Part shown: piece by piece, positions 1-41,808 of the stretch
Position numbering within the stretch: position 1 is the first letter of the stretch
Layout: each line of letters starts with the position of its first letter
Virus record (IMG/VR): IMGVR_UViG_3300008339_000131
Span: 1 to 41,808 of that record
DNA: 41,808 nt
Strand: one strand, 5' to 3'
Source: a virus
Made by a program: the position numbers and the translations under genes
Notes under the pieces: model-generated
What the model was told of the DNA's origin: nothing
The model's input: the letters and a program-made list of their open reading frames with translations, nothing else
The model's database searches: none

Positions 1-50
1 CTTTACGCTCAAAAGATCTTGATAAACTCTTATCATACGAAGACGACTAA
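1..50 (+). CDS. 3' end of an upstream gene (partial)
   Basis: One forward frame stays open from the window edge to a TAA at 48-50 and encodes the acidic end LRSKDLDKLLSYEDD. The stop overlaps the ATG at 50-52 of the next gene, the same tight packing seen through this operon. Only 15 residues are visible, so the product cannot be named. A second frame is also open to 55-57, so the choice of frame rests on the stop/start overlap. Confidence 0.4.
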   Translation, partial: LRSKDLDKLLSYEDD

Positions 51-235
51 TGGATAATATAACAAGCGCAGTTTTATATACTCTGCTTATTGCAGTGGTA
101 GCATTCTATTATTGGCTTGAGGGTCGCAAAAAAGGTGTTCAAGAGACCCTCATAGTATTCAATGAACACGAACCAGCTGCTCTTAAAAGAGTTCAACACA
201 AACTTAGGGAGATGTTAGGTGTCTCAGATTCTTAA
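50..235 (+). CDS. Small single-pass membrane protein, unknown function
   Basis: This 61-residue protein has one hydrophobic segment at about residues 5-23. A basic patch follows (GRKKG, about 26-30) and then a charged, probably helical tail. By the positive-inside rule the tail should be cytoplasmic. The start overlaps the previous stop and the 3' end overlaps the next gene by 17 bases, so it is probably translationally coupled. I recognise no family. Small membrane proteins like this are common between replication genes of T4-like marine phages. Confidence 0.6.
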   Translation: MDNITSAVLYTLLIAVVAFYYWLEGRKKGVQETLIVFNEHEPAALKRVQHKLREMLGVSDS

Positions 236-416
236 CAGTACTAAAGTAACAGTAGATAAGTTGATAGATGAGTATTATAATCCTAGAAATCTTAATGAAA
301 AAGCATATTTACAAGATTTAGTTGAAGAAGAAATGCTTTCTAAAGGGTTAGATCCCCTAAATAAAAAAGACATCCAGGATTATTGGAAGTCGAAAGGCAT
401 TTTAGTTAATGGCTAA
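219..416 (+). CDS. Small hypothetical protein
   Basis: This is a 65-residue acidic protein without cysteines or membrane segments and predicted mostly helical. It overlaps the membrane-protein gene upstream by 17 bases and the next gene by 8 bases, which supports it being a real gene in a coupled chain. No domain is recognised. The reading frame and compact overlap are the only evidence; function is unknown. Confidence 0.55.
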   Translation: MSQILNSTKVTVDKLIDEYYNPRNLNEKAYLQDLVEEEMLSKGLDPLNKKDIQDYWKSKGILVNG

Positions 417-642
417 TTATACGTTTTATGATACTAAAACTGGTAAAGAGTTCGACATATCCATGCCGATCTCTGAATACGATGCCTACGTAGAAAACAA
501 CCCACATCTTCAACAAGTATTATCGGCTCCTGCTATTGCAGATCCAACTCGATTAGGTTTGAGAAAACCTGATGGAGGTTTTCGTGATGTTTTAAAGAAA
601 GTGAAAAGAGCACATAGAGGGAGTACCGTCAACACCTGGTAA
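409..642 (+). CDS. Conserved small T4-like phage protein, FmdB-like without zinc ligands
   Basis: The 77-residue product begins MANYTFYDTKTGKEF and ends in a basic tail containing KRAHRGSTVN. I recall this pattern from short cyanophage proteins sometimes labelled FmdB-like regulators. FmdB proteins normally carry a CxxC zinc ribbon near the N terminus; here there is no cysteine, so metal binding is not expected. The conserved part is the C-terminal stretch after GLRKPDGGFRDVLKK. It overlaps the gene before it and lies 15 bases ahead of the PhoH-like gene. The family link is from memory and moderate. Confidence 0.55.
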   Translation: MANYTFYDTKTGKEFDISMPISEYDAYVENNPHLQQVLSAPAIADPTRLGLRKPDGGFRDVLKKVKRAHRGSTVNTW

Positions 643-657
643 AAAAAGAGGTACCAC

Positions 658-1434
658 ATGGAAAGACTCACACGCGCTGAAAAGAGATTAATTAAACAAC
701 AAAAGCGTCAAGAGGCTAAACAAGTAAAAAATAACCTAATACTCAAATCGATTATCCCCAAAACAAAAAATCAGGAGTGTGTGTTCAAAGACTTTTCAAA
801 TGGTAGAAACATTTTAATACATGGATTGCCTGGTACCGGCAAATCATTCATTTCACTCTACCTTGCTCTTTCAGAAATAGAACAGTATAAAGACTACAAT
901 AATATTACACTGATACGATCAGTGGTGCCTTCCCGAGATATGGGATTTCTTCCCGGTTCAATAAAAGAAAAATCAAAAATATTTGAACTACCTTATCAAT
1001 CAATATGCTCAGAACTTTACGGTAGAGGTGATGCATATGAGATACTTAAAGGTAAAGGTATAATAGACTTCCAGACAACATCATTTCTAAGAGGAACAAC
1101 TTTAGATAATACTATAATTATAGTAGATGAATGTCAAAATATGACCTATAGTGAACTATGCACTGTTATAACACGTGTAGGTAAAAATTCAAGAATAATT
1201 TTCTGTGGAGATTATAGACAAACTGATCTAGTATATGATGATGAAAGATCTGGTATTCTTAAATTTATGAAAATACTAGAGAGAATGAATAAATATTTTA
1301 GTTCAGTAGAATTTGTAGAAGAGGATATTGTAAGATCAGGACTAGTAAAAGACTTTATTATTAAAAAGACTGCTATGGAAAATAGAAGATATATTAATAA
1401 GGAGACTGATACAGTATCTACTTACTTAAATTGA
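658..1434 (+). CDS. phoH: PhoH-like P-loop ATPase
   Basis: This 258-residue protein has a Walker A motif GLPGTGKS at residues 56-63, a Walker B motif IIIVDECQN at 153-161 and a downstream GDYRQTD sensor-like motif at 184-190. That order and spacing is typical of the PhoH family of ATPases. PhoH-like genes are very common in marine phages; their role is unsettled, with proposals in phosphate-starvation response or RNA metabolism. The N-terminal 30 residues are strongly basic, which suggests nucleic-acid contact (inference). GGTACC and a purine-rich stretch precede the ATG at 658. The stop is followed 2 bases later by the methyltransferase ATG. Confidence 0.9.
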   Translation: MERLTRAEKRLIKQQKRQEAKQVKNNLILKSIIPKTKNQECVFKDFSNGRNILIHGLPGTGKSFISLYLALSEIEQYKDYNNITLIRSVVPSRDMGFLPGSIKEKSKIFELPYQSICSELYGRGDAYEILKGKGIIDFQTTSFLRGTTLDNTIIIVDECQNMTYSELCTVITRVGKNSRIIFCGDYRQTDLVYDDERSGILKFMKILERMNKYFSSVEFVEEDIVRSGLVKDFIIKKTAMENRRYINKETDTVSTYLN

Positions 1435-1436
1435 TT

Positions 1437-2120
1437 ATGAATGAAATTGAAAAACATCTTAAAGAATTAAGCGAAAAAAAATTACTACCTCAGGTGCATT
1501 CTAACTATCTTAGTAGAATTAAAAACTACTATAAGTTTGTACCTGAGGTAGTTTACGATATAGGTGCTTGTGTACTTCACTGGACAAATGAAGCAAAACA
1601 AATATGGCCTACATCTAACTTCTACTGCTTTGAAGCAATGCCTGAAGTAGAATTTATTTTTAAAGATTCTGATATTGCTGGTTATAACATCGGTGTACTA
1701 TCAGACGCTACTGGTAATATAGTTAAATTCTATCAGAACAATTTTTTTCCTGGTGGAAATTCTTACTACAGAGAAAACCCTAAATTTAATTCTGGTGCAG
1801 AACATTATTTTAACGAATCTCATATTAAAGAATATACTACATCTACTTTAGATAATGTAGTTAAAAATAAAAACTTTCCTTTACCAGATCTGATTAAGAT
1901 AGATGTACAAGGTGCAGAACTAGACGTACTTAAAGGTGCTGATATCTGTTTACAGCATACAAAACATCTTATTATGGAATTACAAAAAGTAGAATACAAC
2001 AAAGGTGCACCACATAAAGATATTATTATTGATTATATACGTTCTAAGGGATTTATTTTAGTTGACGATAATGCTTTTAGTGATAATGGACCTGATGGTG
2101 ATTATCATTTTATAAAGTAA
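1437..2120 (+). CDS. FkbM-family SAM-dependent methyltransferase
   Basis: The 227-residue product shows the FkbM pattern. VYDIGAC at 39-45 is a variant of the SAM-binding glycine motif, FEAMPE at 65-70 carries the acidic residue expected to bind the ribose, and LIKIDVQGAELDVLKGA at 152-168 is the family signature. FkbM enzymes are usually O-methyltransferases acting on sugars or other small acceptors; the substrate here is unknown. A TTG at 1431 would add two residues, but the ATG at 1437, just after the PhoH stop, is the more likely start. Given the glycosyltransferase later in the window, a role in modifying phage or host glycans is possible (inference). Confidence 0.8.
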   Translation: MNEIEKHLKELSEKKLLPQVHSNYLSRIKNYYKFVPEVVYDIGACVLHWTNEAKQIWPTSNFYCFEAMPEVEFIFKDSDIAGYNIGVLSDATGNIVKFYQNNFFPGGNSYYRENPKFNSGAEHYFNESHIKEYTTSTLDNVVKNKNFPLPDLIKIDVQGAELDVLKGADICLQHTKHLIMELQKVEYNKGAPHKDIIIDYIRSKGFILVDDNAFSDNGPDGDYHFIK

Positions 2121-2121
2121 C

Positions 2122-2820
2122 ATGCTAGAAAATATTTTAAAACAAAGAAAAACTTTTAATCATATCGAGATTCCTGAAGTAAATAATATACTTGAACAGG
2201 TTAATACAGACTCTGGTAGATATTATAAAACGCCAGAAGGTTTATTATATCCGTCTGTTACTACAGTTACAGGTATTATGAATCAGAAAGCTATTCAGGA
2301 ATGGAGAAGAAAAGTAGGTGAAGAAGAAGCTACTCGTATCAGCACACAAGCTGCTACTAGAGGTACTCGTATTCATCAATTATGTGAAGATTACATTAAC
2401 AATGATGAGATAGATTATTCTAAGTATAACTATAACGACTCTTTAAATTTTAAAGAGTTAAAACCTCTCTTAGATAATCATATTGATAATGTAAGATTGC
2501 AAGAAACAAGAATGTATTCCGATCATCTTCAGATGGCAGGTACTGTAGACTGTGTTGCAGAATGGAAAGGTAAACTTTCTATTATTGATTTTAAGACAGC
2601 TCGTAAACATAAAAACAGAGATTATATTCTTAATTACTTTTGTCAAGCCTCTGCATATGCTATTATGTTTGAAGAGAGATATAATATACCAGTAAGTAGA
2701 ATAGTTATTTTAATTTCTGTTGATAATGAAGTGCCGCAGATATTTGAAGATCGTAGAGATGTATATGTTAATAAACTAATGCAAGTAAGACAAGAGTATA
2801 AAGAGAAGTATAACGTATGA
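2122..2820 (+). CDS. PD-(D/E)XK exonuclease, RecB/Cas4-like
   Basis: This 232-residue protein carries the RecB-type nuclease motifs in order: GTRIHQLCED at 81-90 with His85, GTVD at 140-143 with Asp143, IIDFKTA at 154-160 with Asp156 and Lys158, and the Q-x3-Y motif at 175-179. All predicted metal and catalytic residues are present. Proteins of this type are widespread in T4-like cyanophages, annotated as exonucleases, and probably act in recombination, repair or host DNA breakdown. The start follows the methyltransferase stop by one base, and the 3' end overlaps the next ATG by 4 bases. Confidence 0.82.
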   Translation: MLENILKQRKTFNHIEIPEVNNILEQVNTDSGRYYKTPEGLLYPSVTTVTGIMNQKAIQEWRRKVGEEEATRISTQAATRGTRIHQLCEDYINNDEIDYSKYNYNDSLNFKELKPLLDNHIDNVRLQETRMYSDHLQMAGTVDCVAEWKGKLSIIDFKTARKHKNRDYILNYFCQASAYAIMFEERYNIPVSRIVILISVDNEVPQIFEDRRDVYVNKLMQVRQEYKEKYNV

Positions 2821-3020
2821 AAGCTACTCTTAAAAGAACGATTGTTAAGTCGTTAATTTACAGGTTGTTTGTAATTATGACAACTTATATCATGCTTCTT
2901 GTTACTGGTCAGAATATGGCTGATGCAATTATACCTACTATTATTATTAACTGTTTATGGACTTTGTCTTATTTTATTAATGAGAGAATATGGAATAAGA
3001 TCGATTGGGGTAAGATTTAA
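2817..3020 (+). CDS. DUF2061 small membrane protein
   Basis: The 67-residue product has a basic N terminus, two hydrophobic segments (about 15-30 and 37-53) and the ending ERIWNKIDWGK. That C-terminal pattern, together with TIVKSLIYRLF near the start, matches DUF2061 membrane proteins. Their biochemical role is not known. The ATG overlaps the nuclease stop, so it is the last gene of the first co-translated group. A late-promoter box begins 25 bases after its stop. Confidence 0.75.
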   Translation: MKATLKRTIVKSLIYRLFVIMTTYIMLLVTGQNMADAIIPTIIINCLWTLSYFINERIWNKIDWGKI

Positions 3021-3045
3021 CAGTTGATTTTAATTTTTAACTATA

Positions 3046-3054
3046 CTATAAATA
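3046..3054 (+). promoter_or_regulatory. T4-type late promoter for the tmRNA gene
   Basis: CTATAAATA matches the T4-family late -10 element. In T4 the first transcribed base lies six bases past the final A, which puts the predicted start at about 3060, right at the expected 5' end of the tmRNA acceptor piece. No open reading frame follows for over 350 bases, so an RNA product fits. The gp33-like co-activator for such promoters is encoded at 5622. Confidence 0.7.
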
Positions 3055-3059
3055 AAGAG

Positions 3060-3125
3060 CTGATGTCGTTGACGGAAGTAGAATAGACATTCTGGACGCG
3101 GGGGCAGTACCCGCCGCCTCCACCA
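3060..3125 (+). ncRNA. tmRNA acceptor piece
   Basis: This is the 3' tRNA-like half of the tmRNA. GGACGCGGG leads into a 5-bp T stem, GCGGG (3098-3102) with CCCGC (3110-3114), closing a 7-base loop GGCAGTA (3103-3109). The acceptor strand (3115-3121), discriminator A3122 and CCA (3123-3125) follow. GGACGCGGG is the same block seen before the T loop in E. coli tmRNA. The T loop differs from the tRNA-like TTCRANT form. I believe this loop type occurs in alphaproteobacterial tmRNAs, but that is from memory. The 5' end is inferred from the promoter. Confidence 0.85.
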
Positions 3126-3242
3126 CGGATACACTGGTCGTTGGGTGCAACAGTCCTCCTATTATAAAGAGGGTAAGGCGGAAGAGACTAGTATATAACT
3201 GTTCGCACTGAGCAAAGCGGTGTCTCACAGTGTATCTTTGAT
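3126..3242 (+). other. tmRNA intervening spacer, removed during maturation
   Basis: The 117 bases between the CCA and the coding-piece 5' end join the two halves in the precursor. A 9-bp helix, GATACACTG (3128-3136) with CAGTGTATC (3228-3236), stacks close to the acceptor stem and should present the pre-tmRNA to processing nucleases. Loss of this spacer gives separate acceptor and coding RNAs. No open reading frame is evident in it. Confidence 0.75.
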
Positions 3243-3397
3243 GGGGGCGAAACAGGATCGACAGGTGTAGTAAAGGCTAACCTGAGACTGATGCAAACTC
3301 GTAAATGCAAACGATAACAATGCATATGGTGCTTACGCTCTAGCAGCCTGAGTCACATGAGCTTCGTGAGGTGTGCTTGGAAACAGAAACACCTCAC
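3243..3397 (+). ncRNA. tmRNA coding piece
   Basis: The piece begins with the acceptor 5' strand GGGGGCG (3243-3249) and a D-loop-like GGATCGAC. A short helix follows, CAGGT (3262-3266) with ACCTG (3280-3284), then a possible pseudoknot stem GAG/CTC. The tag frame is 3307-3351. A 9-bp hairpin (3366-3374 with 3389-3397) closes the piece. No T-run follows this hairpin, so it looks like an RNA end or processing structure rather than a terminator, and transcription may continue into the acyl carrier protein gene. The exact 3' end is not determined. Confidence 0.85.
3307..3351 (+). other. tmRNA proteolysis-tag reading frame
   Basis: From the resume codon GCA the frame reads ANDNNAYGAYALAA and then TGA. 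Bacterial tags typically begin AN or AAND and end in a hydrophobic AxAA degron read by ClpX; both ends are kept here. No start codon or ribosome-binding site precedes it, as expected for a frame entered by trans-translation. The degron looks functional. Confidence 0.88.
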
Positions 3398-3417
3398 ACT
3401 ATATTATGGAGATTATA

Positions 3418-3675
3418 ATGACCAAAGAAGAGATCGCAAAAGTAGTTTTTGATCACTTTAATAAAAGTTACGGTATTGATCTTAGCACATTTGATAGAAG
3501 CTATCCGTTATCCCGTCTTAAAGAATTAAATGAAAAGCTAGACTCACTAGAAGTAATAACTTTTATGTCTGAATTAGAAGATATCTTTAAAATTAATACT
3601 ATTACTATTGAAAGTGGTGCTACAACTATTGAAGAATTGATCGATTACCTCTACGAAAATATCGATAAAGAATGA
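3418..3675 (+). CDS. Acyl carrier protein
   Basis: The 85-residue acidic protein has the acyl-carrier signature LDSLEVITFM at 41-50. Ser43 of the DSL motif is the predicted phosphopantetheine site, so it should become a holo-ACP once a host transferase acts. GGAG at 3408-3411 sits correctly before the ATG at 3418. An upstream in-frame TTG would add 15 residues reaching into the tmRNA hairpin and is unlikely. The gene starts about 20 bases after the tmRNA and its stop overlaps the next ATG, tying it to the ketoacyl synthase it probably serves. Confidence 0.88.
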   Translation: MTKEEIAKVVFDHFNKSYGIDLSTFDRSYPLSRLKELNEKLDSLEVITFMSELEDIFKINTITIESGATTIEELIDYLYENIDKE

Positions 3676-4829
3676 GACGTGTTGTAGTTACGGGTGTAGG
3701 TAGTAGAACACCTATTGGTAATAATTTATCAGAAATTAAAGAATCACTCTTTACTGGTAAGCAGGGTACCAAAGAGTATATATTTGGATCGGCTGCTTAT
3801 ATAGTTAAAGATAATATAGATTCACATTTTGATAGATTTGATTTAAACGTCACTGATAGATTTACACGACTGGCATACCTTTCTTTCTTAGATGCAAAAA
3901 ATGATAGCTCCGTACAACCAGAAGGTATATTTTTAGGTGTTGGTTATGGTGGTGGTGCATTAACATACGAAGAATCTTATAGAAGTTTATTTGCTAAGAA
4001 TAAAGTAAAACCTACCGCATTAGTTTGCTCAGTGGTTAATATGGGTGCTAACTTTATTGCTTTAAAAGAGAATATAACAGGTCCAGCTTTTACATATTCT
4101 ACAGCATGTGCATCTGCATCAACTGCAATCGGTGAAGCATATAAAAAAATTGCATATGGGGAGTATGATTGTCTTGCAGCTGGTGGTGCGGAAGCTTGTA
4201 TTAATGAATTACAATTTGCATTCTGGAAAGCAATGAATGCATTAAGTGATGACTGCAAACCGTTCTCAAAAAACAGAAACGGTATTACTATGTCTGAGGG
4301 TTCAGTAATTTTTATATTAGAAGAGCTTGATCACGCATTGAAAAGAAATGCTAATATTTACGGTGAAATAGTAGGGTATGGTGCTACTAATGGTTCTGAA
4401 TCCGTTACTAAACCTAACACACCAGGACAAATAAAAGCAATGCAAATTGCAACTAAAAATATTTTGTTTGACGATATTACCTATATTAACGCACATGGTA
4501 CAGGCACACCAACAGGTGATATAGTTGAATTGCAGAGTATAATTAGTTTGTTTGGTGATAAAGCAAAATATATACCAGTCAGTTCTACAAAGAGTTTACA
4601 TGGACATCTTTTTGGTGCAGCAGGTGCAATAGAGACACTTGCATGTCTTTTAGCATTAAAACATGATGTGGTAATACCTAATTGGAATTTAGACGAATTA
4701 GATAATTCTATATCTAAAAAAGATATTAATCTGCCTACGGAAATCTACAATAGCAAACAAAAAGTAACCTTAAACAACTCGTTTGGTTTTGGTGGTACTA
4801 ATATTACATTAGCTTTTTCAAGTCTATAA
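3672..4829 (+). CDS. Beta-ketoacyl-ACP synthase, FabF/KAS II-like
   Basis: The 385-residue thiolase-fold enzyme keeps the Cys-His-His set: Cys146 in STACASA, His275 in NAHGTGTPTGD and His312 in the KSxHGHLxGAAG-type motif with Lys307. The C-terminal signature NNSFGFGGTN (368-377) is intact. It should condense an acyl-primed enzyme with malonyl-ACP to lengthen a fatty acid by two carbons. At 385 residues it is slightly shorter than bacterial FabF (about 410). It overlaps the ACP gene by 4 bases and is followed by the desaturase. A polyketide-type role is also possible, since KAS folds are shared; intact catalytic residues argue that it is active. Confidence 0.9.
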   Translation: MRRVVVTGVGSRTPIGNNLSEIKESLFTGKQGTKEYIFGSAAYIVKDNIDSHFDRFDLNVTDRFTRLAYLSFLDAKNDSSVQPEGIFLGVGYGGGALTYEESYRSLFAKNKVKPTALVCSVVNMGANFIALKENITGPAFTYSTACASASTAIGEAYKKIAYGEYDCLAAGGAEACINELQFAFWKAMNALSDDCKPFSKNRNGITMSEGSVIFILEELDHALKRNANIYGEIVGYGATNGSESVTKPNTPGQIKAMQIATKNILFDDITYINAHGTGTPTGDIVELQSIISLFGDKAKYIPVSSTKSLHGHLFGAAGAIETLACLLALKHDVVIPNWNLDELDNSISKKDINLPTEIYNSKQKVTLNNSFGFGGTNITLAFSSL

Positions 4830-4832
4830 ATA
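4824..4832 (+). promoter_or_regulatory. Candidate late promoter overlapping the KAS stop codon
   Basis: CTATAAATA contains the TAA stop of the ketoacyl synthase. The T4 late geometry places the first transcribed base at 4838, exactly the A of the desaturase ATG. If used, it would make a leaderless desaturase mRNA. The match to the consensus is full, but the box also encodes the stop codon region and could be chance. Confidence 0.4.
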
Positions 4833-4837
4833 AACTA

Positions 4838-5611
4838 ATGAAATATACTTTAGATTCCTATATTGTATTAATAACTCAATTAATTGCTCATCTTTCCTTT
4901 ATACCTATGATAATGTATGCATCATGGTATCATTGGTTGATTGCTTATGGTATAGCAGTTATAATGGGTGGTATCGGAATAGGTATGATCAACCATCGCT
5001 ACTTAACACATAAAGCATTTAAGTTTAATAGTGATTGGGTGCGTAATATTTTTCTTTTTATTGCAGTTTTTACATTACAAGGACCATCTCTTTCTTGGGT
5101 TGCTATTCACAGAGAGCATCATGCATATACAGACAGAGAAAAAGATCCTCACGGTCCTCATCATGGATTTATAAATTCATATTTTGGATTTGTTATGCAT
5201 GAGCAAAAGGTTGCATTTGTTAAAGATTACGTAAAGCATAAAGAGCTAGTATTCTTATACAAATATCATTGGTTAATTAACATCTCTCTAATAGTAATTT
5301 TATATTTAATATTCGGGTTTATGGGACCAATAGTAGGATTTTTAGTACCAGGTGCTTATGTCTGGTTTGTAACTGGTATGGTAAACATATTTTCACACAT
5401 GAAAAATATTGGTTATAGAAACTACGAAACAAAAGATAATAGTGTAAACTTACCTTTTCTTGCTTATGTTTCTCTAGGAGAAGCATGGCATAATAATCAT
5501 CATGGTGATCCTAGAAACCCTTATTTCTCTACTAATAAAAAAGAGTTTGATCTTATAGGATCGTTTATTTCTTTTTTAAAATATAATAAAATAATAAATG
5601 TAAATCAGTGA
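4838..5611 (+). CDS. Membrane fatty-acid desaturase (acyl-lipid or acyl-CoA type)
   Basis: The 257-residue protein has the three histidine boxes of the membrane di-iron desaturases: HRYLTH at 53-58, HREHH at 91-95 and HNNHH at 218-222. An additional histidine at 187 is in the usual place for an iron ligand. Four or so hydrophobic stretches (about 8-30, 34-50, 68-88, 145-185) fit the family topology. It should introduce a double bond, probably at delta-9, into fatty acyl chains in the host inner membrane, using host electron donors. It lies directly after the ketoacyl synthase, so the three genes look like one lipid-remodelling cassette. Confidence 0.9.
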   Translation: MKYTLDSYIVLITQLIAHLSFIPMIMYASWYHWLIAYGIAVIMGGIGIGMINHRYLTHKAFKFNSDWVRNIFLFIAVFTLQGPSLSWVAIHREHHAYTDREKDPHGPHHGFINSYFGFVMHEQKVAFVKDYVKHKELVFLYKYHWLINISLIVILYLIFGFMGPIVGFLVPGAYVWFVTGMVNIFSHMKNIGYRNYETKDNSVNLPFLAYVSLGEAWHNNHHGDPRNPYFSTNKKEFDLIGSFISFLKYNKIINVNQ

Positions 5612-5621
5612 ATGGTACAAT

Positions 5622-5855
5622 ATGAAAATAGCCAACGTTAAATCTTCTGCCGACTTCGTTAAAGAAATAGATAAATTAGTTTTAAGTAAAAATTTAACTT
5701 TTTTTGACGCTGTAATGTATTATTGTGAAACAAATAATGTTGAGGTAGAGACAGCTGCTTCACTTATTAAACAAAGTGCTCTATTAAAAGCTAGGATACA
5801 AGTAGAAGCAGAAAATCTTAACATGGTAAGAAAGACGAGTCGACTTCCTATATGA
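5622..5855 (+). CDS. 33: Late transcription co-activator gp33
   Basis: This 77-residue acidic, helical protein matches my memory of cyanophage gp33: a DAVMYYCETNNVEVETAASLI core and an ending near RLPI. In T4, gp33 bridges host RNA polymerase and the sliding clamp gp45 to activate late promoters with the sigma-like gp55. T4 gp33 is 112 residues, so this is a reduced form. The gene overlaps the next ATG by 4 bases, and the order 33-59-32 is the usual one in T4-like phages. Late-promoter boxes in the window are its expected targets. Confidence 0.8.
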   Translation: MKIANVKSSADFVKEIDKLVLSKNLTFFDAVMYYCETNNVEVETAASLIKQSALLKARIQVEAENLNMVRKTSRLPI

Positions 5856-6424
5856 GTCCTTTTGAAGCATATAAGCTTTATACGGCAATCAAGAATCACT
5901 TTACAACAGAGTCATATGACTTCTTTAAATACAACGGTAAGGTGAGAGCATCTGAACATACATTTGAAACTCGTAAAGACAAATATATGTTTTATAAACT
6001 ATCTAAGCATGAAGATCCTCTTACATTCTTGGTTGCTAATCTCTCAGAAAATCAGAAACTATGGGTAGGTGATCTATTTGGTTTAGATCAGCAGATGAAG
6101 TATAATGAGTTTCTAAGACGTAAACAAACTCTTACATATATGTTTGAGGGTGATATAGACAATCTTCTTGAAAACTTCGATGCTAACTTTGAAGTAAAAC
6201 CAGGTGACTATCCCTACCTTCTCACTCTACTCACACGCAAAAAGATCTCAAAAGAGACTTTCATTATCATACAAGACTGTGTTCGTTTCTTTAGTAAGTG
6301 GAATAAAGAAATTACAGACCCTGTCTTATGGCCACAAATAGCTTTGAATTGTAAAAAGCTACATCCATTTCTTTCTTACGAGAAAGATAAATACTGTGCA
6401 ATACTTCGCAATAAATTTAGTTGA
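5852..6424 (+). CDS. 59: DNA helicase loader gp59
   Basis: The 190-residue protein begins MSPFEAYKLYTAIKNHF and continues with FFKYNGKVRAS and a KYMFYKLSKH segment, the N-terminal pattern of T4 gp59. In T4, gp59 binds forked DNA and gp32 and loads the gp41 helicase onto the lagging strand. The T4 protein is 217 residues. Its place between gp33 and gp32, with a 4-base overlap with gp33, supports the call. The stop codon sits inside the -35 box of the gp32 promoter. Confidence 0.85.
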   Translation: MSPFEAYKLYTAIKNHFTTESYDFFKYNGKVRASEHTFETRKDKYMFYKLSKHEDPLTFLVANLSENQKLWVGDLFGLDQQMKYNEFLRRKQTLTYMFEGDIDNLLENFDANFEVKPGDYPYLLTLLTRKKISKETFIIIQDCVRFFSKWNKEITDPVLWPQIALNCKKLHPFLSYEKDKYCAILRNKFS

Positions 6425-6449
6425 AGTATTATACATCGTCGCATATAAT
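6421..6449 (+). promoter_or_regulatory. Sigma-70-type promoter for gp32
   Basis: TTGAAG (6421-6426) and TATAAT (6444-6449) are separated by 17 bases, the optimal spacing for host sigma-70 polymerase. The predicted start near 6456 leaves a leader of about 23 bases with the ribosome-binding site CGGAG at 6468-6472 before the ATG at 6479. It gives gp32 its own early expression, separate from the late boxes elsewhere. Confidence 0.65.
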
Positions 6450-6478
6450 TAATACATCGAAACACAACGGAGAATATT

Positions 6479-7396
6479 ATGACTATTAATTTCGAAGCAC
6501 TTAAACAAAATCGTAAGTCTAACTTTGACAAACTCACATCCGAGCTCAACAAGCTCAATTCTACAGTTCCCCAAGACAATACCAACGACGACCGCTACTG
6601 GAAGCCAGACGTTGACAAAGCCGGAAACGGTTATGCGATCATTCGTTTCCTTCCCGCCCCAGCTGGTGAAGACATGCCGTTCGTACGCATTTGGGATCAT
6701 GGGTTCCAAGGTCCTGGTGGTTGGTATATCGAGAAGAGTCTAACTACTTTCAATAAGCCAGATCCTGTTTCAGAAATGAATACAAAGCTCTGGAACTCTG
6801 GTATCGAGTCAAACAAAGATCTCGTTCGTAAGCAGAAGCGTCGTCTCTCTTACTTCTCTAATATCCTTGTTGTCAATGATCCTACCCGTCCTGAAAACAA
6901 CGGTAAGGTATTTTTGTTCAAATATGGTAAGAAGATCTTTGATAAGCTTAATGAAGCAATGCATCCACAATTTGCTGATGAGAAGGCAATTAACCCATTT
7001 GACTTCTGGGATGGTGCTAACTTCAAGCTCAAGATTCGTCAGGTAGAAGGCTATCGTAACTACGATAAGTCAGAGTTTGAATCACCTGCACCTATTGCTG
7101 GTGACGATGAACAGATCAAAGCTATCTGGTCTAAAGAACATTCACTTCAAGAACTTCTTGATCCTAAGCACTTTAAGTCATATGAAGAACTTAAGATGCG
7201 TTTGGAAAAAGCTCTCGGTGTTGCTGGTGACTCAGCTCAACGCATGGCACCTGCTATCGATGAAGATGAAGCATTCCCGACACCACAACGTGCAGCTCCT
7301 GCACCTGCAATTCCAGCAGCTAAGCAAGAGTCTTCAGCACCTTGGGATGAGGATGATGATGATTTGAGTTTCTTTAAGAAGCTTGCTAACGATTAA
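6479..7396 (+). CDS. 32: Single-stranded DNA-binding protein gp32
   Basis: The 305-residue protein follows T4 gp32: a basic N-terminal cooperativity region (KQNRKSN at 9-15), a core with HGFQGPGGWYIE, and an acidic tail ending DEDDDDLSFFKKLAND that should bind gp59, polymerase and other partners. It coats single-stranded DNA in replication and recombination. There is no cysteine in the protein, so the zinc-binding Cys/His cluster of T4 gp32 is absent. An alanine/proline-rich linker precedes the tail. Codon use is richer in C-ending codons than its neighbours, as expected for a very abundant protein. It has its own promoter and a good ribosome-binding site, and overlaps the convergent tape-measure gene by 4 bases. 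Confidence 0.92.
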   Translation: MTINFEALKQNRKSNFDKLTSELNKLNSTVPQDNTNDDRYWKPDVDKAGNGYAIIRFLPAPAGEDMPFVRIWDHGFQGPGGWYIEKSLTTFNKPDPVSEMNTKLWNSGIESNKDLVRKQKRRLSYFSNILVVNDPTRPENNGKVFLFKYGKKIFDKLNEAMHPQFADEKAINPFDFWDGANFKLKIRQVEGYRNYDKSEFESPAPIAGDDEQIKAIWSKEHSLQELLDPKHFKSYEELKMRLEKALGVAGDSAQRMAPAIDEDEAFPTPQRAAPAPAIPAAKQESSAPWDEDDDDLSFFKKLAND

Positions 7397-7408
7397 TAAT
7401 AGTTAGCA
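7384..7408. terminator. Weak inverted repeat at convergent gene ends
   Basis: TGCTAAC (7384-7390) pairs with GTTAGCA (7402-7408) across an 11-base loop that holds both stop codons of the convergent gp32 and tape-measure genes. A hairpin could form on either strand. Neither side has a clear T-run, so it may act in RNA end protection rather than intrinsic termination. Confidence 0.3.
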
Positions 7409-9417
7409 CCAAAGCCATATAATGATTGATCCATAAGAGATGGTGCAGGGGCGGTCGATACTGCCCCTGAACTTATTCTAGGAGGTGTGCTAGGTTCTCT
7501 TGAACTATTCATTGTACCTGAGCCAGGTAATACTACTACTTGAGGTGGCCCAGCAGCCGCCATTGCAGCAAATCCAGATTGAGCTACCATAGCAAGATTT
7601 TTAGTATTCACAGTAGGTTTAAAAGTAGTAATAGCTTCGGTAGTTGTACTAGTAACACCTTCACCCATATCAATAGGTACTTCTCTATATGAAGTTTGAG
7701 CTGTCAGGGGTACAGAAGGACCAGCAGCAGCCATAGCAGAGAAACTAGATTGTGGTGTAGCACCTGCAGTGGCAGCAGTTGCCTGTGATTTAAATCCTTC
7801 GAACGGATTAGATAACCCTATTTTTTCAAATAACTTACCTTTTTCATATAAGAAATTACCTATAGTATCTGTAATACCAGCAAACATATTTTTAATTTTA
7901 TCTACCACTTCACCTAGCTTTTCAGAAATATAACCACCAACATTGAAATCTAATACATCAAATACTTTTTGAAGATTGTCTTGACCTACAAAATTAATTA
8001 TTTTATTTTTTATCTCTTCAAATTTTTCAGTTAGTAGAGCACTTAATGAGAAACTTTCCCACCAAGCTATAATCTCATCTTTAGCATTGCTAAATTTATT
8101 TACAATACTATCTTTTAAACCAACTGCCCAATCAATTAATTTTTGACCAACATCAAATGCAGTATTAATCCATCCACTTACAGTATCTTTTGCAGCATAA
8201 AAAGCATTTACCACATAATCAGTTATAGCTTGTACAGCATTTACATAAGTGGTACCAATATCTACAGTATCTAAAAAATCATTTATAGATTTAGCTACAC
8301 TTTCTAAACCGAAAAAATCTAAAATATCAGCTACTAGTCTACCAGCGCCAGTGATTAAAGTATCAGATATAGTACCTATTAATCTTACAAAAGCATCTAA
8401 GAATTTACCTTTAGAAAGATCATCAAATACTTTGCTTAAATTACCAAATATCTCTGACCAGTCTTTCTGTTCTAGTGATGTAAAAATAGCAACTAATGCA
8501 GCTATTGGTAGTGCTACAGTAGTAGAGAATCTTAATAGACCTTTAAAAATATTACTTAAACCAGTAAGTAAAGGTGTAAATACTTTAGTAATTGAACCAA
8601 TATTTGGTAACAAACTACCGATAGAAGGAAGAAGACCGCTCAATGCACTTAGTATACCACCTTTACCATCAGCAGTAGGAACAGCAGTAACACCTTCTCC
8701 TCTCGGTGCTCTTTGTGCTCTCTTTTCTCTGTCTTCTTCTATTCTTGCTCTTGCAGCTTGAGATTGACCTGCAATTAGATCTTGTAAATATTCATTTGTA
8801 TTAACTATACTATTATTAATATTATCTAATTTTACTTCTAAGAGTTTAAACCCGATAATAAGAGGTGCAATATCTATACCTACAGGTGGTCGAGAATCTG
8901 GTTTACTATCTCTTCTACCACCACTAAAAAGAGGACTCAAAGCAATAAGACTTCCTAAACCAGCAGCCTGTAATGTGTTAGCTGCAACTGCTCTTGGTGC
9001 TAAGTTTCTTAATCCTGTACTACCAGTTATACTAGATGTAACAGTGCGTGCAATATTTCTAGCTGTACCTGATACTACACCTTCTATACGGTCAGCACCT
9101 GGGAGTCTTCTAGTAACATTTTCTAATCGATTTTGCTTTTCTACTCTCTTTTGCTTATCTCTAGCAGCAGTAGTAGATGCAGTTGATGCTTTCTTAGTTT
9201 CTTTTACTTCATCTAGAGTTTGTTTTGCAGCTTGTTTTTCTGCATCTCTGATAGCTTTTTGTTCTTTTCTTTTTTCTGCAGCAGCTGCCTTCTTCTCTGC
9301 AGCTAATTTTGTTTCTTCTGCTAATGCTTCTTCATAGGCTTTTTTCAAAGCTGGATTACTAGCAACCTGTTCAGGTGTAAAATCACTGGTAGAAAACTGC
9401 CTAGATTTTTTAGCCAT
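7393..9417 (-). CDS. 29: Tail tape-measure protein, gp29-like
   Basis: The 674-residue protein starts with a long Lys/Ala/Glu-rich coiled-coil region (about 15-95). A Gly/Leu-rich hydrophobic section lies around 260-315, with ALPIAALVAIF, then amphipathic helices, then a low-complexity C terminus. That composition fits a tape-measure protein, which sets tail length. It lies immediately downstream of the frameshifting chaperone pair, the conserved place for the tape measure in long-tailed phages. T4 gp29 is 590 residues. The C-terminal tail has two near copies of SxFxAMAAAGP. The start ATG overlaps the upstream TAA as TAATG. The call rests mainly on composition and position. Confidence 0.7.
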   Translation of the reverse strand: MAKKSRQFSTSDFTPEQVASNPALKKAYEEALAEETKLAAEKKAAAAEKRKEQKAIRDAEKQAAKQTLDEVKETKKASTASTTAARDKQKRVEKQNRLENVTRRLPGADRIEGVVSGTARNIARTVTSSITGSTGLRNLAPRAVAANTLQAAGLGSLIALSPLFSGGRRDSKPDSRPPVGIDIAPLIIGFKLLEVKLDNINNSIVNTNEYLQDLIAGQSQAARARIEEDREKRAQRAPRGEGVTAVPTADGKGGILSALSGLLPSIGSLLPNIGSITKVFTPLLTGLSNIFKGLLRFSTTVALPIAALVAIFTSLEQKDWSEIFGNLSKVFDDLSKGKFLDAFVRLIGTISDTLITGAGRLVADILDFFGLESVAKSINDFLDTVDIGTTYVNAVQAITDYVVNAFYAAKDTVSGWINTAFDVGQKLIDWAVGLKDSIVNKFSNAKDEIIAWWESFSLSALLTEKFEEIKNKIINFVGQDNLQKVFDVLDFNVGGYISEKLGEVVDKIKNMFAGITDTIGNFLYEKGKLFEKIGLSNPFEGFKSQATAATAGATPQSSFSAMAAAGPSVPLTAQTSYREVPIDMGEGVTSTTTEAITTFKPTVNTKNLAMVAQSGFAAMAAAGPPQVVVLPGSGTMNSSREPSTPPRISSGAVSTAPAPSLMDQSLYGFGANYY

Positions 9418-9596
9418 TACTTTTTAGCACTCTCTTCTTCTAATTTTTTAAGATGATTTAAAAGCAAATCTACAAATAAATCTCTCTCGTAAGGATACAT
9501 TTCGTATACCTCTGTTAAACTATATTTATGGTGCTGTACTAGTGAAAAGAGTGTTTGATAATAGACCGCGATATTAGAATATCCGGTCGTTACGAA
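9417..9596 (-). CDS. gp51-like extension made by -1 frameshift from gp26
   Basis: A 59-codon open frame (TTC at 9596-9594 to the stop at 9419-9417) encodes VTTGYSNIAVYYQTLFSLV, then HHKYSLTEVYEMYPYERD and an acidic/basic helical end. It has no ATG, GTG or TTG before its middle, so independent initiation is unlikely. The frame is -1 relative to gp26 and begins at the slippery run, giving a predicted gp26 fusion of about 287 residues. Stop-to-start overlap with the tape measure follows. By analogy with lambda gpG/gpGT the fusion would be a tail-assembly chaperone that binds the tape measure (inference). I recall a similar sequence in cyanophage gp51 entries. Confidence 0.75.
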   Translation of the reverse strand, partial: FVTTGYSNIAVYYQTLFSLVQHHKYSLTEVYEMYPYERDLFVDLLLNHLKKLEEESAKK

Positions 9597-9602
9597 AAAA
9601 AA
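9564..9602 (-). promoter_or_regulatory. Programmed -1 ribosomal frameshift signal
   Basis: On the minus strand the 3' end of gp26 reads AGT TTT TTT TCG TAA. T TTT TTT (9602-9596) is a perfect X-XXY-YYZ slippery heptamer inside eight Ts. Seven bases later a hairpin begins: GACCG-GATAT (9588-9579), loop TCTA, ATATC (9574-9570), a bulged G and CGGTC (9568-9564), ten pairs in all. The zero-frame TAA lies in the spacer. Heptamer, spacer length and stem are all textbook, and the frame reached is the one with the gp51-like extension. Confidence 0.82.
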
Positions 9603-10279
9603 CTGTTGAGACCCTTCAATAAGATATCTTTAGTTTCACCCTTAGAATTTTTCAGTGATACAGTATGCTCTACAGATGGCATAGTATCAAAAAACTCCTT
9701 AATTTTTAGTAGTGCATCCATAGGTAAGCTATCCATAAATTCTTGCAGTTCTTTTTCAGTGAAATCATTATATACAGTTTCTTTATCATAGATCTTATCG
9801 ACGCATTTAAAGAGAACATTAAAAATAGCTTCTTCTTTATCTGCGCTAGATTCTACTGCTATAATTTCATCAAGTGTTGGGTATCTCATTAATACACCAA
9901 TATCTTCATGAACGTTAAATTTATTCTTATGATCTGGGTTATACTTAACTTGCACTTCTTCTAAATTTACTTTAAACTTAACTGGCACTTCTTCATCTTT
10001 ATATTCTAATTCTACTACCTCACCTACTGATTTAGCACGCAGTCTTAAGAAAATAAATTCAATATCAAACGTAGCAAGTTTATCAACATCTACTGGCTCA
10101 ATAATACAATTTTGAATAATCTGTTTAATAGTAGATACTATATCGTCAGACTTTTCTGAAGCACGGGCCATAAGAAGTAATTTTTCTTCTTGTACTGTAA
10201 ACGGTCTAAAGTTTACTTGCTTCTTTGTAGAAGGGATAGTTATAGTATATGTTGGGTGTTTAATCTTTGGTAATGCCAT
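9590..10279 (-). CDS. 26: Baseplate hub / tail assembly chaperone gp26-like
   Basis: The 229-residue protein begins MALPKIKHPTYTITIPSTKK and has an N-terminal beta-rich region with FRPFTVQEEKLLLMA, as I recall for gp26 of cyanophages. T4 gp26 is about 208 residues and is needed for baseplate hub assembly. I recall that it is missing from the finished baseplate structure, which fits a chaperone. A fraction of ribosomes should shift to -1 near its end and add 59 residues. It lies 17 bases downstream of the tail-tube-fold gene and just before the tape measure. Confidence 0.75.
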   Translation of the reverse strand: MALPKIKHPTYTITIPSTKKQVNFRPFTVQEEKLLLMARASEKSDDIVSTIKQIIQNCIIEPVDVDKLATFDIEFIFLRLRAKSVGEVVELEYKDEEVPVKFKVNLEEVQVKYNPDHKNKFNVHEDIGVLMRYPTLDEIIAVESSADKEEAIFNVLFKCVDKIYDKETVYNDFTEKELQEFMDSLPMDALLKIKEFFDTMPSVEHTVSLKNSKGETKDILLKGLNSFFS

Positions 10280-10295
10280 ATCAAATAATCCTCAA

Positions 10296-11036
10296 TTAAA
10301 AAAGTGGTATTGCACTTGCAAATAAATTCGTCTGTCTTTGTACAAGAAGTGGTGATGTGATATTTAATATTTCTCGTACTCCACCGAGAAATCCATCAAC
10401 TCTTGGTTGAAAATTACCTAGCGAATTAGCTCTCGAATATGAATTGTAGTTTACATTGCCTTGATCTAATGTCTCTGAAAACCAGTATGTATAAGTAAAA
10501 CTAACTGGAACTTTTACAAGAGTGCTATCTTGGTTCCAATCCATTGCTATATCACCTATAGCAATAGGGTATGCTTCAACTAATGTATAACTAATAATGT
10601 TCATACCAGAATCATCAAAATGATATATCTCTACGTTACCGTAATATTCTTGAGGGTAGGCAAACGTATTGTTGAAAAGATTTTTAGCTGTAGCGTTAGG
10701 GTTAGTATTTTCGTTAAAGTTATAAACAGATTGCATCCATTGATGAAAGAATTTAAGAACTCTACCATCTGAGTCATTAAAGAAAGATAGCGGGACATCA
10801 GTAAAGACTGAACCATAAGGGCGTTTTTCTATGTTACCATAACCAGCCATTTTAATTTCATCAGTTTGCCATGATAGACCTGGTAGGTTAGTACTATCAC
10901 ATAAAAATTCTAAATATCTACCTCCAAGCCCGAATAACGAACGAGGTGGTATAATACGTACTAAGAATTTAGAAGATTTAGTTAAACCTCCTAAACCGCT
11001 TATAACCCCCAGCATGTCATCTACATTAAAGGCCAT
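10296..11036 (-). CDS. Tail-tube-fold protein, gp54-like tube initiator
   Basis: The 246-residue protein shows a tube-fold pattern shared by gp19, gp48 and gp54: an early FLVRIIPP strand, LEFLCDSTNLPGLSW, GYGNIEKRPYG near residue 65 and a FFNDSDGRVLKFFHQWMQ segment. Such proteins cap the baseplate or start tube polymerisation. Its place in an operon with gp26 and the tape measure favours gp54, the tube initiator (320 residues in T4). A second tube protein cannot be excluded from sequence alone. It overlaps the upstream gene by 11 bases. Confidence 0.65.
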   Translation of the reverse strand: MAFNVDDMLGVISGLGGLTKSSKFLVRIIPPRSLFGLGGRYLEFLCDSTNLPGLSWQTDEIKMAGYGNIEKRPYGSVFTDVPLSFFNDSDGRVLKFFHQWMQSVYNFNENTNPNATAKNLFNNTFAYPQEYYGNVEIYHFDDSGMNIISYTLVEAYPIAIGDIAMDWNQDSTLVKVPVSFTYTYWFSETLDQGNVNYNSYSRANSLGNFQPRVDGFLGGVREILNITSPLLVQRQTNLFASAIPLF

Positions 11037-11631
11037 TTATAATCTTTCTCGTACTTTTAAACACATCATTTTTAGTTTTCTTATCAAATCTTTCAAGAGG
11101 TAAAAATAATGCTATGTCCCATTCGTTGGCAGGTATTAAAAGAAATCTACTTTGTACATGACTATAAAGATATCTCTTAACACAAGGTTTAAAATATTTA
11201 TAACGAGCAGCAGAATTAAGTAGTTGGTAGGAAATTCTTAATCTGGTAGTATCATTATATTTTTGATTGCTTACCATATCATATAGAAAATCCATTAATC
11301 GTGCTCTATAGATGTGTGGTAAATAGTGAAGATTCATTCCTAAAAAACTATCACCTTGATCTTCGAAAGGAAACACTAGAGGATATCTATCATAAAAAGG
11401 TAGTGATTCTTTATATTTTGGATCATATTGAAATAGATACATAAACCCAGGTCTTATATTAGCTTTAGTGTAATTTGGGTTCTGCCTTATAAGAGTCTCA
11501 ATTCTCACACTTCTGATTTCTCGTGCTTTTTCTCTATACCAATCTCTTGCTTCTACAGAACCTGGTTTAATAATACCAGTTGTAGTTGCATTAGTTCTAC
11601 CTTGATTGAGAATATCAGTAAAGATTGGCAT
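11026..11631 (-). CDS. 2: DNA end protector gp2-like
   Basis: The 201-residue protein has conserved-looking blocks RPGFMYLFQYDPK, PFYDRYPLVFPF, MNLHYLPHIYRARLMD and KPCVKRYLYSHVQSRF. I recall these from marine T4-like proteins annotated as gp2, which in T4 enters the head with DNA, shields the ends from RecBCD and helps tail joining. The T4 protein is 274 residues, and genes 4 and 2 are neighbours there too, which supports the call. It overlaps gp4 by one base and the next gene by 11. Identity is from memory and context; treat as tentative. Confidence 0.5.
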   Translation of the reverse strand: MPIFTDILNQGRTNATTTGIIKPGSVEARDWYREKAREIRSVRIETLIRQNPNYTKANIRPGFMYLFQYDPKYKESLPFYDRYPLVFPFEDQGDSFLGMNLHYLPHIYRARLMDFLYDMVSNQKYNDTTRLRISYQLLNSAARYKYFKPCVKRYLYSHVQSRFLLIPANEWDIALFLPLERFDKKTKNDVFKSTRKIINGL

Positions 11632-12074
11632 TATACTTTATCTAATCCTAGATCTTTTTCAGTTAAAATTTTAAACTGCCACTTTTTATCAAGACAGAAT
11701 TGTTCTGCAGCTCTCCATTTTGCAGAATTAATACCGTAGGTTTTTACTTCGTTGATATATCTACGTGTAATCTTATCTTGCCTTACTGGCTCTTTTACTT
11801 GTTTGTACGGTTTTATTTCTACTAACATAGTATTTATTGCACCAGTTTTATCTTTCATTTTTACCCAAAAATCAGGAAAGTATCTATGAATTCTATTATC
11901 AATAGGACTTACATAAGGTATCGTTATCTCTTCTGATGCCCATTGTAATATAGAAGGGTGTGTATCTAAGTGTCTCATAAATCTTAATTCCCACAAACTT
12001 CTATAGATTATATTTGTAGGGTTACCCTTATACTTTTCCGGATTCTTAGGTCTAAATTTGCCTTTATACGCCAT
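11631..12074 (-). CDS. 4: Head completion protein gp4, PD-(D/E)XK fold
   Basis: This 147-residue protein has the length of T4 gp4 (150). It carries a nuclease-like set: Glu29 in LWELRFMRHLD, Asp68 in HRYFPDFWVK and Glu86-x-Lys88 in LVEIKPYKQ. gp4 finishes the head portal after DNA packaging so tails can attach; the nuclease fold may trim DNA. It is the first gene of the leftward operon, preceded by a late-promoter box giving a leader of about 24 bases. Confidence 0.8.
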   Translation of the reverse strand: MAYKGKFRPKNPEKYKGNPTNIIYRSLWELRFMRHLDTHPSILQWASEEITIPYVSPIDNRIHRYFPDFWVKMKDKTGAINTMLVEIKPYKQVKEPVRQDKITRRYINEVKTYGINSAKWRAAEQFCLDKKWQFKILTEKDLGLDKV

Positions 12075-12088
12075 GTTTAAAATACTAC

Positions 12089-12096
12089 CATAAATA
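12089..12096 (+). promoter_or_regulatory. Late promoter for the rightward baseplate operon
   Basis: CATAAATA is a common one-base variant of the T4-type late box. The predicted start is about 12102, leaving a leader of 19 bases with AGGGG at 12111-12115 as ribosome-binding site before the ATG at 12121. The same CATAAATA variant precedes the genes at 35874 and 40052. Confidence 0.6.
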
Positions 12097-12103
12097 ATAA
12101 GAA

Positions 12104-12112
12104 TATTTATAG
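12104..12112 (-). promoter_or_regulatory. Late promoter for the leftward gp4 operon
   Basis: Reading leftward the box is CTATAAATA. The predicted first base is about 12098, giving a 24-base leader before the gp4 ATG at 12074. It faces another box at 12089-12096 for the rightward operon, so each box lies inside the other transcript's leader. Confidence 0.65.
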
Positions 12113-12120
12113 GGGTAAAA

Positions 12121-12966
12121 ATGCCTGATACAAGAGCTGATAACTATCAAAAATTTGGTTTTCCAGAAGAAGTACCAGAGTTCTACACTGTTCTAGTTTT
12201 GAAAGAATATAGTAGACCGAGACCAGGTACTGCTGCAAAAACATCTGCAAAAACTATTATTAGACTGCCTATACCTCAAGGTATAACTGATTCTTTTAAT
12301 ATGGATGTAAGTGGTGAGAAGATGGAACTTCTTGGTAATGCACCATCTGAAGTTATGACAGCAGGTGCTACTCAGATGGAACGTTATAAAGCCATGGCAG
12401 ATACAGGTAACTTTGGTGTAGATCAGATCAAAGAAATTGCAGGTTATGCTGCAGCATTAGCACCTGGTATATCAGATACTGGCATTGGTAAATTTTCACA
12501 ATCACAATTTGGAGTTGTTCGTAACCCTCATTTAACTACAATATTTGACGGTGTTAAATTAAAAAATTATAATTTTACTTGGAAAATGTCAGCTAAGTCT
12601 GAAAGAGAAGCAAACAGAATGCAGAGTATGATCACTCTAATAAAAGGTCTTATGCACCCTAAAATAATTGCAGGTGGGTTTGCATTAGAGTATCCCTATC
12701 TTGCCACTTTAGATTTTATTACTGGTGCTAGTAAAGTAAATATGCCTAATGTAAGAGACTCTTTTATTACAAGATTAGATGTTAACAGTGCAGGTTCAGG
12801 AGCACCAGCATTCTTTAGAGATGGTAATCCTGTTTCAGTAGAATTTACTCTAGGGTTTCAAGAAATTGATATTCTTACTAGAGATAATTTTATAGCAACT
12901 AGTGGAACATCAGCAGCACAAGCTGGTCTAAATTCTCTAAGAACTAGTGGTCCTGGAGAAAGATAA
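12121..12966 (+). CDS. 48: Baseplate tail-tube cap gp48-like
   Basis: The 281-residue protein contains NPHLTTIFDGVKLKNYNFTW followed by a Lys/Arg-rich helix with SEREANRMQSMITLIK, and late strands with PVSVEFTLGFQEID. This matches the tube-fold cap protein gp48 as I remember it from cyanophages (364 residues in T4). gp48 sits on the gp27/gp5 hub and is extended by gp54. It opens the rightward baseplate operon, with its own late promoter and a good ribosome-binding site. Exchange of identity with gp54 is possible, as both share the fold. Confidence 0.65.
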   Translation: MPDTRADNYQKFGFPEEVPEFYTVLVLKEYSRPRPGTAAKTSAKTIIRLPIPQGITDSFNMDVSGEKMELLGNAPSEVMTAGATQMERYKAMADTGNFGVDQIKEIAGYAAALAPGISDTGIGKFSQSQFGVVRNPHLTTIFDGVKLKNYNFTWKMSAKSEREANRMQSMITLIKGLMHPKIIAGGFALEYPYLATLDFITGASKVNMPNVRDSFITRLDVNSAGSGAPAFFRDGNPVSVEFTLGFQEIDILTRDNFIATSGTSAAQAGLNSLRTSGPGER

Positions 12967-13529
12967 TGTCACTATTTAACTATTATCCTTATATTAATTA
13001 CGATAATATAAAAGCAACTCATCTACTAGTAGAGACAGAAGTTGTACAAAAGTTTCTTAGTGATTATAATACATTTTTTAAATATACTTTAAGAGAAGGT
13101 GACCGTGCAGATATTATTGCTTATGATGTGTATGGTGACTCTTCTTTAGATTGGTTAATTTATATGGTTAATAGAGTTGTCGATCCATACAAAGATTGGT
13201 TAATGGATGATAAACAGTTTAAAGCATATATGGAAGCAAAATATAATACAACAGCAGAGAAACTTAACTCTACAAATATAACTACTTCTATTGCTTACTA
13301 TTATTATGAAGGTTTAAATTCTGATTCACAAGCAGATATTAACTCTTATAATTACAAAATGACTCATGAGACATATACTAAGTTAGGAAACCCTGCGGGT
13401 TGGACTCCAGTTAGTGTATGGGAATATGAGTATAACAAGAATGAAGAGAAGAGAGAAATTAATCTTCTTAAACCTGCCTTCATTACTGATTTTAAACAAC
13501 AACTAAAAGATCTTTTAAATAATGGCTAA
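12966..13529 (+). CDS. 53: Baseplate wedge protein gp53
   Basis: The 187-residue protein opens with FNYYPYINYDN and contains YDVYGDSSLDWLIYMVNRVVDPYKDW, a pattern of gp53 in T4-like phages (196 residues in T4). The C-terminal half, with WTPVSVWEYEYNKNEEKR and INLLKPAF, resembles the LysM-like wedge-binding end. gp53 joins the wedges to each other and to the hub. The gene overlaps gp48 by one base and the next gene by 8. Confidence 0.82.
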   Translation: MSLFNYYPYINYDNIKATHLLVETEVVQKFLSDYNTFFKYTLREGDRADIIAYDVYGDSSLDWLIYMVNRVVDPYKDWLMDDKQFKAYMEAKYNTTAEKLNSTNITTSIAYYYYEGLNSDSQADINSYNYKMTHETYTKLGNPAGWTPVSVWEYEYNKNEEKREINLLKPAFITDFKQQLKDLLNNG

Positions 13530-14955
13530 TTTAAATCCGTTAGACATTAGACTTACTAAAGTCTCTATGACTAAATTTAACGGATCTGATGAGTTAAATA
13601 TTACTCCTCAGATAGTGGAAATTTCTATCTATCAGTCGATCTTTAAACCAGCTATCGAAGGTGAAATGCTGGTTAATGATCAAATTGGTTTATTTGTTAA
13701 CTACCCTTTTGTAGGTGAAGAATTAATAACTATTTACTATGAACAGCTTTCAGGTTTGACTGATTTTAGATCATCAGAAAGAAAAATAAGTTTTATTATT
13801 AAGGGTGTTAGAAAAATTATTGCTAGTGATAGAGCCAGATCATTGATGTACGTAGTTGATCTTATAAGTCCTTTCTTTCTGCAAAATACAAAGAAATACG
13901 TATCACATGCATATGCATATCCAATAGAAGAATCAGCAGAAAAACTATTTGATGAATATGTAAAAGAACCAACTTATGAAAAATTTCAGATAAGAAAAAG
14001 TTTTAGAAAAGAAACAACCCAGCAGGTTAGAAAACTAGTAGTACCTAATCTTAGACCATATAAAGCTATGCAGTGGTTTGCTAAACATGCTATTGCTAAA
14101 GACTACAATAATCACTATTTGTTTTTATTCTATGAAGATCTAAGCCAGTTTAATTTTGTTACTCTACAACAGCTTATACAAGATGCTGCAGATACACCAG
14201 AGAAAAGAGAGCTCTTAAGAAAGAAAAAGTATGTATATGTGTCCGATGTTTCTATAAGCGTGACATCACCTACTGGTGACCCTGATCAAGATCTTAGAGT
14301 AATAACTAATATAGTTAATAATAAGAGATTTTCTTCAATAGAGAAAATTATTGGTGGTTACTTTCAGAATGAATTATTTGAAATTAATCTACTTCAAAAA
14401 AGTTATAACAGTACTAAAACAGAATTAAATGAGTATGTAAACGACAAGTATGCATTAGAAAAATTTCCTATGAATACTCCTAACTATATTAACTATGTTA
14501 AAAATAAAGGAGATGAAGCGGAAATTTCTAATAGAGTCAGATATATTATTAACAATTATGAAGATAAAAGTATAGAAGATAGAAAACAACCATCATACAG
14601 AGATAAGTTTGGTAACACTACAAAATATCTACACGCTTTAAATCAAGTTGATCTTACTATCACAGTTCCTGCTAATATGTTTTTAAAAGCAGGTGATGTA
14701 ATATACTGTGATATACCAGAAAATCACGGTTTCAATATAGTAGAAAACGACAAGTATATTTCCGGTTTGTTTATTATTTCAGAAGTAAAACAAGTACTAG
14801 CGCAAGGTAGTATTGCTGCAACTTCTCTTCGTATATACAAAGACGGTTATCTTAACAGATTACAAGATGTTTCACTCTATAATGAAGGTAATAACAGAAG
14901 TGATAGAATTATAGATCCTGAAACTGGTCGTCCTATCGGCAGTGGTGGTGCATAA
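13522..14955 (+). CDS. 27: Baseplate hub protein gp27-like
   Basis: The 477-residue protein has the N-terminal hub pattern: SMTKFNGSDELNITPQIVEI, then IYQSIFKPAIEGEMLVND, expected for the first barrel of gp27/gpD-type hubs. RPYKAMQWFAKHAIAKD near 180 marks the second hub domain. gp27 trimers form the ring on which the gp5 spike sits. It is longer than T4 gp27 (391). The next gene encodes the gp5 OB domain and overlaps by one base, the usual hub-spike pairing. Confidence 0.8.
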   Translation: MANLNPLDIRLTKVSMTKFNGSDELNITPQIVEISIYQSIFKPAIEGEMLVNDQIGLFVNYPFVGEELITIYYEQLSGLTDFRSSERKISFIIKGVRKIIASDRARSLMYVVDLISPFFLQNTKKYVSHAYAYPIEESAEKLFDEYVKEPTYEKFQIRKSFRKETTQQVRKLVVPNLRPYKAMQWFAKHAIAKDYNNHYLFLFYEDLSQFNFVTLQQLIQDAADTPEKRELLRKKKYVYVSDVSISVTSPTGDPDQDLRVITNIVNNKRFSSIEKIIGGYFQNELFEINLLQKSYNSTKTELNEYVNDKYALEKFPMNTPNYINYVKNKGDEAEISNRVRYIINNYEDKSIEDRKQPSYRDKFGNTTKYLHALNQVDLTITVPANMFLKAGDVIYCDIPENHGFNIVENDKYISGLFIISEVKQVLAQGSIAATSLRIYKDGYLNRLQDVSLYNEGNNRSDRIIDPETGRPIGSGGA

Positions 14956-15926
14956 TGATAGCAGATGATTTTTATGGCGATCGCTTTAGATGGTTTACCG
15001 GTGTAGTAAAAGATATTGCAGATGATCGTGCACGAGTGCGAGTAAGAATATTTGGTATACATCATACAGAAGACCTTACCAGGGTTTCTAATGATGATCT
15101 TCCATGGGCTATGGTATTATATCCTACTACAGGAGGACAAACATCAAGCGGTGTTGCTAGTCATGGTCTTAAAGTAGGATCATGGGTAGTAGGTTTTTTT
15201 GCTGACGGAGAAGATAGTCAGCAGCCTATTATTATGGGTGTTATTAATGGTGGTGAAAACTCAATGAATAATTCACCAGGGGGCACACCATCACCTCAAT
15301 CGTCAGGTAATAACTCATCTAACCCTAATGCAGCATACAATGGTGGTGGTGTAGATCAGGCAACAGAAGGAACACCTTCTACATCTATGTTGGTAGGATC
15401 TACAAATGCTAAAAAAGTATACAACTACTTCTGGGAAAAAATATCTAAAGAGGGATCATTTACCGGTGATATAAAATGTATAGTTGCTGCAATAGTAGGA
15501 AACTTTATGGTCGAATCGGGTGATAGTATTGACCCTCAAGCATACAACCCAAATGATAGAGGTATGCCATCTTTAGGGATTGCTCAATGGAGAGCAGATA
15601 GAGCAACATGTTTCTTAAAGTTCTGTGGATACAATTTATCAACAGCTAAAAAAGGTAGTCTACCTCCTTTAGAAAATCAATTAGATTATGTATGGCATGA
15701 GTTTCATAGTAGTGAAAGAAACGCTTATAATAAACTTCTTACATCTACTACTATACAAGATGCAGCAGCAAATATTATTTACTATGAAAGAGATGCATCC
15801 TATCAAAAATTAAATGGTGTGTGGACAGTAAATAGAGAATCAAATTTTTATTTAAAAAAACTTAAAAAAGCTAGAGATGTTCTTTCTAGTTTTTCCTATA
15901 CTGGTGGTGTAGGAGGTGAGAGATGA
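14955..15926 (+). CDS. 5: gp5 N-terminal half: OB domain plus tail lysozyme
   Basis: Residues 1-100 form a gp5-type OB domain: FYGDRFRWFTGVVKDI, then VRVRIFGIH, DLPWAMV and VGSWVVGFFADGEDSQQPIIMG. A low-complexity linker follows (about 100-150, Gly/Ser/Asn-rich). Residues 155-310 resemble the phage tail lysozyme family, with NFMVESG (Glu187 as likely catalytic acid) and a GIAQW motif. The domain should cut peptidoglycan when the tail penetrates. Unlike T4 gp5, there is no beta-helix here; that lies in the gene at 16307. Its stop overlaps the ATG of the small protein that follows. Confidence 0.85.
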   Translation: MIADDFYGDRFRWFTGVVKDIADDRARVRVRIFGIHHTEDLTRVSNDDLPWAMVLYPTTGGQTSSGVASHGLKVGSWVVGFFADGEDSQQPIIMGVINGGENSMNNSPGGTPSPQSSGNNSSNPNAAYNGGGVDQATEGTPSTSMLVGSTNAKKVYNYFWEKISKEGSFTGDIKCIVAAIVGNFMVESGDSIDPQAYNPNDRGMPSLGIAQWRADRATCFLKFCGYNLSTAKKGSLPPLENQLDYVWHEFHSSERNAYNKLLTSTTIQDAAANIIYYERDASYQKLNGVWTVNRESNFYLKKLKKARDVLSSFSYTGGVGGER

Positions 15927-16303
15927 ATGAAGTAAGCCCAGAAGCAATTGCATATTGTAAAAATTTAACTTTTTCATTCTCTAATACTTTGAGAGATGAA
16001 AAAGTAAACTTACAAAATTATTCATCTTTTACTTTTATTATTGATATAGATGGTAGAGTGTATCAAGGTGCTAATGCAGATGAACAATCTGCAACTGTGT
16101 GTTTAATAGGCGGGTTAAATAAATTCATACATGCTAAATCCATTACTGCTTATTCAAATTTCTATATTACAGAACAACAAAAAGTAACTCTTTATAAAGC
16201 TATTAGAGAGCTTGCTAGATATACAGATACAGCTTCTATATCAAGTAATAATGATAAACTTGAACAATCAATATCAGCATTATATAATAATTATTGCGGT
16301 TAA
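15923..16303 (+). CDS. Degenerate amidase-fold (T7-lysozyme-like) protein
   Basis: The 126-residue protein aligns by eye with the amidase_2/T7-lysozyme core: FIIDIDGRVYQG (38-49) resembles the strand pair with a DG turn, VCLIGGLN (59-66) resembles the VCLVGGIN strand of T7 lysozyme, and ITEQQ (82-86) opens a helix like the family's FTPAQ. The zinc ligands are missing: the family His before the first strand and the late His and Cys are not in place. I infer a structural or peptidoglycan-binding relic rather than an active amidase. It sits between the two halves of the spike, so it is likely part of it. Confidence 0.55.
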   Translation: MNEVSPEAIAYCKNLTFSFSNTLRDEKVNLQNYSSFTFIIDIDGRVYQGANADEQSATVCLIGGLNKFIHAKSITAYSNFYITEQQKVTLYKAIRELARYTDTASISSNNDKLEQSISALYNNYCG

Positions 16304-16306
16304 TTA

Positions 16307-18112
16307 ATGTCAGTAGATCAATTTTCAACTCAACTAGAAAGAGTAAAATCTTACACTAACCCAGAAGGTGATGGTGTAGTAAAATCGAATGCTCCTCAAA
16401 GTATGACAGCAGGTAACCCTGCACCATATTATGAAGTATCTGTTAGTGAAAAACCAGGTCAAGCTAGTGATTCAAGCATAACACATACTGGTCCAGGCGC
16501 AGGGGTTTCATCTGGGCATAGTGAAGCAACAGATGTGCAAGGTTTTGTTTCTGCAACTGGTAATAAAGTAATTATTGATAATACATTCGGTGCAGACACT
16601 ATTACGTTGCAACATCACTCAGGTGCAACTATTATGATTGATGCTGATGGTTCTATACATCTTATCTCTACTGGTAAAAAGGGTGTTGGTATAGTTGCAC
16701 CTAAAGGAGATGGTGTAGTATATGCATCTGGACATCTAATCCTAAAAGGTGAAAGTAAAATTACTTTAGAGACACAAGGTGATCTAGATTTAAACGTTGG
16801 TGGTGATTTTAATATTGCAGTTGGTGGTAACATGATCACCACTGTACAAGGTTCAGTAGATGAATCTATTGATGGTAGTAAAATTACAGAAGTAGCAAAA
16901 GATACCAGTAACATGGTTGCAGGTGATTATAGATTAACATCTGCTGGTAAAATGAGAATACAAACACCAAGATCACTAGATATTGACGCAGCTCAAAATA
17001 TTACTATTAGAACAGATAAGACAGTAGAAGTAAATGCACAGCAGAATGTGGGTGTATATGCTAAAGAAAAAGTAAGTGTTAATGCAAAAGATACCTTAGA
17101 AGCAATTTCAGAAGGTGCTATGACATTATCCACTAAAGATGATCTTGCAGTGAAAGCTGACGGTACTGCAAAACTATCTTCTACTAGTGCAGCATCTATT
17201 CACTCATCATCTACTATAGATATTTTAGGATCAGCAAAAATTAATATTAAAGGCTCTGCTACTGATATTCAAACAAGCGGATCACCTTCAGTAGATTCTG
17301 CAGTAGATGCTAATGCTGCACAACTTGCACAATACCCAGATGCTAATACTGTTATAGACTCTATTACGTCAATTAGAGTTGCACCAGACTTTCCTAAAAA
17401 TGCTGCTCGTATGTCTGCAGAAGAATTTAGTCTTTATATGAATGAAGGTGGTGAACCTAATCCTCAAGCAGCTGCATATGCTGCAGGTAATAAAGGTGGT
17501 GGTTTGCAAACTACAGTTCAAGACTATGGTTATCAAGCAGAACCAGTATCAACTACAGCTTATGATAGACCAGGTGGTAACGTTACTAATAATGGTAGAG
17601 CGGAGAAAAACCCTCTACCAATACCAAATTCTATCTATAATTCTAATGAAAAGATTTCAAGATATGTTACTGTAGGTATGATAAGAAATATAAGAGACGC
17701 ATCAGCTTCTCAGCATAAACAAATTTTAACTGAAGCTATGAATGTTGCATGGAATATTCTAGATCCGCTTATTGAGAAGTTTGGTTCAAGAGTTTATATT
17801 TCTTCTTGGTATAGAGATAACTCTGCAAACCATGTTAAGGGTGGTGCGGTAGATGTAAGATGTATTAATAAACCAGATTATGCTTTTACTGCTGAAATAG
17901 CAGCTTTCGTAAGAGATAATCTTCCATATAGTAAAGTGCTTTTAGAAAAAAACGATCAAGGTGGAATTCATGTTCATCTTGAATCAGCACAACCAGGACA
18001 ACCAGGTGGTGGAACAGTTATCACTTGTGCTGATCCTAAATGTAGATCTCAAGTACCAGGATTACAGCTTTCTTATGCTGTAGCAGCATTACAGGGTAGA
18101 GCAGTTGGCTAA
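16307..18112 (+). CDS. gp5 C-terminal half: beta-helix spike plus M15 peptidase
   Basis: The 601-residue protein has a central run (about 85-330) of short strands such as GDLDLNVGGDFNIAVGG and repeated T/V-D/K alternation, typical of gp5/VgrG triple beta-helix spikes. Residues 440-570 form an M15-type zinc peptidase: His509 and Asp516 in NHVKGGAVD, and HVH at 555-557. Such domains cut peptide cross-links of peptidoglycan. A short cysteine pair near the end (CADPKC) might bind metal. Together with the lysozyme at 14955 it gives the tail both glycan- and peptide-cutting activities. The last codons overlap the next gene. Confidence 0.82.
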   Translation: MSVDQFSTQLERVKSYTNPEGDGVVKSNAPQSMTAGNPAPYYEVSVSEKPGQASDSSITHTGPGAGVSSGHSEATDVQGFVSATGNKVIIDNTFGADTITLQHHSGATIMIDADGSIHLISTGKKGVGIVAPKGDGVVYASGHLILKGESKITLETQGDLDLNVGGDFNIAVGGNMITTVQGSVDESIDGSKITEVAKDTSNMVAGDYRLTSAGKMRIQTPRSLDIDAAQNITIRTDKTVEVNAQQNVGVYAKEKVSVNAKDTLEAISEGAMTLSTKDDLAVKADGTAKLSSTSAASIHSSSTIDILGSAKINIKGSATDIQTSGSPSVDSAVDANAAQLAQYPDANTVIDSITSIRVAPDFPKNAARMSAEEFSLYMNEGGEPNPQAAAYAAGNKGGGLQTTVQDYGYQAEPVSTTAYDRPGGNVTNNGRAEKNPLPIPNSIYNSNEKISRYVTVGMIRNIRDASASQHKQILTEAMNVAWNILDPLIEKFGSRVYISSWYRDNSANHVKGGAVDVRCINKPDYAFTAEIAAFVRDNLPYSKVLLEKNDQGGIHVHLESAQPGQPGGGTVITCADPKCRSQVPGLQLSYAVAALQGRAVG

Positions 18113-19586
18113 TTATACTATTAACAGAGACGTTGCGGCTCTTTTACAAAGAGGGATAATTCAACAGCCTGGTTTCTACGGAAGCCAAGAAATTAAACCG
18201 TCTAATGATCAGTTTAATAATGCAGTAAATATTGGAGCTAATCTTGCAGGGTTAGCTCTTAATATGAAGAACACACCCGCGCCTGGTAGAGATTATGTAC
18301 GCACTAACAATAATTATATTCTAACAGAATTAGAACGTCAAGCAATAGAAAGAAAATCACAAGAGTTAGCTTCTAACGGGGTTATACCTGTGGACGTGCT
18401 AGAGAATTTCTTTTATATTCTAGCAGTAAATGAAAGTGAAAATGATTTATACTATATTGCAGATACAATAGGTATTCCTGAATTAGGACAACCAAGATAT
18501 ATTAGAAATATTAGAGGTATCTGTGATATACAAGATATATGGAAAGTTGGATATCTTGCAAACGGTGTTGCATCAGTTAATCAGAGATATTCTTCTTCTT
18601 ACTATAATATTCAAACATATAACGATTATAATAGTGGTTCATATGGTACTAATTTTTCTGCAGCTGATATAGGTATGTCTTTAGGTGTTATTGGTCCACA
18701 AATTATATCTACTTCAAGATACTTTGACGGTTATTCAGGTGCATACAGAAATGCTCCTTCTCTCAGTGATGGTGCTATTACTTCTGCAATAAATTCTTAT
18801 TCTTTAATTGCTAACGGTAGAAGTGCAACGTTACCTCCTACTACTATAAGTGCAATACTTAATCCTACTGCTACTATGCAATCTGAAATCACTACAGTAG
18901 GGTCATCTGCTATTGCTGGTCTTCTTAATCAAACACCGCTAGGAGGTGCTCTTGCAGCATTAGGTCCTCTAGGCGGAATTGCATTAAATGCATTATTAGG
19001 TAAAACAGGAGGACAAGCAATTGGTGGATTTATGTCTGAAGTTATTACTGGACAAAGACTTTCTACATCAAAGATGGCAAATAATCCTATGCTGGTTGCA
19101 CCTTCATACGCAGGCAAATCATTCTTTGGAGAAGCGCCTGTCTCACTACCTGCAGTAGATCAGATATTCTGTAGAAGAGTTGGAGCATATGGCTCTACAC
19201 AAGGTGGCACCGGTGTAATGAGTTTCGGTATGCAAAACTTTGCTTCTTTTGGCGGATCTCTTTCAATAGCATCAGTAGTATCAAGAATGGTAACTGGTTC
19301 AGCAACTCCTCCTCCTACAACCTCATATTACGGCCAGCATGTAAACACTCTTACATCTAATCTATGCAATTCACTTAATGTACCCACTTCATCCTCTATA
19401 GAATTAAGAAGATCAGATAATGCTATTCCATTTATGATTGGTATGTCAAGTGTAATAGTAGATGAAACATTCTCACCTTTCGGTTCTACTCCGTTTTCAC
19501 AAGGTTGGAGACTTGCTTCTTCTACTGGAAATGACGTTCAAAAATACAACCCTCGTTTTCTAGAAGCATGTCGTACATCATTATAA
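18105..19586 (+). CDS. Large baseplate-region structural protein, unknown
   Basis: This 493-residue protein is not recognised. It begins MANYTINRDVAALLQRGIIQQPGFYG, has an N-terminal region with an acidic helix (about 70-110), then a long Gly/Ser/Tyr-rich part. A hydrophobic Leu/Gly/Ala stretch (about 267-300, GGALAALGPLGGIALNALLG) could be buried or membrane-active. Its place between the spike genes and gp25, overlapping the spike gene by 8 bases, points to a baseplate or needle component. No catalytic motif is visible. Confidence 0.6.
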   Translation: MANYTINRDVAALLQRGIIQQPGFYGSQEIKPSNDQFNNAVNIGANLAGLALNMKNTPAPGRDYVRTNNNYILTELERQAIERKSQELASNGVIPVDVLENFFYILAVNESENDLYYIADTIGIPELGQPRYIRNIRGICDIQDIWKVGYLANGVASVNQRYSSSYYNIQTYNDYNSGSYGTNFSAADIGMSLGVIGPQIISTSRYFDGYSGAYRNAPSLSDGAITSAINSYSLIANGRSATLPPTTISAILNPTATMQSEITTVGSSAIAGLLNQTPLGGALAALGPLGGIALNALLGKTGGQAIGGFMSEVITGQRLSTSKMANNPMLVAPSYAGKSFFGEAPVSLPAVDQIFCRRVGAYGSTQGGTGVMSFGMQNFASFGGSLSIASVVSRMVTGSATPPPTTSYYGQHVNTLTSNLCNSLNVPTSSSIELRRSDNAIPFMIGMSSVIVDETFSPFGSTPFSQGWRLASSTGNDVQKYNPRFLEACRTSL

Positions 19587-19589
19587 ATA
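19582..19589 (+). promoter_or_regulatory. Candidate late promoter just before gp25
   Basis: TATAAATA overlaps the TAA stop of the upstream gene. By T4 late geometry its start point is 19595, the A of the gp25 ATG, the same layout as at 4824-4832. A transcript from here would have no leader. It could be chance, because the box shares the stop codon. Confidence 0.4.
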
Positions 19590-19594
19590 ATTAA

Positions 19595-19984
19595 ATGGCT
19601 ACAACAACATACTACTCAGATATCCCTACTAATTTTGATGTCCATCCTGTTAAGGAGGACTTAGTGCTGGTTACCAACGAGTCAGCAGTTAAGAGATCTA
19701 TACGTAATCTTCTTCTTACTGATCCTTACGAGAGATTCTTCAATCCACTTATTGGTTCTGGTATAAGACAGACTTTATTTGAAAATGTTAGTAAAGATAC
19801 TGAATTTTTTTTAAAAGAGAAAATAACAGAAACAATTGTAAACTATGAACCTCGTGCAGATCTCATTAGTGTAGGTGTAAAAGCATTACCAGATGAGAAC
19901 GCTTACAGTGCTTCTATTATTTTTGCTATATCAAATAGCACTCAACCAGTAACTCTAGATTTAGTCTTAAGAAGAGTACGATAA
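19595..19984 (+). CDS. 25: Baseplate wedge protein gp25
   Basis: The 129-residue protein is nearly the T4 length (132) and carries the EPR motif (85-87) that defines gp25-type sheath-initiator proteins, together with NLLLTDPYERFFNPLIGSG. gp25 forms the first hexameric layer that the sheath copies and contacts gp6 and gp53. It shares one base with the gp6 gene. A late-box candidate lies 5 bases upstream. Confidence 0.92.
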   Translation: MATTTYYSDIPTNFDVHPVKEDLVLVTNESAVKRSIRNLLLTDPYERFFNPLIGSGIRQTLFENVSKDTEFFLKEKITETIVNYEPRADLISVGVKALPDENAYSASIIFAISNSTQPVTLDLVLRRVR

Positions 19985-21774
19985 TGGCTAATACAGGATT
20001 TCTTGATGTTTCTGAAATAAGTTTTGATGGTATTAAAAGTAACCTCAAATCTTTCTTACAGGCAAAAACAGAATTTCAAGATTACGATTTTGAAGGTTCT
20101 AACCTTAATGCATTGTTAGATATACTTTCATATAACACTTATATGAACTCTTTCTATCTTAATATGGTAGGGAGTGAAATGTTTCTTGATTCTGCACAGA
20201 TTAGAAACTCAGTCATATCACATGCAAAAGAATTAAACTATCTTCCTAGATCTAGAACTTCTGCAAAAGCAAAAGTAACATTTAGTATTAATACCGGGAC
20301 TGCTCTTCCAGGGTATGTTGTTATACCAGAAAACTATACTATTAAAACTACTGTAGATAATACTACATTGGATTTCTCTACAGATGAATCAATAGTAGTT
20401 CTTAATAACGGTGGAACTTATCAAAGTGATCCAGTATATGTTTATGAAGGTAAAAATGTAACAGAATATTTTACTGTTAACGGTTCTACTCGTTATATTT
20501 TAAATTCTGATAATGCAGATACTAATAGTATTAAAGTTACTGTTATTAAGTCATCTACAGATTCTACTAATACAGTATACAACTTTGCAGAAAACCTTTA
20601 TGGTCTAAATTCAAATTCAGAAGTTTATTTCTTACAAGGTTATGCTGCTAATCAATATGAAATAGTATTTGGTGATGGTATATCAGGTAAAGCACTTGCA
20701 AACGGTAATATAGTAAAAGTAAAATACAGATCAACTAACGGTGAATTAGGTAATAAAGCATCTTCGTTTACATCATCAACAAAAATTGATGGGTTGTACA
20801 ATGTTACTGTTACTACTAATATTGCTGCTGTAGATGGTTCAGAAAGAGAAACAGTAGAAGCAATTAAGTTAAATGCACCAAGACATTTTACTTCTCAAAA
20901 CAGAGCAGTTACAAAAGAAGATTATACTAATCTTATTGTAGGTAACTATCCACAAATTAAGACAGTTAATATTTACGGTGGTGAAGATGCAAACCCACCA
21001 CAATATGGTAAAGTTATTATTTCTATGATACCTTACGGTACATCACCTTTAGTATCAACAGAGCTTAAAAATGATATTATATCATTCTTAAATGATAAAA
21101 ATATTACTACTAAACCGGTAGTTGTTGATCCTGAATATCTTTATGTTGAAATTACTTCAGATGTAAGATATAATCCATCATTGACTAGTAAGACTGCTAC
21201 ACAGATAAAGTCAGATGTTGTAACTAAAATTAGAGAATTTAGCAATACAAATCTTACTGATTTTGGTAGCGATTTAAGATTATCTAAACTAGTAAGTGCA
21301 ATAGACAACACTGATACTTCTATTATTAGCAATCAAACTGATATACGTGCAGTATATAAAATTACACCTACTAAAGGTTCATCTACACGAGTGAACTTCT
21401 CGTTTGAAAATGCAATTTACAGACCATTTTCTACACCATATGCTGTTAACGAGACAGAAGTTATCAGAAGTAGTTTATTTACGTACTATAGAGATGGTAC
21501 TTACTATGATGCTAGACTTACAGATGATGGTGAAGGTAATTTAAGAATCTACTATCTTACTGCAGATACGAGACAGATCATCCTTGAATCTAACGTAGGT
21601 TCGGTTAACTATGATACAGGTGAACTTACTTTTGATATTAATGCATGGGATTATACAAATAATATAGACATATACGCTACACTAAGCAGTGATGATATTA
21701 TAGTACAAAATAATAAGTACTTAGTAATTGACTTCGATAAAGTATACGTATCTGTTAATATCTATAGACAATAA
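19984..21774 (+). CDS. 6: Baseplate wedge protein gp6 (gpJ-like)
   Basis: The 596-residue protein starts with an FLDVSEISFDGIKSNLKSFL helix and the conserved NLNALLDILSYNTYMNSFYLN segment, then HAKELNYLPRS, marks of gp6 in T4-like and cyanophage genomes (660 residues in T4). The central region with LNAPRHFTSQNRAVTKEDYTNLI is the typical Baseplate_J block. gp6 forms the dimer ring that ties wedges together and controls baseplate opening. It follows gp25 directly, as gpW-gpJ pairs do in other contractile systems. Confidence 0.92.
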   Translation: MANTGFLDVSEISFDGIKSNLKSFLQAKTEFQDYDFEGSNLNALLDILSYNTYMNSFYLNMVGSEMFLDSAQIRNSVISHAKELNYLPRSRTSAKAKVTFSINTGTALPGYVVIPENYTIKTTVDNTTLDFSTDESIVVLNNGGTYQSDPVYVYEGKNVTEYFTVNGSTRYILNSDNADTNSIKVTVIKSSTDSTNTVYNFAENLYGLNSNSEVYFLQGYAANQYEIVFGDGISGKALANGNIVKVKYRSTNGELGNKASSFTSSTKIDGLYNVTVTTNIAAVDGSERETVEAIKLNAPRHFTSQNRAVTKEDYTNLIVGNYPQIKTVNIYGGEDANPPQYGKVIISMIPYGTSPLVSTELKNDIISFLNDKNITTKPVVVDPEYLYVEITSDVRYNPSLTSKTATQIKSDVVTKIREFSNTNLTDFGSDLRLSKLVSAIDNTDTSIISNQTDIRAVYKITPTKGSSTRVNFSFENAIYRPFSTPYAVNETEVIRSSLFTYYRDGTYYDARLTDDGEGNLRIYYLTADTRQIILESNVGSVNYDTGELTFDINAWDYTNNIDIYATLSSDDIIVQNNKYLVIDFDKVYVSVNIYRQ

Positions 21775-23375
21775 TGATAACAGAACTTCAAAAGATCGCA
21801 CCACTTGTAAGCAGACAGTTTCCAGCCTTCTATCAAGAAGAAGGTGAAAACTTTATTCAATTTATTAAAGCTTATTATGAGTGGATGGATGATCAGGCTG
21901 GTAAAGGTCCTCTTTACAAAGTAAGAAATCTTCTAGAAACAAATGATATAGATGAAGCAGCAGAAGCTTATCTAGAACATTTTCTTACAAAGTATATGAG
22001 AGGTATTCCTAGAAGTGTTTTATCAAACAAAAGATTACTTCAAAAGCATATTCTAGATGTTTATAGAGCTAAAGGTTCTATAGAAGGTCTTAAGTTATTA
22101 TTTAAATTGCTTTATAATGTAGAAGCACAAATATATCTTCCTCAAGAGAACATGCTTATTGCCTCAGGCGGGGTATGGGTAAGCAACAAGTATTTTGAAG
22201 TAGAAGATAGAGATTCTAACTATTCATATAATAACAAAACTGTAACTGGTACTACATCTGGTGCAACTGCATACGTGACTAATGCAGCTAAGATATATCT
22301 CGGTACCCAGGTTGCACATATTTTTTATCTTAATGATATAAAAGACGGCCCTACAGGTCAACCTTTTCAGATAGGTGAATATCTCGTTTATGATGGTTTA
22401 GATATAAGTGAAGCAACTCTTATTAAAGGATCGGCAATATCAGCTACTGCGGTTGATTCTACTGAAAATCATGCACTTAGTGATATTTTATCAACTGCAA
22501 ATGCTACCGGTGAAGGATTGAAGTTTTCAGTTAGTACTATTAAAGATCCAGAAAGATCTAAAGGGTATATTACATTTAAAATTATAAACGGTGGTTACGG
22601 TTATGCTTTAGATTCTAATATTTCTATTGCAAATGGCACATCTACTACAGGTACAGGCGCATCGTTTAAAATAGGTAGATTAGCTAATACTACAAACTTT
22701 ACTTACAATACTAATTTAATTGGTCCTATGGCAAGTGTTCTTATAGGAGCAACAACTTATGGAGCTAATTTAAACTCTGCAAACTCGCAATCAGTTATTG
22801 CTAACGCACTTACAAACAACACGGTAGTTATAGGAACAATATCTGAACTAACTGCGGTTACTTCTGGAGATCACAATTATAACGGTGATCTTTCTATTAG
22901 AGTTTATGAAAGCAGAGTTACAGGTTACGGATATAAAGATTCTTCTGGAAATATATGGGGTAATAATGCAGTAATTACTGGCACTCTTTCAACTGGAAAC
23001 GGCGTAGTAGATACTGTGAGACTTTATAATTCAGGTTTTGGTTATAATACTCAAGGTGAAGAATTAGAATTTACTAATAATTCAAATGGTCAATGTATAG
23101 CTACTCTAAGTATTAACATTGGTGCAGTAGGCACAGAAGAAGGTAACTGGTTAGATACCAGAGGATTTTTAAATTCTGATATGTATTTGACTGATAGTTA
23201 CTACTATCAGAACTTCTCATACGAAGTTCAAATTGAAAAATCTCTTGATAAATATATTGATATATTAAAACAAGTAATGCACCCTGTAGGAAATGAAGTA
23301 TTTGGACGTCCTGTCATCATAGATAGTACAGTTCTCAATCCTTCAATTAAAACTGAAACTGTAACGGCTACTTAA
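21774..23375 (+). CDS. Baseplate wedge protein, gp7-like position
   Basis: The 533-residue protein has a helical N terminus with QFPAFYQEEGENFIQFIKAY and a conserved-looking DVYRAKGSIEGLKLLFKLLY block. Repeated beta modules with GY/GFGY turns make up the second half. In T4 the gene between 6 and 8 encodes gp7, part of the (gp6)2-gp7 core bundle; the helical start would fit that role. It is half the length of T4 gp7 (1032), so only the core part may be shared. One-base overlaps join it to gp6 and gp8. Confidence 0.6.
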   Translation: MITELQKIAPLVSRQFPAFYQEEGENFIQFIKAYYEWMDDQAGKGPLYKVRNLLETNDIDEAAEAYLEHFLTKYMRGIPRSVLSNKRLLQKHILDVYRAKGSIEGLKLLFKLLYNVEAQIYLPQENMLIASGGVWVSNKYFEVEDRDSNYSYNNKTVTGTTSGATAYVTNAAKIYLGTQVAHIFYLNDIKDGPTGQPFQIGEYLVYDGLDISEATLIKGSAISATAVDSTENHALSDILSTANATGEGLKFSVSTIKDPERSKGYITFKIINGGYGYALDSNISIANGTSTTGTGASFKIGRLANTTNFTYNTNLIGPMASVLIGATTYGANLNSANSQSVIANALTNNTVVIGTISELTAVTSGDHNYNGDLSIRVYESRVTGYGYKDSSGNIWGNNAVITGTLSTGNGVVDTVRLYNSGFGYNTQGEELEFTNNSNGQCIATLSINIGAVGTEEGNWLDTRGFLNSDMYLTDSYYYQNFSYEVQIEKSLDKYIDILKQVMHPVGNEVFGRPVIIDSTVLNPSIKTETVTAT

Positions 23376-24883
23376 TGACTGGTACTTTTAATCAAAATAT
23401 AAAGAATAAATTTATTGAAGAATTGATTGCAGATGCTGCAAGCAACAACTCTCATTATTATGTTTCATTCGGTAAATTCTTTGAGTGGCCAGATGATAAT
23501 AACCCACCCCTTCCTAACACCTCAATTAAAGAGTCTTTCTATGATGTTAGTAGAGAAACTTTATTTGGTAAAAAGTTAGACTCAACTACTAATTTTGCTT
23601 ATATCTTTAGAAAAGTAAATTGGACAGCAAATACAGTTTACGATTATTACTCACATTTAGACAAAGATCTTTATACTAAAGATTTCTATGTAATTAATTC
23701 TACTAACCGTGTATATAAGTGTCTCTTTAATAATTACGGTACAGCATCAACAGTAGAACCAACTTTAACTATTAATAACGGTGATTTTGATACCGCTGAC
23801 GGTTATAAGTGGAAATACATGTTTACAATCAACAGTGTAAACGATAAGAGATTTAGCACTGATACCTATGCACCGATAGTACCTTCAGTTAGCGTACAGC
23901 AATTTGCTGAATCAGGTGCAATTCATGTAGTAATAGTTGATAATGGCGGCAATAACTACATTTCTTCTAACGGTACATTTGTTTCTATTCTTAGCAATAC
24001 ACAATTTATTTTAACAAATGCTACATCATCGTCAACAAGCGGTGCATATAATAACTCTGCAATATATATTTACTCTGGTAACGGTTCTGGTGGATACTCG
24101 GTAATATCCAATTATACAGTAAACTCTACTGGTAGATATGTTACTACAGTTGATAGTATTCCTAATCTAGATTCTACTTCAGTATATTATATTGCTCCAT
24201 ATGTTTATTTTTCCGGTGATGGTTATAATGCAAAAGCAATCGCACATGTTAATACAGCAACTACAAAGATAGAATCTATTGAAGTTATTAACAGGGGTTT
24301 AAGCTATTCATACGCTAACGTTTCTATAATATCCAACTCTTACTTCGGTAGTAATGCAACTGCTTATACTATTATATCACCTCAAAACGGCCATGGTTCA
24401 GATCCTATATCAGAATTAGGTAGTGATATCTTAGGTATATCAGTTAAAACAACTGGTACGGATAATTTCCCATCATGGGCAAAGTATAGACAAGTATCGT
24501 TGATGTACAATCCAAAAGCATCTTCTAATCTTCAATTATACACAGGTGCTACATTTAACCAGATGACTAATTTTGTTCTTGCATCTGGTAGTAAAACAGG
24601 CGATATTAATTCTGGAGATTCTTTATTAGGTTTAGGTAGACAGGGTACTGCTACAGTACTATATTCAAACACTACACACATTTACGTTTTAAATGAATCG
24701 GGTACGTTTATAGCTGGTGAAACTGTTCAATCTTTAGGTACAGGTAAAACTGCTGTAATTTCCTCTATAAATAATAAAGATTTAGTACCATTTTCTGGGG
24801 AAATTTTCTATTACAATAATATAGAGCCTATCAACAGAACAGGTATAACTTCAGAAGAAGTAAAGCTATATTTTAATTTTTAA
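23375..24883 (+). CDS. 8: Baseplate wedge protein gp8
   Basis: The 502-residue protein shows the gp8 start of marine T4-like phages: a FNQNIKNKFIEELI helix, then SHYYVSFGKFFEWPDDNNPP and FRKVNWTANTVYDYY. KCLFNNYGTASTVEPT and DGYKWKYMFTI follow. gp8 in T4 (334 residues) forms wedge dimers on gp6-gp7. The longer C-terminal half here has repeated Ser/Asn/Gly-rich beta segments. The next gene begins after a 9-base gap containing AAGGGA as ribosome-binding site. Confidence 0.82.
   Translation: MTGTFNQNIKNKFIEELIADAASNNSHYYVSFGKFFEWPDDNNPPLPNTSIKESFYDVSRETLFGKKLDSTTNFAYIFRKVNWTANTVYDYYSHLDKDLYTKDFYVINSTNRVYKCLFNNYGTASTVEPTLTINNGDFDTADGYKWKYMFTINSVNDKRFSTDTYAPIVPSVSVQQFAESGAIHVVIVDNGGNNYISSNGTFVSILSNTQFILTNATSSSTSGAYNNSAIYIYSGNGSGGYSVISNYTVNSTGRYVTTVDSIPNLDSTSVYYIAPYVYFSGDGYNAKAIAHVNTATTKIESIEVINRGLSYSYANVSIISNSYFGSNATAYTIISPQNGHGSDPISELGSDILGISVKTTGTDNFPSWAKYRQVSLMYNPKASSNLQLYTGATFNQMTNFVLASGSKTGDINSGDSLLGLGRQGTATVLYSNTTHIYVLNESGTFIAGETVQSLGTGKTAVISSINNKDLVPFSGEIFYYNNIEPINRTGITSEEVKLYFNF
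24765..24773 (+). promoter_or_regulatory. Possible internal late promoter in gp8
   Basis: CTATAAATA near the 3' end of gp8 would start a transcript at about 24779, 114 bases ahead of the large structural gene at 24893, which has its own good ribosome-binding site. It lies in coding sequence (SINNK), so chance is possible. Confidence 0.3.
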
Positions 24884-24892
24884 GGGAATACG

Positions 24893-27800
24893 ATGGCTGA
24901 ATTACAAACAAACTTAAATGTTTCTCCTTATTATGATGATTACAACGAAAGTAATCAATACTATCGTATTCTTTTCCGCCCATCTACTGCTGTACAAGCA
25001 AGAGAATTAACCCAGCTTCAAACAATATTACAGAAACAGGTTTCTCGTTTTGGTGATAGTATCTATAAAGATGGTACTATTATACAAGGCTGCGGTTTTG
25101 TTAGATTTCCTAATATTGCACAAGTAAAGTTTAAAGATAGCAACACATCAACTCTTGACTTTGGTATATTAGCAGTTGGAAGTGAATCATTAGCAAACAC
25201 ATCAACTGCAAGAAGTAATAACTATCTTCTAGTTTCTAATACTACAGGGGTTAGAGCTGCACTTTTTCAGGCATTTACCGGTGCTGAAGCTGCTGTAGAT
25301 ACTGGTAGTGATAATACAAATAGAGCTTATGTAGTTTACGTTGCATCTGGTAATACAGGTGGTGTACAAGTTGATACATTTAGTACATCTAGTGAACAGG
25401 TAGACGTCTATACATATGCACAAGATAAACTTGGACCATTAAATTCAGCAAATAAAATTGGTGTAATTTATACACTTTCATCTAACAGCACAGTTAATGC
25501 TCTTGGTGAAGGATACGGTTTACATATTAACCCAGGTGTTATATATCAAAAAGGTTTCTTTCTTAATACAACAGAAGCAAACTTTATTATTAAAGAGCAT
25601 AGTTCAAATGCTGCTGGTATTAAAGTTGGGTTTAATACAAAAGAATATATTGTAAAGCCAGAAGAAGATCCATCTCTTTATGACAATTCGATCGGGTCAC
25701 CAAATTATAGTGCACCAGGTGCACATAGATTGAAACTTGTACCAGAACCAATTTATTATGATTCAACCAATAATAGTATAACTATTCCAGATAGTTTCCT
25801 TACTGTGCTTGAATTTGATTCTAATGATGGTAGAACTGTAGAGCAAAAAACACAACCAGAATATAGTATTATTGGTGACATGATTGCTTCAAGAACATTT
25901 GAAGAGTCTGGCAATTATGTAATTAAGCCATTTAATGTTGATGTTACTGCTCATGCTTCTAATACAGAACAAATGTATTACAATATTTCTTCTGGTGCAG
26001 CATATATTGACGGTTATAGAGTTCCACGTCAAGGTGGTAGTATGATTCGTAAAGTAGTTGCAGATAGAGCAATTACAACTGAATCAGCTAACAGTCAAGC
26101 GCTAACATTTAATTATGGTAATTATTTCTTAGTAGATGATCTCTCTGGTGTTATTGACATTTCTAACAACCCAGAAGTAGAAATTTATAGTGCAAATCAA
26201 TATTCACTATCTAACAACCAAAGCTATTCAGGAGCACCTTCATACAGTGCGGTTGCTATTGCTAATGCTAACGTAAGAGCGGTAAGATATTCAACTGGCA
26301 CACCAGGAACTCCAAGTGCACAATATAGAGTTTATATATTTAACTACAGACCAAAACCAGGCGTTTCTTCATCTTTAGCTGCAAATGCAAAAAGCATTTA
26401 TGTGAACGGTACATATGGTAGAGTGTATGCTGATATTGTTGCAAACGGACAAAATCAAGTACAAATTAACGATACAAATAATAATAAACTTATATACTTT
26501 ACTGGTTATAACGGTGTCAAAAGATTAACTAATAATACAGGTGTTAACGACACTACATTTACTTACAGAACAACTCAGACTCAAAATATTACACGTTCTG
26601 CAGGTAAAGGTACAGCAGCTTTCACATTAGCAGGACCTGACAAATATTTCTATGGTGCAGGCACATTATCTGATGCTAATGAATTAGTACCAATGATGTA
26701 TTTTAACTCTAATACTTGGTCAAGTGAAATTGCAACAGGAGCTGCAATAGGCGGGGTTTCAAACGGCACACACTCCAATCTAGTATGGACATCTACATCG
26801 GTTAATATTAGTTCTAAACTTAGAGTAGGTTCTGGTCTTTATGTATTATGGCCTGCATCAGCTGGAGCTGGTGGTCCTGCATATTGCACAGTTACTGCAA
26901 TCAATAGTGCAAACAGTATCACTCTTACTCCTAACGTAACATCAGTTGCACCGTTTACCGGTTCAAGTGCAAACGTATCTCTATTCTTTAAGAGAGGTAC
27001 ACCAGTTGACTTTACTGGTTCTGGTAATACATTAACAATCTCATCAGATAGATTAACTGCAACAGTAAGTCTTTCTTTTGATCCTAACACTGCAGCAACT
27101 TATTCACTTGCCGCGCAAGTTCCAGTTACCAGAACATCTGCGACACCTATACAAAAAGTTGTTAAGAAAGATGTATATGTTGCTATTAACTGTGCTTCAC
27201 ACTGGGCTAGTTCTACTGGACCGTGGAATTTAGGTCTTCCGGATGTTTATAAAATTAATAATGTATGGGTGGGGTCAAATTTTGCTAATACTAATCAAGA
27301 TAGAACTGGCTGGTTCGTTTTAGATAACGGACAGAGAGACAGTCACTATCAACATGCACAATTAGTATTAAAACCTGCATACAAAAATAACATCACATCT
27401 GCATCAAGAATATTTGTAAGTCTTAATCACTTCCAGGCAAATATTACTTCTTCGCAAGCTGGTTTCTTCTCTGTAGATTCTTATCCACTAGATGATGCTA
27501 ATACTGCAAATACATCAGCAATTGCAACTGCAGAGATACCATTATTCATATCTGACACCACAAACACTTATGATCTAAGAAATCATATAGATATTAGACC
27601 GGTATTTGCTAATACTGCAGTAAGTAATTCAGGTAATACAACATTTGGACAGTATACCATTAACCCTGTAAATAATTTTAGCACATTTGTTACAGGGGGT
27701 GTATCAGGTATATCAATAGAGCCAGATTCAAATTTCTCTTATAATGTTGAGAATTATCTGCCTAGAATAGATTCAATTATTATTACTAAAGAAGAAAATG

Positions 27801-27925
27801 TTCTGGTTAAACAGGGTATACCTTCTAACGATCCTAAATTACCATCAATAAATAATGCAGGTATTAAAATAGCGGATGTTATAGTACCTCCATATCCTTC
27901 ACTTACATTCCAAGAAGCAGAATAA
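24893..27925 (+). CDS. Large virion structural protein, DUF4815 type
   Basis: The 1010-residue protein begins with LNVSPYYDDYNESNQYYRILFRPSTAVQARELTQLQ, the start I associate with DUF4815 structural proteins of cyanophages. The same area has QTILQKQVSRFGDSIYKDGT. The rest is beta-rich with many Thr/Ser/Asn residues. Such proteins are thought to form the peripheral baseplate or fibre network. It ends with IADVIVPPYPSLTFQEAE and a TAA. The next ORF begins 3 bases later in the same frame, and the two may be parts of one ancestral protein. Confidence 0.75.
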   Translation: MAELQTNLNVSPYYDDYNESNQYYRILFRPSTAVQARELTQLQTILQKQVSRFGDSIYKDGTIIQGCGFVRFPNIAQVKFKDSNTSTLDFGILAVGSESLANTSTARSNNYLLVSNTTGVRAALFQAFTGAEAAVDTGSDNTNRAYVVYVASGNTGGVQVDTFSTSSEQVDVYTYAQDKLGPLNSANKIGVIYTLSSNSTVNALGEGYGLHINPGVIYQKGFFLNTTEANFIIKEHSSNAAGIKVGFNTKEYIVKPEEDPSLYDNSIGSPNYSAPGAHRLKLVPEPIYYDSTNNSITIPDSFLTVLEFDSNDGRTVEQKTQPEYSIIGDMIASRTFEESGNYVIKPFNVDVTAHASNTEQMYYNISSGAAYIDGYRVPRQGGSMIRKVVADRAITTESANSQALTFNYGNYFLVDDLSGVIDISNNPEVEIYSANQYSLSNNQSYSGAPSYSAVAIANANVRAVRYSTGTPGTPSAQYRVYIFNYRPKPGVSSSLAANAKSIYVNGTYGRVYADIVANGQNQVQINDTNNNKLIYFTGYNGVKRLTNNTGVNDTTFTYRTTQTQNITRSAGKGTAAFTLAGPDKYFYGAGTLSDANELVPMMYFNSNTWSSEIATGAAIGGVSNGTHSNLVWTSTSVNISSKLRVGSGLYVLWPASAGAGGPAYCTVTAINSANSITLTPNVTSVAPFTGSSANVSLFFKRGTPVDFTGSGNTLTISSDRLTATVSLSFDPNTAATYSLAAQVPVTRTSATPIQKVVKKDVYVAINCASHWASSTGPWNLGLPDVYKINNVWVGSNFANTNQDRTGWFVLDNGQRDSHYQHAQLVLKPAYKNNITSASRIFVSLNHFQANITSSQAGFFSVDSYPLDDANTANTSAIATAEIPLFISDTTNTYDLRNHIDIRPVFANTAVSNSGNTTFGQYTINPVNNFSTFVTGGVSGISIEPDSNFSYNVENYLPRIDSIIITKEENVLVKQGIPSNDPKLPSINNAGIKIADVIVPPYPSLTFQEAE

Positions 27926-27928
27926 AAT

Positions 27929-30913
27929 ATGACTTATAATAGAAGAGATCTTGCAGTAAAAGTAAATCTTGCTAAAAATACTAAAGGCTACACTATGAAA
28001 GACATAGGTGCCTTAGAAGAAAGAATTGCAAAGATTGAATATTACACTGTTCTTAATGCTCTTGCTCTAGATGCTAAAACTCTTTCTATTAGAGATATCT
28101 CAGGCAACTTTGAACGTTTTAAAGATGGTATTTTTGCTGATCCTTTTAATGATGATTCTATTGCAAGATCAAATGATATTGAGTTTAACCTTGCAGTAGA
28201 CTCATCAAAGTCTATTGCTCGACCTAACTTTAATGAACTCTATCATAAGTTTGATTTACAAACATCAACAAGCTCTAATATTAGATTAGCTGGAAGACTT
28301 CTTATGCTCGATTATACGAGTGAAAAGACAGAAGGTAACCCTTATGCTACAACTTATAGAAATTGTACAGAGTCATTCTATAAATTTAATGGTAAACTAA
28401 GTATATTTCCCGCTTTCGATAGTGGTAATGATACTACTTTACAAGCACCTCAGGTAGTTAATATCGATATTGCAGGCGCATTTAAAGATGCAGCTGCAGC
28501 TGGTGCATTTAAAGATATATCTTCTATTCAAGGTAATCCAGAAAGCACTACTAGTACATCATCTAACCGTACTGGTGGTGGTACTAATATTACAACTACA
28601 ACAACATTTACTCAAAAAACTACAACTACTATTACTGATATTAAAGTAGGTAGTAATAGCACTAAACAAGATTTAGGTGAATTTGTTAAAGACGTTTCAT
28701 TTTTACCGTATTTAAGATCTAGAACAGTTGCAATTTATGCAACAGGTCTTAAACCTAATACCAGAATGTATCCTTATTTTGATAAAGTTAGTGTGAGTGT
28801 ACATTGTGCACCTGCTACAGTCAAGGCAGTTTATGCTACTGATGGTCAATTAGATCCATCTAAGTGCACTGGTATTTCCGCTGGTAATGAAGCATCTATT
28901 CTTGAACAGAATGGTGCGCTTAATTCAGAATTAGTAACAGATAGTTACGGTAGAATAGCAGTATTATTTACTATACCTGCTAATACATTTAGATCAGGTG
29001 ATAGAATCTTTACATTACTTAATGCAGATAGTTATGAAGCAGTAAATGCTGTTTACGCTAAAGCGGAAGCAATTTATACAGGTAATTCTCTCTCAGTTAC
29101 TAAACAAAATTTATCATTTAATGTTATAGAGCCAACATTTACTCCTACTACAGTATCTAATACAACTACTACATCTTGGTCTACATCAAATACTAGATTT
29201 CAACCGCAACCTGAGAATGATAGAGCCAGACCAGGTGATAGACCACCTGATCCTGTAGGACAAACATTTTTAGTTCCAGGTGTATCGAGTGAAGGTATTG
29301 GTGGTATTTACTTAACACAAATTGGTGTATATTTTAAGAAAAAACACCCTACGCTAGGTGCAACCTGTGTTGTTTGTGAAACAGTAGCAGGTGTTCCTGA
29401 TGTAAGTAGAATACATGGTAGAGCACGTCTTCTATCTTCACAGATTACTACTAGTAACGACTCATCATCTGAAACTGTATTTACTTTTGAATATCCTATT
29501 CTTTTACAATCAGATAGACCATACTTTTTCTATATAATTCCTGAAATGGATAATCCAGATTATGAAGTTTGGATTTCTGATGTTGGTGGTACTGATGTAT
29601 TAACAGGTTATGCTGTTACCCGTCAACCTTACGCAGGTATAATTTATGCTTCATCTGATGGTTCATCTTGGACTCCTTATCAGTCACAAGATATGAAATT
29701 TAATCTTTATAGAGCTAAATTTTCTCCATTAACAGGTACAGCTGTCTTTAGAAATGCAAGAGAAGAATACCTATCTCTTACTAACATATACAGAATAAAC
29801 TCAGGTGTACCTATTCAGACAGGTGACCTAGTTTATGCAGCTAATGCATCTAACCTTTCACAGTTTTTATCATCAAACAATTCTATATACCCGTTTGCAA
29901 GAGTTAAAAAGGTTGATGAAGTAACTGGTGTATTTTTTCTAGAAGATTCAAACGGACTCTTTAGCAATACAACATATAAAAATATAAGATTCTTTAGAAC
30001 TCCAGATTCAAGTAACACATCTTACATTACTAACAGTTACTTAATAGCTAATGCTGAGATAGTAACAATTGATGATCCTATTTACCATGGATTTGTTCCT
30101 AAGTTTAGTTATTTTGAACCTGCAGGCACAGAAATAACTCAAACCTATCTAGGTACAGCTAACAGCACATATTCATATGCTTATGATTCAACTGCAGTAC
30201 CTACAGTAAATGAAAGACTGATTGATTATACAGATTATGAAAGAGTAATTAGAAGTTATTCTAATGAAGTAGCTGCTGCATCTTATGGGGCTAACGGTTC
30301 TGCTACATTTACTCTTAATCTGGTTACTAACAATCCTTACCTCTCACCAGTTATTGATCTTGGTACTAGAACGTTCAATTACATCCAAAACAAGATTAAT
30401 AATGATGAGACAAACGAATATACTAGATATGGTAATGCACAAGCAAAATACATTTCAAAGATTGTTCAACTTGCAGAACCTTCTGAAGATCTAAGAGTTT
30501 ATGTAACTGGTTATCGTCCGGTAGGAACTGATATATCCGTATACGGTAAGTTCTTAAATGAAGCAACAGATGCAGAATCTTTCGATTCAAAAACTTGGAC
30601 TAAATTGAGTTTTGATACTATCAGAGGTATTAGTTCAGGTGCAGCGTATAGTTCACCTGCTAAAAACGAATCAGAAAAAGATTACAGAGAATATATTTAC
30701 GTATTACCTTCCACTAATGCTTACTCTACTTCTGCATTTGCTAATTCTGCAACCACAGGAACTGATCCTACAGGTGTATTAACTTATACTAATGTAGCTG
30801 GAAGTCAACACCTTCGTTATAATAAATTTGCAATCAAAATTGTTCTTACATCAAGCAACCCAGTAAACATTCCTACTATGCGTGACGTCAGAGCAATAGC
30901 ACTACAGATGTAA
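27929..30913 (+). CDS. Large virion structural protein, likely C-terminal half of the DUF4815 protein
   Basis: The 994-residue protein starts MTYNRRDLAVKVNLAKN followed by YTMKDIGALEERIAKIEYYT. I recall this helix segment inside, not at the start of, the long DUF4815-type proteins of related phages. A Thr-rich stretch (about 205-235) is followed by beta domains including GGIYLTQIGVYFKKKHP. It is in the same frame as the upstream ORF, separated only by TAA-AAT, and has no clear ribosome-binding site, so translation probably depends on re-initiation. It is a structural baseplate/fibre protein by context. Confidence 0.65.
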   Translation: MTYNRRDLAVKVNLAKNTKGYTMKDIGALEERIAKIEYYTVLNALALDAKTLSIRDISGNFERFKDGIFADPFNDDSIARSNDIEFNLAVDSSKSIARPNFNELYHKFDLQTSTSSNIRLAGRLLMLDYTSEKTEGNPYATTYRNCTESFYKFNGKLSIFPAFDSGNDTTLQAPQVVNIDIAGAFKDAAAAGAFKDISSIQGNPESTTSTSSNRTGGGTNITTTTTFTQKTTTTITDIKVGSNSTKQDLGEFVKDVSFLPYLRSRTVAIYATGLKPNTRMYPYFDKVSVSVHCAPATVKAVYATDGQLDPSKCTGISAGNEASILEQNGALNSELVTDSYGRIAVLFTIPANTFRSGDRIFTLLNADSYEAVNAVYAKAEAIYTGNSLSVTKQNLSFNVIEPTFTPTTVSNTTTTSWSTSNTRFQPQPENDRARPGDRPPDPVGQTFLVPGVSSEGIGGIYLTQIGVYFKKKHPTLGATCVVCETVAGVPDVSRIHGRARLLSSQITTSNDSSSETVFTFEYPILLQSDRPYFFYIIPEMDNPDYEVWISDVGGTDVLTGYAVTRQPYAGIIYASSDGSSWTPYQSQDMKFNLYRAKFSPLTGTAVFRNAREEYLSLTNIYRINSGVPIQTGDLVYAANASNLSQFLSSNNSIYPFARVKKVDEVTGVFFLEDSNGLFSNTTYKNIRFFRTPDSSNTSYITNSYLIANAEIVTIDDPIYHGFVPKFSYFEPAGTEITQTYLGTANSTYSYAYDSTAVPTVNERLIDYTDYERVIRSYSNEVAAASYGANGSATFTLNLVTNNPYLSPVIDLGTRTFNYIQNKINNDETNEYTRYGNAQAKYISKIVQLAEPSEDLRVYVTGYRPVGTDISVYGKFLNEATDAESFDSKTWTKLSFDTIRGISSGAAYSSPAKNESEKDYREYIYVLPSTNAYSTSAFANSATTGTDPTGVLTYTNVAGSQHLRYNKFAIKIVLTSSNPVNIPTMRDVRAIALQM

Positions 30914-30914
30914 T

Positions 30915-31151
30915 ATGAATAGAGTTGAACTAAAAGAAGTAGATAAATTTATTGGTCAAAAAGATAACCCAGGTGCTATTATAAACATAGATACTAGCGG
31001 TAAAGACGCTTATATTAATGCTAGAATGGCTAGACTTGAAAACCAAAAGAAGCTAAACGAAATAAATACTATTAAACAAGATGTAGATAACTTGAAATCA
31101 GATATAAGTGATATCAAGTTAATGCTAAAAGAGATTTTAGAAAGAAAGTAA
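30915..31151 (+). CDS. Small coiled-coil protein
   Basis: The 78-residue protein has an N-terminal polar part (FIGQKDNPGAIINIDTSGKDAY) and a C-terminal helix (about 35-78) with heptad spacing of Leu/Ile (LENQKKLNEINTIKQDVDNL). It should oligomerise. It lies 1 base after the large structural gene and directly before the S74 fibre, so a fibre-attachment or assembly role is possible (inference). No family is recognised with certainty. Confidence 0.6.
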   Translation: MNRVELKEVDKFIGQKDNPGAIINIDTSGKDAYINARMARLENQKKLNEINTIKQDVDNLKSDISDIKLMLKEILERK

Positions 31152-32579
31152 ATGACTGTTTTTGTAGCTAATGTAGATGTTTCAGCTGATTCTTTTGGTC
31201 AATGGCTCACCAAAACTAATCAGCTTGCTGAGGCTATGTCTAATGTAGCAGTCACTGTAGGTTCAAATACTGCAGTAGGTAGTGCAACAATTACAGGTAA
31301 TTTTACAGCTAATAATTTAGTTACTAGTAACACTGGTTCTGTATTACTTGGTACTGCATCTTCTAATTCTTACATTAATGCTACTTCTGTAGTAATAAGA
31401 ACATCTTCAACTGCTAATACAGTTTTAACATCTGCAGGTATGACAATAGATGGTGTTACTACTTATACTAAGACGTCTATGTCAATGGGTAATACTACTA
31501 TCAGAGGTGCTAATATTACTTCTAATGTTGCGGTATTCTCTGATTCAGTAACTGTAGGTAATAGTTATTTTACAAGAACAACAGTAAGAGCAGATCAAGC
31601 AAATGCTCTTAATGCATGGACATCTAACACCCATGTTGTTGGTGACGTGCAGGCAAACGTTTATATTACAAGAGGTATGTTGGAAGTTTATGATAACCCA
31701 ACAGGCAGTCTAGTACAAAATTCAAAACTTACATCTACTTCTCTTTATGTAAAAAATATTTTTGCAGATGTTATTACTCTTGCTAATGCAAGTACAAATT
31801 CAGTGTTTACCGGTAACACTACATTCTTAGGACAAAATAATTTCTTTCAATATGGTGTTACTGTAAATGGTCAATCTGAATTCTTTGGCAACGTTGTATT
31901 TACTGCAAATGTAAATTTTACAGGTTCTAATAATTACTTCACTAGAGGTTTTACATCTGCTAACATATCTTACTTTACTGGTGACGTAGTAGCATATGCT
32001 GGTATAGATACTACTGACTATATTAAATTCAATGGTGTAACAAGCGGTTCTACTACTTTAAGAGCAAATAATGCTGCTGGTTCTGCAACATTTATTTTAC
32101 CAACAGTAGATGGTACAAATCAAGACTATATTGGTACTGATGGTGCTGGTAAACTTACTCTTCAAAAGTTAACAGGTAATAATACTATTGACTTTCAAGT
32201 TAAGTCAATAGGTGTTGGTACAGCTGCTTCCGGTACTACAGGTCAGATTAGAGCAACCGGCGATATTACTGCTTTTTACTCTGATGATAGATTAAAGACT
32301 AGATTAGGTGATATAACAGAAGCTCTTGATAAAGTAGAGAAGTTAACAGGGTTTTATTATAAGGCAAATGATAAAGCAAAAGAACTTGGTTACGATGATA
32401 ATAAAATACAAGTAGGTCTATCAGCACAACAAGTACAAGAAGTACTACCTTATGTTGTAGTACCAGCCCCTGTTGATGAGAACTATCTAACTATTCAATA
32501 TGAAAAATTAATACCTCTATTAGTAGAAGCAATTAAAGAGCTCAAAGCAGAAGTCGACAAGTTAAAAAATGGCAATTAA
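31152..32579 (+). CDS. Tail fibre with C-terminal S74 self-cleaving chaperone
   Basis: The 475-residue protein has a repetitive Thr/Asn/Ser-rich beta shaft (about 40-350) with recurring short units such as FTGNTTFLGQNNFF and FFGNVVFTANVNF. The C-terminal 100 residues form an intramolecular chaperone of the S74 type: Ser377 opens the SDDRLK motif, followed by VEKLTGFYYK, VGLSAQQVQEVLPYVV and a closing coiled coil. In this family the chaperone trimerises the fibre and then cuts itself off just before the serine, giving a shaft of about 376 residues. The stop overlaps the next gene by 11 bases. Confidence 0.85.
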   Translation: MTVFVANVDVSADSFGQWLTKTNQLAEAMSNVAVTVGSNTAVGSATITGNFTANNLVTSNTGSVLLGTASSNSYINATSVVIRTSSTANTVLTSAGMTIDGVTTYTKTSMSMGNTTIRGANITSNVAVFSDSVTVGNSYFTRTTVRADQANALNAWTSNTHVVGDVQANVYITRGMLEVYDNPTGSLVQNSKLTSTSLYVKNIFADVITLANASTNSVFTGNTTFLGQNNFFQYGVTVNGQSEFFGNVVFTANVNFTGSNNYFTRGFTSANISYFTGDVVAYAGIDTTDYIKFNGVTSGSTTLRANNAAGSATFILPTVDGTNQDYIGTDGAGKLTLQKLTGNNTIDFQVKSIGVGTAASGTTGQIRATGDITAFYSDDRLKTRLGDITEALDKVEKLTGFYYKANDKAKELGYDDNKIQVGLSAQQVQEVLPYVVVPAPVDENYLTIQYEKLIPLLVEAIKELKAEVDKLKNGN

Positions 32580-32895
32580 AACTAATCTCACTGTCGATCA
32601 AGGTGCAAATTTTTTATATAATGTTTATCTAGTAGATGCTAATGGAACGTCAGTAGACATTTCTGGTTATACTGGCAATTGCCAAATAAGAAAAACATAC
32701 ACTTCAACAACATATAACACTATGAATGTTGCTATTACTGGTGCTTCTGGTCTTATTTCATTAACTATGAATTCTGTAATTACTGCTAACTTGACATCAA
32801 CAAGATATGTTTATGATCTTGAATTGTCTTCTAATAGTGTTGTATCAAGAATTATAGAAGGTGTTATAACTGTAAATCCTGGAGTTACACGCTAA
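32569..32895 (+). CDS. Small beta-sandwich tail protein
   Basis: The 108-residue protein is beta-rich, with an opening LTVDQGANFLYNVYLVDANG, a central SGYTGNCQIRKTY and an ending YVYDLELSSNSVVSRIIEGVITVNPGVT. This is the layout of small Ig-like or BppU-N-like modules that decorate baseplates and fibres, and I recall similar proteins in cyanophage fibre clusters. It overlaps the S74 fibre gene by 11 bases and the next gene by one. Function is by context only. Confidence 0.6.
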   Translation: MAIKTNLTVDQGANFLYNVYLVDANGTSVDISGYTGNCQIRKTYTSTTYNTMNVAITGASGLISLTMNSVITANLTSTRYVYDLELSSNSVVSRIIEGVITVNPGVTR

Positions 32896-33098
32896 TGCGT
32901 GACGGTACTATAGTAATAAAAAAATCTGGTGATTCACTTATTACTATAGCCAGATCAGCACCTGTAGAATCTACCATTATTGTAAAAACTACCGGTTATA
33001 TAATAGAACCTCTCTCTGTTCTTAAAAACGAAGAGACCGATCTTCTAGGCACAACCCCTTCCACTCCTAGAGTAGCTCCTTCAGTTACTAATTACTGA
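32895..33098 (+). CDS. Small hypothetical protein in fibre cluster
   Basis: The 67-residue protein has a strand-rich first half (GTIVIKKSGDSLITIARSA, STIIVKTTGYIIEPL) and a Pro/Thr-rich end. No family is recognised. Its ATG overlaps the upstream stop by one base, and its end overlaps the convergent glycosyltransferase gene by 7 bases with no room for a separate terminator. Confidence 0.5.
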   Translation: MRDGTIVIKKSGDSLITIARSAPVESTIIVKTTGYIIEPLSVLKNEETDLLGTTPSTPRVAPSVTNY

Positions 33099-35818
33099 AC
33101 TCTAAACACATACGATCCAGTATGATCGCAGATAATAGAAGTATCTGCATACATCTTAAATCCTTTTTGAGAAGCCATTTTAGCAAAGTAAAGATCTTCT
33201 GAGAAAGTATCGTTATGGTTAATTGCTGACTTATATACAAATTGTGGATAACCAATTGCAGCAAACACTTCTCTCTTAACCAAAACACAACCGAACCCAC
33301 ATGCGCCAATCTCTACTAAACCCTTACCTTTAATTTTATCCCAAGGTATATGTGTGTAACCACCTCTATCATTGCTTTCAAATACCTCTAATGTCTGTCT
33401 GTCAGGTATTCTTTGTCTATAAATTCCAGTTACTACATCTTTATCATGAGAAAGAAGTTTCTTAAGAGTATCTGGTGCAAAAGAGATATCATAATCTACT
33501 GAGAAGAGATAATCAAACGGTGTTTTAGTAACCCAGTCTGCAATTAAATTACGTACTTGATCTACATTATAACCATAAAAATATTGAAATACTGTTTCAT
33601 AACCCTCTGGGACTTCTAGATCATAGATTGATTTAAATGTTGATGGTTCAATATTTTTTGCTGTAGGAATAGCAATCAAGATTCTCTTTTTCATAATATT
33701 ACTTTCTACACTTTGTTTAATTTGTACTACTGGCTTATCTTCTTTGACGATCTTATTACCTGCAATCACAGAAGCATTTTTATTTTGTAGCTCACCATTT
33801 ACTTTATAATCATTAAGCGGGTTTTTATCATTATAAACATAAAATATTTCTTGAACTGCAACTACTTTATTAGGATCTGCTTGTTCTAAGATATTATAAA
33901 ATGTTGCATTATCTCCACCTGCTTTATACCAATTGCCACTCTCATCTTTAAATGCGTTATCTAGCACATTATTAAGAAGTTTACGCTTCCATACTCTTAG
34001 ATGTGGATATGGCATACCCCAGTTAAATTTATGATTACGATAAGTCTTTGCTTCTCTCACAGACTTAGGGTAAGGTTGAGCAATAAGAGGTATATCATCT
34101 GCTTCTGACCAGCAAGAACCATAAGCATAATCTGTTTTGTTATCTGCAAATAGATTATTGTAATAATTAAAGATATTAGGATTATTTGCTAATGCATCAT
34201 CACCGTCTAGTAGCATTACAATAGTATCGTCACCTTCTACGAATTTTCTAATAGTATTAATTTGATTACAAGGTGCACCCATATTTGTTTTATTCTGCAA
34301 CCTGATTATCTTGGATCTAATGTGAATAGGTAGAGTATTAACATAATCATCAATTACTTTTTTAGTATCATCTGTACTACAATCATCTATTAGATATAAT
34401 GACCAACTTTCATAGTCTTGTGATGCTACAGATTCAATACAACGAACGATATAGTCTTTTGCATTGTAAAAAGGTGTAATGACTGCAATAGATTGTTCTT
34501 CAGATCTCTTATATCCAGACCATTCTACTTGATTGCTAAACCGTCTACCATATACTTTATGTACCTTACTATTAATATAAGATACTTTACGGTATTCTTC
34601 TACAGGCATATACTGCCCAAACATCTTTAAGAATAACTGCTTCCATTGCAATGCAACTGTATCCCATGTATGAATATCTTTAATAATATTGCAGTAGTAT
34701 TGTTTTTGTTGATGTAGGTAAGGATCTTTGTATGCTCTAATAACTTTCTCTACAAATTTTTCTACCTGATGATCAATATTAATTTCTGTAAAGAGGCTAT
34801 TTGGTTCAATTGCATAATCAATAAAGTATGATGCAAGATCTACTGCAGTTTCTTCTAAAGCACCAAATCGTGTTGCAACCAATGGTGTATTATATGTTAG
34901 TGATTCAAGAGTAGAGATACCAAATGTTTCTGGGAATGCTCCTGGAAATAGAAACATGTTTGCTTTTGCAAGCAGTTCTGCAATTTCTTTCTGAGTAATA
35001 ATACCTGTAAACTCAATATCTAAATCTTTATATTTTTGTTCTTTAACAAGCTTCATAAGAGTTTCACCCTGAGCATCCAAAGGTGAATCATCTCTAAATT
35101 TATAGTAACCACCAACAATCTTCAACTTAGCCTGAGGAATATATTGTTTAATTCTCGGCCAAATTCTATCAATGAGAGGAAGCATACCTTTTGTTACTGA
35201 TGCATTATAAACAAAAAGATCTCTATCTTTTTTAGAGATATCAACTTCATCGATATATTGAACAACTGCATTTCTAGTTTGAAATACTTTGTTTTTTAAT
35301 ACCTCAAAATTACGCCTTTTACCGTGATTGCAGTTTGTAACATATGCAGTATGAAAATCAGAGAGTGTGAAAATATAATCAATATAATCATTAACTACTA
35401 AATCTTCTAGATTAAGATCTCCGTTTGCAAATGTATCATGCATCCACATGATTTTAAGCTTTGCATTATCTCTAATAGTTTTAAATAGAGATGGATGATG
35501 TCTAGTTGCATTTTTATATGCATCATAATAATGATCTGGGACGAATGGTACTACTGTTCTAGATGATATTACAATATCAAACTTATCGTTTTGATTGAGG
35601 CTGGTGATAGGCCTATAAGTTACACCATCATAAATACCTGGTATGCTATCATCTTCTTGACAAGCATTGAATACTGTGACGTTGAACCCTAATTTTGCAA
35701 GTTCTTTAGAGATAAGGATTACCGCTGATTCAGAACCGCCAAGTCCTCTTTTTGATAGCGTAGTGCCATCATAAACAAGACCGATCAAATCAAGAAAAGC
35801 AATAGTTGGGTATTTCAT
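33092..35818 (-). CDS. Three-module glycosyltransferase (GT4 + GT2 + GT-A)
   Basis: The 908-residue protein joins three transferase modules. Residues 1-400 are GT-B type: GLGGSESA near 25, a KIVGG strand near 230 and PGAFPETFGISTLES near 298 with the E-x7-E nucleotide-sugar motif. Residues about 440-680 are a GT2 domain: ITPFYNAKDYI, LIDDCSTDD and LLDGDD (near 536) for metal and sugar-nucleotide binding. Residues about 715-908 form a further GT-A-like domain with VDYDISF (near 774) and a GACGFGCVLV block. The ATG at 35818 follows GAGG; an ATA-type extension to 35848 is unlikely. It probably decorates virion fibres, DNA or the host surface with sugars; the acceptor is unknown. Confidence 0.82.
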   Translation of the reverse strand: MKYPTIAFLDLIGLVYDGTTLSKRGLGGSESAVILISKELAKLGFNVTVFNACQEDDSIPGIYDGVTYRPITSLNQNDKFDIVISSRTVVPFVPDHYYDAYKNATRHHPSLFKTIRDNAKLKIMWMHDTFANGDLNLEDLVVNDYIDYIFTLSDFHTAYVTNCNHGKRRNFEVLKNKVFQTRNAVVQYIDEVDISKKDRDLFVYNASVTKGMLPLIDRIWPRIKQYIPQAKLKIVGGYYKFRDDSPLDAQGETLMKLVKEQKYKDLDIEFTGIITQKEIAELLAKANMFLFPGAFPETFGISTLESLTYNTPLVATRFGALEETAVDLASYFIDYAIEPNSLFTEINIDHQVEKFVEKVIRAYKDPYLHQQKQYYCNIIKDIHTWDTVALQWKQLFLKMFGQYMPVEEYRKVSYINSKVHKVYGRRFSNQVEWSGYKRSEEQSIAVITPFYNAKDYIVRCIESVASQDYESWSLYLIDDCSTDDTKKVIDDYVNTLPIHIRSKIIRLQNKTNMGAPCNQINTIRKFVEGDDTIVMLLDGDDALANNPNIFNYYNNLFADNKTDYAYGSCWSEADDIPLIAQPYPKSVREAKTYRNHKFNWGMPYPHLRVWKRKLLNNVLDNAFKDESGNWYKAGGDNATFYNILEQADPNKVVAVQEIFYVYNDKNPLNDYKVNGELQNKNASVIAGNKIVKEDKPVVQIKQSVESNIMKKRILIAIPTAKNIEPSTFKSIYDLEVPEGYETVFQYFYGYNVDQVRNLIADWVTKTPFDYLFSVDYDISFAPDTLKKLLSHDKDVVTGIYRQRIPDRQTLEVFESNDRGGYTHIPWDKIKGKGLVEIGACGFGCVLVKREVFAAIGYPQFVYKSAINHNDTFSEDLYFAKMASQKGFKMYADTSIICDHTGSYVFRVQ

Positions 35819-35836
35819 AATAACCTCATAACAAAA

Positions 35837-35844
35837 CATAAATA
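35837..35844 (+). promoter_or_regulatory. Late promoter for the collagen-like fibre
   Basis: CATAAATA gives a predicted start near 35850 and a 24-base leader with AGG before the ATG at 35874. It faces the leftward box at 35858-35866, repeating the arrangement seen at 12.1 kb. Confidence 0.6.
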
Positions 35845-35857
35845 TCAAGGATACTTT

Positions 35858-35866
35858 TATTTATAG
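35858..35866 (-). promoter_or_regulatory. Late promoter for the glycosyltransferase gene
   Basis: Leftward reading gives CTATAAATA, with a predicted start at about 35852 and a 34-base leader that carries GAGG (35827-35824) before the ATG at 35818. The glycosyltransferase should therefore be made late, together with virion proteins. Confidence 0.62.
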
Positions 35867-35873
35867 GTAATAG

Positions 35874-38800
35874 ATGGCACTTACTTTTTACAGTCAGACA
35901 CTGTCTGCTAACGGTACTGCTAATAATTTTACATTAGATCGCGCAGTAAATCAAGCAAATAGTATAATAGTTTCGATAAATGGTCTGGTTCAAGTGCCAG
36001 ATGTGGATTACACAGTAAGTTCCACAAATCTTTACTTAACTACAACCCCTTTTACTAGTTCAGACATAGAAATCAGATATATTGAACTTGATAGCAATAC
36101 AGGTTATCAAGGTTCTGCAGGTGTAACTGGATCTACCGGTTACACAGGTTCAGCTGGTGCGACTGGATATTCTGGTTCTTTAGGTTCTGCTGGTTATCAA
36201 GGATCAGCTGGTGCTCCTGGTGGATCAACCGGTTATACCGGTTCTATAGGTTACTCCGGGTCTGCAGGACCTGCAGGTACAGTGGGTGCTGCTGGTAAGC
36301 CTTCTAAGAGCAGCACATACACTGGTAATGGAAGTAATACTCAATTTACACTTTCTGAATCTGTTAGCGATCCTATTCAGATCATAGTAAGTGTTAACGG
36401 TCTTCTACAACTACCTACTACTGATTATACTATCTCTGGTTCTACACTTATACTTTCTGCTGCACCTAATAATGGTTCAGATATAGAAGTAAGATATTTT
36501 GATATCGTACAAGGTACTGTTGGTTATTCTGGTTCAGTAGGTTATACAGGTTCTGTAGGCTCACAAGGGTCTGCTGGTTACCTAGGTTCTGTTGGTTATC
36601 AAGGTTCTATAGGTTTTCAAGGATCAGCTGGTGCACCAGGAGGTAACACTGGTTATACAGGCTCAATAGGCTTTACTGGTTCTATAGGTTTTACTGGTTC
36701 TATAGGTGATATAGGATATCCTTATAAGACGTCAAGATATACTGGTAATGGTAGTAATACTATATTTACCTTATCAGATTATACTTCTAACGCTTCACAC
36801 ATTTTCGTATTCGTTAATGGTCTCTTAGAAACACCTGAAACTGACTACACTGTTTCTGGAACAACTCTCACGCTAGGATATGCACCACCACAAGGTGCTG
36901 AAATTGAAATAAGATATTTTGGTTTAGCGTTAGGTGGTACTGGATATGCAGGATCTGAAGGTGATCAAGGTCCTGTAGGTTATCAAGGATCAAGAGGTGC
37001 AACCGGTTATGAAGGTTCTATGGGTTATACCGGATCTAAAGGTGATCTCGGTTATACTGGTTCAATAGGATATACAGGTTCTAAAGGCGATACTGGCAAC
37101 TTTGGTGGTGCTTCGTTTAGTTACCGTTATCTTACCGATACTGCTAATACTGATCCTGGTAATGGTAATTTTAAATTTGATAATTCTTCATTTAGTTCAA
37201 TAAGCACCCTCTATATCAATGAAAATGATATTTTCTTTGATTCAACTTATTCGTTCTTACAAACTATTGATGACTCTACGTCTACTATTAAAGGTCAGTT
37301 TACTATTACTGACGTTGCTAATACTGATCTATCTTCTATCTTTAATATAGTAGGTTATCATAATTTTGTCTCTAACTATTTTATAGTACCAGTTGCGTTT
37401 GTTTCTGGTTCAAATAATTATACTAATAATGCTAATATTAATATTACATTTGCTAGAACAGGTGATAGAGGTGATACAGGTTACACTGGTTCTAGAGGTG
37501 ACGCAGGCTACCTAGGTTCAACAGGTTATACTGGTTCTAAAGGCGATACTGGTTTTGTAGGTTCTAAAGGTGATACAGGATTTACCGGTTCATTTGGCTA
37601 CACAGGTTCAAAAGGTGACACTGGTAGTACAGGATTTGTTGGTTCTTTTGGTTATACAGGCTCAAAAGGTGATACAGGATTTACCGGGTCCTTTGGTTAT
37701 ACCGGTTCAATTGGATTTACTGGATCGAAAGGTGATACAGGATTTACCGGGTCGTTTGGATTTACAGGTTCAATAGGCTATTCTGGGTCTGAAGGTTATA
37801 CAGGTTCAAGAGGTAGTACCGGGTTTACAGGATCATTTGGTTATACTGGTTCTATTGGATTCACTGGTTCAAAAGGTGATCTAGGCTATGCAGGTTCTAT
37901 AGGCTATACTGGAAGTTCTGGTTATACTGGTTCTCTAGGTTACTCTGGATCACAAGGTAATATTGGACCTCTAGGTTTTACAGGTTCAATTGGTTTTACT
38001 GGTTCTTCCGGTTTTACTGGAAGTTTAGGTTTTACAGGTTCTATAGGCTACACAGGTTCTATTGGTACTACTGGTTATGTTGGTTCTATCGGTGATCTAG
38101 GTTATTCTGGTTCTATTGGTTTTACAGGCTCTTTTGGTTATTCTGGATCAGAAGGTTACACAGGTTCTCAAGGTGATCTTGGATACACAGGATCTATAGG
38201 TTTTACTGGATCAGTAGGTTATGATGGGTCACAAGGTGATCTAGGTTACACTGGGTCTATAGGTTACACTGGATCAAAAGGTGACACTGGCTATGATGGT
38301 TCTATAGGTAGTTTAGGTTATACAGGTTCTTTTGGTTATACAGGATCTATAGGTTTTGTAGGTTCTACAGGTTCAGGTTATGTAGGATCAAAAGGTGATA
38401 CTGGTTCATTTGGTGGTGTAGACTGGTTATACATCTTTAGTTCAAATACAGAGAACGGTGATCCGGGATCTGGATATTTTAGAATTTCTAATACTGATTT
38501 TGAACTAGCAAACACTCTTTACGGAAGTAAAGTAACTATTCTTTTAGATTATATTTACAATACTATTGCTTTCGTAAATACTTCTACTTCAGGTATTAAG
38601 GGTTATATTCAAGTAGCTGAAGTAACTAATACTGCTAGTTATGCATTGTTTGCTATCAATGGTGGTATTCAAGAATATTCTAACTATGCAAGTATACCAA
38701 TTTCTTGGTTGTCAGGTTCTTCTAATACTTTCTCTAACATTACTTCAACTCTGTTCACTATAGCAAGACAAGGTGACGTTGGTGATACAGGTTTCTCAGG

Positions 38801-40004
38801 TTCTACTGGTGGATATGGCTTTACCGGTTCAATAGGTTACACTGGTTCTGTCGGGGTTACTGGGTATGATGGTTCTACCGGTTATGCTGGATCGGTAGGA
38901 TATGTGGGATCACAAGGTGATCTAGGTTACACAGGTTCTATCGGCTATACAGGTTCTATTGGTTTTACAGGTTCTGAAGGTCCAATTGGACTAATTGGTC
39001 CAGTAGGTTTTGATGGTTCTCAGGGTTATACAGGCTCACAGGGTGATTTAGGTTATACTGGTTCATTTGGTTATACAGGTTCTACTGGTGCAGGGTTTAC
39101 CGGTTCTGTAGGTTTTGTTGGATCTTTAGGCTTTACTGGTTCTACTGGTGCAGGGTTTACTGGTTCAACTGGTTTTATCGGCTCTCAAGGCGATAAAGGA
39201 TTTACAGGTTCTAGAGGTGTTTCTGGTTTTACTGGTTCAGTAGGCTTTAACGGTTCACAGGGTGATTTAGGTTACTCAGGTTCATTTGGTTATACAGGGT
39301 CTGCTGGATTTACCGGGTCAGCTGGTTATACTGGTTCACTAGGCTATTCTGGTTCTTACGGTTATACAGGATCATTAGGCTATACTGGATCAAAAGGTGA
39401 TACTGGTTATGTTGGATCTCAAGGTGGTTTCGGTGGTGCAGCATTTGAGTATGTTTACACTACAAATACAGAACATACTATAACTACTAACGGTTATTTC
39501 TCATTTAGTAATACTTCCATAGATCTTGCTAACACTCTTTATATTGATTATATCGATATATTAGGTTCTAATTCATATAGTTTCCTCACAACTATCGATG
39601 ATAGCACTAGTAATATTAAAGGTCACTTCTCAGTAAAGAACAAGTATGATAATCAAACATATGCTATGTTTGCAATTATTGGTAATCTTACTACTCATGA
39701 TGATCATTTTGATGTTCCAATATCTTGGTTAAGTGGTAGTAATACTCTTACCAATTCATCTAATATAGTAATCACTTTTGCAAGAACTGGTGATATTGGT
39801 GCAACTGGTTACACAGGTTCTATAGGTTACACCGGCTCAGTTGGATATACAGGATCAAAAGGCGACACTGCACAAGTTAATGTAAATAGTTCTGCTCCTG
39901 CAAATTCTGCACTAGGTGCATTATGGTTAGATGTTGATGATGGAATACTAAGTGTAAATATAGGTGATGAGAGCAATACAGTATGGATTGCGGTGTCTTT
40001 CTAA
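35874..40004 (+). CDS. Collagen-like tail fibre
   Basis: The 1376-residue protein alternates globular modules with Gly-x-y runs. Three copies of an N-terminal beta module (about 1-73, 146-212, 286-352) share FTL..., VNGLLQ.P..DYT and IEVRYF patterns. Collagen-like runs follow each one. Three further globular modules (about 410-525, 846-960, 1186-1300) each start FGG and end in a FARTGD-type return to the repeats. The last 40 residues (SAPANSALGALWLDVDDG...) are a separate end domain. Triplets of the type GYT-GSI-GFT-GSK dominate. Such phage proteins form long trimeric fibres, with the globular modules as likely contact points. Low proline means the helix stability would depend on Thr, Lys/Asp pairs and cold sea water (inference). 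Confidence 0.85.
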   Translation: MALTFYSQTLSANGTANNFTLDRAVNQANSIIVSINGLVQVPDVDYTVSSTNLYLTTTPFTSSDIEIRYIELDSNTGYQGSAGVTGSTGYTGSAGATGYSGSLGSAGYQGSAGAPGGSTGYTGSIGYSGSAGPAGTVGAAGKPSKSSTYTGNGSNTQFTLSESVSDPIQIIVSVNGLLQLPTTDYTISGSTLILSAAPNNGSDIEVRYFDIVQGTVGYSGSVGYTGSVGSQGSAGYLGSVGYQGSIGFQGSAGAPGGNTGYTGSIGFTGSIGFTGSIGDIGYPYKTSRYTGNGSNTIFTLSDYTSNASHIFVFVNGLLETPETDYTVSGTTLTLGYAPPQGAEIEIRYFGLALGGTGYAGSEGDQGPVGYQGSRGATGYEGSMGYTGSKGDLGYTGSIGYTGSKGDTGNFGGASFSYRYLTDTANTDPGNGNFKFDNSSFSSISTLYINENDIFFDSTYSFLQTIDDSTSTIKGQFTITDVANTDLSSIFNIVGYHNFVSNYFIVPVAFVSGSNNYTNNANINITFARTGDRGDTGYTGSRGDAGYLGSTGYTGSKGDTGFVGSKGDTGFTGSFGYTGSKGDTGSTGFVGSFGYTGSKGDTGFTGSFGYTGSIGFTGSKGDTGFTGSFGFTGSIGYSGSEGYTGSRGSTGFTGSFGYTGSIGFTGSKGDLGYAGSIGYTGSSGYTGSLGYSGSQGNIGPLGFTGSIGFTGSSGFTGSLGFTGSIGYTGSIGTTGYVGSIGDLGYSGSIGFTGSFGYSGSEGYTGSQGDLGYTGSIGFTGSVGYDGSQGDLGYTGSIGYTGSKGDTGYDGSIGSLGYTGSFGYTGSIGFVGSTGSGYVGSKGDTGSFGGVDWLYIFSSNTENGDPGSGYFRISNTDFELANTLYGSKVTILLDYIYNTIAFVNTSTSGIKGYIQVAEVTNTASYALFAINGGIQEYSNYASIPISWLSGSSNTFSNITSTLFTIARQGDVGDTGFSGSTGGYGFTGSIGYTGSVGVTGYDGSTGYAGSVGYVGSQGDLGYTGSIGYTGSIGFTGSEGPIGLIGPVGFDGSQGYTGSQGDLGYTGSFGYTGSTGAGFTGSVGFVGSLGFTGSTGAGFTGSTGFIGSQGDKGFTGSRGVSGFTGSVGFNGSQGDLGYSGSFGYTGSAGFTGSAGYTGSLGYSGSYGYTGSLGYTGSKGDTGYVGSQGGFGGAAFEYVYTTNTEHTITTNGYFSFSNTSIDLANTLYIDYIDILGSNSYSFLTTIDDSTSNIKGHFSVKNKYDNQTYAMFAIIGNLTTHDDHFDVPISWLSGSNTLTNSSNIVITFARTGDIGATGYTGSIGYTGSVGYTGSKGDTAQVNVNSSAPANSALGALWLDVDDGILSVNIGDESNTVWIAVSF
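36102..37103 (+). repeat. Collagen-coding repeats, first three runs
   Basis: Three runs (about 36102-36299, 36513-36722 and 36933-37103) of degenerate 9- to 18-base units of the type GGT-TAT-ACA-GGT-TCT encode Gly-x-y triplets. They alternate with the N-terminal beta modules. Silent third-base changes keep neighbouring copies from being identical. Confidence 0.7.
37458..38410 (+). repeat. Collagen-coding repeats, longest run
   Basis: About 950 bases encode over 300 residues of Gly-x-y with GSK-GDT, GSI-GFT and GSF-GYT as favoured triplets. Nearly every unit contains GGTTC or GGATC coding Gly-Ser. This run is the most likely place for copy-number change by recombination. Confidence 0.75.
38765..39430 (+). 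repeat. Collagen-coding repeats, fifth run
   Basis: This run lies between the second and third FGG modules and includes two copies of a GSTGAGFTGS unit (near 39079-39110 and 39137-39168) that break the three-residue register by an inserted residue. A short last run follows at about 39783-39870. Confidence 0.65.
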
Positions 40005-40017
40005 TGATTTTACATGT

Positions 40018-40025
40018 CATAAATA
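40018..40025 (+). promoter_or_regulatory. Late promoter for the last fibre genes
   Basis: CATAAATA in the 47-base gap after the collagen gene gives a predicted start near 40031 and a 21-base leader for the gene at 40052. No strong Shine-Dalgarno is visible there. Confidence 0.58.
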
Positions 40026-40051
40026 TAAAAACAATGGTATTAGTCTAAGAT

Positions 40052-40429
40052 ATGGCACTCAGTTTTCCTTCTAACCCGTCCTTGAACGACATAGTTACAA
40101 CAGGGGGTAGACCTTGGAAATGGGATGGATCCAGGTGGGTTCCCCAACAGATAACTGCCAACAATATAGTAATTACAGGACCACTAACTGCTAATAGTTC
40201 TAATGGTAGTTCTGGTCAAATTTTAACATCTAACGGATATGGAATATATTGGGCTAACAATAGATTCGATGTTTTAGAAGACGTGGTAGAGGGTGATCTT
40301 TCTCTTAATCCGCCATCTAACGGACATATTGTCACTTACGTTGCGGGAGAGGATAAATATTACGTTCTACCATTATCAGTTTCAGATACAACATTATCAA
40401 ATACAGTTCTCGATGGAGGAGATTTCTAA
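40052..40429 (+). CDS. Short tail-fibre or attachment protein
   Basis: The 125-residue protein begins MALSFPSNPSLNDIVTTGGRPWKWDGSRWVP, a small module found at the start of many phage tail-fibre proteins. Its middle (SSNGSSGQILTSNGYGIYW) is a fibre-type repeat unit also seen in the gene downstream (GSDGSVLSVNSSGQLFW). It may attach or cap a fibre. The stop ends directly before the next ATG. Confidence 0.65.
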   Translation: MALSFPSNPSLNDIVTTGGRPWKWDGSRWVPQQITANNIVITGPLTANSSNGSSGQILTSNGYGIYWANNRFDVLEDVVEGDLSLNPPSNGHIVTYVAGEDKYYVLPLSVSDTTLSNTVLDGGDF

Positions 40430-41808
40430 ATGGCTGCGTCACCAAATTTAATTCAGATTAAACGCTCGCAGACAACAGGTACCCCAGCCTCGCTAGCGAA
40501 TGGTGAATTGGCGTTCACAGCTGCTGGTAATGTTGTCTTTATAGGTAATTATGGTTCAGTTCTTCCTATTGCAGGTCAAAGAACACCTGGTACCCTTACT
40601 GCTAACCAAGCACTAGTTGCTAACAGTACAGGTTATATAGATCAAGTAAAAACTGCAAATCTTTATACAACTACTATTACTGCAAACGGTACTACTGGTT
40701 CTGATGGATCAGTTCTATCTGTTAATAGTTCTGGTCAACTTTTTTGGTCAACTACTGCAGCAGTAAATCCATCATATGTTCAGAATACAGATTCTAGAAC
40801 ACTCTCAGGTAATCTGTACTTTACTGCAGCAAATACTACTATTGAAAATCTCAATGTTACTACTATCAACCGTTCACCAAAACTGACACTTTCTGGTGAC
40901 GTTTCTGGTAACGTTACATTTACTAACCTAGGTGATGCAGTACTTAACGTTACAGTTAATAATGCTAACGGTGTAACACTTGGTGTTGATACTGAAGGTG
41001 ATTATGTTGCAGATATCTATGCTGGTAACGGTATAGTATCATTTACAGGTACTGGTGAAGGTTCAACACCTACAATTATAGTTAAAGCAGCTGATGGTAT
41101 AGTAGCTAATACTACTGGTCTATTTGCAAACGTAGATAACAGCACATTAGAACTTTCTAGTGGTGCTATCCGTGTAAAAGATAACGGTATTGCTCTCGGT
41201 ACTAAAACAACTGGTGATTACGTACAGAACATAACTGCAGGTAACGGTGTTAGTGTTTCTGTAACGTCAGGTGAGAGTGCGCAACCAGTTATTGCAGCAG
41301 TAGTAGGAAGCGGTCTTAAAGCAAATACTACAGGTATTCATATTGATCCAGCTGCAGCACAAACATTTGAGTCTATTCAGGTTAATGCTACTTCAACTCT
41401 AAACGGTAACGTAGTACTTGGTAGTTCATCTCAAGATAATACTACACTTAACGGTACTTTAGTAGGATCATTACTTCCTACTACTACCAACACATATGAC
41501 GTAGGTGGTATAGGTGCAGTTTATAATAAAGGTTACTTTACACAACTACAATTAGGTTCTTCTAGTGATTCTACTATCACTGCTTCTGCAAATACTATTA
41601 CAGTTTATGGTTTAACAGTCAATAGTAACTTTATTGCAAATACTGGTACGGTTTATCACGACTTCTATATTGGTGGTAGTCTTTACATTACTGGTAATGC
41701 TGTATATTCAAACGTTGAATCATATGTAGTTACTGACCCGTTAATACAACTTGCAGCTAATAATACTGATACAGATCTTCTTGATATTGGTTTCTTTGGT
41801 AACTATAA
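40430..41808 (+). CDS. Tail fibre protein, 5' part (runs off the window)
   Basis: An open frame starts at the ATG directly after the previous stop and has no stop before the window ends, giving at least 459 residues. It begins MAASPNLIQIKRSQTTGTP with GELAFTAAGNVVFIG, an N-terminal module common in phage tail fibres. The shaft carries repeated units of the type TTGDYVQNITAGNGVSV and TEGDYVADIYAGNGIVS, about 85 residues apart, and later N/T-rich beta units. It is probably a receptor-binding or side fibre; its tip is outside the window. Confidence 0.75.
   Translation, partial: MAASPNLIQIKRSQTTGTPASLANGELAFTAAGNVVFIGNYGSVLPIAGQRTPGTLTANQALVANSTGYIDQVKTANLYTTTITANGTTGSDGSVLSVNSSGQLFWSTTAAVNPSYVQNTDSRTLSGNLYFTAANTTIENLNVTTINRSPKLTLSGDVSGNVTFTNLGDAVLNVTVNNANGVTLGVDTEGDYVADIYAGNGIVSFTGTGEGSTPTIIVKAADGIVANTTGLFANVDNSTLELSSGAIRVKDNGIALGTKTTGDYVQNITAGNGVSVSVTSGESAQPVIAAVVGSGLKANTTGIHIDPAAAQTFESIQVNATSTLNGNVVLGSSSQDNTTLNGTLVGSLLPTTTNTYDVGGIGAVYNKGYFTQLQLGSSSDSTITASANTITVYGLTVNSNFIANTGTVYHDFYIGGSLYITGNAVYSNVESYVVTDPLIQLAANNTDTDLLDIGFFGNY

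Follow-up and report, generated by a model that had tools for sequence, protein, structure and literature searches.

Does a T4-like phage own the two-piece tmRNA gene that it carries, or is the gene a recent loan from a host? The question is raised by a 41.8-kb linear viral record, analysed over its whole length of 41,808 nt and referred to below as the window. A preliminary description of its sequence had recognized a circularly permuted two-piece tmRNA under a late promoter, and had asked whether the permuted form was already described in a T4-like phage. It was, in Melnitz and in other marine phages. Buchholz et al. (2022) described the two-piece tmRNA of the T4-like marine phage Melnitz, counted 53 such tmRNAs in phage genomes, almost all of them aquatic, and proposed a role in translation maintenance or in the recycling of host proteins (PMC9004378). 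Other ssrA-bearing phages were listed in 2014 (PMC4131195). In the literature searched, no test of the function of a phage two-piece tmRNA was found.

A permuted two-piece tmRNA in a T4-like phage fragment

A cmscan search of the window gave an end-to-end match to the alpha_tmRNA model RF01849 at 3020-3398 (121.4 bits against a gathering score of 50, E 9e-33) and another to the tmRNA_permuted model RF04321 at 3068-3351 (106.3 bits against 47). With both scores far above gathering, the permuted two-piece form is borne out, and RF01849 confirms that the order is the alphaproteobacterial one. The preliminary description had proposed the alpha_tmRNA search together with a run of a tmRNA finder; the first was thus positive, while ARAGORN reported no tmRNA in the window, which we judge to be a false negative. 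This silence was rejected as evidence against a tmRNA and is given no weight, because three other phage loci tested, L003, L004 (of the window's own phage type) and L044, were missed as well, close relatives among them. The minimum free energy of 3061-3398 lay 3.6 sd below that of shuffled sequences. Matches to MIR162 and TLS-PK4 in a permissive Rfam search of the window were far under the cut-offs and were attributed to chance.

The gene content of the window (PhoH, exonuclease, gp33-like late coactivator, gp59, gp32, head completion, tail and baseplate) supports the T4-like context that had been suggested. The source is a virus of bacteria, probably marine, and its nearest cultured relatives by baseplate wedge protein include DLP_6, Cr30, Mosig, HTVC008M and Melnitz (35-42% identity). 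The features of the locus, all on the + strand, are as follows.

2122-2820, +: PD-(D/E)XK exonuclease (phrog_298), the upstream syntenic marker
3024-3054, +: putative compound promoter, with -35-like TTGATT (3024-3029), a 17-bp spacer and TATAAATA (3047-3054), predicted start near 3060; near-identical with the same spacing in L003, and found in relatives
3060-3125, +: acceptor piece, with the 5' P2 strand (3065-3093) and the T arm and 3' acceptor strand (3094-3121); RF01849 and RF04321 matches, T-stem and P2 covariation
3123-3125, +: encoded CCA of the acceptor piece, preceded by the discriminator A; RF01849 and RF04321 matches
3126-3242, +: intervening spacer of 117 nt, presumably removed; an insertion relative to both Rfam models, supported by the fold and replaced in L003
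3127-3136 with 3229-3237, +: closing helix of the spacer, roughly 10 bp, GGATACACTG/CAGTGTATC; from the fold
3243-3397, +: coding piece, with the GGGGGCG acceptor strand, D-like region and TCGAC, P2 3' strand, tag frame and 3' pseudoknot hairpin; RF01849 match and covariation
3307-3351, +: tag ANDNNAYGAYALAA and stop TGA, resume codon GCA; from translation, the tag ends being common to relatives
3358-3397, +: 3' pseudoknot, TGAGC (3358-3362) with loop GCTTG, and a 9-bp hairpin GTGAGGTGT/ACACCTCAC around conserved GGAAACAGAA; formable in most relatives
5622-5855, +: gp33-type late transcription coactivator (phrog_254), the downstream syntenic marker, followed by gp59 and gp32

The acceptor piece, with its CCA encoded, lies 5' of the coding piece with the spacer between them. 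The promoter-like sequence, P2 5' strand, T arm, acceptor 3' strand with CCA and spacer are followed by the acceptor 5' strand GGGGGCG, the D-like region, the P2 3' strand, the tag with its stop, and the 3' pseudoknot hairpin that ends at 3397. The tag frame has a resume codon, a stop and a hydrophobic end; its ANDN start and LAA-like end are common to relatives, and the majority of phage tags end in LAA, AVAA or similar. Most of these parts had been read correctly beforehand: the 7-bp acceptor stem with G-U at its third pair (G3-U70, the alanine identity), the encoded CCA, the T stem (GCGGG/CCCGC, with loop GGCAGTA), the GGGGGCG start at 3243 and the tag with its stop. The 9-bp helix reported in the spacer came out at roughly 10 bp. 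We conclude that 3060-3397 is a circularly permuted two-piece tmRNA of the alphaproteobacterial type in a T4-like phage fragment.

One further candidate at the locus was rejected. Near 3071-3081 the window has GACGGAAGTAG, which looks like the core of Rfam's glutamine riboswitch, present beside Melnitz ssrA; the permissive Rfam search of the window gave no glutamine riboswitch match, and the resemblance is treated as chance or as an untraceable remnant.

Covariation and loss of PK1

Pairing was examined in an alignment of 21 distinct phage sequences of a compact class. P2, which pairs the two separately encoded pieces, had changed on both sides with pairing kept at several pairs (for example A-U/G-C at one position and U-A/A-U/C-G at another). 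One T-stem pair occurred as three Watson-Crick types, and the T-G pair at acceptor-stem position 3 was present in 21 of 21. The 3' pseudoknot was formable in 53 of 55 distinct sequences, as compared with a mean of 31.2 and a maximum of 38 in 200 shuffles of the loops; these counts are descriptive and are not probabilities, because the sequences are related. Among relatives, covariation is seen in P2, in the T stem and in the 3' pseudoknot, also between the two separately encoded pieces.

The window departs from the alphaproteobacterial tmRNA in one respect: in the RF01849 alignment, the model positions of PK1, upstream of the tag, are deleted. The coding piece before the tag measures 65-69 nt in the compact class and 85-89 nt in the bacterial copies parsed. 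This absence alters the variant and not the identity of the tmRNA, and is common in phage relatives. The deletion might lower the activity of the window's tmRNA. A still more reduced class, with a coding piece of ~50 nt before the tag, was seen in L071, L080, L086, L101 and L120. Predicted tags were unusually long, at 29-31 residues (e.g. ANDNALSNVTFVDFSAPVTAVNEDFALAA), in L080, L066, L073, L095 and L106.

A weakened tagging function, which loss of PK1 could bring about, would suit an RNA that inhibits host tmRNA by competing with it for SmpB, in the manner of the form reported in mycobacteriophage DS6A that consists of the tRNA-like domain only; such a domain alone can inhibit host tmRNA (PMC4131195). 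We regard such a decoy as very improbable, since the whole coding piece, the resume codon, the LAA-ended tag and the 3' pseudoknot have been kept, none of which a pure decoy needs.

A promoter probably read early as well as late

The preliminary description had proposed a late promoter on the strength of CTATAAATA, which is indeed present at 3046-3054 and contains TATAAATA, the T4 late -10 sequence. The proposal was half right: the late element is present and conserved, but so is a sigma-70 -35 element placed 17 bp before it. The number of TATAAATA copies was rejected as support, since the window has no excess of the sequence (7 copies against 9.7 expected); the support comes instead from its conservation at this place, where it occurs in 31 of 46 distinct upstream regions as against 1.4% of control stretches.

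Most syntenic phage tmRNAs are preceded by TTGACA-17-TATAAATA or by a variant close to it. At least four of six matches to TTGACA were found at 41 of the 68 TATAAATA sites before tmRNAs, 24 of which have all six, and at 13 of the 141 sites elsewhere (Fisher p 1e-14, a value that ignores relatedness). Only two of the 25 TATAAATA sites of Melnitz have such a -35, the tmRNA's site among them. The -35 of the window, TTGATT, agrees with the consensus at 4 of 6 positions. A simple sigma-70 scan of the window did not list this promoter, because its -10, TATAAA, lacks the final T.

For RB49 and S-PM2, the middle mode has been proposed to consist of early and late promoters that overlap (PMC2984593), and the authors of the Melnitz study called its tmRNA promoter early (PMC9004378). 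From the conserved -35 that precedes TATAAATA at 17 bp, we suggest that the promoter is probably compound and read early as well as late.

A fixed place beside gp33

At least 120 viral contigs matched a degenerate 32-base pattern of the acceptor and T arm. Among the matches listed, a gp33 homologue lay 0.27-2.7 kb downstream of the tmRNA on the same strand in ~50 loci, some of them near-duplicates, with no exception. Mosig (in which the tmRNA is annotated), HTVC008M (in which it is not) and Melnitz have the tmRNA at the same place between exonuclease and gp33. In HTVC008M (KC465899) the unannotated permuted tmRNA, at 145161-145370, overlaps the end of a hypothetical gene. No tmRNA was found in C48C1, Cr30 or P-HM2, and most exonuclease relatives picked without tmRNA selection had neither a nearby gp33 nor a tmRNA; the gene is not universal in this phage group.

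The exact 32-base acceptor/T-arm sequence also occurs in 18 bacterial genome contigs. At least two of these, L145 and L150, are probably phage contigs binned with bacteria, to judge by their phage-like tags and long spacers. SmpB was sought in 21 phage or viral records, several of which, including the window, are fragments; none was found, and control genomes were positive.

Between the tmRNA and gp33 of the window (3418-5611) lies a cassette of three genes: an acyl carrier protein (ACP; a weak NCBIfam match with a DSLEV motif), a FabF-like ketosynthase whose Cys-His-His motifs are intact, and a membrane fatty acid desaturase that has three histidine boxes. The near-identical phage L003 lacks the cassette; contigs of the window's phage type aside, no other tmRNA locus yielded an ACP or a ketosynthase.

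Evolution of the gene within phages

L003 is 94% and 91% identical to the window in the two flanking blocks, and differs almost throughout between them, with other genes upstream. The promoter and acceptor piece are nevertheless 95% identical over 111 nt, with no difference from TATAAATA to the CCA, and the coding piece up to the tag is largely retained. Spacer and tag differ, the L003 tag being ANDNFAPNLALAA. The median spacer length was 88 nt in phages as compared with 22 nt in the bacterial copies parsed.

A tree built from the alignable parts rests on ~150 positions, few of them informative, and is used for broad statements only; it placed the window inside a clade of 20 phage sequences (support 0.84) and gave the bacterial sequences a clade of their own (support 1.0). 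The bacterial side was thinly sampled, the pattern having parsed a minority of 30 further bacterial loci and left 21 unparsed. As far as these sequences go, an all-phage clade beside a separate bacterial one favours long residence in phages over recent capture from a host.

The same data bear on whether the gene might be a non-functional relic of host ssrA, such as an integration remnant or a piece of transduced host DNA. Host ssrA genes are common integration sites of other elements (PMC9004378, PMC4131195), and the window copy lacks the PK1 segment. A relic would, however, hardly have both ends, tag, stop and 3' pseudoknot intact. Covariation, the one syntenic place in ~50 loci among the matches listed, the all-phage clade and the conserved promoter of its own also speak against it, as does the T4-like context, in which no integrase was seen. 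We hold this explanation to be most improbable. On balance we lean towards the view that a T4-like lineage has kept its own tmRNA beside gp33 over a long time under a compound early/late promoter, and that the gene has evolved within phages into a compact, PK1-less form whose spacer and tag change fast. It would then count as a translation gene that belongs to the phages themselves, as opposed to a recent host loan.

A proposed role in infection

We consider it likely that the locus is an intact phage-owned ssrA gene supplying trans-translation in infection, independently of the host chromosome. The observations behind this are sequence, structure, covariation, synteny, promoter conservation and the absence of SmpB from the phage records searched; we infer processing, charging, tagging, timing and benefit, with every step after transcription drawn from tmRNA biology. 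A single precursor would be transcribed from the compound promoter, and host processing enzymes would excise the 117-nt spacer. The two products, an acceptor piece of ~66 nt with CCA at its end and a coding piece of ~155 nt, would stay joined through the acceptor stem and P2. Charging, by way of G3-U70, would fall to the host's alanyl-tRNA synthetase. With no SmpB found in the phage records searched, host SmpB would have to serve, and together with host EF-Tu it would deliver the tmRNA to ribosomes stalled on broken mRNAs. There ANDNNAYGAYALAA would be added, its LAA end directing the product to a Clp-type protease. The phage would gain a supply of tmRNA not tied to the host chromosome while mRNA is being degraded. 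The preliminary description had likewise proposed that the gene may keep ribosomes moving, or else may replace host tmRNA.

By the same mechanism, a working tmRNA could have been kept for another reason, as a replacement for host tmRNA that is destroyed or cut in infection, for example by a defence RNase or through degradation of the host genome. The compound promoter suggests expression throughout infection, and differences in spacer and tag between near-identical phages would be expected if parts of the RNA were under changing attack. Nothing indicates cutting of host tmRNA, however, and L003 does not differ from the window in the acceptor piece, a likely target; we think replacement unlikely as the reason.

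The fixed place, conserved compound promoter and compact structure make the timing of phage tmRNA in infection a question that can be asked. The compact class allows one to ask whether PK1 is dispensable in nature, and the tag differences between near-identical phages amount to a natural experiment on tag function. Phage two-piece tmRNAs are known, yet some copies have gone unannotated.

Comparison with known systems

Melnitz ssrA (MZ577095; PMC9004378) is, like that of the window, a permuted alphaproteobacterial-type tmRNA of a T4-like marine phage, located between PhoH/exonuclease and gp33, with a TTGACA-17-TATAAATA-type promoter and an encoded CCA; its tag, ANDNYVPVDYALAA, ends in ALAA. Unlike the window, Melnitz keeps most of the PK1 segment, has a spacer of 142 nt and carries a glutamine riboswitch 3' of the tmRNA, whereas in the window the coding piece is compact, a riboswitch match is absent and the ACP-ketosynthase-desaturase cassette precedes gp33. 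The Melnitz riboswitch (L002, 6357-6405) lies 3' of the terminal hairpin of the tmRNA; its position thus suits control of the next gene rather than of the tmRNA, in disagreement with how the published abstract words it. The SAR11 phages Mosig and HTVC008M, compared by score and place, share the permuted tmRNA at the exonuclease-gp33 place of T4-like phages, with RF04321 scores of 91-94 bits. An unannotated permuted tmRNA with tag ANDDSFAPMAIAA was also seen in phage DLP_6 (L168, 102838-103059), which has a gammaproteobacterial host; at 136.8 bits it has the top permuted-model score among the records searched.

Alphaproteobacterial ssrA (RF01849) shares with the window the permutation, acceptor arm, T-loop type, ANDN tag start and 3' hairpin with conserved loop, but the bacterial copies parsed have short spacers, keep PK1 and form a separate clade. 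The tmRNAs of mycobacteriophages and of Bacillus phage G are known as one-piece RNAs. They are phage-encoded ssrA genes, as in the window, but belong to unrelated phages (PMC4131195). As far as the literature searched shows, the location beside gp33, constant across many contigs, is an addition, as are the compound promoter and the class without PK1, to what these systems had revealed.
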